Assembly (NCBI RefSeq): GCF_004363235.1
Contig: NZ_SNYW01000012.1
Location: 69,501-133,500, forward strand
Length of the DNA stretch: 64,000 nucleotides
Origin: Dongia mobilis
GTDB taxonomy: Bacteria; Pseudomonadota; Alphaproteobacteria; Dongiales; Dongiaceae
Direction of reading: 5' to 3'
The position numbers were made by a program, and so were the translations under genes. How positions within the stretch are numbered: the first letter of the stretch is position 1; each line of letters starts with the position of its first letter. Shown here piece after piece: positions 1-64,000 of the stretch. The notes beneath the pieces were generated by a model. It did not search any database. It was not told where the DNA came from and saw only the letters and a list, made by a program, of their open reading frames with translations.

Positions 1-1336
1 TCGGCGCATAGACCGCTGCCAGGGTGATGGTCATGGAAATCACCGGGCCGGCAATTTCACGCGTGCCGACCAGGGCTGCCTGGAAGGGGCTGAGGCCTTC
101 CTCGATATGCCGGTGCACGTTTTCGACCACGACGATGGCGTCATCGACCACGAGGCCGATGGCAAGAACCATGGCGAGCAGGGTCAGCAGGTTGATCGAA
201 AAGCCGAGGATCAGCAGCGCGAGGCAGACGCCGATCAGCGACAGCGGGATGGTGACCAGCGGAATGAGGACCGAGCGCAGCGATCCCATGAACAGAAAAA
301 TCACCACCATGACGATGAGAGCGGCCTCGCCGATGGTTTTCAGCACCTCCTTGATCGAGGCCCGGATAAAGATTGTCGCATCATAGGCCACCTGCATCTT
401 CATCGATGCCGGCAGGTTGGCTTCGATCGAGGGCAGAACCTTGTAGACGTCGTCGATCACCGTCAGCGGGTTGGCATCCGGCGCCGTCTTGATGCCGATG
501 AAGACAGCCTTTTCGCCGTTCACATAGACCGATGAATCGCTGCTCTCCGGCCCCAGTTCGACATTGGCTATATCCGACATGCGCACCAGCTGCGCACCTT
601 CGTTGCGGATGACCAGGTCGCGGAACTCCTGCTCGCTGCGGAGATCGGTGCGGGCGGTGGTGCCGACCACATCGAAATACCCCTTGGCACTGCCGGCCGC
701 GGCCAGATAGTTGTTGGCTTCGATGGCCGCCTGCACTTCGCCCGCGGAGATGTTGTATTGCGCCATCCTTTCTGGATCGAGCCAGATGCGCATGGCGAAT
801 TTCTGACCGCCGAAGAGTTCCGGGTCGGCAACGCCCGGAACGGTCGACAGCTTCGGCTGGATCACGCGAGCCACGTAATCAGTGATCTGGCCCGGATTCA
901 TCGCGCTGCTGGAGAAAGCGAGATACATGGACGCAAACTGGTCGCCGGTCGACTTCACGATCACCGGATCGTTGATGCCACGCGGCAGCAGCGAACGGGT
1001 CTGGTTGACCTTGGCGGTTACCGCCGTCATGGCAGCGTCGGGATCCTCGTTCAAACGGACATTGACCGTGACCACGCTGGTGCCGGCATAGGATTTCGAC
1101 GTCAGATAGTCGATGCCGTCGGCCGTCGCCACCGCCTTCTGGATGGGGTCGGTGATGAAGCCCTGCATCAGGTCGGCATCGGCGCCCGGAAAGGTCGTCG
1201 TCACCGTGACGGTCGTGTTGAAGAGTTCGGGATACTGCCGAATCTGCAGCGAAAAGATCGACTGCAGGCCCAGCAGCAGGATCAACAGGCTGATGACTGT
1301 CGCGAGAACCGGTCGCTTGATGAAAATGTCGAACAT
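1..1336 (-). CDS. RND multidrug efflux permease, N-terminal part (gene runs off the left edge)
   Basis: Inner-membrane pump of the AcrB/MexF (HAE1) family, which exports hydrophobic compounds using the proton gradient. The ATG is at 1336 on the minus strand and about 445 codons are in the window, under half the usual ~1040. The N-terminus reads MFDIFIKRPV, the standard cytoplasmic start before TM1 (about residues 10-28). A large periplasmic loop follows, then the TM2-TM4 region. The Asp pair of the proton relay is visible in VVDDAIVVVEN at about residue 398. It starts 21 bp after the adaptor gene ends, so tetR-adaptor-pump form one operon, probably controlled by the palindrome near 3150. The substrate cannot be told from the sequence. 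Confidence 0.95.
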   Translation of the reverse strand, partial: MFDIFIKRPVLATVISLLILLLGLQSIFSLQIRQYPELFNTTVTVTTTFPGADADLMQGFITDPIQKAVATADGIDYLTSKSYAGTSVVTVNVRLNEDPDAAMTAVTAKVNQTRSLLPRGINDPVIVKSTGDQFASMYLAFSSSAMNPGQITDYVARVIQPKLSTVPGVADPELFGGQKFAMRIWLDPERMAQYNISAGEVQAAIEANNYLAAAGSAKGYFDVVGTTARTDLRSEQEFRDLVIRNEGAQLVRMSDIANVELGPESSDSSVYVNGEKAVFIGIKTAPDANPLTVIDDVYKVLPSIEANLPASMKMQVAYDATIFIRASIKEVLKTIGEAALIVMVVIFLFMGSLRSVLIPLVTIPLSLIGVCLALLILGFSINLLTLLAMVLAIGLVVDDAIVVVENVHRHIEEGLSPFQAALVGTREIAGPVISMTITLAAVYAP

Positions 1337-1357
1337 GGCTTTGGTCCTGCTGCGCCC

Positions 1358-2521
1358 CTATTCCACCGGCACCTGATCGGGCAGTGCCAGCGTATCGTCC
1401 TTGACGACGGCGACTCGGGTGCCGTTGTCGAGCTTGAGCTGGCCCGACGTCACGACCATTTCCCCGGCCTCGACACCGGATTCGATGATGACGAAGCCTT
1501 GCCGCCTTTCGCCCGTGTCGACAATGCGCCGCTCCACCACATTCACGTCCTCACCAGCCTCGGTACGCTCGGCCTTGACCAGATATATATAGTCGCCATA
1601 GAGCGAGTAGCTGATCGCGGTCTGCGGCACGACGACGACGTCCATGCGTGCCGGGAGAAGTACGGCCAGCTTCGCGAACATGCCCGGCCGCAACAGGCCC
1701 TCGGCATTGTCGAAACGGCCCTGCACCTCGACCATGCCGGTCTGCTGGTTGACAAGCGGCTCGATGGCCGAGATCTCGCCTTCGAACTCCCTGACCGGAT
1801 AGGCATCGGTCGTCATGCGGATCTTCTGCCCGACCTTGAGGTCGGACAGATCGCGCTGCGACACGCTGAAATTGACGAACATGATCGAGAGGTCCTGGAT
1901 ATTCACGATGGCCTGTCCGGCCTCCAGGTATTGCCCGACATTGATCTTGCGGATGCCGAGCTCGCCGTCGAAGGGGGCAAAGATCGTCTTCTTCTCGATC
2001 TGGGCCGCCAGCGCCGCGACCTCCGCCGCCGCAACGTCGTATTCCGACTGGCGCTGGTCAAGTGTGGCCTTCGAGATGTTGTTGGTGGAGAGCAGTGTCT
2101 CGCCGCGGGCAAGGTCAGCCCTCGCCAGCTTCAGCGCCGCCTGTGCCTTGGCAAGGTTGGAGCGCTCGACATCGGCATCGAGTTGCACCAGAGGCTGGCC
2201 TTGGGCGACGCTCTCGCCGGATTCGAAGCGGATCTGCTGCACCAGCCCCGGCACCGAGGAGTTGATGTCGACACCGCGGCGCGCCTCAAGAATGCCGATC
2301 GCGGCAACCTCGACCCCCCAGTCCTGAGCCTCGGCCGGAATGGCGGTCACGTTGATGACCGGGACTGGCATGCTTGCCATTTGTGCCGCCATGGCGGTGA
2401 ACTTCGACTGGATCGTGTAGCCGATGCCGCCGAACACCAGGGTACTGCCGATCAGCATGAACAGCATCTTCCAACTGAAGATGCTGCGCAGCATGTTGCG
2501 GACAACCGAACCTGCGGACAT
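1358..2521 (-). CDS. RND efflux periplasmic adaptor (HlyD/MFP family)
   Basis: Membrane-fusion protein that links the inner-membrane RND pump to an outer-membrane channel. The protein is 387 aa. One TM anchor lies at about residues 18-38 (MLFMLIGSTLVFGGIGY). Next come the split lipoyl/barrel-sandwich halves, an alpha-helical hairpin rich in Ala/Gln/Lys (about 120-190), and a beta-barrel and membrane-proximal domain (about 210-370). I chose ATG 2521 because GAGGAG lies 7 bases upstream; an in-frame TTG at 2536 overlaps the TetR stop but has no better ribosome site. It lies directly between tetR and the pump. No outer-membrane factor gene is seen in the window. Confidence 0.93.
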   Translation of the reverse strand: MSAGSVVRNMLRSIFSWKMLFMLIGSTLVFGGIGYTIQSKFTAMAAQMASMPVPVINVTAIPAEAQDWGVEVAAIGILEARRGVDINSSVPGLVQQIRFESGESVAQGQPLVQLDADVERSNLAKAQAALKLARADLARGETLLSTNNISKATLDQRQSEYDVAAAEVAALAAQIEKKTIFAPFDGELGIRKINVGQYLEAGQAIVNIQDLSIMFVNFSVSQRDLSDLKVGQKIRMTTDAYPVREFEGEISAIEPLVNQQTGMVEVQGRFDNAEGLLRPGMFAKLAVLLPARMDVVVVPQTAISYSLYGDYIYLVKAERTEAGEDVNVVERRIVDTGERRQGFVIIESGVEAGEMVVTSGQLKLDNGTRVAVVKDDTLALPDQVPVE

Positions 2522-2532
2522 GGTCGAACTCC

Positions 2533-3090
2533 TCAAACCTTCTCTTGTTCTTTCGCCTCGACGCCGGACAGCAGGGCCAGCGCCCGTTCGCGTACCCGGT
2601 CGCGCGTACTGTCATTCATGATGGGCGAGCCCACCAGGCGATGCAGCCATAACCCGTCCATGGCAAGGGCCACCAGCAAAGCCATATCGGGATCGTCGGA
2701 ATCCTCGGTGAGACGCCGGAAGCCCTCGCTGATGGTCCCCTCCAGGGGCTCCAGCAGGCTGGGATTGGTGGCGATCGCTGCCAGCAACGCACATCCCGCC
2801 GGGTCGCTGGTCGGCGCCTCGGCATCAAAGGCGGTTGCGACCAGGGCTCGCGCCCACTTGTTCGGTCCCTGCGGCAGGACGTCATAGTGGCGCTGCTGGA
2901 GTTGCACGCATTTGTCGCTGAGATGCGCGACCATGCCCTGGATCAGCGCTTCCTTGGTCTTGAAGTGATAGAGCACACCGCCCTTGCTGATACCGGCAGC
3001 CCGCGCCGCCTCGTCCAAGGTCAGGCTGGCAACGCCTTGGGCGCGCACGACGGCAAGCGCGGAATTGATGATGTGGTCGCGGGTACTCAT
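2533..3090 (-). CDS. TetR/AcrR family transcriptional repressor of the efflux operon
   Basis: A 185-aa one-component repressor. The N-terminal helix-turn-helix (about residues 5-50) contains SLTLDEAARAAGISKGGVLY followed by HFKTKEAL, the standard TetR recognition-helix region. The C-terminal part is the ligand-binding, dimerisation domain. Start ATG 3090 is used; a TTG at 3111 would add seven residues. The gene is first in an operon with the adaptor and RND pump, and its stop lies only 11 bp before the adaptor start. A perfect 24-bp palindrome sits about 50 bp upstream of its start, so autoregulation and drug-inducible control of the pump are the simplest reading. The inducer is unknown. Confidence 0.93.
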   Translation of the reverse strand: MSTRDHIINSALAVVRAQGVASLTLDEAARAAGISKGGVLYHFKTKEALIQGMVAHLSDKCVQLQQRHYDVLPQGPNKWARALVATAFDAEAPTSDPAGCALLAAIATNPSLLEPLEGTISEGFRRLTEDSDDPDMALLVALAMDGLWLHRLVGSPIMNDSTRDRVRERALALLSGVEAKEQEKV

Positions 3091-3139
3091 GTCCAGGAAC
3101 GGCTTTGGCAATAATCGGGATGTTTGCTGCAGCGCGAAA

Positions 3140-3163
3140 ACTATACCGTCCGGACGGTATAGT
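3140..3163. promoter_or_regulatory. TetR-type operator, 24-bp perfect palindrome
   Basis: The core TATACCGTCCGGACGGTATA is a perfect inverted repeat and extends two more bases on each side (AC...GT). It lies 50 bp upstream of the tetR start. Its symmetry and CCG/CGG half-sites are typical of TetR-family operators that control RND pumps. That the neighbouring TetR protein binds it is an inference. Confidence 0.8.
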
Positions 3164-3286
3164 AAAGTGGGTATGGGGGCATTTTTCCTGGCGACGCCAA
3201 CTATCTATAAAATCTTCGTTTTTTGCCGCCAGGGAGGAGTTTGGCGCGCCTTTGGCGGCGATCCTACGACATCCTTGACCACGGGG

Positions 3287-5350
3287 TCACGCAGGGGCCG
3301 TGGAACGGGTCCCTGCCCTGCCGGCCGCGACCAGGAGCGTCGCGGTGGTGCCGAGGTCGACCATGCTGGTGATTTCGAGGGCGAACCCGACGCGATCGCA
3401 CAGCATCCTCGTAATCGGCAGGCCGAGGCCGACACCGCTATTCCCGGCAACATAGGGATTGCGCACCGAGCGCGAGAACGGGACGAAGGCGTTGCGCAAT
3501 TCCTCCGCCGTCATGCCGACACCATTGTCGCCGATTTCGATCCGGCAAGTGCCGTCAGATCGCAATTGCCCCCGTACGGTAATGGTGCCGTTCGGCCGCG
3601 TGTACTTCACGGCATTGCTGAGCAGATTGGTCAGAATCTGCTTGAGCGGGGTCTCGTCCACCAGGAGCACAAGGTCGTCTGGGATCTCGACCTGCCACTG
3701 CAGCCGTTTTTCGGCAAATTGCTGCTCCAGCATGCGCCGGATGCCGGCAACTACGTCGCCCAGCACCTGCGGGTCACGGCCGCCGCTATCCAGGCCGTGA
3801 TCGAACCGGGCGAATTCCAGCACCTGATCGATCAATTGCTGCAAATGGCGACCGAGGCCGATGATATCCGCGACATAGGAGCGCTCGCGCTCGCCAAGGC
3901 GGTCGGCGCTCGTCATTTCGATCATCTCGGAGAAGCCGATGATGCCGTTGAGCGGCGTCCGCAACTCGTGGCTCATATGCGCCAGGAATTCGGACTTGAT
4001 CTGCCCGGCACGGATCGCCTCATCCAGCGCCAGCTGCGTCGCCTGAATCTGGGCAGACAGATTGCGCGCCATGTCGATCAGCGCCTCTTCGGTCTGCCGG
4101 ATCTCCTTGAACGAACCTTGCGCCGGCAGCAGGTCTTCAAACTGGCCGCTCCTGACACGACTCGCATTGTGCTCCAGGCGGCGCAGTCCTGCCACGATCG
4201 GCTGCGACAAGGCGATGGCGGCCAGAACGGTGACGAGGGCAATGCCGGCGACCATCCAGAAAACCGAATCCCGCACCGAGGAAAACCAGCCGAGCGGCCC
4301 GGCACGCGGCACCGCGATGCCGACCAGCCACGAAAGGCCGCGAAAATCGAATGCACTGAGCTCAGCCAGATAGTTGACGCCTTGCCAATCGAGTGTACGG
4401 AAGCCAACCGGTTTCAGGGCACCCGGCGACATTCCGTGCCGCCAGACTGCAGGCAGCAGGGACTGGTCGAGATCGTCAACCGTCATCAACGCCTGGCCAA
4501 TCGGCCGGACGATCTGTCGTGACGTCGGCTGGCGCGCCAATTCCGAGGCAGCGATGATACCAGCCTCGTCCGTCAACAGGAAGGCGCGCCCGCTGATCTC
4601 CGATTCCAGGCGCTGGAAAAACTGCGACATCTCGTTGAGCGTGATATCTGCGCCGATCACGCATTGCATGACCTCGTTTTCACATTTTGCCGGCCGCGCC
4701 ACGGTGATGCCAGGCTGGCGCGTGGTCCAGAATACGTACGGCTCGGTCCAGCCGCTGTTGAGACCACGCGTCGCAGCCGCATACCAGGGCCGCAATCGTG
4801 GATCGTAGCCGTCCACCATCGTGGCATCCGGAACGATCTCCTCATAGAAGGCATTGCGCCAGGTAACCGTCACCATGCGCGCGCGACGCTGCTCCTCGAT
4901 GGTCTTGAACATGAATTGGTCGCCGGTCACCGTCTGCACGCGCATGACATAGGTGAAGCCGCCGTCCTCGTAGCCGACATACATTCCGGCGAGATAGGGA
5001 TGCGCCATGAGTTGTTGCCAGAGATAGCGCTGCAGCACTTGCCGGTCGGTCGCATCGAGCGTCCGCTCGCTGATCATCCTGGCCGTCAGGTCCGAAAGGC
5101 GCTCAGCCTGGCTGAGGAAGGCGACCGCTCGCGAGACGATATGGCTGGTCGCACTGCGCATCAGCGATTGCGCAGCTGCATCGGCCCCCCGCTGTGCGAT
5201 GACCAGCCCGCCACCGATGATGGCCAGGGCCGCCATGCCGACCAGGAGCGGAAGTGCGATCAGCAGAACCGTTCGAACCGACCAGAAGGCCCGCATTGGC
5301 CGCCGTTTTCCCCTTACGTTAGATGACTTCAGGCCTGCTTCGGCCCACAT
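3287..5350 (-). CDS. Membrane sensor histidine kinase with dCache sensor domain (orphan)
   Basis: A 687-aa two-component sensor kinase. TM1 spans about 27-51. A periplasmic double-Cache domain follows at about 60-350 and includes the Cache motif DPRLRPWY. TM2 is at about 363-383, then HAMP at about 384-436. The HisKA domain has the phospho-acceptor His at about 461 in [12 protein letters not shown]. The C-terminal ATPase has an N-box (NLLSNAVKYT), G1 (DNGVGM) and G2 (NSGVGLGL). Cache domains usually bind small organic acids or amino acids. No response regulator is adjacent, so the partner is unknown. ATG 5296 (MRAFWS) is a plausible alternative start, giving a shorter cytoplasmic N-terminus. 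Confidence 0.92.
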   Translation of the reverse strand: MWAEAGLKSSNVRGKRRPMRAFWSVRTVLLIALPLLVGMAALAIIGGGLVIAQRGADAAAQSLMRSATSHIVSRAVAFLSQAERLSDLTARMISERTLDATDRQVLQRYLWQQLMAHPYLAGMYVGYEDGGFTYVMRVQTVTGDQFMFKTIEEQRRARMVTVTWRNAFYEEIVPDATMVDGYDPRLRPWYAAATRGLNSGWTEPYVFWTTRQPGITVARPAKCENEVMQCVIGADITLNEMSQFFQRLESEISGRAFLLTDEAGIIAASELARQPTSRQIVRPIGQALMTVDDLDQSLLPAVWRHGMSPGALKPVGFRTLDWQGVNYLAELSAFDFRGLSWLVGIAVPRAGPLGWFSSVRDSVFWMVAGIALVTVLAAIALSQPIVAGLRRLEHNASRVRSGQFEDLLPAQGSFKEIRQTEEALIDMARNLSAQIQATQLALDEAIRAGQIKSEFLAHMSHELRTPLNGIIGFSEMIEMTSADRLGERERSYVADIIGLGRHLQQLIDQVLEFARFDHGLDSGGRDPQVLGDVVAGIRRMLEQQFAEKRLQWQVEIPDDLVLLVDETPLKQILTNLLSNAVKYTRPNGTITVRGQLRSDGTCRIEIGDNGVGMTAEELRNAFVPFSRSVRNPYVAGNSGVGLGLPITRMLCDRVGFALEITSMVDLGTTATLLVAAGRAGTRSTAPA

Positions 5351-5401
5351 GTGACCTTACATGACCGAGAAGGTGGTGCAAGCGAGGCCTGAATGCCGAC
5401 G

Positions 5402-6508
5402 TCACACACTTATGGTAACCGACGCAGGGCCGATAACATCAGGACGTGGCGTCACGCCAAGACCAGGAGTCATACCCGCGGCCATCCTGCCGCCCTGACG
5501 TTTGGGCCCGCCTTCGGCGATCGAACGCGTAACATAGGAGTTGAAATCCGTCGCCGAAAACAGAAGCTCTTGCGGCGTCGAATGCGCGAGATGGGCGATG
5601 GCAGCGGTCGCGATGTCGCCCCCCCAGGTATCCTCGATCGTCATGGCGATCCCGAGGGCCTGGCAAAGGTCTCGAATCTGCCGCGCCCGCGTCAGACCGC
5701 CGACCTTGCTGATCTTCAGGTTGATGACGTCCATGGCGAGGTCGGCATGGCCCTTGAGGACGGCGCCGAGGGAATCGATCACTTCGTCGAGGATGAATGG
5801 GCGCGCCGTGCGGCGGCGAATGGCGAGACATTCCTCGTAGGACATGCACGGTTGCTCAATATAGACGTCGATATCGCGCACGGCATCGACCACGCGAGCC
5901 GCCTCATGCATCAGCCAGCCGGTATTGGCATCGGCGATCAGCACGTCGCCCGGCTGCAGTTCCGCCGCGCATGCCTCGATCCGTGCGATGTCGGTGTCAG
6001 GATCACCACCGACCTTCAACTGGAACTTGGTATAGCCATCAGCGCGGTACTGATGGACGCGTTCGGCCATCTCTGCCGGGCTCTCCTGGCTGATGGCGCG
6101 GTAGAGGGCAAAACTGTCGCCATAGCGGCCGCCCAGCAGGGTGACGACCGGCAGCCCCGCAGCCTTGCCGAGGATGTCCCAGCAGGCGACATCGATGCCC
6201 GATTTCACGTAAGGATGCCCGCGCAGGGCCTGGTCCATGCGCCGGTTGAGAACCCCAAGATCCCGCGGGTCGAGGCCGAGGAGCTTCGGCCCGATTTCCT
6301 TCAGTCCCGTGCGCACGCCTTCGGCATAGGCCGGCAGATAGGCCGGCCCCAGCGGGCAGACCTCGCCATAGCCGGTGATACCGGCATCGGTCTCGACCGC
6401 AATGACGGTGGAGTCGAACACGACCACCTGGTTGCCGCCGGACCACTTATAGGATCCTTCATGCAGCGGCAGTTCGACGCGATGGGCGCGGATGGCTGTG
6501 ATCTTCAT
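5402..6508 (-). CDS. Enolase-superfamily enzyme, probable cis-3-hydroxy-L-proline dehydratase
   Basis: A 368-aa member of the mandelate racemase/muconate lactonizing group. An N-terminal capping domain (1-~125) precedes a TIM barrel. Metal ligands are visible as Asp193 (IADAN), Glu218 (YIEQP) and Asp241 (ILDE). Catalytic lysines lie in KFQLKVGG (161/165) and LKISKVGG (265/268), and a WGGD motif follows. The loop [10 protein letters not shown] near residue 17 and CPLGPAY near 51 resemble, from memory, the cis-3-hydroxyproline dehydratase / 4-hydroxyproline-betaine epimerase subgroup. The dehydratase forms delta-1-pyrroline-2-carboxylate, which an OCD-family reductase turns into proline; such a reductase gene is at 30183. 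An epimerase role on proline betaines is the main alternative. Confidence 0.8.
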
Positions 6509-6570
6509 GCTTGAGGTCCCCGTTTTTGGCAGACCGAACCTAGCGGAAATCGCCGGCGATCAGAAGGGGG

Positions 6571-7125
6571 CTAATCCTCGGGCTCGATCTCGATATCGCT
6601 GGCCAGAACCTGCCTTGCCAGCGCCAGCGAGAACCCGGCGCGCGCCATGGCGGCGAGGTCGCGCTTCTCCTGGATGAGGCGTTGCGCGCCCGCGATATGT
6701 CGCGCGCGATAGGGGCCGAGGCGCCGGCGCTTGGCATAGGCGATCGCCGCCGCATGATCGGAATCGCCGAATTCCTCGGCCAGGTCGGCGATGGCCGCAT
6801 CTCGCATGGCGCCGTCGACACCCAGCTGCGCCAGCTTGACCCCGATCTGGTGCCGCGATGCGCCACGCCTTGTCAGGCTGGCGGCCTTCATGGCGGCAAA
6901 GCTCCGGTCATCGAGCAGTTTGCGCGCCACCAGCGATTGCACGATCTCGGTGACCGCCGCCAGTAGCGGCGCCGGGTCTTCGTCGTGGGCCGCGGCCGAC
7001 CGGCGGATGCGGCGCACCAGCATGTCCCGCACCCGCTTTTCGGTCGCGGCGAAGCGCGCCAGGTAATCGAGCGCTACCTGGTCGAGATCGTTTCGGGTGA
7101 GGCGTTTCGGTTTACGGGACTTCAT
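6571..7125 (-). CDS. recX: RecX-family regulatory protein
   Basis: A 184-aa RecX-type protein, a small all-helical modulator that binds RecA filaments and limits recombinase activity. The three-helix RecX repeats are recognisable: LARFAATEKRVRDMLVRR (about 24-41), then LLDDRSFA, RRGASRHQI and a C-terminal AIAYAKRRRLGPYR segment. The start is ATG 7125. recA is not in the window, so the gene is unlinked to its partner here. It is divergent from the FAD oxidoreductase at 7217. Alphaproteobacterial RecX proteins are weakly conserved, so the assignment rests on repeat pattern and length. Confidence 0.85.
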   Translation of the reverse strand: MKSRKPKRLTRNDLDQVALDYLARFAATEKRVRDMLVRRIRRSAAAHDEDPAPLLAAVTEIVQSLVARKLLDDRSFAAMKAASLTRRGASRHQIGVKLAQLGVDGAMRDAAIADLAEEFGDSDHAAAIAYAKRRRLGPYRARHIAGAQRLIQEKRDLAAMARAGFSLALARQVLASDIEIEPED

Positions 7126-7216
7126 CGTGCCAGCATGGCAGATTCGTTACCTGCCTGCACTGGAAAGACGGTCGCGAACGGTCTATCAATGCCGCGCCAG
7201 TCTTGGGGGGACGACG

Positions 7217-8515
7217 ATGACCGATACCGTATTCGCCACCGGGTACAAGAACGAAAGCTTTTGGTGGGAGGATGCGCCCCGCCCCGACCGGCGCGCGGGA
7301 TCCCTGCCGGCCAAGGTCGACGTGCTGGTGATCGGTTCCGGCTATACCGGCCTGATGGCGGCCTGGGAAACCGCCAAGGGTGGCCGGTCGACCCTGGTCG
7401 TCGATGCCGAGGCCGCCGGTTTCGGCTGTTCCAGCCGCAATGGCGGCCAGGTTTCCACCAGTATCAAGCCGACGCTCTCCGAGCTTTCCGGCCGCATGAA
7501 CGAGGAGATCGCGCGCGGTGTCAGGCAGGAAGGCATCGACTCGCTCGCCTATGTCACCGATCTCGTGGAAACGCAGAAGCTCGATTGTGACTGGCGCGTG
7601 GTCGGGCGTTATCACGCGGCGCATAACCCGAAGCAGTTCGATGCGCTGGCCAAGGCGATGCAGACCCAGCCCCAGGGCCTCGTCGTCCCCTACGAGATCG
7701 TGACGCGGGCCGAGCAGTCCAAGGATATCGACACCGCCTTCTACCATGGCGGCGTCGTCTATCCGAAACATGCCTCGCTGCATCCCGGCAAGTATCACCT
7801 GGAATTGCTGCGCCTCTCCGAAGGCGCTGGCGCGCAAGTGGTTTCCTATTGTCCGGTCACCCACCTCGACAAGGATCCCGGCGGCTTCGTGGCAACGACG
7901 CCGCTCGGCCGCGTCAACGCCCGCGACGTCGTGGTGGCGACCAACGGCTATACCGGGCCGCTTACCCCCTGGCACCGCCGCCGCGTCATTCCGATCGGCT
8001 CCTACATCATTGCCACCGAGGAATTGCCGCTGGAGCAGACGGCGCGCCTGCTGCCCACCGACCGCGTCATCTCGGACACCCGCAAGCTGGTCTTCTATTA
8101 CCGCCTGTCGCCGGACAAGAGGCGTATCATCTTCGGCGGGCGCGTCGCCTATATGGAGAACGACCCCAAGGTCAGTGCGCCGCGTCTGCATTACTGGATG
8201 TCGCTGGTCTTTCCGGAGTTGAAGGCGACCAGGGTGAGCCATAGCTGGATGGGCTATGTCGCCTATACCTTCGACACCCTGCCGCATCTCGGGCAGCAGG
8301 ACGGTCTCTACTACGCCATGGGCTATTGCGGCTCCGGCATCTCGCTCGCCACCTATTTCGGCGCCAAGATCGGCCAGCAGGTGCTGGGCAAGAAGGAAGG
8401 AATGAGCCCGCTCAACAACGTGCCATTCCAGACCCGACCGCTCTATGAGGGCAATCCGTGGTTCCTGGCCCCCTCGATTCTCTATTACCGCATCCGGGAT
8501 TCGCTGCCGATCTGA
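7217..8515 (+). CDS. FAD-dependent amine oxidase, DAO family (gamma-glutamylputrescine oxidase-like)
   Basis: A 432-aa flavoprotein oxidase. The N-terminal dinucleotide-binding motif is VIGSGYTGLMAAWETAKGG (about 34-52), followed by SSRNGGQVS. The middle has FYYRLSPDKRRIIFGGR, and the C-terminus has the second FAD contact GYCGSGISLATYFG. These blocks are typical of PuuB/OrdL-like members, which oxidise gamma-glutamylputrescine or related secondary amines and release H2O2. ATG 7217 has GGGGGG six bases upstream. A PuuD-like amidotransferase (9107) lies 600 bp downstream and a Pot-like importer 12 kb away, which fits amine or polyamine use. The substrate is not proven; other N-methyl or imino substrates remain possible. 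Confidence 0.85.
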   Translation: MTDTVFATGYKNESFWWEDAPRPDRRAGSLPAKVDVLVIGSGYTGLMAAWETAKGGRSTLVVDAEAAGFGCSSRNGGQVSTSIKPTLSELSGRMNEEIARGVRQEGIDSLAYVTDLVETQKLDCDWRVVGRYHAAHNPKQFDALAKAMQTQPQGLVVPYEIVTRAEQSKDIDTAFYHGGVVYPKHASLHPGKYHLELLRLSEGAGAQVVSYCPVTHLDKDPGGFVATTPLGRVNARDVVVATNGYTGPLTPWHRRRVIPIGSYIIATEELPLEQTARLLPTDRVISDTRKLVFYYRLSPDKRRIIFGGRVAYMENDPKVSAPRLHYWMSLVFPELKATRVSHSWMGYVAYTFDTLPHLGQQDGLYYAMGYCGSGISLATYFGAKIGQQVLGKKEGMSPLNNVPFQTRPLYEGNPWFLAPSILYYRIRDSLPI

Positions 8516-8521
8516 GAGAAC

Positions 8522-8992
8522 TCACCGCCGCGCGCGGAAGAAGCCGCGCAGCAGTTCGGCGCTCGCCGCTTCCGCCGTCGTCGGCCCGCTGATCTCCGGC
8601 CGGTGATGACAGGTCGGTTGCTCGAAAAACCGGCCACCATGCAGCACGCCGCCGCCCTTGGGGTCGGGTGCCGCGAAATGCACCCGCCGCAGCCGCGCGA
8701 AACTGATCGCGGCCGCACACATGGCGCAGGGCTCCAGCGTCACGTAGAGTTCGGCGAAGGGCAGGCGCTTCTCGCGCCGGCTGGTGGCGACGGCCCGGAT
8801 CACCAGCATCTCGGCATGCGCCGTCGGGTCGTGCCATTCCTCAACCCGGTTGTGATCGGCTGCCAGCACTTCGCCGGTGGCTGGATCCACCAGGACGGCG
8901 CCCACTGGCACCTCGGCACGCGCAGCGGCGGCTTCCGCCTGGCGCAAGGCCAATTCCATGAAATCCACCGGATGCGGGTGCGGGATGGTCAT
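8522..8992 (-). CDS. tadA: tRNA adenosine(34) deaminase
   Basis: A 156-aa zinc deaminase that converts A34 to inosine in tRNA-Arg(ACG). The zinc and catalytic residues are in TAHAEM (His and Glu near 59-61) and LEPCAMCAAA (two Cys near 89-92). The sequence VPVGAVLVD near residue 30 is the standard TadA beginning. ATG 8992 is chosen; an in-frame GTG at 9001 would add three residues. The C-terminal FFRARR matches the TadA basic tail that contacts tRNA. A cytosine or guanine deaminase is the alternative, but length and motif favour TadA. It is convergent with the FAD oxidase, with a 6-bp gap. Confidence 0.9.
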   Translation of the reverse strand: MTIPHPHPVDFMELALRQAEAAAARAEVPVGAVLVDPATGEVLAADHNRVEEWHDPTAHAEMLVIRAVATSRREKRLPFAELYVTLEPCAMCAAAISFARLRRVHFAAPDPKGGGVLHGGRFFEQPTCHHRPEISGPTTAEAASAELLRGFFRARR

Positions 8993-9106
8993 GGCCCGCA
9001 CTGTCGGGCCATCGGCCTATTCTGGTCAAGGGTGGGCTTGTGTCCAACCTGCTGATATGAAATAGCTTTGCGAAATCAGTTCCAGCCAGCCCGGAGCCGG
9101 CCCCGC

Positions 9107-9823
9107 ATGACCGCACCCTTGATCGGCCTGACCCTTGATGTTGACGCACCGCGCGGCATCGCGAAGGCCCCGCATTATTCCCTGCGCGCCACCTATACCG
9201 GTGCCGTCGCCAAGGCCGGCGGCCTGCCACTTTGCCTGCCCCATGAGCCCGGCATGGTCGAGGCCTATGCCGATACCCTCGCCGGCCTGGTCGTCACCGG
9301 CGGTGGCTTCGATGTCGACCCGGCCCATTTCGGCGACAACACGCGCCACGCGACCGTGCGCACCAAGGAGGGTCGCACGAACTTTGAGCTTGGCATCGTC
9401 AATGCGATGCTGAAGCGCGACAAGCCGGTCCTCGGCATCTGCGGCGGCGAACAACTGATCAACGTGATCCTGGGCGGGACGCTGATCCAGCATATCGAGG
9501 ACGAGGTTCGCGATTCCCTGCTCCACGAACAGCCCAACCCGCGTACCGAGCCCGGCCACAGGGTGAGACTCAAGGAAGGCTCCCTGCTGCAGAAGATCGT
9601 CGGCGGCACGGAACTTCCCGTCAATTCGGCGCACCACCAGGCGGTCAAGACCGTCGGTCCCGGGATCGTCGTCAACGCGACAGCGCCGGACGGCGTCATC
9701 GAGGGGATCGAGGACCCGCGCCATCGCTTCTGCCTCGGCGTGCAATGGCATCCGGAACTGGATGTCAGCGAAGGCGATGGCAAGATCTTTGCCGCCTTCA
9801 TCGACGCGGCAAAAGCATCATGA
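9107..9823 (+). CDS. Class I glutamine amidotransferase, PuuD-like (gamma-glutamyl-GABA hydrolase family)
   Basis: A 238-aa peptidase C26 family hydrolase. The nucleophile Cys is in VLGICGGEQ and the His-Glu pair in GVQWHPE near the C-terminus; the oxyanion-type loop is VVTGGGFD. PuuD splits gamma-glutamyl-GABA in the glutamylated putrescine pathway. The elbow reads GICGGEQ, whereas PuuD-type enzymes usually have GICRG, so substrate preference could differ. ATG 9107 is preferred over an upstream TTG at 9068. It overlaps the next gene (rluB) by ATGA, suggesting translational coupling although the functions are unrelated. Confidence 0.85.
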   Translation: MTAPLIGLTLDVDAPRGIAKAPHYSLRATYTGAVAKAGGLPLCLPHEPGMVEAYADTLAGLVVTGGGFDVDPAHFGDNTRHATVRTKEGRTNFELGIVNAMLKRDKPVLGICGGEQLINVILGGTLIQHIEDEVRDSLLHEQPNPRTEPGHRVRLKEGSLLQKIVGGTELPVNSAHHQAVKTVGPGIVVNATAPDGVIEGIEDPRHRFCLGVQWHPELDVSEGDGKIFAAFIDAAKAS

Positions 9824-11013
9824 GCGAGAGCGCATACAAGGGCGAGCGCATTGCCAAGGTGATGGCCCGCGCCGGGCTTTGCTCGCGGCGCGATGCGGAA
9901 GGCTGGATCGCGGCCGGGCGCGTCAGTGTCAACGGGCAGAAGCTCAGCTCGGCGGCGATCAACGTGCAGCCCAATGACATCGTGCTGGTGGACGGCAAGC
10001 CGCTCCCCGACAAGGAGGGTGCCCGCGTCTGGCTCTATTACAAGCCGAAGGGGCTGATGACCACCGCACGCGACCCGGAAGGCCGCCCGACCGTGTTCGA
10101 GCGCCTGCCGCCGGAAATGCCGCGCGTGATCTCGGTGGGGCGGCTCGACCTGAATTCGGAAGGATTGCTGCTACTCACCAATGACGGCGAGTTGGCGCGG
10201 CGGCTGGAACTGCCCTCGACCGGCTGGATCCGGCGCTACCGGGTAAGGGTGAACGGTCGCATCGACCCGAAAATCCTCGATCAGGTAAAAGCGGGCCTCA
10301 CCATCGAGGGCGTGCGCTATGGCCCGATCGAAGCCGCCGTCGACCGGCAGCAAGGTGCCAATGCCTGGATCACCATGGGCCTGACCGAAGGCAAGAACCG
10401 CGAGATCCGCCGCATCTGCCAGCATTTCGGTTGGCCGGTCAGCCGCCTCATCCGCATCAGCTATGGCCCGTTCCAACTGGCCGAGATGGAACCCGGCCAG
10501 GTCACCGAGGTGAAGGGCAAACTGCTGAAGGACCAGTTGAAGTTCGGCAATGACTGGAAGCCGGAGCTGTCGCGCGCCCTGCCGCCGGCCCATGTCCAGG
10601 CGGCGCAGGAAGAACGCAAGCTTCGCGCCGTCGGCGAATATCCTGAGGCCCGCAAGCGCTGGGGCAACAAGACCGCAAAGGACAAGCGCGAGGAGGACCG
10701 GCATGAGCCCCGTCCACCCAAGCCAGGCCGGCAGAAGTCTCAGGACGGTAAGTCCCGCCGCATCGAACAGCCGATTACGATGCCGGGAAAAACCGGCAAA
10801 TCCGACAAATCAGGCAAGTTCGAGGCGGAAGCACGTCAGCTTGCGGCCCGGATTGACGGCACGCTGAAACTGGGGCGACTGCTGGACCACAAGCCGGAAA
10901 AATCGGGAGAGGGCGCCGCGCCCGCCGCCAAGCCCAAGCGCCGTGGTCCCCGCAATGCCGGGCAGCAGAAACCCAAGCCGAAACCGAAGCGCGATGCGCA
11001 TCGATTCCGGTAG
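9820..11013 (+). CDS. rluB: 23S rRNA pseudouridine synthase, RsuA/RluB family, with long basic tail
   Basis: A 397-aa pseudouridine synthase that isomerises uridine in 23S rRNA (position 2605 for RluB). An N-terminal S4 RNA-binding domain (about 8-65, ERIAKVMARAGLCSRRDAE) precedes the catalytic domain with the active Asp in VGRLDLNSEGLLLLTNDG. The signature EGKNREIRRICQHFGWPVSR is also present. After about residue 255 comes a tail of some 140 residues, very rich in Lys, Arg, Pro and Gly and probably disordered, like the tails of many alphaproteobacterial RluB proteins. It overlaps the preceding gene by 4 bp and rsmD by 20 bp, forming an rRNA-modification pair with rsmD. Confidence 0.92.
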   Translation: MSESAYKGERIAKVMARAGLCSRRDAEGWIAAGRVSVNGQKLSSAAINVQPNDIVLVDGKPLPDKEGARVWLYYKPKGLMTTARDPEGRPTVFERLPPEMPRVISVGRLDLNSEGLLLLTNDGELARRLELPSTGWIRRYRVRVNGRIDPKILDQVKAGLTIEGVRYGPIEAAVDRQQGANAWITMGLTEGKNREIRRICQHFGWPVSRLIRISYGPFQLAEMEPGQVTEVKGKLLKDQLKFGNDWKPELSRALPPAHVQAAQEERKLRAVGEYPEARKRWGNKTAKDKREEDRHEPRPPKPGRQKSQDGKSRRIEQPITMPGKTGKSDKSGKFEAEARQLAARIDGTLKLGRLLDHKPEKSGEGAAPAAKPKRRGPRNAGQQKPKPKPKRDAHRFR

Positions 11014-11557
11014 CCATCGCGGCACGCGCCTCGCTGTGCCGGAGGGCAAGGATATCCGCCCCACCTCGGACCGTGCGCGTCAGGCCATCTTCAACATCCT
11101 GGCGCATGGCCATGACGCCATCAGGGATGCCCGGGTGCTGGATGTCTTTGCAGGGTCCGGCGCCCTCGGCCTCGAAGCCTTGTCTCGCGGGGCGGTCTCG
11201 CTCGTCGCGATGGAGCGCGAGCGCATCGCCGCCGATTGCATCAAGAAGAATGCCGCCGCCTGCCATGAAACCGAGCGGACGACGATCCTGCTCGGCGATG
11301 CAACCCAGCCGCCGCCCGCCCATCGTTATGGCAAATTCGCGCCCTGCGATCTCGTCTTCCTCGATCCACCCTATGGCCTGGATCTGGTCTCCCCCACCCT
11401 CGTGGCCCTGGCGCGGGCCGGCTGGCTCGCCGGCAACGCACTCGTCGTAGCGGAGATGGCGACGCGCGATGCCTTCAGCCCGCCGGACGGCTTCTCCGTC
11501 ATCGACGAGCGCCGCTACGGCAAGGCACGGGTGGTCATGTTGCGGTATGAAGCCTAG
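10994..11557 (+). CDS. rsmD: 16S rRNA (guanine(966)-N2)-methyltransferase
   Basis: A 187-aa Rossmann-fold methyltransferase that modifies G966 of 16S rRNA in the assembled small subunit. It opens with MRIDSGSHRGTRLAVPEG. The SAM-binding motif is VLDVFAGSGALGLEALSRGA, and the N6/N2-methylase motif is LVFLDPPYG. The conserved RPTSDRARQAIFNIL region is typical of RsmD. ATG 10994 lies inside the end of rluB (20-bp overlap), so the two rRNA enzymes are probably translated from one message. The gene ends 6 bp from the convergent mutL. Confidence 0.95.
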   Translation: MRIDSGSHRGTRLAVPEGKDIRPTSDRARQAIFNILAHGHDAIRDARVLDVFAGSGALGLEALSRGAVSLVAMERERIAADCIKKNAAACHETERTTILLGDATQPPPAHRYGKFAPCDLVFLDPPYGLDLVSPTLVALARAGWLAGNALVVAEMATRDAFSPPDGFSVIDERRYGKARVVMLRYEA

Positions 11558-11563
11558 CGATAC

Positions 11564-13372
11564 CTACCGCCGCCCGAACAGTTTCTCGATATCGCTGAGC
11601 TTCAGCTCGACATAGGTTGGCCGGCCGTGATTGCACTGGCCGGAATGCGGCGTCGCCTCCATCTGCCGCAGCAACGCGTCCATCTCCGGCCCGGTCAGCT
11701 GCCGGCCGGCGCGGACCGAGCCATGGCAGGCCATGGTGCCGCAGATGTCCTCCAGCCGCTCCTTCAGCTTGAAGGCCGCACCCAGTTCCAGGATTTCCTC
11801 GGCAAGATCGCGGGCGAGATTTTTGACGTCGCTCTGACCGAGCAAGGCCGGCACCTCGCGTACGGCAACGGCATCATTGCCGAACGCCTCGATGACGAGG
11901 CCCAGTTCCTCCAGTTCGACGCTGCGCGACAGCAAGGCATTGACCAGCTTCGACGGCATCTCGACGATCTCGGGGATCAGCAGCGCCTGGCGCTTCACCC
12001 CCTGCCCCGCCAGGGCCGCCTTCATGCGTTCCAGCATCAGGCGCTCATGGGCGGCATGCTGGTCGACGATGACGATGCCGTCGGCGGTCTGTGCCACGAC
12101 ATAGGTGCCGAATAGCTGCGCCCGGGCGACGCCCAGGGGGTAGTCGCCGGCAGCCGGTTCCGGTGCAGCCGCCGGCATGGACGGGCGCGCCAACTCGGCG
12201 GAAAGCGGCGCGAAGGACGCAAGCGCCGCCTGCACGGCGCCGGTACCGAATCCGGCGGATCGCGGCATCGGCGCATAGGCCGGCGGTGGCGCTGCTGCGA
12301 CACCGGACATCGGCGCAAAAGCCGCCAGGGTCTGTCCCGCAACCGTGGTCGAGGCGCGGTGTCCGGCGGCGTCAAGGGCGCGGCGGATGCCGCCCACCAG
12401 CAGCCCGCGCACCAAAGCCGCATCCTGGAAGCGAACCTCAGCCTTCGCCGGATGCACATTGACGTCGACCAGTTCCGGCGGACAATCGATGAAGAGCGCC
12501 ACCAGCGGATGCCGGTCGCGCGCCAGGAAATCCTGATAGGCGCCGCGGATGGCGCCCTGCAGCAGCCGGTCGCGCACCGGCCGCCCGTTGACGAAGAGAT
12601 ACTGCATCGACGCCGTGGCGCGATTGAGCGTCGGCAGGCCGGCAAACCCGGAAAGACGGAAGCCCTCGCGCGCGACATCAAGGGCGACGGCATTGTCGGC
12701 GAAGTCGCGCCCCATCACGTCGCCGAGGCGCTTCAGCCGCGCGGCATCTTCGCCCTCGGCCAGATCGGGCCGCGCCGCGTCGAAGCGCAGCACCGTGCGG
12801 CCGTCATCGCTCAAGCCGAAGGCGACATCGGGATGGGCCATGGCGAGTCGCTCGATCACCTCGACCACGGCATTCTGCTCGGAGCGCGCAGACTTCAGGA
12901 ACTTGAGGCGTGCCGGCACGGCGAAGAAGAGATCGCTGAGTTCAACCCGCGTGCCGGCGGAGAGCGCCGCCGGTTCCGGCCCGGTCTTCACACCGCCCTC
13001 GATCCTTATGCGCCACGCTTCGTCGCTGCCGCGCGCGCGGCTGGTGATGGACAGACGGCCGACCGCGCCGATGGAGGGCAGCGCCTCGCCGCGGAAGCCG
13101 AAGAAGCCGATATGGACGAGATCGTCATCCGGCAGTTTCGAGGTGGCGTGGCGCTCCACCGCCAGTTCCAGTTCGGCCCTGCCCATGCCATGGCCATCAT
13201 CGGTGACGCTGATGAAGCTCTTGCCGCCCTCGCGCAGTTCAACGGCGATGCGGGTCGCCCCGGCATCGACACTGTTTTCGACCAGTTCCTTCACCACCGA
13301 GGCGGGTCGTTCGATGACCTCGCCGGCGGCGATCTGGTTGACGAGATTGGCGGGCAGAAGACGAATCGGCAT
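11564..13372 (-). CDS. mutL: DNA mismatch repair protein MutL with endonuclease motif
   Basis: A 602-aa GHKL ATPase that couples mismatch recognition by MutS to strand incision. The N-terminus has [28 protein letters not shown] and [13 protein letters not shown], the ATP-binding motifs. A variable Pro/Ala-rich linker spans about 335-430. The C-terminal domain carries [12 protein letters not shown], matching the DQHA(X)2E(X)4E endonuclease motif, plus ACHGSV and CNHGRPT metal-site motifs. This predicts a nicking MutL, as expected for bacteria lacking MutH. The start [10 protein letters not shown] at 13372 matches the family; upstream in-frame codons are rejected. Confidence 0.96.
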
Positions 13373-13484
13373 GGGCGCGAGTCTAGACCGGTTTGGCCGC
13401 GGATTGTACCGCCACAAGATGCCGCTTGCCGCACCGGCCACGCCGGTGGCTGAATAGCCCCAAGGTCGGACGGGAGAGCGGCAA

Positions 13485-13943
13485 ATGGCGGAAGACAAGG
13501 GAGAATTTCCCAGTGGCGAGGATTATGGGCGCAGCCTCCGGGGCTTCGGAATCAACATGCTGGTGCGGAATGTCGCCCGCTCGGTTGCCTTCGCCCGCGA
13601 GGTGCTGCTGGCCGAGGTGGCGACCGCCGACCAGGACTTCGCCGTGCTCCGGCACCGGGTCGATGGCCGCGTTCTCGCCGAATGGATGCTGCATGCCGAT
13701 GGCACCTATCACAGCAACCCCCTGCCTTCCCTGATCGCCCCCGACGGTCCGCGCGGCGCCGGGCTGGAACTGCGGCTTTACGCCATCGATCCCGACGCCG
13801 CCGTTGTCCGGGCCAGGGCGCGCAGCGACGTCATCCTGGCCGAACCCGCCGACAAGCCGCACGGTATGCGCGAGGCCTACATCCTGGACCCCGACGGCTA
13901 TTGCTGGGTGGTCAGTCGGCCGCTGTCGAAAAACCAGGGTTAG
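13485..13943 (+). CDS. VOC (glyoxalase/dioxygenase fold) family protein
   Basis: A 152-aa protein with the vicinal-oxygen-chelate fold pattern: [20 protein letters not shown] near the start and an ending of [19 protein letters not shown], typical of glyoxalase/bleomycin-resistance-like domains. It has no signal peptide. The metal-binding residues are not clear enough to predict an enzyme activity; a small-molecule binding or resistance role is equally possible. It is divergent from mutL. Its TAG stop overlaps the TAA stop of the epimerase gene on the other strand (four bases, 13940-13943). Confidence 0.75.
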
Positions 13944-14923
13944 TTCCGGCGCGCATAATCCCGGTACCAGGTCACGAAATTTTCGATCGCGACATCGAGC
14001 GGTGTCGCCGGTTCGTAGCCGAGATCGGCGCGGGTCAGGCTGAGATCGGCCCAGGTTGCCGGCACGTCGCCTGCGGCCGGCGGCAGCACATTGCGACTGG
14101 CCTTGGTACCGCAGGCCGCCTCGATCAGGCCGATCAGATGATTGAGCGTCACCGGCCGGTCGCTCCCCAGATTGTAAAGGTGGTGCGGCACCGCCGCGTC
14201 GCGCGCTGGCGGCCGATCGAGCGCGGCCAGCACACCTGCCACGATATCATCGATATAGGTGAAGTCGCGCGAGACGCTGCCATCGCCAAAAACGTCTATC
14301 TGGCGGCCCGCCAGGATCGCTTGCGTAAATCGGAAATAGGCCATGTCTGGCCGCCCCCAGGGCCCGATCACCGTGAAAAAGCGTAGCCCGGTGAGCGGCA
14401 GCCGATAGAGCTGGGCATAGGCGATGCTCATCAATTCGCCCGACCGCTTGGTGGCGGCATAGAGCGAGGCCGGGCAATCGACCGGATCGTCGATCGCAAA
14501 GGGTACGCGCTTGCTGTTGCCATAGACCGAACTGGAACTGGCATAGACGGTATGCGCAACCTGCGGCAGATGCCGGGCGAGTTCCAGGATGTTGAGATGG
14601 CCCGCAAGATTCGGTCCGACATAGTCGGTCGGGTGATCGATCGAATGCCGCACGCCGGCCTGAGCAGCCAGATGCACGATGCCGGTGATGCTGTCACGAT
14701 GATGATGGATCGCCGCCCCTAGCGCCGGCGCGCGGCCAATGTCGGCAAATACGTAGTGAAAATGGGGATGCCGCTCCAATCGGTGGAGGCGGGCCTGTTT
14801 GAGCCGGGTGTCGTAATAGGCGTTCATGTTGTCGATGCCGAGCACGCGATCGCCCCGCGCCAGCAAGGCCTCGGCGACATGAAAGGCGATGAAGCCGGCA
14901 ACACCGGTAACGAGTATGGTCAT
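13940..14923 (-). CDS. NAD-dependent sugar-nucleotide epimerase (UDP-uronate 4-epimerase type)
   Basis: A 327-aa extended short-chain dehydrogenase. It starts with the NAD motif MTILVTGVAGFIAFHVAEAL (the usual GxxGFIG ends in Ala here). Ser-rich ASSSSVYG and YAATKRSGE supply the catalytic Ser and the Tyr-xxx-Lys pair. GIDNMNAYYD and the RFFTVIGPWGRPDMA block are characteristic of UDP-glucuronate/UDP-GlcNAcA 4-epimerases. The gene lies 7 bp after the nucleotide-sugar dehydrogenase gene, so the pair likely makes a UDP-galacturonate or UDP-GalNAcA-type precursor for surface polysaccharide. No glycosyltransferase genes are nearby. Confidence 0.88.
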   Translation of the reverse strand: MTILVTGVAGFIAFHVAEALLARGDRVLGIDNMNAYYDTRLKQARLHRLERHPHFHYVFADIGRAPALGAAIHHHRDSITGIVHLAAQAGVRHSIDHPTDYVGPNLAGHLNILELARHLPQVAHTVYASSSSVYGNSKRVPFAIDDPVDCPASLYAATKRSGELMSIAYAQLYRLPLTGLRFFTVIGPWGRPDMAYFRFTQAILAGRQIDVFGDGSVSRDFTYIDDIVAGVLAALDRPPARDAAVPHHLYNLGSDRPVTLNHLIGLIEAACGTKASRNVLPPAAGDVPATWADLSLTRADLGYEPATPLDVAIENFVTWYRDYARRN

Positions 14924-14930
14924 GAATTTC

Positions 14931-16286
14931 TCACGCCTTTACGACATTGCGCCCGCGCCAACCCGCCCGCGCCATGCGATCGCGGGTATCGATGATCAGC
15001 TTCGCACCGCGTCCCAGCGCCTTGTAGTCGATGCTGTCATGGTCGGTGACGATCAGCACGGCATCGGTCCGCCCCAGAGTGGCTGCACTCAACGCGACCG
15101 AGCGTCGCCCCATGAGATGCGGGTGCTCGCGAGACGGCTTCACCGAGGTGATGATGGGGTCGTGGTAATCGACCTTCGCCCCCTGCGCCTCCAAAAGGTC
15201 GATGAGCGTCAGGGCCGGGCTTTCGCGCATGTCGTCGACATTCTTCTTGTAGGCGAGGCCGACGATCAGGATGCGCGCATTCTTCAAGGCCTTTCCGGCG
15301 CGCGTGCTCAAGGCTTCCGTCAGGCGTGCCACGACATAGCGCGGCATCGCCGTGTTGATTTCTCCCGCCAGTTCAATGAAGCGCGTGCTGATGCCGAACT
15401 CGCGGGCCTTCCAAGTGAGGTAGAATGGGTCGATCGGGATGCAATGCCCGCCGAGGCCGGGTCCCGGATAGAACGGCATAAAGCCGAAGGGCTTGGTCTT
15501 GGCGGCCTCGATCACCTGCCAGACATCGATGCCCATGGCATCGAAGATGACCTTCAACTCGTTGACCAGGGCAATATTCACTGACCGGAAGATGTTCTCG
15601 GTCAGTTTCACCGCCTCCGCCGTCGCCGCATCGGTGACCGGCACGGTTTTTACCACCACCTGGTCGTAGAGCGCCTTGGCCAGTTCCCCGGCGGCCGCGC
15701 CATCGCCCCCCACCACCTTGGGTATGGCGGCAGTGCCGAACTGCTCGTTTCCGGGATCTTCGCGTTCGGGCGAATAGGCGAGGAAGAAGTCGCGTCCGGA
15801 CCTGAGGCCGCCCACCTCCAGTTCCGGCTTCACCACGTCGTCCGTGGTGCCCGGATATGTACTCGATTCGAGGACGACGAGTTGCCCCTTGCGCAGGTGA
15901 CGGGCGATCGTCCGCGCCGTGTTGGCGACAAAGGAGAGGTCCGGTTCCCGCTGGCGGGAGAGCGGTGTCGGCACGCAGATGATGATCGCGTCCATGCGCT
16001 TCAACCCGGCAAAATCGCTGCTGGCGGCGAGGCGGCCGGCTTTCACCAGCGGCGCGATGCGCCGCCCCGGGATATGGCGGATGTAGGATCGGCCGGCGGC
16101 AAGCTTTTCGGTTTTTGCGGCGTCGATGTCGAAGCCGGTCACGGCAAAGCCCTTCTCGGCGAAGACGCAAGCCAGCGGCAGGCCGACATAGCCGAGCCCG
16201 ATTATGCCGATCCGCGCCCGGCCGGAGACGATGCGCGCCAACAGGGCAGCGGCGGCCGGTTTCCTGGATTTTCCTCTGATTGCCAT
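14931..16286 (-). CDS. Nucleotide sugar dehydrogenase (UDP-GlcNAc or UDP-Glc 6-dehydrogenase)
   Basis: A 451-aa NAD-dependent enzyme that oxidises C6 of a UDP-sugar to the uronate. The N-terminal Rossmann motif is IGIIGLGYVGLPLACVFAEK (about 26-45). The central domain has FGFMPFYPGPGLGGHCIPID, with the catalytic Cys in GHCIPIDP. The C-terminal UDP-binding domain has VGLAYKKNVDDMRESPA. The WecC/WbpA/TviB subgroup with GlcNAc substrate seems more likely than UDP-Glc dehydrogenase, from the GHCIPIDPFYL and KTKPFGF blocks, but this is inference. It is the first gene of an operon with the epimerase and diverges from the copA promoter. Confidence 0.9.
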   Translation of the reverse strand: MAIRGKSRKPAAAALLARIVSGRARIGIIGLGYVGLPLACVFAEKGFAVTGFDIDAAKTEKLAAGRSYIRHIPGRRIAPLVKAGRLAASSDFAGLKRMDAIIICVPTPLSRQREPDLSFVANTARTIARHLRKGQLVVLESSTYPGTTDDVVKPELEVGGLRSGRDFFLAYSPEREDPGNEQFGTAAIPKVVGGDGAAAGELAKALYDQVVVKTVPVTDAATAEAVKLTENIFRSVNIALVNELKVIFDAMGIDVWQVIEAAKTKPFGFMPFYPGPGLGGHCIPIDPFYLTWKAREFGISTRFIELAGEINTAMPRYVVARLTEALSTRAGKALKNARILIVGLAYKKNVDDMRESPALTLIDLLEAQGAKVDYHDPIITSVKPSREHPHLMGRRSVALSAATLGRTDAVLIVTDHDSIDYKALGRGAKLIIDTRDRMARAGWRGRNVVKA

Positions 16287-16348
16287 GACTTAACGTGACT
16301 CCGTAAGGCGCCAGCACCCTAGCAAGGAACCGGAGGCGACGCCACCAC

Positions 16349-16379
16349 TTGACCTTCCCATGATGGGAAGGAACATATG
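16349..16379 (+). promoter_or_regulatory. MerR/CueR-type promoter of copA-cueR
   Basis: A TTGACC -35 box (16349-16354) and a CATATG -10-like box (16374-16379) are separated by 19 bp, the long spacer that MerR-family activators correct by twisting DNA. The spacer holds the inverted repeat CCTTCCCATGATGGGAAGG, very like known CueR operators. It lies 30 bp upstream of the copA start. Control by the CueR-like protein encoded just after copA is inferred. Confidence 0.85.
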
Positions 16380-16408
16380 GGAATGGCGCAACGAAAGGAA
16401 ACCCCGTC

Positions 16409-18549
<2,141 letters not shown>

Positions 18550-18550
<1 letters not shown>

Positions 18551-18945
18551 TGGAGATACTCAATATCGGCGAGGCAGCGCAGGCCAGCGGCGTCTCGGCC
18601 AAGATGATCCGGCACTATGAAGCGATCGGCCTGCTGCCGCGCGCGCAGCGTAGCAACGCCAATTACCGGATCTATGGACCGCAGGATGTCCACAACCTGC
18701 GCTTTATACACCGCGCGCGCTCGCTCGGTTTCCGGCTGGAGGACATCCGCGAATTGCTGGCTCTGTGGCGCAACCGCCAGCGCTCCAGCGCGCAGGTGAA
18801 GAAACTGGCGCTTGCCCATGTCGCAGAACTGGAGGAGAAGATTGCCGCGATGCAGGAGATGGCAGAAGCGTTGAAACACCTGGCACAGCACTGCCATGGC
18901 GATGACCGGCCCGATTGCCCGATCCTGGAGCAACTTGCCGACTAG
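18550..18945 (+). CDS. cueR: Cu(I)-responsive MerR-family regulator (CueR-like)
   Basis: A 131-aa activator. The N-terminal winged helix is NIGEAAQASGVSAKMIRHYE (about 5-24), with IGLLPRAQRSNANYRIY following. A long dimerisation helix ends in CHGDDRPDCPIL, where the two Cys separated by seven residues form the Cu(I)-binding loop of CueR. The ATG overlaps the copA TGA by one base (TGATG), so the sensor is made from the same message as the pump it controls and should amplify its own expression when copper rises. It ends 10 bp before a convergent gene. Confidence 0.93.
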
Positions 18946-18955
18946 AAGCGGCCGA

Positions 18956-19627
18956 TTAAAATCGTATGAGCCGCTTCAGCAGGGGCAATGGTGCATCGGT
19001 TGCCTCACGGCCAATCCGGAAAACCAGGGATCGGTCGCCGCCCGAGATCCGATAGACCCCGCCCTTGTCGAGCGGCAGGTCGCCGGCGGCCAGTTCGAAA
19101 ATGCCATCTGTCGACTGCACCTGCCAGGTGCGGGCGGGATTGCGCCGATCTTCGATGGTGAGATTGGCAAGATCCAGCGCAATCACGACGGGCAGACGAC
19201 TGGCAAGAACGAATGCCGCCTCGCGGGCAATGGGGTCGGCGTCTGCGGCGCTGTCGGGATCGCGAAAGGCCAGGGCTGCGCTCTGGCTGGCCTCTGCCGG
19301 CGTCAGATCGAGTGCGGCCGGGTCGCACGAGATCGTCTGACGCTGTACCGCCCCACCCGTTACATCCGACTGCAGGCGCCCGATGGCGACCTGCCCGCCG
19401 CGTATTGTCTCGCGCTGGCAGGATTGCAGGTATGAGAGGATGACCCCCTGATCGCTTGCCAGGCTGAGCGAATCGCCCTCGCGCAGCAGGTGGAACGGGG
19501 GGATCGCCGTCACGTTCGCGGTCGCATCCTCGACGATGGCGACCGGCGGGCGCGGTTCGGCGGATACCGAGCCGGACCATGCCATCAGGGCGATAGTCGT
19601 CAACGGAAACAAGCCACGGCACGGCAT
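18956..19627 (-). CDS. Secreted protein of unknown function
   Basis: A 223-aa protein I do not recognise. It begins with a Sec signal peptide (MPCRGLFPLTTIALMAWSGS, cleavage after VSA near residue 23). The mature part is rich in beta-type sequence: IPPFHLLREGDSLSLASDQG, a Cys pair (about 69 and 101), and an Ala-rich middle. The segment AGDLPLDKGGVYRI could be part of a C-terminal beta sandwich. A GAGGTGA ribosome site precedes ATG 19625-19627. It is convergent with cueR; nothing links it to copper except position. A periplasmic location is likely. Confidence 0.7.
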   Translation of the reverse strand: MPCRGLFPLTTIALMAWSGSVSAEPRPPVAIVEDATANVTAIPPFHLLREGDSLSLASDQGVILSYLQSCQRETIRGGQVAIGRLQSDVTGGAVQRQTISCDPAALDLTPAEASQSAALAFRDPDSAADADPIAREAAFVLASRLPVVIALDLANLTIEDRRNPARTWQVQSTDGIFELAAGDLPLDKGGVYRISGGDRSLVFRIGREATDAPLPLLKRLIRF

Positions 19628-19719
19628 CGCGTCACCTCGAGGCGGCAGAACGCTATAGTGGTATCATCAAATCCGCAACCCGCCCTGTCAACGTGGCGTA
19701 CAGGCGAAAACTGTGCGCC

Positions 19720-19739
19720 AGGACACCTTTTTGTGTCCT
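19720..19739 (+). other. Short perfect hairpin upstream of the ABC importer operon
   Basis: AGGACAC and GTGTCCT form a 7-bp stem around the loop CTTTTT, about 135 bp before the binding-protein gene. It lies in a 247-bp intergenic stretch between divergent genes. A T-tract follows only inside the loop, so it is not a classical terminator; an operator or leader structure is possible. Confidence 0.35.
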
Positions 19740-19874
19740 CGACAACACCGGTTGCGCTGCGGCAACGAGGGTGGCAAGATTAGCTGTACACAGGAACAAT
19801 AAGCGGCGATCGAACGCCGCAGGCAGGATGCATCGCGAAAAATGCGCGATGCCAAAACAGGAGGGTGTCTGGAA

Positions 19875-20978
19875 ATGAAGAAGCAGGAAATCCTGAGCGC
19901 CATGAAGGCCGGCCGCCTCACGCGCCGCGACATGATGAAACTGATGTCGGCGACCGGCGTGACCATGGCTCTCATCCCGATGGGGCGCGCCAGGGCCGCC
20001 GACGAAGCAATCAACTTCACCTGGGAAGGCTATAACGAGCCGGGCTTCCACCCGGCCTATGCCGAGAAGCATGGCGCAGAGCCGGAAGGCCCCTATTTCG
20101 CCGATGTCGGCGAAGCGCTCGCCAAGGTGCGGAGCGGCTTCAAGGTTGATGTCGTCCACCCCTGCAATCTCGACCTCAAGAACTGGCGCGATGCGGATGT
20201 GATGCAGCCGATCGACACCGGCCGGCTGTCGCATTTCGGCGATCTGTTCGAAAGCCTCACCAAGCTGGAATTCGCCCAGGGCGACAACGGCGAGCAGTAT
20301 TTCATCCCGGTGGACTGGGGCAATACCTCGATACTCTACCGTCCGGATCTGGTGGAGGTTCAGGAGGAATCCTGGACCATGCTGTGGGACGAGCGCTACA
20401 GCGGGCAGATCTCCATGGCGGCGGACGCGACCGAATCGGCCGCCATCGCCGGTATCGTGCTGGGCGTGGCCGATCCCTTCAACATGACTGACGAAGAACT
20501 GGCCAAGGCCAAGGATCTTCTGGTCAAACAGAAGTCCCTGCTGCGCTTCTACTGGGACAGCAACTCGACGGTCGAACAGGCACTCGCCTCGGGCGAACTG
20601 GTGATGTCGACCGGCTGGAACAGTTCGGTGGTGACCCTGCAGGGCCAGGGCGTGCCGGTCAAGTTCGCCAATCCCAAGGAAGGCATCATGAGCTATTGCT
20701 GCGGCCTCGTCCTGATGAAGGACGCGCCGCATATTGACAAGGCCTATGACCTGATCGATGCCATGATCGCGCCGGAGGCCGGCAAGTGGCTGATCGAGTC
20801 CTACGGCTATGGTCATTCGAACAAGAAAACGTTCGAGATCGTCGAGGATGCCATGCTCAATGAGCGCGGCCTGCCGAAGGACCCCAACCTGTTCTTCGCC
20901 AAGGGCATCTTCCAGCGCCCGACGGCAGACGCCGACCGTCTCCACAAGATGTTCGAGGAAGTGAAAGCCGGCGCGTAA
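19875..20978 (+). CDS. ABC importer substrate-binding protein, spermidine/putrescine type
   Basis: A 367-aa periplasmic binding protein of the PotD/PotF class. The N-terminus has a twin-arginine-like signal (RLTRRDMMKLMSATGVTMAL, then MGRARA) with likely cleavage near residue 43. The mature protein has the PotD pattern FTWEGYNEPGF and FKVDVVHPCNLDLKNW, then PVDWGNTSILYRPD and YGYGHSNKK. The ATG at 19875 follows CAGGAGGG with a 9-base spacer, much better than an upstream in-frame ATG at 19842. It heads a four-gene operon with two permeases and an ATPase. Polyamines are the family norm, but amino acid or betaine ligands cannot be excluded. Confidence 0.9.
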   Translation: MKKQEILSAMKAGRLTRRDMMKLMSATGVTMALIPMGRARAADEAINFTWEGYNEPGFHPAYAEKHGAEPEGPYFADVGEALAKVRSGFKVDVVHPCNLDLKNWRDADVMQPIDTGRLSHFGDLFESLTKLEFAQGDNGEQYFIPVDWGNTSILYRPDLVEVQEESWTMLWDERYSGQISMAADATESAAIAGIVLGVADPFNMTDEELAKAKDLLVKQKSLLRFYWDSNSTVEQALASGELVMSTGWNSSVVTLQGQGVPVKFANPKEGIMSYCCGLVLMKDAPHIDKAYDLIDAMIAPEAGKWLIESYGYGHSNKKTFEIVEDAMLNERGLPKDPNLFFAKGIFQRPTADADRLHKMFEEVKAGA

Positions 20979-20980
20979 GT

Positions 20981-21017
20981 CCGATTGAAGGCGGCCCGCT
21001 TCGGCGCATTCAATCGG
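20981..21017 (+). other. Stem-loop after the binding-protein gene (first of two)
   Basis: CCGATTGAA (20981-20989) pairs with TTCAATCGG (21009-21017), a 9-bp stem with a GC-rich 19-base loop, starting 2 bases after the binding-protein stop. Such structures protect the upstream part of ABC operon messages from 3' exonucleases. Confidence 0.6.
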
Positions 21018-21022
21018 CCTGC

Positions 21023-21061
21023 GAATCGGGACCGGGGGTGGGGACGCCCCGGTCCCGATTC
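21023..21061 (+). terminator. Strong 15-bp stem-loop, probable attenuator between binding protein and permease
   Basis: GAATCGGGACCGGGG (21023-21037) is perfectly complementary to 21047-21061, leaving a 9-base loop. It is followed by CATTGATTTTCC, a weak T-rich tail. The permease ATG is 23 bases further on. It probably causes partial termination or mRNA stabilisation, so that binding protein is made in excess over the membrane subunits. Confidence 0.65.
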
Positions 21062-21083
21062 ATTGATTTTCCGGCGGTAGATC

Positions 21084-22025
21084 ATGACAGCATTGGCATC
21101 GGGCGCGACGTCGCCCACTTCCCAGGATCCGACAAGGCGGCGGCCGGAATGGCTGGCTGGGCTCTGGCTCATTGCGCCGACCCTCGCCATCGTCATCGGC
21201 ATGATGCTGGTGCCTCTCTGCGCCATCGTCATCGTCAGTTTCTGGACGCAGACCGGCTTCGATCTCGACACCAGTTTCACGCTGGCCAATTACGGCCTGC
21301 TGGTTGACGACGCACTCAAGTGCTTCTCGGATGGTTGCGGCCTGTATTCGACGCTGATCATCAAGTCGCTCTGGATTTCTTTTGTCGCCACTTCGGCTGT
21401 CGTGTTGCTGGCATATCCGATGGCCTATTTCATGGCCTTCCGCATCCAGCGCGGCAAGCTGGTGTGGATCATCCTGCTGACTGTACCGTTCTGGACTTCG
21501 TACCTGCTGCGGGTCTTCGCCTGGAAGGTCATCCTGGGCTTCAACGGCGTCATCAATTCGGGTCTGAAATCGCTCGGCCTGATCGAAAAGCCGCTCGAGT
21601 TCCTGCTCTACAATCCAGCCTCGGTCACCATCACACTCGCCCACGCCTGGGCCGCCTATGCCGTGCTGCCGATCTATGTCAGCCTCGAGAAGATCGATCG
21701 TTCGTATCTCGAGGCAGCGACGGATCTCGGCGATTCCAGGTGGAAGCGGTTCTGGCGGGTCACCTTCCCGCTGTCGCTGCCGGGCACCATTGCCGCGATC
21801 CTGCTGGTCTTCATCCCGACTGTCGGCGACTATATCACGCCGACGCTTGTCGGCGGCCCGTCCGGGATCATGATCGGCAACTCGATCGCCACCCAGTTCA
21901 TCAAGGCCAACAATGCGCCGCTGGGCGCCGCACTCTCCTGCCTCATGATGCTGGCCATCACACTGGCGGTATGTCTGTTCCTGGCCGTGATCGGCAAGAA
22001 GCGACTGAAGGGGGCCGATATCTGA
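21084..22025 (+). CDS. ABC importer permease, PotB-like
   Basis: A 313-aa inner-membrane permease of the MetI-like fold. About six TM helices are visible, beginning with LAGLWLIAPTLAIVIGMMLV (about 24-43). The cytoplasmic EAA loop that contacts the ATPase reads YLEAATDLGDSRWKRFWRV near residue 210. The first periplasmic segment after TM1 is longer than in most permeases, as usual for PotB/PotH. It is separated from the binding-protein gene by two stem-loops, and its stop lies one base before the next permease ATG, indicating tight coupling with the PotC-like partner. Confidence 0.92.
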   Translation: MTALASGATSPTSQDPTRRRPEWLAGLWLIAPTLAIVIGMMLVPLCAIVIVSFWTQTGFDLDTSFTLANYGLLVDDALKCFSDGCGLYSTLIIKSLWISFVATSAVVLLAYPMAYFMAFRIQRGKLVWIILLTVPFWTSYLLRVFAWKVILGFNGVINSGLKSLGLIEKPLEFLLYNPASVTITLAHAWAAYAVLPIYVSLEKIDRSYLEAATDLGDSRWKRFWRVTFPLSLPGTIAAILLVFIPTVGDYITPTLVGGPSGIMIGNSIATQFIKANNAPLGAALSCLMMLAITLAVCLFLAVIGKKRLKGADI

Positions 22026-22026
22026 C

Positions 22027-22839
22027 ATGTCCTTCCTGCGCCGACATACCAACCTGCTTTCCCTCTTTGCAGTCCTCTATCTGCTCTTTCTCTACGTGCC
22101 GGTCCTGTTGCTGCCGCTGTTCTCCTTCAACGACAACATCTACGTGACGCTGCCCCTCAAGGGCTTCACCTTGAAATGGTACGAGAGCCTGGCTGGCAAT
22201 TCGGCTCTGCTCAATGCGCTGTGGGCCAGCGTCAAGGTCGGAATCGGGGTTTCCATTATCAGCACCGTTCTCGGGCTGATGGCGGCGCGGGCCATGACGC
22301 GCTACCGCTTTCCGGGTCGCCGCTCGATCTATGCCCTGATCCTGCTACCGCTGGTGATTCCCTACATGGTGATCGGCGTCTCCACCCTCGTCATTCTTCG
22401 GCGTCTGCTGGATGTCGAACTCAGCCTGCTCACCGTCGGCGCCTCGCACGTCCTCATCACCGTGCCACTCTCGATGCTGGTGCTGATGGCGCGCATGGAG
22501 GGCTTCGATCGCAGCCTGGAGGAGGCCTCGCGTGACCTCGGCGACACCGCCTGGCGCAGCTTCCGGCGCGTGACCCTGCCGCTGGTCATGCCGGGCATCG
22601 TCTCCAGTTTCCTGCTTTGCTTCATCACCTCGTTCGACGAATACCTGCTGGCCTTCTTCCTGGCCGGAAGCGATTCAACCCTGCCGATCTTCATTTTCAG
22701 CACCCTTCGTTTCCCCAACAAGATTCCCGACGTGCTGGCATTGGGGTCGCTCATTCTCATGATCTCGATCGTGCTGGTGGTGCTGGCGGAGTGGCTGCGC
22801 CGGCGGGGCATTTCGGGCAGTGATTCTTCGGTACTCTGA
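22027..22839 (+). CDS. ABC importer permease, PotC-like
   Basis: A 270-aa inner-membrane permease and partner of the preceding subunit in the heterodimeric channel. TM1 is LLFLYVPVLLLPLFSFN (about 19-35), followed by FTLKWYESLAGN, the typical PotC/PotI segment. The EAA loop is LEEASRDLGDTAWRSFRRVT. The last helix, LGSLILMISIVLVVLAEWL, ends just before an Arg-rich tail. The ATPase gene start at 22847 is 7 bp downstream. Confidence 0.92.
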   Translation: MSFLRRHTNLLSLFAVLYLLFLYVPVLLLPLFSFNDNIYVTLPLKGFTLKWYESLAGNSALLNALWASVKVGIGVSIISTVLGLMAARAMTRYRFPGRRSIYALILLPLVIPYMVIGVSTLVILRRLLDVELSLLTVGASHVLITVPLSMLVLMARMEGFDRSLEEASRDLGDTAWRSFRRVTLPLVMPGIVSSFLLCFITSFDEYLLAFFLAGSDSTLPIFIFSTLRFPNKIPDVLALGSLILMISIVLVVLAEWLRRRGISGSDSSVL

Positions 22840-22846
22840 GGGCAAG

Positions 22847-23956
22847 ATGGCGTCATCCGACAATGCAATGATCACACTGAGCGCGGTAACCAAGCGCTTT
22901 GGTGCCTTTACCGCCGTCGATGCGGCGACCTTCGACATTGCCGCCGGCGAGTTCTTTTCGCTGCTGGGCCCGTCTGGCTGCGGCAAGACCACGCTTCTGC
23001 GCATGATCGGCGGCTTCGAGCAGCAGACGTCCGGCGAAATCCTGATCGACGGCGAGGCGATGGGAACGCGGCCGCCCAATCATCGCCCGACCAACATGGT
23101 GTTCCAATCCTACGCGATCTTTCCGCACCTCGATGTGGCGGAGAACATCGCCTACGGTCTCGCCAACCGGCCGGTTGACAAGGCGACCGTCGCCCGGAAG
23201 GTCGATGCCGCACTCGAGATGGTCAGGCTCTCCGGCCTCGGCAAGCGGCGCGCCAACCAGCTTTCCGGCGGCCAGCGCCAGCGCGTCGCCCTGGCCCGCG
23301 CCATCGTCTGCGAACCCAAGGTCCTGCTGCTGGACGAGCCGTTGGGCGCCCTCGACAAGAAGCTGCGCGAGGAGATGCAGATCGAGCTGCGGCAGTTGCA
23401 GAAATCGCTCGGCATTACCTTCATCTTTGTCACTCACGACCAGGAAGAGGCGCTGTCGCTGTCCGACCGCATCGCCGTGATGGCGCGCGGCAAGGTCCTG
23501 CAGATCGACAGCGCCACCGCCCTCTACGAGCGGCCGAATTGCCGTGAGGTGGCCGGCTTCATCGGCAACATGAACTTCTTCGAGGGCCGGGTCGTGGCAG
23601 TCGAAGGCGATCAGGCGGTGATGGAGATCGGCCCCGATATCCGTGTGCGCGTCCCGCTGACCGGACAGTCGGTGACTGCGGGCGGCAATGCAATACTGGC
23701 GGTGCGCCCGGAAAAGATCGATGCGGTCGTGGATAGGCCGGCCCCCAGCCGGAACGCCATCCGCGCCACCACCCGGGCCAGTTCCTATCTCGGCGACCGC
23801 AGCCTGATCCTGGCCGATTGGCACCAGGAAGCGGCACCGGTTTCGGTCTCGCTGCAGAACCGCCACGCGGCGGCGGAAAGCCCGCTGGCCGGCGGCGCGG
23901 CTCGCGAAATATGGTTAACCTGGCCGGTCGAAGCGGGGGTTCTTCTGTCTGATTGA
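22847..23956 (+). CDS. ABC importer ATPase, PotA-like
   Basis: A 369-aa ATP-binding subunit. Walker A is GPSGCGKTTLLRM (about 40), the signature is LSGGQRQRVALARAI and Walker B is VLLLDEPLGALD. The switch His is in VTHDQEEAL. After about residue 240 a TOBE domain of about 120 residues follows, as in PotA and other spermidine/putrescine-type ATPases. ATG 22847 (MASSDNAM) follows GAGGG; an upstream ATG at 22820 overlaps the permease gene and lacks a ribosome site. It is the last gene of the operon; phaZ begins 53 bp later and is probably separate. Confidence 0.93.
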   Translation: MASSDNAMITLSAVTKRFGAFTAVDAATFDIAAGEFFSLLGPSGCGKTTLLRMIGGFEQQTSGEILIDGEAMGTRPPNHRPTNMVFQSYAIFPHLDVAENIAYGLANRPVDKATVARKVDAALEMVRLSGLGKRRANQLSGGQRQRVALARAIVCEPKVLLLDEPLGALDKKLREEMQIELRQLQKSLGITFIFVTHDQEEALSLSDRIAVMARGKVLQIDSATALYERPNCREVAGFIGNMNFFEGRVVAVEGDQAVMEIGPDIRVRVPLTGQSVTAGGNAILAVRPEKIDAVVDRPAPSRNAIRATTRASSYLGDRSLILADWHQEAAPVSVSLQNRHAAAESPLAGGAAREIWLTWPVEAGVLLSD

Positions 23957-24009
23957 CCCCTACCAGGGTCGGCCTTGATTGATTTCGCAACGCAGCGTAA
24001 AGAATTAAT

Positions 24010-25239
24010 ATGCTTTATCACGCCATTGAGGCGCAGTATCTCGCGCTGACGCCGCTCCGGATCGCCGCCGACGCCTGGCGCGACCTGCTTGCCCATCCGC
24101 ACAATCCCTTGGCTGAGACGACGCTGCACAGGGCCGGGGCGGCAGCCTGGGAGATTTTGGCCCGGTCGGCGCGACGACATGGGCGCCCCGAATTCGGCAT
24201 CCGCGAAGTCAGCGTCGATGGAATCATCACCGCCGTCAGCGAACGCGTGGTGATGGGCGAGCCGTTCTGCCGCCTGATCCATTTCGAGCGGGCGCTGCAA
24301 AAGCCGCGCAACGACCCGAAGGTGCTGCTGGTCGCCCCGCTGTCCGGCCATTTTGCGACCCTTGTCCGGGATACGATCGAGACCCTGCTGACCGAACACG
24401 AGGTCTATGTCACCGACTGGCAGGACGCCCGCGAAGTGCCGCTGGCCGAAGGCGCCTTCGGCTTCGAGGATTATGTCGACGTGCTGATCCGCGCCCTGCG
24501 CCACCTGGGTCGCGGCGTCTCGATGCTGGCCATCTGCCAACCGGCACCGGCTGCCGTCGTGGCAGCCAGCATGCTGGCCGAAGCGAAGGATCCGGCGACT
24601 CCCCGCCACCTCATCCTGATGGGCGGTCCGGTCGACACGCGCAAGGGGCCGACCGAGGTGACGCGCCTCGCCAAGTCGCACAGCCTTGCCACCTTCGATG
24701 CCGCCGCAATTCATCACGTGCCGCCGATGCATCCCGGTGCCGGGCGCAGGGTCTATCCCGGCCTGCTGCAGCTCTCCGGTTTCATGTCGCTCAATCCGGA
24801 CCGGCATCTGAAGGCGCATCTCGATTTTCTCTGGGCCCATGCCAAGGGCGACAACCAGTTCGCCGCTGCGCATCGCCGATTTTACGAGGAATATCTGGCG
24901 GTCATGGATCTCGACGGCCAGTTCTATCTCGACACCGTGCGTATCGTATTTCAGCAGCACGCCCTGGCCACCGGACGGCTGACGCATCATGGCCAGAACG
25001 TCGCCCCCGGCGCGCTCACGCAGACCGGTCTGATGACTATCGAGGGCGGTCGCGACGACATCACCGGGGCGGGGCAATGCCATGCCGCCCATGCGCTCTG
25101 CACCCGCCTACCAGATCGGCTGCGCCTGGAACTCACCGAGGATAAGGTTGGCCATTACGGCCTCTTCAGCGGCCGCAAATGGCGCGAGCGGATCTATCCC
25201 GCGATCCGCGACTTCATTCGCACCGCCAACCCGAGATGA
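24010..25239 (+). CDS. phaZ: Intracellular polyhydroxyalkanoate depolymerase
   Basis: A 409-aa cytoplasmic enzyme that mobilises stored poly-3-hydroxybutyrate. It has the family start MLYHAIEAQYLALTPLRIAAD, the block VLLVAPLSGHFATLVRDTIE, and VTDWQDAREVPLAEGAFGFE. The nucleophile is a Cys in place of the lipase-box Ser (about residue 176, LAICQPAPA), as in PhaZ1-type depolymerases. A C-terminal GRKWRERIYPAIRDFI matches the family ending, and length is normal. It overlaps the next gene by ATGA. The only other PHA-related gene in the window is acetoacetyl-CoA synthetase at 58238, which acts later in the same breakdown route. Confidence 0.92.
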   Translation: MLYHAIEAQYLALTPLRIAADAWRDLLAHPHNPLAETTLHRAGAAAWEILARSARRHGRPEFGIREVSVDGIITAVSERVVMGEPFCRLIHFERALQKPRNDPKVLLVAPLSGHFATLVRDTIETLLTEHEVYVTDWQDAREVPLAEGAFGFEDYVDVLIRALRHLGRGVSMLAICQPAPAAVVAASMLAEAKDPATPRHLILMGGPVDTRKGPTEVTRLAKSHSLATFDAAAIHHVPPMHPGAGRRVYPGLLQLSGFMSLNPDRHLKAHLDFLWAHAKGDNQFAAAHRRFYEEYLAVMDLDGQFYLDTVRIVFQQHALATGRLTHHGQNVAPGALTQTGLMTIEGGRDDITGAGQCHAAHALCTRLPDRLRLELTEDKVGHYGLFSGRKWRERIYPAIRDFIRTANPR

Positions 25240-25700
25240 AGCGCGCTGCCGCCAGCCCCGCGGCCGAGGCGCTCCCCTTCTGGAAGACGACGCCGCTTTC
25301 CAAGATGACGCCGGCGCAATGGGAGAGCCTTTGTGACGGCTGCGGCAAGTGCTGCCTGGTCAAGCTGCGCGACGTCGACACCAATGAAATCCTGTTCACC
25401 AACATTGCCTGCAAGCAGCTCGATTTGCGCTCCTGCCGCTGCAAGGACTACCAGAACCGCAAGGCCCTGGTGCCGGATTGCGTGCAATTGACTCCGCGCA
25501 ATATCGGCCGCATCGACTGGCTGCCGGAGACCTGCGCCTACAAGCTGGTGCATCGGGGGGAAGACCTGCCGTGGTGGCACCCGCTGGTTTCCGGCGACAC
25601 CAGGACGGTGCACCAGGCCGGCATTTCCATGCGCCGCCGCGCCATCTCGGAGGGCCGCGCCGGCGAGCCCGAGGATCACATAGTCGACTGGATCAAATAG
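25236..25700 (+). CDS. YcgN-family cysteine-cluster protein (UPF0260)
   Basis: A 154-aa protein of the YkgJ/YcgN cysteine-cluster family. It has the signature CDGCGKCCLVKL (about 32-43), then IACKQLDLRSCRCKDYQNR and PDCVQLTP, giving eight or more conserved Cys likely to bind zinc or an iron-sulfur cluster. The C-terminal LPWWHPLVSGD is typical of UPF0260. The biochemical role is unknown. The ATG overlaps the phaZ stop (ATGA), so translation is coupled. It ends 6 bp from the convergent DUF1178 gene. A second, unrelated-looking Cys-cluster protein is at 27396. Confidence 0.88.
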   Translation: MKRAAASPAAEALPFWKTTPLSKMTPAQWESLCDGCGKCCLVKLRDVDTNEILFTNIACKQLDLRSCRCKDYQNRKALVPDCVQLTPRNIGRIDWLPETCAYKLVHRGEDLPWWHPLVSGDTRTVHQAGISMRRRAISEGRAGEPEDHIVDWIK

Positions 25701-25706
25701 CTGGGA

Positions 25707-26126
25707 TTACGCGTCGTCACGCGGCAGCCAGGGCACCCGGGCAACCTCGATGCCCTCTTCGGCCAGTTCCCGGTGCTGCTCGTCGCTGGCCTCGCCATAG
25801 ATGCCGCGGGCCTGCGCCTCGCCGTAATGGATCTTGCGCGCCTCGTCGGCGAAGCGCTCGCCGACATAGTCGCAATTCTCTTCCACCTTGCGCCGCATTT
25901 CGGCCAGCTGGTCGCGCATGGCCTTAGCCATCACGGCCATGTTGGGTGAATCGTCCTTGCCGGCACTGCCGATCCGCGGCGCCATCAGGGCCTTCGCCAC
26001 CTTGCGGTCGCCACATTCCGGGCACTCGACCATCCTCCGGGACAATTGCCGGTCGGCCGAATTGCCGTCCTTGAACCAGATATCGAAACTATGGTTCCGG
26101 CTGCAACTGAGTTGAAATAGGATCAT
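25707..26126 (-). CDS. DUF1178 family protein
   Basis: A 139-aa conserved protein of unknown role. It opens with MILFQLSCSRNHSFDIWF, and a CPECG pair follows at about 35-39. The family start CxxxHxFDxWF plus CPxCG suggests a small zinc-ribbon domain. The middle (AVMAKAMRDQLAEMRRKVEE) is helical, and VGERFADEARKIHYGEAQAR with GIYGEASDEQ is the most conserved DUF1178 block. It is divergent from the methyltransferase at 26271. Confidence 0.9.
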   Translation of the reverse strand: MILFQLSCSRNHSFDIWFKDGNSADRQLSRRMVECPECGDRKVAKALMAPRIGSAGKDDSPNMAVMAKAMRDQLAEMRRKVEENCDYVGERFADEARKIHYGEAQARGIYGEASDEQHRELAEEGIEVARVPWLPRDDA

Positions 26127-26270
26127 TTTCTTTGCAATGCCTGTTCATCCGCTGGCGTGCAATGTCTCCTAAACATCCTGCGCCGGCAATTCTTAAGAAA
26201 TATAGGGTCGCATGACAAAAATGCTACCATCCCGGCCATTGATGCGGCGCCCCTTTGACAAAAGCGTGTG

Positions 26271-26795
26271 ATGGAGCAGTTATCGGCCAGCCCCCCTTCT
26301 GCCTGGGTCGCGCGCTTCACTGCGGCCATCACCCCCGGCGCGCGGGTCCTGGATGTGGCCGGCGGCAATGGCCGGCACAGCCGGTTCCTGCTCGCCAAAG
26401 GTTTCCGGGTGACGGCCGTAGACCGCGATATCGGTGGTCTTGCCAGTATTCCCGGCCTGGAGGTCGTCGGGGCCGATCTGGAGAATGGCGCGCCCTGGCC
26501 CTTCCTGGGCCGGGGATTTGCCGCCATTGTCGTAACGAACTATCTGCATCGTCCCCTTTTCCCCCACCTCGTCGCGTCCCTCGTCACCGGCGGGATCCTG
26601 ATCTACGAGACGTTCCAGCAGGGCAATGAACGCTTCGGCCGGCCAAGCAATCCGGATTTCCTGCTGGCCCCTGGCGAGTTGCTTCGCGTCGCCGAAGCGC
26701 AGCGCCTCACCGTGCTGGGCTATTTCAGCGGCTATACGACGATACCCAGGCCAGCGGTGATCCAGCGGATCGCAGCACGGCAGGGAACCTCATAG
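26271..26795 (+). CDS. Class I SAM-dependent methyltransferase
   Basis: A 174-aa protein with the SAM-binding motif VLDVAGGNGRHSRFLLAKGF (about 25-44) and an acidic end of strand two (VTAVDRDI). AIVVTNYLHRPLFPHL is the post-motif II region. It is short for the family, with no extra substrate domain, resembling TehB/thiopurine-type small methyltransferases. The C-terminal YETFQQGNERFGRPSNPDF is often seen in putative tellurite-resistance-like methyltransferases. The substrate is unknown. ATG 26271 is preceded by an in-frame GTG at 26268, which makes no practical difference. Confidence 0.85.
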   Translation: MEQLSASPPSAWVARFTAAITPGARVLDVAGGNGRHSRFLLAKGFRVTAVDRDIGGLASIPGLEVVGADLENGAPWPFLGRGFAAIVVTNYLHRPLFPHLVASLVTGGILIYETFQQGNERFGRPSNPDFLLAPGELLRVAEAQRLTVLGYFSGYTTIPRPAVIQRIAARQGTS

Positions 26796-26805
26796 GGGCT
26801 CTCGG

Positions 26806-27207
26806 CTAGTGGCTTTTGGGGTGCTCGCCCTTGGCGAGTTTCTCGATGCGGTAGCGGCACATGGCATCATCGACGTTGGACCATGACAGGCGCGACCATT
26901 CGGTCTTCGCGTCCTCATAGGAGTCGAACGGCCCGGACCATTGCTCGCCACCGCCGGGCGCCGGCTCGCTGAAGGTGGTGTCGCAATAGGGACCGCCCAC
27001 GACCCAGAAGCAGATCTCGCCGCCCTCTTCCTCGATGCGGTAGCGGGCATTGGCCTGGTCGACCGTCTCCCAGGCCCGCTTCTGCCAGGCGGCCTTGGCG
27101 TCATCATAGGTCGAAAACGGTCCGATCCGCTCTTCCTTGCCACCGCCGGAAATGCGATCGAAATTGGTGTCGGCGTAGATGCCGCCGATAACCCAGTAGC
27201 GGGCCAT
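26806..27207 (-). CDS. DUF4170-type protein with two tandem repeats
   Basis: A 133-aa cytoplasmic protein built from two copies of one motif. Copy one (about 3-58) starts YWVIGGIYADTNFDRISGG and ends ANARYRIEE. Copy two (about 66-125) starts FWVVGGPYCDTTFSEPAPGG and ends AMCRYRIEK. Each has GPF(S/D)(T/S)Y(D/E)DAK in the middle. The function is unknown; single-copy DUF4170 proteins are common in alphaproteobacteria. The start at ATG 27207 excludes a poorly supported N-terminal extension that lacks family similarity. It is divergent from the Cys-cluster gene at 27396. Confidence 0.85.
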   Translation of the reverse strand: MARYWVIGGIYADTNFDRISGGGKEERIGPFSTYDDAKAAWQKRAWETVDQANARYRIEEEGGEICFWVVGGPYCDTTFSEPAPGGGEQWSGPFDSYEDAKTEWSRLSWSNVDDAMCRYRIEKLAKGEHPKSH

Positions 27208-27395
27208 GATGTATCTTCGGTTCCCTTGACGTCGTGACCGGCCGGCACCTGCTTGTGCGGACCGCTCGAAAACCGTCCTAACCAACGCATTCTTAACTGG
27301 ATTTCGAGTCGTCGGCAAAGCATAAATCGCCTGACGAGGCAGCGCCGACTCGCAGGTCGAGTCGATTGCCACCCATACCAGCCGCGGGACAGGTA

Positions 27396-28133
27396 ATGAC
27401 CGGAGATATGCGACCGGAGGATTTCGGGGCCGTCTATGAGCGATTCCAGGCCAGCGTGTCGCGCTATGATTGCGGCCGCTTCTGCTCGCCGCTGAATGGC
27501 GGCCAGCCGGTCTGCTGCGACACCGCCCATGCCATTCCGGTGGTCGACAAGCCGGAATTCCAGTACCTCAAGGCCCGCACCGACCTCTGGCACAAATACA
27601 AGCCGACCGACGCCAATTCGCGCAAGATCGTGGCCGAACTGCACAAGGGCTGCATGGCGATCGAGTGCAAGGGGGCGCGCTTCTGCGAGCGCGACAACCG
27701 GACTCTCGCCTGCCGCGCCTTTCCCTTCTATCCCTATTTCACCAGAGCGGGCGAGCTTGTCGGCCTTGCCACCTACTGGACCTTCGCCGATCGTTGCTGG
27801 CTGATGTCGAACATGCAGGTGGTCGAGAAGAAGTTCATCCGGGAATTCATCGCCGCCTATGAGTACGTCTTCGAGCGCGATCCCGAGGAACTGACCGCGA
27901 TGAAGAAGCATTCAGTCAACCATCGCCGGCAATCGACGCGCCTCAACAAGCCGATTTTCCTGATCGGGCGCCAGGGCGGCTTCCTCAAGGTGATGCCGAA
28001 GACTGCCGAAATCCGCCCGGCGGCCGTCACCGAACTGGCGAAATACGGCCCCTATAAATCGCCCCGCGCCTATGCGAAGGCGGTCAAGGATTATGGCGGC
28101 GAGATGCCCAAGCAATCGCCTTTCGTCGACTGA
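27396..28133 (+). CDS. Cysteine-rich metal-cluster protein (YkgJ-like)
   Basis: A 245-aa cytoplasmic protein. Cys residues cluster in YDCGRFCSPLNGGQPVCCDT (about 24-43), GCMAIECKGARFCERDN (about 85-101) and LACRAFPFYPYF, resembling YkgJ/Fe-S cluster-binding proteins in which Cys-rich loops hold zinc or iron. The C-terminal half is basic and helical. No catalytic motif is recognised. Start ATG 27396 is used; ATG 27408 is also possible. It precedes the demethylase-like gene at 28198 by 64 bp and could be co-transcribed, but a functional link is not evident. Confidence 0.75.
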   Translation: MTGDMRPEDFGAVYERFQASVSRYDCGRFCSPLNGGQPVCCDTAHAIPVVDKPEFQYLKARTDLWHKYKPTDANSRKIVAELHKGCMAIECKGARFCERDNRTLACRAFPFYPYFTRAGELVGLATYWTFADRCWLMSNMQVVEKKFIREFIAAYEYVFERDPEELTAMKKHSVNHRRQSTRLNKPIFLIGRQGGFLKVMPKTAEIRPAAVTELAKYGPYKSPRAYAKAVKDYGGEMPKQSPFVD

Positions 28134-28197
28134 GCTTGACTCTCGTCCCGGCTGCCACCCACTCTGGCGATAGCCAGCTTCGGGGGCAGCCAGCACG

Positions 28198-30183
28198 ATG
28201 TCACAGGCCTTTCCACACCTCTTCCAGCCGCTTCAGCTTCGCCACAAGACGCTGAAAAACCGCATCGTGTTCGGCGCCCATACTGCCAACATGAGCGAAG
28301 GCGGTCTGCCGGGCGACCGGCATCTCGGCTATTACCGCGAGCGTGCCCGGGGCGGTGCTGCCATGATCGTGGTCGAGCCGGTGCCCGTGAACGCCCATGC
28401 CGTGCTGACGCGCGGCAATTTCCGCCACGGCGACGATGCCGTCATCCCGCATTTCCGGCGCATCACCGAGGCCTGCCACGAGCATGGCACGGTGATGATC
28501 CAGCAGCTCTATCATGTCGGCGCCCATGGCGACTGGGACAATTCCTTCGCCGCCAACCACTCACCCTCCGGCGCCCCGTCGATGCATGACAGCGACGGCA
28601 GCCACCGCATGACGGCGCGCGAGATCGAGGCGACAATCGGGGCCTTCGTGGCGGCAGCCGGCCGCGCCCAGGCCGCCGGCTATGACGGCGTGGAATTGAT
28701 GGCGGCCTATAACGCCATCATCGAGCAGTTCTGGTCGCCTTTGGCCAACCGTCGAGATGACATCTATGGCGGCAGTTTCGAGAAGCGCATGCGCTTCTCG
28801 CACGACCTGCTGCACGCGATCCGCCGCAAGGTGGGCGATGATTTTATCATCGGCATGGCGATCAGTCTCGATCCTGGCAGCCCGGCGGCACTCACCATCG
28901 AGCAGCAGATCGAGATCGCGCTGTGGCACGAGAAGCGCGGCCTCTACGACTACACGACGCTCGGCACCGGCTCCTATTTCGACTTCACCAAGATCATCCC
29001 GCCCTTCGTCTATGAGGACAAGATGGGCGCGCCCTTCGCCGAGGCGATGAAGGCAGCAATGACCACCATGAAGGTGCAGGCGGAAAGCCATATCCGCACG
29101 CCGGAGAATGCCGATTACGTCATCGCCAGCGGTCAGGCCGATACGGTCAGCATCGTACGCGGCCAGATCGCCGACCCACACCTTGCCATCAAGGCGAAGA
29201 CAGGACGGCCGGAGGATGTGCGCGGCTGCATCTCCTGCAACCAGATGTGCTGGGGAAGGCGCTCGCGCGACTACTGGATATCCTGTCTCATAAACCCCTC
29301 GGCTGGACGCGAGTTCGAATGGGACGGCGACACCTTCAAGCCGGCGGCACAACCCAAATCCGTGCTGGTGGTGGGCGGCGGCCCTGCCGGACTGGAGGCG
29401 GCGCGCGTCGCCGCCGAGCGCGGCCATCGTGTCATCCTGGCGGAGGCAACCGATCGCCTGGGCGGCCAGTTCCGCCTCGCCGGCCTCCAGCCACGGCGCG
29501 GGCAGATCACCGACCTCATCACCTGGTATGAAGGCCAGCTTGCCAAGCTGCAGGTGGAAGTGCGCCTCAACACCTATCTCGAGGCGGACGAGATTGCGGC
29601 CTTGAAGACCGATGCCATCGTGCTGGCCACAGGCTCGCAACCCGCCATGACCGGCTGGCAGCGCGGCATGGCGCATCGCGACTCAATGCCCGGGGTCGAC
29701 GGGCCCAATGTTTGGTCGGTCGAGGAGGTGATGCGGCGCGAGGCGCGCCTCGGCGCCCGCGTACTCATTCTGGACGATGCCGGCAATTGGCGCGCCCCGG
29801 GCACGGCCTGGCACCTTGCGGAAAAGGATCACAAGGTAACGCTGCTTACCGCCGATGCCTATATCGGCCGCGACCTCGCCCGTACCGCTGCTGATTTTCC
29901 GATGCGCGCGCGCCTCAAGAAGCTCGGTGTCATCTTTTTCACCGACTCGGTCATCGTCGCCTGGCATGGCGATGCGGCGACGATCCGCGATCTCTCGACC
30001 GGGGAGGAACGTCGCCAGGAGTTCGACTCCCTGGTACTGGCCACCACCAATGTGGCCGATACCGCCCTGCAGGAAGATTTGGCCCGGACCGGCATCGACC
30101 ATCACGCCATCGGCGATTGCCTTGCCCCGCGCCATGCCGCCGCCGCGATCTATGAAGGCCGCAAGCTGGGCCTGTCGCTCTGA
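28198..30183 (+). CDS. NADH:flavin oxidoreductase, probable N-methylproline/dimethylglycine demethylase type
   Basis: A 661-aa enzyme of the trimethylamine dehydrogenase / 2,4-dienoyl-CoA reductase family. An N-terminal FMN TIM barrel (1-~370) opens with FQPLQLRHKTLKNRIVFGAH and ends with CISCNQMCWGR, the start of a 4Fe-4S site (Cys...Cys...Cys in ISCLINPSAG). It is followed by an FAD/NAD domain beginning VLVVGGGPAGLEAARVAAER. This layout fits StcD-like N-methylproline demethylases of stachydrine breakdown; histamine or TMA dehydrogenase relatives remain possible. The next gene, an OCD-family reductase, overlaps by one base (TGATG), and PutA is convergent 1 kb on, which supports a proline-derivative role. 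Confidence 0.85.
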   Translation: MSQAFPHLFQPLQLRHKTLKNRIVFGAHTANMSEGGLPGDRHLGYYRERARGGAAMIVVEPVPVNAHAVLTRGNFRHGDDAVIPHFRRITEACHEHGTVMIQQLYHVGAHGDWDNSFAANHSPSGAPSMHDSDGSHRMTAREIEATIGAFVAAAGRAQAAGYDGVELMAAYNAIIEQFWSPLANRRDDIYGGSFEKRMRFSHDLLHAIRRKVGDDFIIGMAISLDPGSPAALTIEQQIEIALWHEKRGLYDYTTLGTGSYFDFTKIIPPFVYEDKMGAPFAEAMKAAMTTMKVQAESHIRTPENADYVIASGQADTVSIVRGQIADPHLAIKAKTGRPEDVRGCISCNQMCWGRRSRDYWISCLINPSAGREFEWDGDTFKPAAQPKSVLVVGGGPAGLEAARVAAERGHRVILAEATDRLGGQFRLAGLQPRRGQITDLITWYEGQLAKLQVEVRLNTYLEADEIAALKTDAIVLATGSQPAMTGWQRGMAHRDSMPGVDGPNVWSVEEVMRREARLGARVLILDDAGNWRAPGTAWHLAEKDHKVTLLTADAYIGRDLARTAADFPMRARLKKLGVIFFTDSVIVAWHGDAATIRDLSTGEERRQEFDSLVLATTNVADTALQEDLARTGIDHHAIGDCLAPRHAAAAIYEGRKLGLSL

Positions 30184-31130
30184 TGCACCATCTCCATGCC
30201 GAGCGGATTCACGCCATCGCCGACTATCCGGGCGTGGTGGCGGCCCTCAAGGAGATGAACCGCACGGGCGTCGATGCGATCGACCGCATGCTGCTCAGCC
30301 AAACCCAGGCTAACGGAACACAGAACGACTGGCTGATGCTGCCCGCCTGGCGCTACGGCAGAAATTTCGGCATAAAGCTGGTCAGCGTATTTCCCGATAA
30401 TCCGGCACGCGCTCTGCCGGCGGTCCAGGGGATCTATGCGCTGTTCGATGGCAAGACGGGCACCGCCATCGCGACACTCGACGGCGCCGCGCTGACACTG
30501 GTCAAGACGGCCGGCAATTCGGCGATGGCGGCCGACCTCCTCGCCCGAGCGGATGCCGCCACCCTGCTGATGGTGGGCGGCGGCGCCCTGGCGCCGCATC
30601 TCATTGCCGCGCATTGTACCATGCGGCCGATCACGCGCGTGCTGTGGTGGAACCGCCGCAGCGAGGTGCTGGCTGAACCAGCCAGGGATCTGCGACGGCG
30701 CGGGATCGCGGTCGAGATCGTGACCGACCTCGCCGGAGCGGTCACCGCCGCCGACATTGTCTCGACGGCGACGCGGGCGACGGCGCCCGTCATCAAGGGC
30801 CAGTGGCTGAAACCCGGCTGCCATCTCGATCTCGTCGGCGGATACCTGCCGGAAATGCGCGAGGCCGATGACGACGCCTTCCGCCGCGCCGCGCGCCATT
30901 ACATCGACGCCCGCCTTACCACCGTTGATGTCGCGGGCGATGTAACCCAGCCGATCCGCGACCGCCTTGCCGATGCCGCGGATTTTATCGACATGTTCGA
31001 ACTCAACCGCGGCAGCAAGCCAGGTCGGCGCGACCGGGACGAGATCACCTGGTTCAAATCCGGCGGCGGTGGTCATGAGGATCTGGCGGTGGCCCAATAC
31101 CTCTACGACCGCGCCAGCGCGGCAGGCTGA
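30183..31130 (+). CDS. Ornithine cyclodeaminase / mu-crystallin family protein, possible pyrroline-2-carboxylate reductase
   Basis: A 315-aa NAD(P)-dependent protein. The conserved segments are KLVSVFPDNPARALPAVQGI (about 60-79) and LTLVKTAGNSAMAADLLAR, with a glycine-rich LLMVGGGALAPHL start of the Rossmann domain (about 128-140). ADIVSTATRATAPVIKGQWL is also typical. OCD-family members either cyclise ornithine to proline or reduce cyclic imino acids such as delta-1-pyrroline-2-carboxylate to L-proline. Coupling to the flavoprotein gene (TGATG) and the nearby putA make a proline-forming role attractive. Which reaction it catalyses cannot be decided from the sequence. Confidence 0.85.
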   Translation: MHHLHAERIHAIADYPGVVAALKEMNRTGVDAIDRMLLSQTQANGTQNDWLMLPAWRYGRNFGIKLVSVFPDNPARALPAVQGIYALFDGKTGTAIATLDGAALTLVKTAGNSAMAADLLARADAATLLMVGGGALAPHLIAAHCTMRPITRVLWWNRRSEVLAEPARDLRRRGIAVEIVTDLAGAVTAADIVSTATRATAPVIKGQWLKPGCHLDLVGGYLPEMREADDDAFRRAARHYIDARLTTVDVAGDVTQPIRDRLADAADFIDMFELNRGSKPGRRDRDEITWFKSGGGGHEDLAVAQYLYDRASAAG

Positions 31131-31155
31131 CGCCCGGCCCGGTGCCGCGACTGGC

Positions 31156-34100
31156 TTACGCGCCCTCCTCCGTCAAGCTGAGCAGGCTGGCATTGCCGCC
31201 GGCCGCCGTCGTGTCGATCGTGAGGGTGCGTTCGGTGGCGAAGCGATGCAGATAGCGCGGGCCGCCAGCCTTGGGGCCGGTGCCGGAGAGGCCCTCGCCG
31301 CCAAAGGGCTGCACGCCGACCACGGCACCGATCATGTTGCGGTTGACATAGGCATTCCCCACCCGCAGCCGCTCGGCGATATAGGCGATCTTGCCGTCGA
31401 TGCGGGAGTGGATGCCAAGGGTCAGGCCATAGCCGGTGCCGTTCACCGCCGCCAGTACCTCGTCAAGTCGATCGGCGGCGTAATGGATGACGTGCAGCAC
31501 CGGCCCGAACACCTCCCGCTGCAGCCGGTTGAGATTGTCGATGCGATAGGCGGCGGGGGCGAAGAAATGGCCGCCGGCGCATTCGGCGCCGAGCTTGTTC
31601 CGGTAGACGAGCTTGCCTTCCCGCTCCATGCGCTGGGCATGGGTCTCCAGCATTGCCTTGGCTTCCGCATCGATCACCGGGCCGATATCGGTCTGGAGCC
31701 AGGCCGGGTTGCCGATCTTCAGCTCCGCCATGGCGCCCGCCAGCATCTTCTCGAGTTTGACACCTATATCCTGCTGCACGAAAAGCACGCGCAGTGCCGA
31801 GCAGCGCTGGCCGGCACTCTGGAAGGACGAGATCAGGACGTCGCGCACGACCTGCTCGGGAAGGGCCGTCGAATCAACGATCATCGCATTCTGGCCGCCG
31901 GTCTCGGCGATCAGCGGGACGATCGGTCCATCCTTGGCGGCCAGCGTCCGGTTGATGAGGCGCGCCGTCTCGGTCGAGCCGGTAAAGGCGATGCCGGCAA
32001 TGCGCGGGTCGCGGGTCAGCGGTGCGCCTACGCCTGGCCCATCGCCCGGCAGCAGATGCAGGACGTCACCGGGCACCCCCGCCTGGTGCAGCAGCCTGAC
32101 CGCGAGCGAGGCGATGAGCGGCGTCTGCTCAGCTGGCTTGGCAATCACGCAATTGCCGGCGACCAGGGCAGCACTCACCTGGCCCATGAAGATGGCGAGC
32201 GGGAAATTCCAGGGCGAGATGCAGACGAATACTCCCCGGCCGTGGAGATAAAGCTGGTTGCGTTCGCCGGTCGGGCCGGGTAGCGCCTGGGGTGCTGCAA
32301 AATCGGTGCGCGCACGGGCCGCGTAGTAGCGGCAGAAATCGACCGCCTCGCGCAGTTCCGCCACGGCATCGCCGATGGTCTTGCCGGCCTCGCGGATGCA
32401 GAGCGCGATGATCTCGCCGCGCCGCTGCTCCATCAGATCGGCGGCACGGTCGAGGCAGGCGGCGCGCGCCTCGGCCCGCATGCCGGACCAATCGGCAAAG
32501 GCCCGGGCTGCGCGACCCACGGCATCCTCGACATCGGCTGCGGTCGAAAGTACGACACTGCCCACGGTCTCATGGGTGTCGGCCGGGTTTTTCACCTCCA
32601 TCGCCTCGCCCGAGCGCAGCTGTCCGCCGATGATCGGCCCGGCCTGGGGACGCCCCGCGGCGGCGGCTTCGATTTCGCCCGCGAGCGCCAGCATCGCCTC
32701 GGGATCGGAAAGATCGACACCGGCCGAGTTCCGCCGCTCGGCCCCGAACATGTGGCTGGGCAGCGGAATGCCGGGATGGGGCTTGGATTTCAGCGCCCGC
32801 ACCTGGGCAATGGGATCGGCGACGATGGCATCCAATGGCGCCTTCTCGTCGACGATGCGATTGACGAAGGAGGTATTGGCACCGTTCTCCAGCAGGCGCC
32901 GCACCAGATAGGCCAGCAGATCCTCGTGGCTGCCCACCGGCGCATAGATGCGGCAGGGAATGCCCATGGCATCCGCGGGCGTCACCTGGTTGTAGAGCGG
33001 CTCGCCCATGCCATGGAGGCGCTGGAATTCCAGCTTGTCCCGCGCCGCCGCCTCGCCGCCCGCCATCTCGATGACGGCGGAGAGCGTATGGGCGTTGTGG
33101 GTGGCGAACATCGGGTAGAAAGCCTGGCCGTCGGCGAGCAGGCGCCGTGCGCAGGCGAGGTAGGAAACATCGGTCGAGGCCTTGCGCGTGAAAACAGGGT
33201 AATTGGCAAGCCCCCGCTCCTGGCTCCACTTCACCTCGCTGTCCCAATAGGCGCCCTTCACCAGGCGGACCATCAAGCGGCGACGGTTGCGCCGCGCGCA
33301 ATCCGCCAGCCAGTCAATGAGCGGCAGGCAGCGTTTCTGATAGGCCTGGATGGCAAGGCCAAGTCCGTCCCAGCCCGCGAGGCTGGGGACTCCGGCGACC
33401 ACCTCGATGATGTCGAGCGAAAGATCGAGGCGGTCGGCTTCCTCCGCATCGATGGTACAGCCGATGCCGGCGGTCTTGGCGGCCTCGGCAAGGGCCACAA
33501 CCTTGGGCACCATCTCGCCCATGACGCGTTCGCTCTGCGCGAATTCATAGCGCGGGTGCAGGGCCGAGAGCTTGATCGAAATGCCGGGCGCTGCGACCGG
33601 ACCCTTGCCCCTGGCGGCCTTGCCGATAGATTTGATCGCCGCCACATAGGCTTTGAAATAGCGCTCGGCGTCTTCCATCGTGCGGGCGGCCTCGCCCAGC
33701 ATGTCGTAGGAATAGCGATAACCCTTCTTCTCGAGGGCCTCGGCGCGCTCCAGCGCCTCGCCGATATCGCGCCCCATGACGAATTGCCGGCCGAGGATCT
33801 TCATCGCCTGGGTCACCGCCTGGCGGATCACCGGTTCGCCGCTCCGCGTCACCAGGCGCTTCAGTACACCCTTGAGATCATTGGCGCTCTGGTCCAGTTG
33901 CATGATGCGCCCGGTCAGCATCAGCGCCCAGGTCGAGGCGTTGACGAAAAGCGAGTCCGATTCCCCCAGATGCGCGCCGAAATCGGCTTCCTTCAGCTTG
34001 TCCCGGATCAGCTGGTTGGCCGTGTCGCTGTCCGGGATGCGCAGCAGGGCCTCGGCCAGGCACATGAGGACGACGCCTTCCTTCGACGACAACTCATAGG

Positions 34101-34323
34101 CATGCATGAAGGCATCGATGCCGCCCTGGCCGACGCGGTTCTTGCGCACTTCCTCGACCAGGCGCCGGGCGCGCGCGGCGATGCGGTCCTGCATGTCGGG
34201 CGCCAATTCCGCCTGGCCCAGCAGCATCTCGACAATGGCCGTCTCGTCGGCCCGGTAGTGGCCGCGCAGGCGGCGGCGCAGGGGGGTAGGTTCGGCGGCG
34301 GGCGCGCAGAAGATCATGGTCAT
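31156..34323 (-). CDS. putA: Bifunctional proline dehydrogenase / P5C dehydrogenase
   Basis: A protein of about 1055 aa that oxidises proline to glutamate in two channelled steps. The FAD barrel (about 120-440) contains KLSALHPRYEFAQ and VRLVKGAYWDSEVKW. The aldehyde dehydrogenase domain has SPWNFPLAIFMGQ, the base in AETGGQNAMIV and the catalytic Cys in SAGQRCSALRVLF. The C-terminus PFGGEGLSGTGPKAGGP is typical. It lacks the N-terminal ribbon-helix-helix DNA-binding domain of trifunctional PutA, so it is not its own repressor. ATG 34323 (MTMIF) or 34317 are equally plausible. It is convergent with the OCD-family gene. Confidence 0.96.
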   Translation of the reverse strand: MTMIFCAPAAEPTPLRRRLRGHYRADETAIVEMLLGQAELAPDMQDRIAARARRLVEEVRKNRVGQGGIDAFMHAYELSSKEGVVLMCLAEALLRIPDSDTANQLIRDKLKEADFGAHLGESDSLFVNASTWALMLTGRIMQLDQSANDLKGVLKRLVTRSGEPVIRQAVTQAMKILGRQFVMGRDIGEALERAEALEKKGYRYSYDMLGEAARTMEDAERYFKAYVAAIKSIGKAARGKGPVAAPGISIKLSALHPRYEFAQSERVMGEMVPKVVALAEAAKTAGIGCTIDAEEADRLDLSLDIIEVVAGVPSLAGWDGLGLAIQAYQKRCLPLIDWLADCARRNRRRLMVRLVKGAYWDSEVKWSQERGLANYPVFTRKASTDVSYLACARRLLADGQAFYPMFATHNAHTLSAVIEMAGGEAAARDKLEFQRLHGMGEPLYNQVTPADAMGIPCRIYAPVGSHEDLLAYLVRRLLENGANTSFVNRIVDEKAPLDAIVADPIAQVRALKSKPHPGIPLPSHMFGAERRNSAGVDLSDPEAMLALAGEIEAAAAGRPQAGPIIGGQLRSGEAMEVKNPADTHETVGSVVLSTAADVEDAVGRAARAFADWSGMRAEARAACLDRAADLMEQRRGEIIALCIREAGKTIGDAVAELREAVDFCRYYAARARTDFAAPQALPGPTGERNQLYLHGRGVFVCISPWNFPLAIFMGQVSAALVAGNCVIAKPAEQTPLIASLAVRLLHQAGVPGDVLHLLPGDGPGVGAPLTRDPRIAGIAFTGSTETARLINRTLAAKDGPIVPLIAETGGQNAMIVDSTALPEQVVRDVLISSFQSAGQRCSALRVLFVQQDIGVKLEKMLAGAMAELKIGNPAWLQTDIGPVIDAEAKAMLETHAQRMEREGKLVYRNKLGAECAGGHFFAPAAYRIDNLNRLQREVFGPVLHVIHYAADRLDEVLAAVNGTGYGLTLGIHSRIDGKIAYIAERLRVGNAYVNRNMIGAVVGVQPFGGEGLSGTGPKAGGPRYLHRFATERTLTIDTTAAGGNASLLSLTEEGA

Positions 34324-34417
34324 GTGCTGGCGTCGGAATCCGGAGGTGACGGGGCAAAATCGGCCGCAGTCTAGTCCCAACGGCCCGCAAACCCAAGACC
34401 GGGAAAATCCGGAAAGT

Positions 34418-34753
34418 TCAGCAGCCCTGCTTGTCCGCGAGTTCGATCAGGCGCGCGTTGCGGGCCCGGAGAACGTGGATTTCCTTGTTCGGCTGGTCAC
34501 GGAAATCCAGCGTCAGCAGGGCCGGCGGGAACATGATGCCGTCCACCACGGTGTAATGCACATTGCGGCGGTGGATCTGGTCGTCGCGATCGACCAGACG
34601 CGCGATGGCGAGGTCGTTCTGGCTGGTCTCCGCCAGCAGATCCATGCAGCTCAAATCGGGATCGGTCGGCCGGATGACCTCGACCAGTTGCGGGTTCTCG
34701 CCGCCGCAGGCCGCCAGCAGCATCAGGCCGGCCAGGGTCAGGAAGCGCCTCAT
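34418..34753 (-). CDS. Small lipoprotein, paralogue of its neighbour
   Basis: A 111-aa predicted lipoprotein. The N-terminus MRRFLTLAGLMLLAACGGEN has a clear lipobox (LAAC, Cys at 16). The mature part contains SCMDLLAE, a charged helix with RLVDRDDQIHRR, then MFPPALLTLDF and LRARNARLIELADKQGC. These blocks line up in order with those of the upstream lipoprotein (Cys near the start, FPP, RNxxLI, final Cys), so the two seem to be a duplicated pair; a disulfide between the two mature Cys is possible. The function is unknown. The ATG overlaps the upstream stop as ATGA. Confidence 0.8.
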   Translation of the reverse strand: MRRFLTLAGLMLLAACGGENPQLVEVIRPTDPDLSCMDLLAETSQNDLAIARLVDRDDQIHRRNVHYTVVDGIMFPPALLTLDFRDQPNKEIHVLRARNARLIELADKQGC

Positions 34754-35148
34754 GACCGCACCCAGTGATCCTTGCCCGGCCAGCAATCCCCGCCCTGGTT
34801 CTGGGCCATGGAGATGAGGTGCCGGTTGCGCGTGGCAAGGGCGCTGTGCTCGATCTGCTGCGGCGAATTCGGATAGTCTTCCTCGACGCCCATGTCGAGG
34901 CCGAACCAGCCGGGTGGGAAGGCCAGCGACAGGCCCATGATCATGTCGTTCTTCTCTTCCTGCCACACCTGCTCGCGCACCAGGGCCGACTGCTTGGCAT
35001 AATTCCGGGCCACTTCGTCCCGAATCTGTTCGCAGGTCATGTAGCGATCGGTGATGGTGGCTTCCTGCACCGGTACAGGCGACCGCCCGGCGCAGCCGGC
35101 AACGACCAGCATTCCTACCAGCAGGCTCATCGGCAACATTGCGCGCAT
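34750..35148 (-). CDS. Small lipoprotein (first gene of the pair)
   Basis: A 132-aa predicted lipoprotein with signal MRAMLPMSLLVGMLVVAGCA and lipobox VAGC. The mature part has TCEQIRDEVARNYAKQSALV, a helical region, then FPPGWFGLDM and HSALATRNRHLISMAQNQGG ending near a Cys. The arrangement mirrors the next gene. ATG 35148 is preferred because the signal peptide then starts immediately; earlier in-frame ATGs (35178, 35214) would add a hydrophilic leader. A promoter-like pair lies about 70 bp upstream. No known family was recognised. Confidence 0.8.
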   Translation of the reverse strand: MRAMLPMSLLVGMLVVAGCAGRSPVPVQEATITDRYMTCEQIRDEVARNYAKQSALVREQVWQEEKNDMIMGLSLAFPPGWFGLDMGVEEDYPNSPQQIEHSALATRNRHLISMAQNQGGDCWPGKDHWVRS

Positions 35149-35214
35149 GACTCGACCCCCGGGTCCCATGGCAGACATGCGGTCCCGTCCGTCCTCGCCA
35201 GGAGCCGCCTCCAT

Positions 35215-35242
35215 ATTCTACGCCACAAATAGGTTAACACAA
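35215..35242 (-). promoter_or_regulatory. Possible sigma-70 promoter of the lipoprotein pair
   Basis: On the minus strand, TTGTGT (35237-35242) and TAGAAT (35215-35220) are 16 bp apart. The -10 matches five of six consensus bases, while the -35 is weak. Transcription would start about 60 bp before ATG 35148. Confidence 0.4.
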
Positions 35243-35387
35243 CCTTTCTGGCAGCGGCGAAAACTCATGCCTATCAAAGGATTGCCAGCCGCATTTAGGT
35301 CAATTTGCGATGAAACTTCCCTAACCTGCCTGTTTCACAGGACTTCAGCGGGAGCCAGCATCATATCGCGGCCAAGCGCGCTCGGTC

Positions 35388-35461
35388 CGGCCGGCTGGTT
35401 GGCCAGGCCGGCTAGTTGGTCAGGCCGACCAAGCGCTCAGGCCGGCCGGGTGGTCAGGCCG
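35388..35461. repeat. 17-bp tandem repeat, four full copies plus a partial, at the 3' end of gatB
   Basis: The motif (A/C)GGCCG starts at 35388, 35405, 35422, 35439 and 35456, an exact 17-bp period. Copies 2 and 4 read AGGCCGGCTAGTTGGTC and AGGCCGGCCGGGTGGTC; copies 1 and 3 differ at several bases. The last, partial copy overlaps the gatB stop codon (35454-35456). The array lies in the longest gene-free stretch of the window (35149-35453, 305 bp), which otherwise holds only the lipoprotein promoter region. The GGCCGGCC palindromes could also fold as RNA behind gatB. Confidence 0.8.
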
Positions 35462-36926
35462 ACAATTTTGCCCGCAGCCTTTCGTTCAGCATGGCGGGAT
35501 TCGCCTTGCCGCCCATGGCCTTCATCACCTGGCCGACGAAAAAGCCCAGCAGCTTGTCCTTGCCGGCCTTGTACTCCGCGACCTTGTCGACGTTGGCGGC
35601 CATAACCTTGTCGATCTCGGCATCGATGGCGCCGGTATCGAGGACCTGCTTCAGCCCCTTCGCCTCGACGATTTCCGCCGCCCCCTTGCCGGTCTCGAAC
35701 ATCTCGGCAAACACATCCTTGGCGATGCGGCCTGAGATCGTGTTGTCGGAAATCAGGCCCACCAGTTCACCTACTGCCGCAGCCGAAACCGGGCTTTCGG
35801 TGATGTCCAGGCCGGCCGCATTCAGCTTGCCGAAGAGCTCCGAGGTGATCCAGTTGGCGGTCAGCTTCGGGTCGCGGCCCTTGGCCGCCGCCTCGTAGAA
35901 CGCCGCGGATTCCTTCTCCGCGACCAGCACGCCGGCATCGTAATCCGAAAGGCCGAATTCCTTGATGAATCGCTGGCGCTTGGCATCGGGGAGTTCCGGC
36001 AGGCCCGCCTTCAGCCCGTCGACCCATTTCGGATCCAAGTTGAGCGGCAGCAGGTCGGGGTCAGGGAAATAGCGGTAATCATGCGCGTGCTCCTTGGAGC
36101 GCATCGAGCGGGTGACGCCCTTGCCGGGATCCCAGAGCCGGGTCTCCTGCTTGATCGAACCGCCCTCCTCCAGGATTTCGATCTGGCGGCGCGCCTCGTA
36201 TTCGATCGCCTGAGCGACATAGCGGATCGAGTTCACGTTCTTGATCTCGCAGCGCGTGCCCAGGCCATCGCCGGGCTTGCGCACCGAGACGTTGACGTCG
36301 CAGCGCATCGAACCTTCGTCCATGTTGCCGTCGCAGGTGCCGAGATAGCGCAGGATCGAGCGCAGCTTCTTCAGATAGGCTGCCGCCTCGTCGGAGGAGC
36401 GCATGTCGGGCTCCGAGACGATCTCCATCAGCGCGACACCGGCCCGGTTGAGATCGACATAGGTCTTCGACGGGTGCTGGTCGTGCAGCGACTTTCCGGC
36501 ATCCTGCTCGAGATGCAGCCGCGTGATCCCAACCTCGCGGTGCTCGCCGCCCGGGAGGTCGAGAATGATGGTGCCCTTGCCGACGATCGGGTCCAGATAC
36601 TGGCTGATCTGGTAGCCAGCCGGCAGATCGGCATAGAAGTAGTTCTTGCGATCGAAGACCGAGCGCAGATTGATCTGGGCGTTGAGGCCGAGGCCCGTCT
36701 TCACGGCCTGCTCGATGCAGACCTCGTTGATCACCGGCAACATGCCCGGAAAAGCCGCATCGACCAGGCTGACCTGTGTATTCGGCTCGGCGCCGAAGGC
36801 GGTGGCGGCGCCAGAGAACAGCTTCGACTTCGAGATCACCTGAGCGTGAACCTCGAGGCCAAGGACCATTTCCCACATGCCGGTCCGGCCTTCGATCAGG
36901 TTCTTGTTGTTGGTCATGTCGTTCAT
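35454..36926 (-). CDS. gatB: Asp-tRNA(Asn)/Glu-tRNA(Gln) amidotransferase subunit B
   Basis: A 490-aa tRNA-binding and kinase-like subunit of GatCAB, which amidates misacylated Glu-tRNA(Gln) and/or Asp-tRNA(Asn). Conserved blocks include [20 protein letters not shown], the metal-site region around [30 protein letters not shown], and the C-terminal YqeY-like tail ending [20 protein letters not shown]. Start ATG 36926 (MNDMTNNKN) is preferred; a longer upstream frame overlaps gatA and lacks family similarity. It is third in gatC-gatA-gatB, with 4 bp after gatA. Its stop lies in a 17-bp tandem repeat. Confidence 0.97.
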
Positions 36927-36930
36927 GGCC

Positions 36931-38400
36931 TTATACTCCCGCCGGCAAGGCGGTGAAATTGGCGGCGCGCTCCAGCACCTGGGCCGAACGCAGCAGCGTT
37001 TCCTCATCAAAGGCGCGGCCGATCAACTGCAGGCCGAGCGGCAAGCCGTTCGCGTCGAGACCGGCCGGCACCGAGATGCCGGGCAGGCCAGCCAGGTTCA
37101 CGGTCACGGTAAAGACATCCTGCAGATACATCTGCACCGGATCGCCCTCGTTCTCGTTGAAGCCGAAGGCCGCAGACGGCGTGGATGGCGTCAGGATAAC
37201 GTCCACGTCCTTGAAGGCGTCGGTGAAGTCCCTGAGGATGAGGGCGCGGATGCGCTGCGCCTGCAGGTAATAGGCGTCGTAATAGCCGGCCGACAGCACA
37301 TAGGTGCCGATCATGATGCGCCGCTTCACTTCCTTGCCGAAGCCGGCCGCCCGGGTGAGCTCGTACATCTCGTCGAGGGAATTCCCCGGCACACGCAGGC
37401 CGAAGCGCACGCCATCATAACGGGCAAGATTCGAGGACGCCTCGGCTGGCGCGATGATGTAATAGGTCGGCAGCGCATATTTGGTATGCGGCAGCGAGAT
37501 TTCGCGGAGTTCCGCGCCCTGCGCCTTCAGCCATTCGGCACCCCTGGCCCAGAGTGCGTCGATCTCCTGCGACATGCCGTCGACGCGGTACTCCTTCGGG
37601 ATGCCGACCTTTAGCCCGCGAATGTCGCCGGTGAGCGCCTTGCGGAAATCCGGCACCGGCATTTCGACCGACGTCGAATCCTTCGGATCATGCCCGGACA
37701 TGGCGCCCAGCATGATCGCGCAATCCTCGACCGAGCGCGCGATCGGGCCGGCCTGGTCCAGAGACGAGGCGAATGCGACGATGCCCCAGCGCGAACAGCG
37801 GCCATAGGTCGGCTTGATGCCGACCGTGCCGGTCAAGGCCGCCGGCTGGCGGATCGAGCCGCCAGTGTCGGTGCCGGTCGCCGCCATGGCGATCCGCGCC
37901 GCAACCGCGGCCGAGGAACCGCCCGACGAGCCGCCGGGGACGAGGTCGGTTTCGTCGCCCCGTCGCTTCCACGGATTGATGACATTGCCGTAATACGAAG
38001 TCTTGTTGCTGGACCCCATGGCGAACTCGTCGAGGTTGAGCTTGCCCAACATCACGGCGCCGGCGTCGAACAGGTTCCGCGTCACGGTCGATTCATAAGT
38101 CGGCCTGAAACCGTCGAGGATATGCGAACCGGCGGTGGTCAGGACACCCTCGGTGCAGAACAGGTCCTTAATGCCGAGCGGTATGCCCTCAAGGGCGCCA
38201 GCTTTGCCGCCGGCACGGCGCTGGTCTGACGCGTCGGCCTGCTTCAGCGCGATCTCCGGCGTTTCGGTGATATAGGCATTGAGGTTCTTGTGCTTCGCCA
38301 TCGCGGCAAGATGCGCCTCGGTCAGCTCGCGGGCCGAGAACTTCTTCGCGGCGAGGCCGTCGAGGGCGGCGGCGATGGTGAGGTGGGTGAGTTCGCTCAT
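36931..38400 (-). CDS. gatA: Asp-tRNA(Asn)/Glu-tRNA(Gln) amidotransferase subunit A
   Basis: A 489-aa amidase subunit that releases ammonia from glutamine for tRNA amidation. It is an amidase-signature enzyme: the catalytic Lys is in [10 protein letters not shown] (about 75-84), and the Ser-rich signature is [19 protein letters not shown], with the cis-Ser and nucleophile Ser in [14 protein letters not shown]. The C-terminus [17 protein letters not shown] is typical. It sits between gatC (15 bp) and gatB (4 bp) in one operon. Length and all catalytic residues look normal. Confidence 0.97.
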
Positions 38401-38415
38401 GATATCCGGGCCGCC

Positions 38416-38703
38416 TTACTCGATGACCTTGGGAACGGTGAAGAAGCCGTGGGCCGGTTCCGGCGCATTGGCCAGCACCTTGTCCGGATTGCCACCGTCA
38501 TTGACCACATCGGCCCGCCGCGGCAGGTCGCGGGCAAGCACGCCCGACATCGGCTGCACGCCCTTGGTATCCACCTCATTCAATTGCTCGATCCAGGCCA
38601 TGATACCGGTGAGTTCCTGGGCGAGTCCCGGCAAGTCGGATTCCGGCACGCGGATCCGCGCCAGGGTGGCGATATGGGCGACGGTCTTGCTGTCCAGTGA
38701 CAT
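38416..38703 (-). CDS. gatC: Asp-tRNA(Asn)/Glu-tRNA(Gln) amidotransferase subunit C
   Basis: A 95-aa scaffold subunit that wraps around GatA and stabilises the complex. It has the standard start SLDSKTVAHIATLARIRVPE, a helical region with ELTGIMAWIEQLNEVDTKGV, and the C-terminal FFTVPKVIE that inserts into GatA. It is first of the gatCAB operon, 104 bp downstream of a LysE-type gene on the same strand. The intervening space probably holds the operon promoter. Confidence 0.96.
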   Translation of the reverse strand: MSLDSKTVAHIATLARIRVPESDLPGLAQELTGIMAWIEQLNEVDTKGVQPMSGVLARDLPRRADVVNDGGNPDKVLANAPEPAHGFFTVPKVIE

Positions 38704-38807
38704 GGGGCGCGATCAATCCGATTTGTTGCGTAAAGCGGGAAATTCGGGGCGGAAACTAGCATCCAGCCCCACCCCGATCAACCGGCCCGGATGGCGGCAA
38801 AATCCGC

Positions 38808-39458
38808 TCAGACCGGCCAGAAGTAGACCGCCGTTACATGGGCGAGGGTGTAGAAGCCGAACGCCACCAGCAGGCCGCCGGCAATGCGGTTGAGCCAGAT
38901 CAGGGCATTGCGGGAGATCATGTGGCGGATGAAACCGACGCCGAGACTTAGGCTCAACCACCAACCGGCAGCCCCCACCAGCACACCGCCGATCAAAATC
39001 GGAACCAGGCCAATCTCCAGCCGGACCAGGCCGGGAACCCCGGCGAAGACCGCCATGAAGGACAGGATGGTCACCGGGTTGGCCAGGGTCAGTGCCAGGG
39101 TCTTGCCAAAATCCGCAATCAGGGTCTGCGGTACCTCGCCGCTGGCCGACGGCGAAATCGGCTGCTTGAGGCCCAAATGGACCCCGAAGGCGATCAGGAA
39201 CAAGCCGCCGCCCAACTCGAACCATTGCCGCTGCGCCTCGATCAGTCCGGAAAGAGCGGTGATTCCGATGATCCCGCAGATCGCGAAGATGGTATCGGCC
39301 ACGGCCGCGCCGAGGCCGCCGCAGAACCCGGCCAGTCGTCCCTTTTCCAGCGTCAGGCGAATGCACAGCATGCCGATGGGGCCGACCGGGGCCGCGACCG
39401 CAAAGCCGATTCCCATGCCCTTGGCCAGAAGAATGATGTCCCGCAGCAATAGATCCAC
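38808..39458 (-). CDS. LysE/RhtB-family amino acid exporter
   Basis: A 216-aa inner-membrane protein with about six TM helices. The N-terminal signature IGFAVAAPVGPIGMLCIRLTL carries the conserved APVGP motif, and the middle has TLALTLANPVTILSFMAVFAG, with the NP(V/A) motif of the family. Substrates of such exporters are usually amino acids or homoserine lactones. A GTG at 39458 (VDLLLRD) is the likely start; no ATG lies before TM1 except Met15. A second, more distant LysE-family gene is at 52841. It is divergent from the secreted protein at 39663. Confidence 0.87.
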   Translation of the reverse strand: MDLLLRDIILLAKGMGIGFAVAAPVGPIGMLCIRLTLEKGRLAGFCGGLGAAVADTIFAICGIIGITALSGLIEAQRQWFELGGGLFLIAFGVHLGLKQPISPSASGEVPQTLIADFGKTLALTLANPVTILSFMAVFAGVPGLVRLEIGLVPILIGGVLVGAAGWWLSLSLGVGFIRHMISRNALIWLNRIAGGLLVAFGFYTLAHVTAVYFWPV

Positions 39459-39662
39459 GTTCAACACCGCCTTCGCAGGGCATCGCCACCCGGGTGCAGG
39501 GTCTGCATAGGAATCAGCATGAAATGACAATCCCCCGGGTGTTTCGTTTGCCCGTGCGTCCTGGGGCGGGTCGGATGTATGGTGACCGGGCAGCCATGTC
39601 AATCTGCCCCACTTGCGGCGAAACGTGGCGGCATGGTCCCTGGCAAGAGGCAAGGATAAAAC

Positions 39663-40172
39663 ATGGCGGCCCTGTGGCGATTTTTGCACGCGACCGTGCT
39701 GGCATTGGCTTTCATTGTATACTTGGCCGGATTGGCCCCCTCGGCCTTGGCCGAAACGACCACGACGTGGCAGGAGGTCGTGCCCGATCTGGCCCCGGAT
39801 GCTACCGAAGTCACGGATGACGCGGAAATCCGACGTATCCTCGAAGATCTGACGATTTTCGGCCGCTATGTCGACGGTGAAGACTGGATCGAGTACCACG
39901 ACCGCAGCGGACGTACGGCCTATAACGAGAAGGGCTGCACCTATCCCGGTACCTGGTGGATCGAAAACGGCAGCATCTGCTACGCCTATCCAAACTACCG
40001 CGACAACGCCCCCAATTGTTTCGTCATGTTCGTGCGCGCCGGCGGGGGCATTCAATTCGTTGCCTTCGACGCCGGCGGAGCCCCATATCTTGCCTCCTCC
40101 TCGATCAACATCGCCCCGGGTAACGTGGCCCATCTGCCGCTTGGGAATCTTTCCCCCTGCGTTGGCGTGTAG
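39663..40172 (+). CDS. Secreted protein of unknown function
   Basis: A 169-aa protein with a signal peptide (FLHATVLALAFIVYLAGLAP, cleavage after ALA near residue 30). The mature part has EDLTIFGRYVDGEDWIEYHD, then GRTAYNEKGCTYPGTWWIEN and GSICYAYPNY, followed by NCFVMF. The pattern of a G-x-Y-x-D-G strand, G-x-W and several Cys is shared by small periplasmic proteins of alphaproteobacteria that I can describe only as uncharacterised. Two disulfides are possible (Cys near 97, 110, 119 and 167). A ribosome site AAGGA precedes the ATG. Confidence 0.7.
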   Translation: MAALWRFLHATVLALAFIVYLAGLAPSALAETTTTWQEVVPDLAPDATEVTDDAEIRRILEDLTIFGRYVDGEDWIEYHDRSGRTAYNEKGCTYPGTWWIENGSICYAYPNYRDNAPNCFVMFVRAGGGIQFVAFDAGGAPYLASSSINIAPGNVAHLPLGNLSPCVGV

Positions 40173-40279
40173 GATTATTTCCATTTGATGTGATCGATTG
40201 GCCGCCCCTGGGTGCCTGCCACCGGGCGGAATTGCCTCGCCCAAACCAAATTCCGGGGTTCTCGAGGCGGTATTCTAAA

Positions 40280-40309
40280 TTGTAGTTAATTTACTGTTAA
40301 TCTGATACT
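40280..40309 (+). promoter_or_regulatory. Candidate promoter of the multi-PAS kinase
   Basis: An AT-rich pocket in otherwise GC-rich DNA holds TTGTAG (40280-40285) and GATACT (40304-40309) with an 18-bp spacer, about 90 bp before the kinase start. The base composition is the main support. Confidence 0.3.
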
Positions 40310-40398
40310 CTCCTTGTTAGGAATTAGGCTCTATGTCCTAATCTTGGCCGCCGTGGAGAGCAGCGACCCGGCCGTCCTGGCAGCAATGGGGGTAGGGC

Positions 40399-43300
40399 TT
40401 GATATTGAGGAGTTGGCGCCGCCTGACAGCGCTTGCTGTCGTCAGTGGTGGTGCCTATGGCGGGCTTCTGACACAGGGCCAAGGCGGGCTGAGTGCCGGG
40501 CTCGCCATTGCTGCGGTCGGGCTGGCCGGTGCGGCCCTGGCCTTGCGCCAGGAAACCAGCTCGGCAGCTTTGCCGTCGGGGTTGCTGACAACGTCGCCAC
40601 GCCTGCCGGCCGGGATCCGGCAATCTTCCGACACTTTGGTGCCCCGGGACCGGTCGCGGGATATGGAACTCGCCGATTTGGCGATCGAACATGCCCAGAC
40701 GCCGATCGTGATCACGGATGGCGCCAATCGAATCCTGCGCTTCAACCGGGCCTGCGTGGCGTTGTCCGGATATACAGCCGAAGAACTGGCTGATCCGGCC
40801 TGCTGGGAAAAGCTGCTGCTGCCGGAGGAGATGACCGCGGTCCGCCACGCCGTCGATGCCACCGCCGCCGAGCCGTTTCCCCGCGTGGTCGAGAATGTCT
40901 GGGCAACCAGATCCGGCCAGCGACGACTGCTACGCTGGACCAACTCTGCGTTGCACGGCCTCGACGGGGAGATCCGCGCCGTCGTTTCCGTTGCCACCGA
41001 CGTGACCGACAGCCGGCGCATGGAGGCCCAGTTTCGCCGCATCGAGAGCACGCTGCGGCGGGCGCATCGGATCGCCCAGCTGGGCCATTGGCTGTGGTCG
41101 CCGCATGCGGGTATCAGCCAGCCAGGGTCGGAGGGCGACGGCACCTACTTCTACTCGGCCGAGGCGGCCGCCATTTTCGGCGTTGACCAGGACGCCCTCA
41201 ATCTGGGTGGCGACGATCACTACGCGTCCCTGCTCCACCCGGATGATCGGCAGGAAGCGATGCTGGGCTATCGCCAATTCTTCGCCTCGCCGGAAGAGCA
41301 TCTGACGCAGGATTATCGCATCAGGCGTCCCGACGGCAGCATCCGGCATCTGCGCGTGGTATCGCAGAAGGTCCGCGATCCCGCCGGCGCGATTACCGAG
41401 ATCACCGGGACGATCCAGGATCTGACCGAGATCCGCCGCGCCGAACTCGCCATTCGCCAGATTCAGCTGATCCTGACTGCCGCGCAGCGGCTGGCGGGCG
41501 TCGGCTACTGGTTCTGGGAACAGGCCGACGGCGACGATGCGGACTCAGATGGGCCGGACACCCGATTTCACTATTCGGCCGAAGCCCAGGCCGTCAGCGG
41601 CATTTCCGAGCAGTTGATGCAGACGCTGTCGACCGAGGATTTCTGCCAGCGCTTTGTCCATGAGGCAGACCGCGCCCGCGTGCTCGAGATTTTCATGCGC
41701 TTCGCCAGGGGTGCGAGCGACCAGTACACGGTGGAATACGCCTTTCATCATCCCTATCGTGGCGACCGGATTCTGCGTGCCGTGGCCCTGCGCGAACGCA
41801 ATGCCGCCGGCCAGCCGCTGCACGCCATCGGCATGATCCAGGACATCACGGATCTCCGGCGCGACGAGGCAGCCTTGCGCGACCAGCAGCATCAGCTCGC
41901 CGCCGCGCACCGTCTGGCGCGCCTCGGCTACTGGTCCTGCACCGGCGGCAATGACGGCACGCCCATCCGGAAGGCGATCTGGTCCCGGGAAGCGGCGGCC
42001 ATTACCGGAATCGACAGCGATATGGCACAGGCAGCGTTGCAGGCGGACGACTTCGAGCACCGTTTCACGCATCCGGACGACCGGTTGCGGGTGATGAAGG
42101 CCTATGCCGACCTCAGGGCGCAGCGCATCAAGCAATACGACATCGATTATCGCCTGCGGCAGCCGGGGGGCGGCGAGATCTGGCTCCGCTCGCTGGCATC
42201 GTTGCGGCTTGACGCCGAGGGACGGACCATTGGCCTCTTCGGCATCCTGCAGGACATCGGTGACCGCAAGCGCGCCGAGGCGGAACTGCGCCTCGCCAAC
42301 CAGAGCCTTGCCAATGCGCAGCGGATCGCACATGTCGGCAGCTGGTCCCGGGATATCGCGAGCGGCCGAGTCGTCTGGTCGGACGAGACCTACCGGATCT
42401 TCGGATATGAGCCCCGCAGCCTCGATCCGAGCCTGGACCTTCTGATGGCCTCGGTGCATCGGGATGACAGGGGAAAGCTTTCAGCGGCGATCGAAGCGAG
42501 CCTGCGGAACCATACCGACTACGTCATCGAGCATCGCATCGTCCGGCCCGACGGCAGCATCCGCCATGTGCGCGAACAGGGCGAGGTGTCACTGGACAGT
42601 GACGGCCAGGTCCTGCGCCTGGAGGGTGTCATCCTGGACATCACCGAAATCAAGGCGCGGGAGCTTGCCCTCAACGAGGCGCGCTTGCGGGCCGAGACAG
42701 CCGATCGCGCCAAGACCGAGTTTCTCGGCAACATGAGCCATGAACTGCGCACACCGCTCAATGCCGTGATCGGCTTTGCCGATGTCCTGTCGCAGCAATT
42801 GTTCGGCCCGATCCCGGCAACCTATGGCGAGAGCATCGCCGCAATCAGCCAGAGCGGGCGGCATCTCCTGGAGATCATCTCGGATCTGCTCGAGATGTCG
42901 CGCATCGAGAGCGGAGAGCGGCGGCTGGCCGAGCACTCCTTCGATCCGCTGACGGCCATTGCGGAATGCTGCCGCATGATCCAGGCCCAGGCAGAGGCTG
43001 CCGGCATTCGGCTCGTCATCGACGATACCGGCCAGTTGCCGGTCCTGCTGGCCGAGGAACGCGCCTTCAAGCAGGTGCTGGGAAACCTGCTATCCAACGC
43101 CGTCAAGTTCACGCCGCGTGGCGGCGCGGTGGCGGTCACGGTCGCGGCCGATGTCAACGCCGGCATGCTGGTCGTCGTCAGCGATACCGGGCGCGGCATC
43201 GAGCCGTCGGTCCTGCCGCAACTGGGCAAGCCATTTGCGCAGGGCGAATCGACCCTGACGCGGCGCCACGGCGGCATCGGATTGGGCCTTGCCATCAGCC

Positions 43301-43407
43301 GACGCCTGATGGAACTGCATGGCGGGCGCCTCGAGATCAGCAGCCAGCCTGGCCAGGGGACGCGGGTAACCATGATGTTCCCGAAGGAACGGCTGTCCCT
43401 GCCCTAG
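40399..43407 (+). CDS. Sensor histidine kinase with five PAS domains
   Basis: A protein of about 1002 aa. Two hydrophobic segments lie within residues 7-50, then an N-terminal PAS (about 95-200). Four similar PAS units follow; each starts with a helix of the form A(H/Q)R(I/L)Ax(L/V)GxW (AHRIAQLGHW, AQRLAGVGYW, AHRLARLGYW, AQRIAHVGSW). The kinase core has His781 in [18 protein letters not shown]-box NLLSNAVKFTPRGG, DTGRGI and HGGIGLGLAI. No ATG precedes the hydrophobic part; TTG at 40399 or 40405 are candidate starts. It has no adjacent response regulator. Its TAG stop overlaps the ftsH stop on the other strand. Confidence 0.9.
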   Translation: MILRSWRRLTALAVVSGGAYGGLLTQGQGGLSAGLAIAAVGLAGAALALRQETSSAALPSGLLTTSPRLPAGIRQSSDTLVPRDRSRDMELADLAIEHAQTPIVITDGANRILRFNRACVALSGYTAEELADPACWEKLLLPEEMTAVRHAVDATAAEPFPRVVENVWATRSGQRRLLRWTNSALHGLDGEIRAVVSVATDVTDSRRMEAQFRRIESTLRRAHRIAQLGHWLWSPHAGISQPGSEGDGTYFYSAEAAAIFGVDQDALNLGGDDHYASLLHPDDRQEAMLGYRQFFASPEEHLTQDYRIRRPDGSIRHLRVVSQKVRDPAGAITEITGTIQDLTEIRRAELAIRQIQLILTAAQRLAGVGYWFWEQADGDDADSDGPDTRFHYSAEAQAVSGISEQLMQTLSTEDFCQRFVHEADRARVLEIFMRFARGASDQYTVEYAFHHPYRGDRILRAVALRERNAAGQPLHAIGMIQDITDLRRDEAALRDQQHQLAAAHRLARLGYWSCTGGNDGTPIRKAIWSREAAAITGIDSDMAQAALQADDFEHRFTHPDDRLRVMKAYADLRAQRIKQYDIDYRLRQPGGGEIWLRSLASLRLDAEGRTIGLFGILQDIGDRKRAEAELRLANQSLANAQRIAHVGSWSRDIASGRVVWSDETYRIFGYEPRSLDPSLDLLMASVHRDDRGKLSAAIEASLRNHTDYVIEHRIVRPDGSIRHVREQGEVSLDSDGQVLRLEGVILDITEIKARELALNEARLRAETADRAKTEFLGNMSHELRTPLNAVIGFADVLSQQLFGPIPATYGESIAAISQSGRHLLEIISDLLEMSRIESGERRLAEHSFDPLTAIAECCRMIQAQAEAAGIRLVIDDTGQLPVLLAEERAFKQVLGNLLSNAVKFTPRGGAVAVTVAADVNAGMLVVVSDTGRGIEPSVLPQLGKPFAQGESTLTRRHGGIGLGLAISRRLMELHGGRLEISSQPGQGTRVTMMFPKERLSLP

Positions 43408-45215
43408 CCGCGTTCAAGCATGGCGCGCAGTTCGTCACCGGTCAGGGTCTCCTTCTCGATCAGCCGACGCGCCGCCCGCTCGAGATCGTCGCGCCGGCTG
43501 CGCAGGATCTCGCTGGCCTGGGCAAAGGCGCCTTCCACCAGGTCGCGCACCGCCTGGTCGATCTCGCGCGCCGTCTGCTCGCTGTAGCGCCGCCCGGCCG
43601 GCATCATCTGCTGGATGCCCAGAAAATTCTGCGGTGTCTCGTCGAGCGAAACCTGCCCCAGTGTCGCATCCATGCCGAAGCGGGCGACCATCGACCGGGC
43701 AATGTCCGTCGCCTTGGCCAGATCGTCGGCCGCGCCGGTCGACAACTGCTCGAAGACCAAGCGTTCCGAGGCACGGCCGCCAAGCAAAACGGCCATGCGG
43801 TTGATCAGCTCTTCCCGGGTCATCAGGTAGCGGTCTTCCGTCGGCCGCTGGATGGTGTAGCCGAGCGAACCGATGCCGCGCGGTATGATCGACACCTTGT
43901 GCACCGTCTCGCTGCCGGGCAGGCTCGTAGCCACCAAAGCGTGCCCGATCTCGTGGAATGCGACGATCTCGCGTTCCTTCGGATTGAGCAGCCGGTTGCG
44001 CTTCTCGAGGCCGGCGACGATGCGCTCGATCGCGGCGGTGAAATCAGCCATGGTGACGCTGTCGCCACCGCGCCTGGTCGCCAGCAGCGTCGCCTCGTTG
44101 ACCAGATTGGCAAGGTCGGCGCCGGTGAATCCGGGCGTCAGGGCGGCGATATCGTCGGCCTTCACGTCCCCGGCCAGCTTGGCCTTCTTGAGATGCACGC
44201 CAAGAATCTGCACGCGCCCCACACGATCGGGCCGGTCGACAAGGACCTGCCGGTCGAAGCGACCGGCGCGCAACAGGGCGGGATCGAGGATTTCGGGCCG
44301 GTTGGTGGCCCCGAGCAGGACCAGGCCCTGGCTGGAATCGAAACCGTCAAGTTCGGCCAGGAGCTGGTTCAGCGTCTGCTCCTTCTCGTCATGGCCGCCG
44401 CCAAACGGAAAGGCACCACGGGCCCGGCCCAGGGCGTCGAGTTCGTCGATGAAGATGATGGCAGGCGCATTGGCGCGTGCCTGCTCGAACAAGTCGCGCA
44501 CGCGGGCAGCACCGACGCCGACGAACAATTCGACGAACTCCGAGCCGCTGATCGAAAAAAACGGCACACCGGCCTCGCCCGCCACCGCGCGCGCCAGCAG
44601 CGTCTTGCCGGTACCGGGCGGCCCCACCAGCAGAATGCCTTTCGGCAGGCGCCCGCCGAGGCGACCATAGGTCGTCGGGTCCTTCAGGAAATTGACGATC
44701 TCCTGCAACTCGGCCTTCGCCTCGTCGACGCCGGCGACGTCGGCAAAGGTCACCTTGATGTCGGTTTCGACGAACACCTTGGCCCGGCTCTTGCCGATCG
44801 ACATGAAGCCGCCGCCGAAGCCCTGTTTCTCGATGATCTTGCGAAAGACGATGAACCAGAGCCCGAAGAAGATCAGGACCGGCAGCACCCAGGAAAGTAT
44901 GCTGCGAAAAAGCGTATTCTCGGTGGCGCCGGTGAACCTGGCACCATATTGCGACAATTCGGCGGCGATCTGCGGATCGACCCGGTTGGTGACGAATTGC
45001 TGCTCGCGGCCACTGCCGTCATCCTTCAGCCGGCCCTGGATACGATTCTCGGTAACCACGACTTCGGCCACCTTGCCCTCGGCGAGCAGGGTGCGGAATT
45101 CGCTGTAGGGCAGGACCTCGACCGCCAGATAGCTGGACAAAAGCGACTGCAGGGCGAGTACGCCCAGCATTGCGATCACAATGTACCAGGCGTTGAACTG
45201 GGTCTTCTTGTCCAT
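43404..45215 (-). CDS. ftsH: ATP-dependent zinc metalloprotease FtsH
   Basis: A 603-aa membrane-bound AAA protease. TM1 is at about 11-29, a periplasmic domain follows, and TM2 is at 107-125. The AAA module has Walker [17 protein letters not shown] (about 198-213), Walker [11 protein letters not shown], the pore loop [10 protein letters not shown] and the second region of homology. The zinc site is HEIGH at 421-425 instead of the common HEAGH. The length is slightly below the usual ~640, because the C-terminal tail is short. The gene lies downstream of hflK-hflC-degQ on the same strand. Whether this is the sole or a second FtsH cannot be told. Confidence 0.93.
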
Positions 45216-45300
45216 TCCGGATTGCCCTGCATGCCGTAACCATCCCGGGCATGCTGGATCAATCCTCAGACCAGCGTCAAGGCAAGGCTGGGTCGCAGCG

Positions 45301-46791
45301 TCAATTCTGGCCGATCTTGACCGCCACCCACTGGAAATCGCCCTGCCGGTTGATCAGCAGCGTCACCAGTCGGTAGCCATTGTCCTGTGCCGACTTCACC
45401 CGGTCGCGCACATCGCCCGGACTGGCAACCGCCTTCTGGTCGACCTCGGCGATGATGTCGCCCGGCCGCAGGTCCTTTGCCGCCGCCGTACTGCTCGGAT
45501 CGACCTCGACGATAACGACGCCCTCGGCATTCTCGGGCAGATCGAACTGCTCGCGCAGGGCGTCGGTAATGCGCGCGACGTCGACGCCGAGCAACTCGAT
45601 GCGATCGCCCTTGCCTTCGTCCTCGGTCGCCTCGTCGCCGTCTCGCTGTGTCACCTGCGCCGCGGCCTCGGCAGCTTCGTCGAGTTCGCCCAGTTCGACC
45701 GTCACCGTGGTCCTGGCGCCCTGACGCCAGATGGCGACGGCGACCTTCTTGCCGAACTGCGTATCGGCGACGATGCGGGGCAGCGAGCGCATCTCCGTCA
45801 CCTCGCGCCCGTCGAATTCCAGGATCACGTCGCCCTGGCGGATGCCGGCCTTGTCCGCCGGACCCGCGGCCGAGACGCTGGAAACCAGCGCGCCCTTGGC
45901 TGCCGGCAGGCGCAGGGCCTCGGCGAGTTCGGGCGATACCGTCTGTATTCGCACACCCAGCCAGCCGCGCCGCGGGTGGCCGAATTCGCGGATCTGGTCG
46001 ATGACCCCCCTGGCAAGATTGGCGGGAATCGAGAAGCCGATGCCGACCGAGCCGCCGGAGGGGGAATAGATCGCCGAATTGATCCCGACCACCTCACCCG
46101 CCATGTTGAACATCGGCCCGCCGGAATTCCCGCGATTGATCGAGGCATCCGTCTGGATGAAATCGTCATAAGGCCCGGCATTGATGTCGCGCTGGCGCGC
46201 CGAGACGATGCCGGCCGTGACGGTGCCGCCAAGGCCGAAGGGATTGCCAATGGCCAGCACCCAGTCGCCGATACGCAATGAGTCGGAATCGCCCCATTTG
46301 ACCGCCTGCAGCGGCTTCGTGGACTCGACCTTCAGCAGCGCCAGATCGGTCTTTTCGTCGCGCCCCACGAGCGTCGCCTTCAACTCCTCGTTTTCATGGG
46401 TGATGACCGTGATCTCCTCGGCGTTCTCGATCACGTGGTTGTTGGTGACGATGTAGCCGGCGGGATCGATCACGAAGCCAGAACCCAGGGACGTGGCGCG
46501 CCGCGGCGGCCGCGGCTGGTTGCCCTCCTGCCGGTCCAGGAACTCGCGGAACATCTCGTCGAGGTCCTGGATCTGGCTGTCGGCCGAAACGGTCTGTGTG
46601 GTCGAGATATTGACCACGGCCGGCAAGGATTGTTCGGCCAGATCGGCGAAGCTTTCCGGCGCCGAGCGAGCATCGGCGGTCCTGGCGGCGACAACGACGC
46701 AAGTCAGCAGGATCAGGAGGCTCAGAACGGCGAGTATTTTCGGTTGGTGCGCGGCGATGTCGGCGGCACGGGCTTGGCGGCGGGCTAGCAT
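45301..46791 (-). CDS. degQ: Periplasmic serine protease, DegQ/DegP (Do) family
   Basis: A 496-aa HtrA-type protease/chaperone with a long N-terminal signal or anchor (hydrophobic about 19-36). The catalytic triad is His119 (VTNNHV), Asp149 (EKTDLALL) and Ser223 (NRGNSGGPMF). Two PDZ domains follow (about 275-365 and 385-490). The linker between them is acidic (GDEATEDEGKGD). It degrades or refolds damaged envelope proteins. It follows hflC after a strong terminator hairpin (46834-46867), so it probably has its own promoter, and it precedes ftsH by 85 bp. Confidence 0.93.
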   Translation of the reverse strand: MLARRQARAADIAAHQPKILAVLSLLILLTCVVVAARTADARSAPESFADLAEQSLPAVVNISTTQTVSADSQIQDLDEMFREFLDRQEGNQPRPPRRATSLGSGFVIDPAGYIVTNNHVIENAEEITVITHENEELKATLVGRDEKTDLALLKVESTKPLQAVKWGDSDSLRIGDWVLAIGNPFGLGGTVTAGIVSARQRDINAGPYDDFIQTDASINRGNSGGPMFNMAGEVVGINSAIYSPSGGSVGIGFSIPANLARGVIDQIREFGHPRRGWLGVRIQTVSPELAEALRLPAAKGALVSSVSAAGPADKAGIRQGDVILEFDGREVTEMRSLPRIVADTQFGKKVAVAIWRQGARTTVTVELGELDEAAEAAAQVTQRDGDEATEDEGKGDRIELLGVDVARITDALREQFDLPENAEGVVIVEVDPSSTAAAKDLRPGDIIAEVDQKAVASPGDVRDRVKSAQDNGYRLVTLLINRQGDFQWVAVKIGQN

Positions 46792-46833
46792 GGGGATCTA
46801 CCTCGTCTCAACAGCGGTCGCAGGCACTATAAC

Positions 46834-46867
46834 GCAAAAACCGACCGGTATTGCACCCGGTCGGTTT
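46834..46867 (-). terminator. Rho-independent terminator after hflKC
   Basis: On the minus strand AAACCGACCGG (from 46867 down to 46857) pairs with CCGGTCGGTTT (46848-46838), an 11-bp stem with an 8-base loop followed by a short T run. It lies 30 bases after the hflC stop and separates hflKC from degQ. Confidence 0.85.
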
Positions 46868-46896
46868 GCGCAACAATCATTCAACAATCGGTTCTG

Positions 46897-47778
46897 TCAT
46901 TGCGCCTGGGCGTCGCCCTGGTTGCCGAAAAAGCGGAAAAAGTCACCCGCCGGCGGCCCGACATAGGTGGTGGTATCGCCGGCAAGGCCCTGCTGCATCG
47001 CCTGCAACGAGCGGTAGAAGTCGAAGAAGGCGGGGTCGCGCCCAAAGGCCTCGTTATAGATGGAGATCGCCTCGGCATCGCCTTCGCCGCGCAGGATCTC
47101 GGCTTGGCGGCGCGCATCGGCGACCAGCACCACACGTTCCTTGTCGGCCTCGGCCCGTTTCTCGCGCGCCTCGCGGGCACCCTCTGCGCGAATTCCCGCA
47201 GCCTCCTGGGCGCGCTGGGTGCGCATGCTGTTGAACACGGCCTCGCTGTTCTGCACCGGCAAATCGACACGCTTGAAGCGCACGTCGACGATCTCGATGC
47301 CATAGGGCTCTGCCGCCTGCCGGGTCAGCTCGTCCTTCACCTGCCGCATGATGTCGGCGCGCTTCGGCGTCAGCGTGTCGGTCAGCGGCACGTTGCCGAT
47401 GACGCTTCGCAGGGTCGCCAACAGCACGCTCTGGATCTGATTCTCCGCATTCTCGAAGGTGCGGCCGACCCGGAAGAAGGTGAGCGAGTCCTTGATGCGA
47501 TAGCGAACAAAGGCCGACACCACGATGTACTTCTGGTCGCGCGTCGGCAGTTCGGCAACCGGCGCCTCGAAGTTGCGCACGCGCCGGTCGAAGGTCGTGA
47601 CCTGATCGGCGATCGGAACCTTGAACTTGAGGCCGGGTTCCTCGATCACTTCTTGCGGATTGCCGAAGCGCAGCACGATTGCGGTCTCTGCCTGCGGCAC
47701 GATGTAGGTCGAGTTGTAGACGCCGATCAGCACGGCGCCCAGCAACACGATGATGGCGACGATCTTGCCCTGGCTCAT
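46897..47778 (-). CDS. hflC: HflC, SPFH-domain modulator of FtsH
   Basis: A 293-aa inner-membrane protein. One TM at about 7-24 (IVAIIVLLGAVLIGVYNSTY) is followed by the SPFH/band-7 domain (LRFGNPQEVIEEPGLKFKVP, FDRRVRNFEAP). A long helical segment rich in Glu/Arg/Ala follows (about 190-245), which in HflKC builds the cage wall around FtsH. The C-terminus is FFRFFGNQGDAQAQ. The start overlaps the hflK stop by ATGA. It forms a complex with HflK that restrains FtsH proteolysis. Confidence 0.96.
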   Translation of the reverse strand: MSQGKIVAIIVLLGAVLIGVYNSTYIVPQAETAIVLRFGNPQEVIEEPGLKFKVPIADQVTTFDRRVRNFEAPVAELPTRDQKYIVVSAFVRYRIKDSLTFFRVGRTFENAENQIQSVLLATLRSVIGNVPLTDTLTPKRADIMRQVKDELTRQAAEPYGIEIVDVRFKRVDLPVQNSEAVFNSMRTQRAQEAAGIRAEGAREAREKRAEADKERVVLVADARRQAEILRGEGDAEAISIYNEAFGRDPAFFDFYRSLQAMQQGLAGDTTTYVGPPAGDFFRFFGNQGDAQAQ

Positions 47779-48944
47779 TGCGAGGCTCCCGGCTGGCTGG
47801 TGGCGGGCTGGGCTGACGTTGGATTCTCGACCGTTTCACCGGATTGCGGCCGATTCTTGAGCAGCTGATCCAGCGGCAGGTAGGGAACCGCACCGCCACT
47901 GCCCGAACTCGCCGGATCGATCAGAATCTTGTTCATGTTGGCAAGGATGCCGCCCATGGTTTCGAGATAGAGTCTGCGTTCGGTAATGTCGGGCGACTGG
48001 CGATACTCTTCATAGATCGAGAGAAAACGCTGCGCATCGCCCTGGGCGATCGAGACCTTCTCTTCCTTGTAGGCCTCTGCCTGGCGGACAAGCTGTGCCG
48101 CCTGGCCCTGGGCCTCCTGGGTCACCTGATTAAAATAGGCCTGGGCGCCGTTGATCGCCGCCTCGCGATCGGCCCGTGCCTTCTGCACGTCACGGAACGC
48201 CTCCATCACCTCGGCTGGCGGTTGTACCTGCTCCACCGACAATTGTTCGATGCTGATGGCGCCATTTTCGGCGCCGGGCAGCTTGTAGCTGTCCAGCATC
48301 TGCTGGGCGAGGTCGCGCGCCTCGGACTCGACCGCGCTCTTGCCCTGGGTGATCGCGTATTCGAAGCTCGAACGGCCGATGATTTCTCGAATGGCGGCCT
48401 CGACCGCGTTCTTGACGCTGGCATTGGGGTCGCTGAGGCCGAACAGGAACTGCTCGACGTCCTTGATCCGCCAGAAAACGGTTGCCTGCAGGTCGACAAT
48501 GTTCTCGTTGCCGGTCAGCATCTGGCTTTCTTCCGGGATGGCCCTCTTGGGGCCGCCAGGCACCTCCGTGCGGTAACCGACAGTAACGCTGTAGCGGGTC
48601 GAGACGTCCGGCGTCTCCGAAGCGCCGATTGGCGCCGGCCAATTCCAGCGCAGGCCCGGCGTTGTCTGGCTGACAAAGCGGCCGAACACGATATTGACGC
48701 CGACCTGGCCCGCATTGACGACGTAGAAGCCGCTGACCAGCCAGAGCGCGATCGCGACGATCGCAATCAGCCCAATGGCACGTCCGGAACCGAAGCCGCC
48801 CGGCATGATCGATTTCATGCGGTCCTGGCCGCGACGGATCATTTCCTCGAAATCGGGCGGCTGATTCCCGCCGCCACCGCCACCGCCACGCCCCCATGGG
48901 CTCTGCCCATTGCCCCATGGGCCGCCCTGATTGTTCCACGCCAT
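47775..48944 (-). CDS. hflK: HflK, SPFH-domain modulator of FtsH
   Basis: A 389-aa partner of HflC. The N-terminal cytoplasmic part is Gly/Trp-rich (MAWNNQGGPWGNGQSPWGRG), as in proteobacterial HflK. A TM follows at about 57-75, and the SPFH domain includes VVNAGQVGVNIVFGRFV and MLTGNENIVDLQATVFWRI. A helical region with VQKARADREAAINGAQAYFN leads to a Ser/Gln/Pro-rich C-terminus. ATG 48944 was chosen because upstream codons do not match the family. It is first in hflK-hflC; mrp diverges 244 bp away. Confidence 0.96.
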   Translation of the reverse strand: MAWNNQGGPWGNGQSPWGRGGGGGGGNQPPDFEEMIRRGQDRMKSIMPGGFGSGRAIGLIAIVAIALWLVSGFYVVNAGQVGVNIVFGRFVSQTTPGLRWNWPAPIGASETPDVSTRYSVTVGYRTEVPGGPKRAIPEESQMLTGNENIVDLQATVFWRIKDVEQFLFGLSDPNASVKNAVEAAIREIIGRSSFEYAITQGKSAVESEARDLAQQMLDSYKLPGAENGAISIEQLSVEQVQPPAEVMEAFRDVQKARADREAAINGAQAYFNQVTQEAQGQAAQLVRQAEAYKEEKVSIAQGDAQRFLSIYEEYRQSPDITERRLYLETMGGILANMNKILIDPASSGSGGAVPYLPLDQLLKNRPQSGETVENPTSAQPATSQPGASQ

Positions 48945-49188
48945 AAGGACCCTCGAATCTTGTGGTATTGACGACCGTTCCCGGCCGGCCCGTTTGCCGG
49001 TGCCATCCTCGGCACCGCTCCCTGCCTCGCCCTTCTTTGGCCGCGGCCCTTTCTTTGCCCGGGCCAAAGCCTTATATGACAGCCGCTGCAGCGCCGCAAT
49101 CAATGCCGGATCCGCTCGTGTCGAGCCAGCATCCGGCTATCTCCTGCGGGCGCCGCTTATATCGGGGCCAAGACGAGGGATTTCAAGC

Positions 49189-50295
49189 ATGGCCGGTACA
49201 ACTGAGGGCGAGATTCGGGCCGCCCTTGCTAGCGTCGCGGCGCCGAATGGCGGTGACATCGTCGGTCGCGGCATGGTCCAGGGCCTGGTACTGCGTGACG
49301 GCCATGTCGGCTTTTCGATTGAAGTCGACCCGGCCCTGGGTGCCCAGATGGAGCCCCTGCGCAAGGCGGCCGAAGCGGCCGTGATGAAGCTGCCGGGGGT
49401 CCTGTCGGTGACCGCCGTGCTGACCGCCCACAAGGCGCCGCCGCCCACCCCGCCGCGCCAGCCGGCCGCCGCCGGCCGGCCCGCCGGCTCCAAGGCGATG
49501 GTTCCCGGGGTCAGGCACATCATCGCCATCGCCAGCGGCAAGGGCGGGGTCGGCAAATCGACCACCGCCACCAACCTGGCCCTTGCCTTTACCACGCTCG
49601 GCCTCCGGGTGGGCCTCCTTGATGCCGACATCTACGGCCCTTCCCAGCCGCGCCTGATGGGCCTCTCCGGTCGCCCCGAGAGCCGCGATGGCAAGACCCT
49701 GGAACCGAAGGTCAGTTTCGGCGTCAAGGTGATGTCGATGGGTTTCATCGTCGAAGAGGACACGCCGATGATCTGGCGCGGCCCCATGGTGATGAGCGCC
49801 ATTACGCAGTTGCTGCGCGAGGTCAATTGGGGCGAACTCGACATCCTGGTCTGCGACCTGCCGCCGGGCACCGGTGATGCGCAGCTCACCATGGCGCAGA
49901 GTGTGCCGCTCGCCGGTGCCGTCATCGTCTCGACGCCACAGGATATCGCCCTTCTTGACGCCAAGAAGGGCCTCAACATGTTCCGGAAGGTTGACGTGCC
50001 GGTCCTGGGGCTGATCGAGAACATGAGCTATTTCAGCTGCCCCAATTGTGGCCACCGGAGCGAAATTTTTGCCCATGGCGGCGCCAGGCGCGAGGCAGAA
50101 AAGGCGGGGGTCGAGTTCCTTGGCGAAATCCCGCTCGACATCCAGATCCGCGAAACGTCGGATGCGGGCAAGCCGATCGTCGCCAGCGAGCCCACCTCGG
50201 CCCACGCCCTTGCCTATGGCGAGATCGCCGCAAAAATCTGGCGCAAGCTGGACACTGCGCCACAGCGCGCGGCGCCGCGAATCGTCCTACAATAA
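49189..50295 (+). CDS. apbC: Mrp/NBP35-family iron-sulfur carrier ATPase
   Basis: A 368-aa P-loop protein that carries and transfers Fe-S clusters. An N-terminal DUF59/MIP18-like domain (about 1-85) is followed by a Pro/Ala-rich linker and the deviant Walker A IASGKGGVGKSTTATNLALA (about 114-133). LLDADIYGPSQPRLMG and the Walker B-like DLPPGTGDAQLTMAQ are present. The cluster-binding CxxC is SYFSCPNCGHRSEIF. Start ATG 49189 matches the family; the 244-bp gap to hflK holds the divergent promoters. The gene name follows common usage (also called mrp). Confidence 0.93.
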   Translation: MAGTTEGEIRAALASVAAPNGGDIVGRGMVQGLVLRDGHVGFSIEVDPALGAQMEPLRKAAEAAVMKLPGVLSVTAVLTAHKAPPPTPPRQPAAAGRPAGSKAMVPGVRHIIAIASGKGGVGKSTTATNLALAFTTLGLRVGLLDADIYGPSQPRLMGLSGRPESRDGKTLEPKVSFGVKVMSMGFIVEEDTPMIWRGPMVMSAITQLLREVNWGELDILVCDLPPGTGDAQLTMAQSVPLAGAVIVSTPQDIALLDAKKGLNMFRKVDVPVLGLIENMSYFSCPNCGHRSEIFAHGGARREAEKAGVEFLGEIPLDIQIRETSDAGKPIVASEPTSAHALAYGEIAAKIWRKLDTAPQRAAPRIVLQ

Positions 50296-50340
50296 AAATT
50301 AGGCGATCATGCAGCGAAAGGCCGGTCGAGAGGAATTGCC

Positions 50341-50760
50341 ATGAAAGCGAGCGTCACCTGGATTGATGGTGGAACCTATGCCGCCGAAAGCGGCAGCGGC
50401 CATGGTCTGCTGATGGACGCGCCGATTGTCGCTGGCAAGCCGACCATTGCCCCGTCGCCCATGGAACTGGTGCTGATCGGCACGGGCGGCTGCACGTCGG
50501 TTGACGTCGTCTCCATCCTGCAAAAGGGCCGCCATGACGTGCGCGGCTGCGTCTGCCGGCTGGAATCGACTCGCGCCGAGACGCCCCCCAAGGTCTTTAC
50601 CCGGATCAACATGCATTTCATTGTTACCGGCAAGGAATTGAAGCCTGAGGCCGTCCAGCGCGCGATCGACCTTTCGGCCGAGAAATACTGTTCAGCCTCG
50701 ATCATGCTGGCCAAGACGGCCACGATCACCCACAGCTTCGAGATAGTCGCCGCCGATTGA
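50341..50760 (+). CDS. OsmC-family protein
   Basis: A 139-aa member of the OsmC/YhfA fold, many of which reduce organic hydroperoxides through a Cys pair. The first Cys is in LIGTGGCTSVDVVSILQKGR (about 51) and the second near 117 in SAEKYCSASIMLAKT. The C-terminal TATITHSFEI is family-typical. The YhfA subgroup (MELVLIGTGGC) is less well tested than OsmC/Ohr, so activity is only inferred. GAGAGGAAT precedes the ATG. It follows mrp by 45 bp and could be co-transcribed with it. Confidence 0.88.
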   Translation: MKASVTWIDGGTYAAESGSGHGLLMDAPIVAGKPTIAPSPMELVLIGTGGCTSVDVVSILQKGRHDVRGCVCRLESTRAETPPKVFTRINMHFIVTGKELKPEAVQRAIDLSAEKYCSASIMLAKTATITHSFEIVAAD

Positions 50761-50840
50761 TGGGTCCGGCGCGGAGAGATTGACTCTGCCGCCGGGGCCT
50801 GCCCCAATATCCTTCATCGCAATCCCTGGAAGGGACCAGC

Positions 50841-52835
50841 GTGACTGAACGGGGATTATTGGCACCCGCAGGGATGCGCGGCGTCGCCCTCAGGCGGGGC
50901 CTGATCCTGCTTATTGCGCTGGCTATCTCCGGCACTGCCCTGCTGGGTGGCGAAATCCTGCTGCAACGTGACGTCAACGCCGGTGCGCGGGAGCAGATGC
51001 GGGCGCAACTGGAATTTCTCGCCCGCCGCATCACGACCGAGATCGAAGCCAGCGAATATCTCGGGCGCGGCATTGCCGCCATCTTCGCCGTCCAGCCTGG
51101 TCTTTCCCGCAGCGAATTCAACGCCGCTTGCGACCTGCTGATGCAGGATGAGCCGAAAATCCGCAACATCGCCCTGGTCGTCGGCACGGTGATCACCTAC
51201 AACTGTCCGGAAGCCGAGAACGGCCAGACGATCGGCGTCGATCTGCGCGATCGCGTCGACCAGTGGCCGGCCTTGCAGCGCATCATGGCCACCGGAAAGC
51301 CTGAAATCGCCGGGCCGGTCAATCTGGTCCAGGGCGGTTGGGCGATCATCACCCGCACACCGATCATGTCGGACAAGGGCGGCAAGCTTAGCTATTGGGG
51401 TGCCGTCAGCATCCCGCTGCGGCTGGACGGCGTGCTGGAGGCGGCCGGAATCGCCGAATTGGCGCGACAGACTCAAATCGCCATCCGCAGCAACCGCGCA
51501 GCCAATTCCGGGCCCGAGATCTTCTTCGGCGAAGAGAGCGTCTTCGACAGCAACCCGGTCATCGTGCCGGTCACCCTGCCGGAGGGCGTCTGGTCCCTGG
51601 CCGGAATCGTGCCGCGGGAATGGCTCGGCACGGCTCAACTCATCCGGCAGCACGTCATGATTGTGGCAATCGCCCTGCTGCTGGGCGGCCTGTTCCTGGT
51701 TGTCGCCTTCTATGCCGAACGGCGCCAGCGCATGGAGGCGGAAACGAGCCGCTTCCGCGACCTGCTCCGCGCCTTCATGGAGAATTCGCCCATTGCGATG
51801 TATGTGAAGGACCTTGGCGGCCGCTACATCGACCTCAATGCCGAGGCGCGCAATGCGTTCAATGTCGGCGACCGGACCTATGTGGGCGCCACGGCCGACC
51901 GATTTTTCCCGCCTGAGTTCGTCGTCACGCTGGACGAAGAGGATGGCCGCGTCAGGAGCGGTGACGTGGTTCGCTCGGAGCGCGCCGCGCCGACTGGCAC
52001 CGGCTATCAGTTCGAGCGCGAGATCAAGTTTCCTGTGACCGACAACCAGGGGCGCGTGGTTGCCATCGGCGGCTACGTGATCGATATCACGGCCAACAAG
52101 CAGGCGGAGGAACGGCTGATCCAGGCCCTGCACCGGGCCGAAGCGGCCAACCGGGCGAAGTCCGAGTTTCTTGCCACGATGAGCCACGAGCTGCGCACGC
52201 CGCTCAATGCCATCATCGGTTTTTCAGACCTCATCCGAAACGGGATCTTCGGCAAGCTGGAAAACGCCCGCTATGTGGAATACATCGACAGCATCCACCA
52301 GAGCGGTCTGCACCTCCTGGAACTGCTGGGCGGGCTGATCGATCTGTCGGCCGTCGAATCCGGCCACCTGGAGGTTCGTTTCGAGCCGGTCACGCCAGCC
52401 GAGGTGATCGCCGATTGCCGCGCCGTCATGGAATCGCTGGCGCGCGAACACCAGCACCTGCTGGTGTTCAGCGAACGCGCAACCGGCACCTGCCTCGGCG
52501 ACCGCCGGCTGCTGCGCCAGGCGATTCTCAACCTGGCCAGCAATGCCGCAAAATATACGCGCAAGGGCGGTCGCATCGAATGTGCGACCGAGGACCGCAA
52601 TGGCATGATCGTATTCCGCATGAGCGACAACGGTATCGGCATGTCGCCGCAGGATATCGAGCGTGCCCTGCAGCCGTTCACCCGCCTGGGCGATCCGATG
52701 CGTGCGGAAGTGGGCGGTTCCGGCATCGGCCTCACCCTGGTGAAGCGGCTGGTCGAGGCCATGGGTGGCACATTGCAGATCGACAGTGCGCGCGGTCAGG
52801 GCACGCGCGTCGAAATACTCATGCCGCGCCGCTGA
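50841..52835 (+). CDS. Sensor histidine kinase with CHASE-type and PAS domains
   Basis: A 664-aa membrane kinase. TM1 is at about 18-40. A periplasmic CHASE-like domain (about 45-265) includes [20 protein letters not shown] and the [14 protein letters not shown] region. TM2 at about 270-291 ([17 protein letters not shown]) leads to a PAS domain (about 305-425). The kinase core has His449 in [18 protein letters not shown]-box [20 protein letters not shown] and [11 protein letters not shown]. The GTG start at 50841 follows AAGGGA. No response regulator is adjacent. It ends 5 bp from a convergent LysE-family gene. Confidence 0.9.
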
Positions 52836-52840
52836 GATCG

Positions 52841-53437
52841 TCAGGCCACCAGCGGCAGCAGTGTCGCTGCCAACAGCAGCCCCATCACCGCATTGAACCA
52901 TCTGAGGCGGCCGGGATCGGCGAGGAAGCCACGCAGGGTGATTCCGAAGCCGGCCCAGCAAGAAACACTGGGCAGGTTCACGAAGGCGAAGGCAAGCGAT
53001 ATCAGGGCCACCGACAGGAACGGCGCGGCTGGATTGGTGTAGACTGCCATCGCCGTCGTCGCCACCACCCAGGCCTTGGGATTGATCCACTGAAACAGCG
53101 CCGATTCCCAGAAACTGATCGGCCGGGTGCCACCCTGTGTACTGCCGATTGCGCCCCGCGACGTGGCGATACGCCAGGCGAGATAGAGTAGATAGGCACC
53201 GCCCGCCACCTTCAATCCCCCTTCCAATACGGGCATTGCCGCAAGCAATGCGCCAAGGCCAAGCCCCACCGCCAGCAAGAGGAGCTTGAATCCGACCGTG
53301 ATGCCGAGCACCTGGGGCAGCGTCCGCCGGAAGCCGAAATTGGCGCCGGAGGCCAGCAGCATGAGGTTGCTGGGGCCCGGAGAGATCGAGGTAACGAAGG
53401 CGAAGACGCAAAGCGCCAGCAAGGTGTCGACGTTCAT
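52841..53437 (-). CDS. LysE/RhtB-family exporter
   Basis: A 198-aa inner-membrane protein with five to six TM helices. It begins LLALCVFAFVTSISPGPSNL, with the SPGPSN(L/F) motif typical of LysE/RhtB family members, then GANFGFRRTLPQVLGITVGF. The middle has FWESALFQWINPKAWVVATT, with the conserved NPK(A/T) motif. Probable export of amino acids or related metabolites is inferred from the family. It is convergent with the CHASE kinase and 10 bp after the DUF488 gene on the same strand. Confidence 0.9.
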   Translation of the reverse strand: MNVDTLLALCVFAFVTSISPGPSNLMLLASGANFGFRRTLPQVLGITVGFKLLLLAVGLGLGALLAAMPVLEGGLKVAGGAYLLYLAWRIATSRGAIGSTQGGTRPISFWESALFQWINPKAWVVATTAMAVYTNPAAPFLSVALISLAFAFVNLPSVSCWAGFGITLRGFLADPGRLRWFNAVMGLLLAATLLPLVA

Positions 53438-53447
53438 GGTTTCCTCT

Positions 53448-53906
53448 TCAAAGATGCGTCACCTTGAGTGCGCCGCCCCAGCGGTCGTTAAGGTAGTCGC
53501 AGACGAGTTGTCGGTGACAGTGATGCGGCCTGGCTTCGGAGCACAGCAGGCAGGAGTCGTCGAACACGGCCGGTTTCAGCTTCTGCTCGACCTGCCGGGA
53601 CGCCATCAGTTGCAGGAACTGGCGGCTGAACTCCTGCCACTCGCCCTTCTCCTTCTTGTACATGGTCATCAGCGCCTCGCTCGGCGCCAGCAGCGGCTCG
53701 TGGCGGTAGCCGGCGCCACAGATCTCACGCAGGAAGAAGGCGAGGTCGTCGGCCTTGGCAAAGCCGGCCAGTTGCGACGTATTGTGCAGGCGCACATCCA
53801 CCACTTGGCGCACCTTGGCCAGCCTCAACCGGTCGAAAAAATGGCTCGCGCTGGTCTTGGTAAACCCGATCGTGGTGACGTTGACCGTTTTCTTGGCCGT
53901 CGCCAT
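53448..53906 (-). CDS. DUF488 family protein
   Basis: A 152-aa conserved protein. The start VNVTTIGFTKTSASHFFDRL and LAKVRQVVDVRLHN are typical of DUF488, and a Cys/His-rich end SCLLCSEARPHHCHRQLVC (about 118-136) contains the most conserved residues of the family (CxxxxxxCHR). The function is unknown; the motif suggests a metal or redox site. ATG 53906 is preferred; a TTG-type upstream extension reaches the next gene. It is divergent from the GlxA-type regulator and probably shares its control region (53907-53998). Confidence 0.88.
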   Translation of the reverse strand: MATAKKTVNVTTIGFTKTSASHFFDRLRLAKVRQVVDVRLHNTSQLAGFAKADDLAFFLREICGAGYRHEPLLAPSEALMTMYKKEKGEWQEFSRQFLQLMASRQVEQKLKPAVFDDSCLLCSEARPHHCHRQLVCDYLNDRWGGALKVTHL

Positions 53907-53963
53907 GTCGCCCTCCGCTTGTCTGCCGTCTGTCAAAATGGCCCGCGACGGCAATGCTGGCCA

Positions 53964-53999
53964 TTGGCAAGCTTGACATTCTTGGTATCATTCTTGCCA
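53964..53999. promoter_or_regulatory. Putative operator of the GlxA-type regulator
   Basis: TGGCAAG (53965-53971) and CTTGCCA (53993-53999) form an inverted repeat around a 21-base centre. The centre contains CATTCTTG twice, 12 bp apart (53977 and 53989). It ends at the start codon of the regulator and lies in the divergent region shared with the DUF488 gene. Binding by the regulator is inferred from position. Confidence 0.5.
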
Positions 54000-54961
54000 T
54001 GAAATTGCAGATCCTCGCCCTCGACGGGGTGTTCGACACCGGGCTCGCCGCGCTGCTCGACGTCTTTGCCACGGCAAACGAGTTGGTGGGGCACCTCGCC
54101 CTCAGCGTGGCGCCGTTCGAGGTACGGGTGGTCGGATTGCGCCGGCGCGTGAAGACGGCGCTCGGCTTCTCGGTCCCGATCGCCGGCCCACCGGCGCCCG
54201 CGGCGGCCGATTGGATGGTCATGCCGGCGATCGGCTACAAGATGCCCCAGACCCTCGTCCCGGCTCTCGCGCGTGCGGATGTGGGTGAGGCGACCGCCGT
54301 CCTGCGCGAAGCCCGGGCTGCGCACCGCCCAGTCGCTGCCGCCTGCATCGGAACCTTCGTGCTGGCGGAATCCGGTGCCCTAGACGGTGAACGGGCAACC
54401 ACGACCTGGTGGCTGGCGCCGCTCTTTCGCGAACGCTATCCCAATGTGCGGCTGGACGAGGGGCGCATGCTGGTGCGCTCGGGCGATGTGGTCACCGCCG
54501 GGGCTGCCTTGAGTCACATGGATCTCGCGCTCTGGCTGGTGCGGCAGGCCAGCCCCGAACTGGCCGGTCTCGTGGCGCGATACCTCATCGTCGATTCACG
54601 ACCCGCACAATCGGCCTATGTGGTCAGCGACCACCTGGCCCACAGCGATCCGCTGGTCGAGAAGTTCGAGCGCTGGGCACGGCGTCATCTGGCGGAGGGA
54701 TTCTCGCTGGACGCCGCCGCCGATGCCATCGGCGCCAGCAAGCGCACCCTCGCCCGCCGCCTGCAGGCCGTGCTCGGCAAGACGCCACTCACCTATGTCC
54801 AGGATCTGCGGATCGAGCGTGCCTTGCACCTGCTGCGGACCAGCAGCCGAAGCCTCGGCGAGATCGCCGCCGCCGTTGGCTATGCCGACGAAGTAACATT
54901 GCGCAACCTTCTGCGCCGACGCCTCGGGCGCGGCATCCGCGAAATGCGCCTGTCCGATTAG
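53999..54961 (+). CDS. GlxA-family AraC-type transcriptional regulator (DJ-1/PfpI domain plus HTH)
   Basis: A 320-aa regulator. The N-terminal DJ-1/PfpI-like domain (about 1-170) has the elbow AACIGTFVLAESGAL, where the Cys is near residue 119. The C-terminal AraC helix-turn-helix pair (about 215-315) includes SLDAAADAIGASKRTLARRL and SLGEIAAAVGYADEVTLRNL. Family members often control amine or amino acid use. ATG 53999 (MKLQIL) is chosen; an upstream ATG at 53954 reads through the presumed operator. The stop shares bases with that of the Sel1 gene (54958-54961). Confidence 0.88.
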   Translation: MKLQILALDGVFDTGLAALLDVFATANELVGHLALSVAPFEVRVVGLRRRVKTALGFSVPIAGPPAPAAADWMVMPAIGYKMPQTLVPALARADVGEATAVLREARAAHRPVAAACIGTFVLAESGALDGERATTTWWLAPLFRERYPNVRLDEGRMLVRSGDVVTAGAALSHMDLALWLVRQASPELAGLVARYLIVDSRPAQSAYVVSDHLAHSDPLVEKFERWARRHLAEGFSLDAAADAIGASKRTLARRLQAVLGKTPLTYVQDLRIERALHLLRTSSRSLGEIAAAVGYADEVTLRNLLRRRLGRGIREMRLSD

Positions 54962-55671
54962 GGCTGCTTGAAGAAATCCTCGGGCAGATCGCCGATATCC
55001 GGCGGCGCCACCGGCTTCGGCTTGAAGGCAAGCGAGCGCTTCTGCGCTGCCTCGAGCTGGGCCGGTGTCAGTTGGGCAGCGACCGCTTCGCGCAGATCGA
55101 TCATGTCGGTGCGCTCCTTGCTCTGGGGCAGATGCGCGACCGCGATGTTGTACCAGGCATAGGCCCTCCCGGGATCCGGCAGGGCGCCTTCGCCACGGTC
55201 ATAGAGTTGTGCGGTCGGCGCATAGGCCGAGAAGCAGCCCTGGTTCGCCGCGCTCTCGAAATAGAACAGCGACATCCGGAAATCCACCGGCACACCCTGG
55301 CCGAAATAGTAGACCACGCCCATCAACCGCTGCGCCACCGGATGGCCGATATCGGCCAGCTTCTTGAACAACGGCACCGATTTGGCGAAGTCGCCGGCGG
55401 TATAGGCCTCCCACGCGGCGTCGACGCCCTTCTCCAGCGGATCCCATTTCAGCGGAACATCATCGACCACGACATCACGCTTGCAGGCCCGCCGGTCGAT
55501 GGCGGCATCCGATAGGATAAGCTCCCTGGGCGGTCCGGGCGGCTGCGCCGTCGGGTCGGCAAGAACTTCCTGATCCTGGGCAGAGGCCGGCCCGCCCAGG
55601 GCCAGGATGGCCAGGACCGACAGGGTTGCGAGCCTGACAAGGGGTTGCCGCGTCGGGAAAAATCGTTTCAT
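54958..55671 (-). CDS. Secreted protein with Sel1-like repeats
   Basis: A 237-aa protein. It has a signal peptide (LVRLATLSVLAILALGGPAS, cleavage after SAQ region near 31). Helical repeats of the Sel1/TPR type follow: AYTAGDFAKSVPLFKKLADI, GHPVAQRLMGVVYYFGQGV and PDPGRAYAWYNIAVAHLPQ, with a YDRGEGALPDPG connector. Such proteins mediate protein contacts in the envelope. A Pro/Lys-rich tail follows. The partner is unknown. ATG 55671 is chosen since the longer frame upstream has no signal-peptide logic. Confidence 0.8.
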   Translation of the reverse strand: MKRFFPTRQPLVRLATLSVLAILALGGPASAQDQEVLADPTAQPPGPPRELILSDAAIDRRACKRDVVVDDVPLKWDPLEKGVDAAWEAYTAGDFAKSVPLFKKLADIGHPVAQRLMGVVYYFGQGVPVDFRMSLFYFESAANQGCFSAYAPTAQLYDRGEGALPDPGRAYAWYNIAVAHLPQSKERTDMIDLREAVAAQLTPAQLEAAQKRSLAFKPKPVAPPDIGDLPEDFFKQP

Positions 55672-55804
55672 GCCCGGGAAGCTAGCATGATCCGGGCCAG
55701 TTCTCCACGCAGGGCCTTGCCCATGACCGCCGGCCACCCCATCTGCTGCCATGGCAGCCTGGTCCATGTTGGCATGGGCAGTGGCGGCCTGGCGGGAGGC
55801 ATGG

Positions 55805-56182
55805 ATGGCGGTGTCGGACGAATCTCGGCCTGGCGAGGGGATGGCGGAAAACGGCAAATTCGCGCGGGACCGGGCGCGGGTGATGTCAGGTTTCTGGCCC
55901 AAGCTGCGTCGCCTCGCCGCCCGGCTGCCGTTCCTGGATGAGCTGGTTGCCGCCTATTACTGCGCGCTCGATCCCGCGACCCCGTTCAAGGTGCGGGCGG
56001 TCCTGATGGGGGCGCTGGCCTATTTTGTCATGCCGGTCGACCTTATTCCCGATTTCATCGCAGCGCTTGGTTTTGCCGATGACGCCACGGTGCTCTACGG
56101 CGCCGTGAAGACGGTTGCCCAGCACATCACCGCCGCGCATCGCGAGAAGGCGGCAGCGGCAATCGAGAAGTTGCGCGGCTAG
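55805..56182 (+). CDS. YkvA family (DUF1232) membrane-associated protein
   Basis: A 125-aa protein. The DUF1232 core is FKVRAVLMGALAYFVMPVDL followed by IPDFIAALGFADDATVL (about 61-97), a hydrophobic hairpin with the conserved PxDLIPD. The function is unknown. ATG 55805 has GGGAGG six bases upstream; a longer frame starts at 55751. Its TAG stop is shared with the opposite-strand EamA gene through the palindrome CTAG (56179-56182). Confidence 0.85.
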   Translation: MAVSDESRPGEGMAENGKFARDRARVMSGFWPKLRRLAARLPFLDELVAAYYCALDPATPFKVRAVLMGALAYFVMPVDLIPDFIAALGFADDATVLYGAVKTVAQHITAAHREKAAAAIEKLRG

Positions 56183-57060
56183 TCCCGGCGCCGCCTTGCC
56201 TCGCGGTGCGCGATGTAGATCGTGCTGCCGATGATGAGGGTGGCGCCCATCAAGGTCCATTTGTCGGGCAGTTCCGCAAAGGCAACGAACCCGATCATGC
56301 CGGCGAACAGCAGGCGCAGGTAGTCGAAGGGCGCCACCACCGAGGCGTCGCCGGCCTTGAAGGCGAGGATCCACCAGTATTGCGACAAGGCGCCGGTCGC
56401 GCCGATGATGCAGAGATAGAGCCATTCCAACGGGCTCGGCCATTGCCAGAACCAGATCGCGGGCGGCGCCACCAGTGCGGTCGCGATGATGCCGTAATAG
56501 AACAGCATGACCAGCGGCGTCTCGCTCGCCGGCAGGCGCTTCAGGATCGTGATCAGGATGGCGATCGAGAACGCATCGCCCAAGGCCAATAGCGCCCAGG
56601 CGTCGAAGGCCTGGCTGCCCGGCCGCATCATCACCAGCACACCGAGAAAGCCAACAAAGGTCGCCGCCCAGCGCCGCCAGCGCACGTCCTCCTTGAGGAT
56701 GATAACCGCCAGCACCACGGCAAACAGCGGTTTGGTAAATGAAAGCGCCGTATAGGTCGCCAGTTCCAGCTTGGAAATGCCGAGATAGGCGCAGGCCATG
56801 GCGACGATACCCAGCACCGAGCGCCAGACATGGGCCTTCATGTGCTGCGTGTGCAGCGCCCTTGGCCCGGCATAGAGGATGAAGGGCAGCAGCGCCACGA
56901 AGCCGAACAGGCAACGGAAAAAGGTGATCTCGAAAGTATTGATTCCGGCCTGGCCGGCCAGCTTGACGAAGGTCGCCATGACCGAAAAGCCGAGCCCGCA
57001 CAGTGCCATCCACAGGCAGCCGCGGGCATTGGGCGACAGCGCGTTGAAGGCGGCGATCAT
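56179..57060 (-). CDS. EamA/DMT-family transporter (second of two)
   Basis: A 293-aa inner-membrane protein with ten predicted TM helices in two EamA repeats. It starts MIAAFNALSPNARGCLWMAL, and the repeat boundary is near residue 140 (FVGFLGVLVMMRPGSQAFD). FDYLRLLFAGMIGFVAFAEL in the second half is typical. The substrate is unknown; family members export metabolites or amino acids. ATG 57060 overlaps the stop of the upstream EamA gene (ATGA). The two proteins align along their full length, so they are a tandem duplication and might work as a heterodimer. Confidence 0.9.
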   Translation of the reverse strand: MIAAFNALSPNARGCLWMALCGLGFSVMATFVKLAGQAGINTFEITFFRCLFGFVALLPFILYAGPRALHTQHMKAHVWRSVLGIVAMACAYLGISKLELATYTALSFTKPLFAVVLAVIILKEDVRWRRWAATFVGFLGVLVMMRPGSQAFDAWALLALGDAFSIAILITILKRLPASETPLVMLFYYGIIATALVAPPAIWFWQWPSPLEWLYLCIIGATGALSQYWWILAFKAGDASVVAPFDYLRLLFAGMIGFVAFAELPDKWTLMGATLIIGSTIYIAHREARRRRD

Positions 57061-58058
57061 GAATCCTGGTCTTTGGAATAGGCCCCCCTGGGCAGGACAG
57101 GCGCGGCGCCGGCCTGGGCGCTTTCCGCTGTCGCTGCGGTGGCAGCGGCGCGGGTTCCGCGCTGGTGGCGCAGGCGCGCCTCGCGCTGGGCGATGTAGAA
57201 GCCGGCCGCGACGATGATTGCGGAGCCGACCCAGAACCAGGAATCCGGCACCTCGCCGAACCAGAACATGCCGAGCAGCACGGTGAAGATGAGGCGCGAA
57301 TAGTCGTAGGGCACGATGGCCGAGGCTTCCGCCATGGCAAAGGCCCTCGTCCAGCACAGGTGTCCCAATGTCCCGAACAGGCCAAGCGCCACCACATATG
57401 GCCAGGCGGCAAGGCTTGGCCAGGACCAGACGAAGAGCGCTGGCACCAGCGAGATGGGTGTCGCAAGCAGGACCATGTAGGTCACGATTGCGTTCGAACT
57501 CTCCGAGCGCGACAGGGTCTTCACGATGATAGTCACGGTCGCGGTCAGAAACGCACTCGCGATAATCAGCGTCTCGCCGGTGCCGATACTGCCGAATCCG
57601 GATTCCGCCCAGGGTTGCAAAATGACGAGAACGCCGCCAAAGCCCATGAGTGTCGCCGACCAGCGGCGGAAGCGGACCCGCTCCTTGAGGATCAGCGCCG
57701 CGAGGATGGTGGCAAAGAGCGGCGCGGTAAAGGAAAGCGAGGTGGCGTTGGCGATCGGCAGATAGGCAAGGCCGGTGAAACCGCACATCATCGAGACGAC
57801 GCTGATCGAGGAGCGCAGCAGGTAGGTACCAAACCGCCCCGTGCGCAAACTGCCGAAGCCGTGCTGCCACAGCCAGGGGATCATGAACAGGAAGCCGAAC
57901 AGGTTGCGCCAGAAGGCGGTGACGAAGCCGTGCAATTCGCCGGACAGGTGCTTGACCGTGGCGCTGAGGCAGGAAAAGAAGACGCAGGCTGCCAGCGCCA
58001 GCAGGGCCGCCAGCAGGGGCTCCGGAAGGCGGCTGCGGCTGGGGTCGGAACTCGTCAT
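57057..58058 (-). CDS. EamA/DMT-family transporter (first of two)
   Basis: A 333-aa inner-membrane protein with ten predicted TM helices. It has LLAALLALAACVFFSCLSAT (TM1), ILKERVRFRRWSATLMGFGG between TM4 and TM5, and VPYDYSRLIFTVLLGMFWFG in the second EamA repeat. Compared with its neighbour, it carries an extra C-terminal tail of about 40 residues (Ala/Thr-rich). Start ATG 58058 (MTSSDPSRS) is preferred; upstream in-frame codons lie in the intergenic region before aacS. It is the first gene of a two-gene operon and divergent from aacS. Confidence 0.88.
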   Translation of the reverse strand: MTSSDPSRSRLPEPLLAALLALAACVFFSCLSATVKHLSGELHGFVTAFWRNLFGFLFMIPWLWQHGFGSLRTGRFGTYLLRSSISVVSMMCGFTGLAYLPIANATSLSFTAPLFATILAALILKERVRFRRWSATLMGFGGVLVILQPWAESGFGSIGTGETLIIASAFLTATVTIIVKTLSRSESSNAIVTYMVLLATPISLVPALFVWSWPSLAAWPYVVALGLFGTLGHLCWTRAFAMAEASAIVPYDYSRLIFTVLLGMFWFGEVPDSWFWVGSAIIVAAGFYIAQREARLRHQRGTRAAATAATAESAQAGAAPVLPRGAYSKDQDS

Positions 58059-58237
58059 GCGGATGTCGGGAATCGTCTTGCCAGGATGTGCGCAGGCCCA
58101 GAAGATGCGGCCGAAAGGCACAGTAAAAGCCAACAGGCGCAATAAAAAGGCTCGACAACGCGGCCAAGCCTTGCATTTTCCGCAGGGCCGGGCAGTTTGA
58201 CGTTGTTGCAGCGCGGCATGGTGAGGGGAAGGATCAA

Positions 58238-60195
<1,958 letters not shown>

Positions 60196-60199
<4 letters not shown>

Positions 60200-61392
60200 G
60201 TCTTGTCGCCAATCCGTGGCTCCGCGCTGTCGCGGTCCCGCCCATCGCCGAGGCCCAGGGCTGGATAGAGGGGCGCAGCTTTCCTGCAGACAGGCCGCTG
60301 ATCGATGTCTGCCAGGCGGTACCGGGCTATGCCCCGCCGGCGGAACTGACGCAACACATGGCCGCGGCGCTGCAGCAGCCTTCGACCCACCGCTATACCG
60401 ATATCGTCGGGCTCGCGGACCTTCGGGCTGCGTTGGCGACCGACATCGTGCGGGCCTATGGACTGGCTCCGGGCTCCGTCACGGCCGACAACGTCATGAT
60501 CACGGCGGGCTGCAACCAGGCCTATTGCCTGACCGCCGCCGCTCTGGCAAAGGCCGGGGACGAGATCATCCTGCCGCTGCCCTATTACTTCAATTACCAG
60601 ATGTGGCTGGAGATGATCGGCGTCACCGCGCGCCATGTCTCGTTCCGGCCCGATTCCGGCGGCGAGCCGGATCTGGCCGAGATCGCGGCGGCAATCAATC
60701 CGAAGACCCGCGCCCTCGTCCTCATCTCGCCGAACAACCCGACCGGCGCAGTCTATTCGCCGGCATATCTGGCGGCAGCGCTCGATCTCTGCCGCCGACA
60801 CGGGATCGCGCTCGTCCTCGACGAGACCTATCGCGATTTCATGCCCCATGACGAGCCGCCCCACGCCCTCTTCAAGGACGATGCGTGGGCCGACACTCTG
60901 GTCCACCTCTACAGCTTCTCGAAGGTTTTCTGCCTGACTGGCTACCGGGTCGGCGCCATCATTGCCGATCCGAAACTGGTGGACGAAATCGGCAAGGCGA
61001 TGGATTGCGTCGCCATCTGCGCACCTCGCATCGGCCAGATCGCCGCGATCCACGGACTCTCGACCCTCGGCGCCTGGCGCGGTGGCAATACGCTTCTGAT
61101 GCGCAACCGACTCGAGAGCCTGCGCCAGGCCTTCACCCGCAACGATCTCGGCTACGAAGTGGCGAGCGCCGGCGCCTATTTTGCCTATCTGAGGCATCCG
61201 CATCGCGGCCGCAAGGCGACGGAGGTAGCGCGACGCCTTGCAGACCGGCAGAATATCCTCGCATTGCCCGGCTCCATGTTCGGCCCGGGCCAGGAAGACT
61301 ACTTGCGCGTCGCCTTCGCCAATGTCGACGCGTCGATGATGCCGGAGATCGCGGCGCGGCTGGCGGCGGATGCTGCGGATGGAAAGTGGTAA
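60196..61392 (+). CDS. PLP-dependent aminotransferase, class I/II
   Basis: A 398-aa fold-type I aminotransferase. The PLP Lys is in [17 protein letters not shown], the Asn-Pro segment in [17 protein letters not shown], and the cofactor-binding Asp/Tyr in [11 protein letters not shown]. The C-terminal substrate Arg is in YLRVAFAN. The first 50 residues ([16 protein letters not shown]) are typical of an aminotransferase subgroup of unknown amino donor. It is translationally coupled to aacS by a GTGA overlap, which is unusual company and could point to a keto-acid or beta-amino-acid substrate. A specific reaction cannot be assigned. Confidence 0.9.
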
Positions 61393-61405
61393 TCCGGCTT
61401 TTATT

Positions 61406-61493
61406 GTCATGGGCCGCGCAGGCGGGCCATCCGCGAGATTGTCTGCTGTTGAAGAAAGGAACCTGGTGGTTCCTCGCCTTCTCGGGGAATGAC
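61406..61493. repeat. REP/MITE-like imperfect inverted repeat
   Basis: An 88-bp stretch begins GTCATGGGCCGCGCAGGCGG and ends CCTCGCCTTCTCGGGGAATGAC-like (last bases ATGAC). The ends are imperfect reverse complements, about 15 of 22 positions matching. An inner GGCCGCGC...GGCGGGCC hairpin is also present. The GTCAT-rich, GC-rich ends resemble small repeats scattered between genes in many proteobacteria. It fills the gap between the aminotransferase and the L,D-transpeptidase. Confidence 0.5.
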
Positions 61494-61507
61494 TATCGGG
61501 GAAGCCC

Positions 61508-62065
61508 CTAGGGCCTGATTTCGATCGGCGCGCCGAGCTCGACCGCGTTCCAGACTACGTCCATGGCAAAGTTACTGAGGCCGATGCAGCCATTGGTGAG
61601 TGGCGAGCGGGTCAGGAAGCGCCACCATTGTCGCTGGCCGTGGATCATGATGCCGCCGCCGGCATCCTCGCCCTTGGCGGCCGCGGCTGCCGCCTGCTTC
61701 TTCGACGGGTAGGAAATCAGGATCGCGCGGTAGTGGGTCGAGTCCGGATTGCCCCAGATCAGGCGGTACTTGCCTTCCGGCGTGCGCTCGTCGCCCTCGC
61801 GCTGCTTCTGACCTTGGGGACTCTTACCCAGCGAAATGTCTGCGGTGAAAACCGCCGCGCCATCGCGCAGCAGGGTCAGCGAGCGTGCCGATTTGTCGAC
61901 CACCACCTTGTCGACCGGGCCGAGGGCCAGCGCCGTCACCGGCCCTGCCAGGGCGAAAACGGCGCCCGCAGCCAGCGCCGCGCAGAGCGACCAGGTCAGG
62001 GCGCGATGCAGAAACCGTCGCGGCCGCGCCGCCGGAAGCGCGAGTTCGAGGGCAAACTCAGTCAC
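61508..62065 (-). CDS. L,D-transpeptidase (YkuD family), membrane-anchored
   Basis: A 185-aa protein with a hydrophobic anchor at about 24-47 and a YkuD domain (about 52-183). The domain starts [20 protein letters not shown] and contains [14 protein letters not shown], the His in MIHGQ (142) and the nucleophile Cys160 in [10 protein letters not shown]. It cross-links or links peptidoglycan to proteins in the periplasm. The start is GTG at 62065, with an 8-bp overlap into the end of thyX, from which it may be translated by coupling. An upstream thyX promoter would serve both. Confidence 0.9.
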
Positions 62066-62990
62066 CGAGCATCGCCTGCAATTCGATCCATTCGCGCTTG
62101 CCGAGGCCGCTCGATTCCTGGGTCACCTTTTCGCCGGCAAGGCGTCGCTTGACGACCGCAAGTGCGTTCTTGGACAGCGTCGCCGCGCCCAGGCGGTGCT
62201 GCACGAAGGCCTCGTAGCACATCGGCACCCAGCGCTTCAGCACGTCCAGCATCGCCTCGGCATAGACGCGGATCTCGTACTGCGCATGCGCATCGGCACG
62301 GAGCGAGAGGAAATGCATGAAATTGTGGAGGTCGATCTTCCAGTACCATTGGGTATAGAAGTTGAGACTCAAATTCATGCGGGCCAGTTCGCGAGCGAGG
62401 CCGGGGCGAGTGGGGTCGACGGGCTCGCCGCTCTCGGTCTCGTTCAGCATGTCGACATAGTGGTCGTAGACCTGGGTCGAATCCGCTTTCAGCAGGTCGA
62501 GCACGCGCTTGGCCTCGGCCCCCTCCAGCACGTCGCCGCGTCCTTGGCGATTGACAGCGGACTGGGCCGCCAAGTGCTCCGGCGCCGGAATGTAGAACTC
62601 CCGGTCGAGGATCGAGTAGCGGGCCGAATATTCATTCACATTGGCGGTGCGGTGGCGGATCCATTGCCGCGCCACGAAGATCGGCATCTTGACGTGGAAC
62701 TTGATCTCGCACATCTCGAACGGGGTCGAGTGACGATGGCGCATGAGATAGTGGATGAGGCCCTGGTCTTCGGTCACCTTCTTGGTGCCGCGGCCATACG
62801 AGACGCGCGCCGCCTGCACGACCGCATTGTCATCGCCCATGTAGTCGATGACTCGGATGAGGCCGTGATCCAGCACTTCGATCGGCTGGTAGAGGATATC
62901 CTCCAGGGCCGGGGCGACGGAGCGCCGGGTCGGGCGCTGCTCCGCGCGCTGTTCCTCGATCTGGGCCAATTGCTCGCGGGAAAGAGCCAT
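62058..62990 (-). CDS. thyX: Flavin-dependent thymidylate synthase
   Basis: A 310-aa FAD enzyme that makes dTMP from dUMP using methylene-THF and NAD(P)H, in place of ThyA. The ThyX signature is [15 protein letters not shown] (about 153-167). Other typical blocks are [20 protein letters not shown] near the start, [20 protein letters not shown], and [20 protein letters not shown] in the second half. Start ATG 62990 (MALSREQ) is used; upstream in-frame codons run into the tmRNA promoter region. thyA is not in the window. It is divergent from ssrA and followed by the L,D-transpeptidase. Confidence 0.95.
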
Positions 62991-63124
62991 GCCGGGTCCT
63001 GCCTGTGTTCGGGAATACATGCCGCCAGCCGACTCGGGCAAGCGGGCCATGCCCGGTCGGGTGGCGGTTTTACCGGGAACCGGGGGACGCAACAAGATCG
63101 AAGCACCCATGCGGCGGCAGGCCT

Positions 63125-63152
63125 TTCACATCCTGCCCGGGGGGCCTATATT
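63125..63152 (+). promoter_or_regulatory. Promoter of the tmRNA gene
   Basis: TTCACA (63125-63130, five of six matches to TTGACA) and TATATT (63147-63152) are 16 bp apart. The predicted start, about 7 bases later, coincides with the first helix of the acceptor piece at 63159. Confidence 0.65.
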
Positions 63153-63158
63153 AAGCGT

Positions 63159-63485
63159 GTCGGGCAACCGACTATGGCGATAAACGCCGTGTGGAATAAG
63201 CGTTACGGACCCGGGGGCGGTACCCGGCGCCTCCACCATAAACCCTTTTGGTACAGTCGCTTACGGGCGCCTGTGCGGGGCTTCATGGGGGCGAAACAGG
63301 ATCGACGTGCGCGGTAAAGACGCGGTTTTTGCTCGGTATGGTACCCGCCGTTATCGGGCCAAACCTAGAGATGCCAACGACAACGTTGCATCCGATCTCC
63401 GTATGGCTGCCTAACATCCCTAACGGGCTGTAAGTAGCTGACGAGAACGCGGTACCGGGGGGCGCCGGGCAACAGAAAGCCCCCC
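63159..63485 (+). ncRNA. ssrA: Circularly permuted two-piece tmRNA (alpha-tmRNA)
   Basis: Rescues stalled ribosomes by acting as alanyl-tRNA and then as message for a degradation tag. The acceptor piece (about 63159-63238) comes first. It contains the T-stem CCGGG/CCCGG (63211-63215, 63223-63227) with loop GGCGGTA, then the acceptor strand CGCCTCC (63228-63234) and ACCA. A 48-base spacer (63239-63286) follows and is presumably cut out. The coding piece starts with GGGGGCG (63287-63293), which pairs with CGCCTCC to form the acceptor stem, and continues as GAAACAGGATCGACG, matching known tmRNA 5' halves. The tag frame lies at 63373-63414. A 7-bp hairpin GGGGGGC/GCCCCCC (63457-63485) closes the 3' region. 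Exact ends are approximate. Confidence 0.93.
63373..63414 (+). other. tmRNA tag reading frame (proteolysis tag)
   Basis: From the resume codon GCC the frame reads ANDNVASDLRMAA and stops at TAA (63412-63414). ANDN at the start and AA at the end are the conserved parts of ssrA tags. The last three residues are MAA, where LAA or VAA is more usual, and the middle VASDLR differs from the acidic middle seen in some alphaproteobacteria. The C-terminal AA should still be read by ClpX, and the ANDN part by SspB. Confidence 0.9.
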
Positions 63486-63570
63486 ACCCGTTTCCGGTGC
63501 CGGCGAAAGACCCGGCGGAGCCAAGAATAATCGGAATCGGGCCGGACCAGGCGGGAAACGGGGCGTTACG

Positions 63571-64000
63571 ATGGCGAAGGATTGGTTGCGCTATGACCAG
63601 ATGGTCGAGGATGCGTTGCGCGGGGTTGTACGGCGCGCGCTGACGGAGGCGGCCATGAGCGGGCTGCCGGGCGACCATCACTTCTACATTACCTTCCGCA
63701 CCGACAATCCGACCGTACGCATTCCGGGTCACCTGAAAGCACAATACCCACGCGAAATGACCATCGTCCTGCAGCACCAGTTCTGGGATCTGCATGTGGC
63801 CGACGAAAGCTTCGGCGTGACGCTGAGCTTCGGCGGCAAGCACGAGCCGCTGCATATTCCCTTTGCCGCTGTCGTCAGTTTCGCCGACCCATCGGTCAAA
63901 TTCGCCCTGCAGTTTGATGCCGGCGAAGCGGAGAATGACGACGAGATCCTGGATGGGGATGACGGAGAACCGGCGGAGCCGTCGCTTGCGCTGGAAAAAC
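63571..64000 (+). CDS. sspB: SspB-family ClpXP adaptor (runs off the right edge)
   Basis: The first 143 codons are visible. It starts MAKDWLRYDQMVEDALRGVV, then FYITFRTDNPTVRIPGHLKA and MTIVLQHQFWDLHVADESFG, ending the folded domain near AAVVSFADPSVKFALQF (about residue 115). After that comes an acidic, flexible linker rich in Asp/Glu (ENDDEILDGDDGEPAEP), as in SspB proteins whose far C-terminus docks on ClpX; that end is outside the window. SspB binds the ssrA tag and delivers tagged proteins to ClpXP. The gene starts 85 bp after the tmRNA hairpin on the same strand, giving direct genomic linkage between tag and adaptor. It is cut by the window edge, so its full length is unknown. Confidence 0.92.
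   Translation, partial: MAKDWLRYDQMVEDALRGVVRRALTEAAMSGLPGDHHFYITFRTDNPTVRIPGHLKAQYPREMTIVLQHQFWDLHVADESFGVTLSFGGKHEPLHIPFAAVVSFADPSVKFALQFDAGEAENDDEILDGDDGEPAEPSLALEK

Follow-up and report, generated by a model that had tools for sequence, protein, structure and literature searches.

A standard circularly permuted ssrA gene with the SspB adaptor gene directly downstream in Dongia mobilis

The locus at 63159-63485 of the window, the 64,000-nucleotide stretch of Dongia mobilis DNA analysed here, is a standard circularly permuted ssrA gene, the ordinary trans-translation gene of Dongia. It is of a kind already known, carried by nearly all alphaproteobacteria for the rescue of stalled ribosomes, and as a housekeeping gene it has little weight as a discovery. 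Gene, structure, tag and partner genes were established in this analysis. The locus is almost certainly the single ssrA gene of this Dongia genome and encodes a permuted two-piece alpha-tmRNA whose processing, charging, tagging and degradation would proceed as in Caulobacter.

The Rfam search proposed in the first-pass annotation returned a full-length covariance-model match to alpha_tmRNA (RF01849) at 63120-63486 on the + strand (260.1 bits, E 5.4e-76, model positions 1-355), which passed the gathering score of 50. The tmRNA_permuted family (RF04321) also matched, with 156 bits. Independently of Rfam, ARAGORN called a permuted tmRNA (tmRNA*) at 63146-63505 with the tag ANDNVASDLRMAA. The permuted tmRNA gene that the first-pass annotation had placed at 63159-63485 was thus borne out by all three, and ARAGORN agreed with its reading of the tag. 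Its coordinates were also good: base pairing in the acceptor piece begins at 63159, and the terminal stem closes at 63485. The parts of the gene and its neighbours are as follows.

62058-63110, - strand: thyX, the divergent upstream neighbour, outside the tmRNA (PF02511, 1.4e-56)
63125-63152, + strand: probable ssrA promoter, TTCACA-16-TATATT (agrees with the consensus at 10 of 12 positions; chance expectation 0.2)
63159-63238, + strand: acceptor piece, the 3' part of the tmRNA (RF01849 alignment and pair counts; ends predicted)
63159-63172, + strand: 5' hairpin of the acceptor piece
63211-63227, + strand: T-arm of the acceptor piece, loop GGCGGTA
63228-63234, + strand: acceptor strand CGCCTCC
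63235-63238, + strand: A and then CCA, encoded after the acceptor strand
63239-63286, + strand: intervening sequence, predicted to be cut out of the precursor (RF01849 loop between the acceptor strands)
63287-63486, + strand: coding piece, the 5' part of the tmRNA, starting with the acceptor strand GGGGGCG and ending with the terminal stem GGGGGGC/GCCCCCC
63374-63415, + strand: tag reading frame, ANDNVASDLRMAA (ARAGORN and codon reading)
63571-64000, running past the window end, + strand: sspB, proteolytic adaptor, 181 aa in the genome (PF04386, 1.2e-45)

The promoter region falls inside the RF01849 consensus, and the acceptor piece also holds strands of the long tRNA-like stem in the RF01849 alignment. 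The tag is read from the codons GCC AAC GAC AAC GTT GCA TCC GAT CTC CGT ATG GCT GCC TAA, and the base at -4 of the resume codon is A, as in 179 of 180 tmRNAs. Within the coding piece, 63411-63486 folded no better than shuffled sequences as a simple secondary structure, a model that leaves pseudoknots outside.

The two halves of the gene are joined by the pairing that the first-pass annotation had described across the break: CGCCTCC (63228-63234) pairs with GGGGGCG (63287-63293) in seven pairs, the third of which is G-U. This third pair is the alanine identity pair G3-U70 (G at 63289, T at 63232). Covariation was assessed by counting the model's 35 pairs in an alignment of 102 permuted tmRNAs in which each distinct tag was represented once. 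Since these sequences had been picked as tmRNAs by Rfam or ARAGORN, the shared structure was confirmed rather than discovered by the standard pairs found in 95.7% of cells, compared to 37-46% when partners were slid by 1-3 bases. Compensatory change, with both sides altered in at least two sequences, was seen at 23 of the 35 pairs, and acceptor pair 5, which joins the two halves, occurred as G-C, A-U, C-G and U-A, while G3-U70 was kept in 102/102. Together with the Rfam and ARAGORN calls, covariation across the break upheld the proposed circular permutation of the alpha type, with the acceptor half first. A decayed or duplicated, nonfunctional tmRNA copy is a reading to which we give next to no credence and in favour of which nothing was found: the match to RF01849 is full-length, the pairing is intact, the tag is conserved with only synonymous drift, and the gene is the sole copy in a genome that is 100% complete, a genome search for a second copy having found none.

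The T-loop had been correctly read as GGCGGTA in the first-pass annotation but had been called unusual, and counting excluded that description. GGCGGTA was the commonest alpha-tmRNA form (98 of 171 parsed T-arms), followed here by GGCAGTA (56/171), and the RF01849 consensus T-loop is GGCGGUA.

The tag had likewise been regarded as unusual, and comparisons at the level of genus, family and class ruled this out. The percentages describe only this sample of relatives, part of which was chosen by best RNA score and part by sspB. In addition, 22 of the 219 loci fetched gave no ARAGORN tmRNA (one being the smpB locus, and some having been retrieved through sspB); others among the 22, such as L026, have good Rfam scores, so a number of genuine tmRNAs are absent from the tag counts. 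Other clear permuted tmRNAs found by Rfam and missed by ARAGORN include L257. Of the seven Dongia tmRNAs, six specify ANDNVASDLRMAA itself, with only synonymous codon differences among them, and the seventh encodes ANDNVASDLRLAA, which ends in RLAA. The same tag, ANDNVASDLRMAA, was read from the sequence of L026, which belongs to another genus of Dongia's family, and was present in one genome of a second family (f43, that of G162), where the close variants ANDNSASDLRMAA, ANDNTAPALRMAA, ANDNVASDLRVAA and ANDN[ST]APALRMAA are frequent. Tags across the whole set (n=180) began with ANDN in 173 cases and ended in AA in 178. ANDNVASDLRMAA keeps the Ala resume codon, the ANDN start and the hydrophobic-Ala-Ala end, and it has an acidic Asp at position 8 in mid-tag, so the claim that it has no acidic middle was mistaken. 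Among 173 non-Dongia tmRNAs, Arg or Lys was found anywhere after ANDN in 69, and a basic residue with no acidic residue after ANDN in 37.

The first-pass annotation had further suggested that the tag could change recognition by ClpX or SspB. An altered degron of this kind, in which Arg at -4 and Met at -3 of ANDNVASDLRMAA would direct the product to another protease or let it evade SspB and ClpX, draws on the RMAA ending and on the rarity of MAA endings outside Dongia (4/173 in the class sample). We consider it very improbable, because a basic residue at -4 is common (R or K in 28/173 other tmRNAs, mostly as ..ARLAA), the same tag type recurs across many genomes of the second family, the hydrophobic-Ala-Ala end is retained, and sspB adjoins ssrA and is conserved in the genus. 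The suggested change in recognition found no support; the neighbouring, cognate sspB keeps its domain family and a conserved C-terminal motif. Also very improbable is the idea that the DLRMAA-type tag of Dongia and the second family might be a co-adapted SspB/ClpX variant, in which the basic residue at -4 would aid adaptor or pore binding.

The partner genes support the reading of the locus as an ordinary ssrA gene. The genome encodes one smpB (PF01668, 1.7e-56), clpX and a single sspB. When SspB was searched against named genomes, the closest named relatives were Dongia. The sspB gene is the next one on the same strand, about 85 bases 3' of the terminal stem, so that tag and adaptor sit together. 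A pattern search found no terminator 3' of the coding piece, and 63485-63560 folded no better than shuffled sequences; transcriptional read-through from ssrA into sspB is therefore possible. Same-strand adjacency of ssrA and sspB is widespread in the class: at 124 tmRNA loci fetched by RNA alone, with roughly 1.5 kb retrieved, sspB lay on the same strand at most 600 bases downstream in 99, further off in 2, and was found in none of the remaining 23. At 55 of the 124 loci, thyX was divergent upstream. A C-terminal motif like VVxLDAFRKK, which we take to be the ClpX-binding module after E. coli SspB, was kept in 164 of 185 distinct SspB tails. A literature search met no statement on ssrA-sspB adjacency, which does not count as evidence of its being unpublished. 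The locus is a clean alphaproteobacterial example of a tag-encoding RNA adjoining its adaptor gene, and with the two as neighbours the co-evolution of tag and adaptor is easy to study.

Alphaproteobacterial two-piece tmRNAs made from permuted genes are established, and are functional in Caulobacter (PMC3985003); SspB is known there as well (PMC8138137), and 11,946 permuted tmRNA sequences have been tallied (PMC11915505). The two-piece ssrA of Caulobacter crescentus (RF01849) shares with the Dongia gene the permuted order with the acceptor piece first, the GGCGGTA T-loop, the encoded ACCA, the ANDN start, the hydrophobic-Ala-Ala end and the promoter region. The one difference from RF01849 lies in the tag's variable central part (VASDLRM) and stays inside the normal range of the family. 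By this precedent the mature Dongia tmRNA would likewise consist of two pieces. The TTCACA/TATATT promoter would drive transcription of a precursor, which tRNA-processing enzymes would trim, and the intervening 63239-63286 would be expected to be removed, as in known two-piece tmRNAs, leaving the acceptor and coding pieces joined through base pairs. The RNA would then be charged with alanine via the G3-U70 pair and bound by SmpB, and would enter stalled ribosomes, where translation would resume at GCC and append (A)ANDNVASDLRMAA. The product so tagged would probably be recognised by SspB, encoded by the next gene, and by ClpXP, and degraded.

The beta- and cyanobacterial permuted tmRNAs (RF01850, RF01851) share the permuted form and the tRNA-like domain with Dongia, as reflected in the RF04321 match; neither family was listed here at its own cut-off, which is weak evidence because only the best of overlapping clan hits is kept. 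The tmRNAs of the second family have the same tag type and gene form as Dongia, with sspB downstream where checked (L198), although they belong to a separate family and their tags lie 0 to 3 positions apart from that of Dongia.

A strongly diverged permuted tmRNA was observed in five genomes of one genus of this second family (L253-L257, in G309, G331, G335, G326 and G317), with RF01849 scores of 79-86 bits and the frame ANDNHNAQDLRVAA. It had no match among phage or plasmid records, and a few open reading frames flanking two of the copies gave Pfam hits to metabolic or membrane proteins, not to phage proteins. A regular tmRNA with the tag ANDNRMALAA was also read in three of the five genomes.
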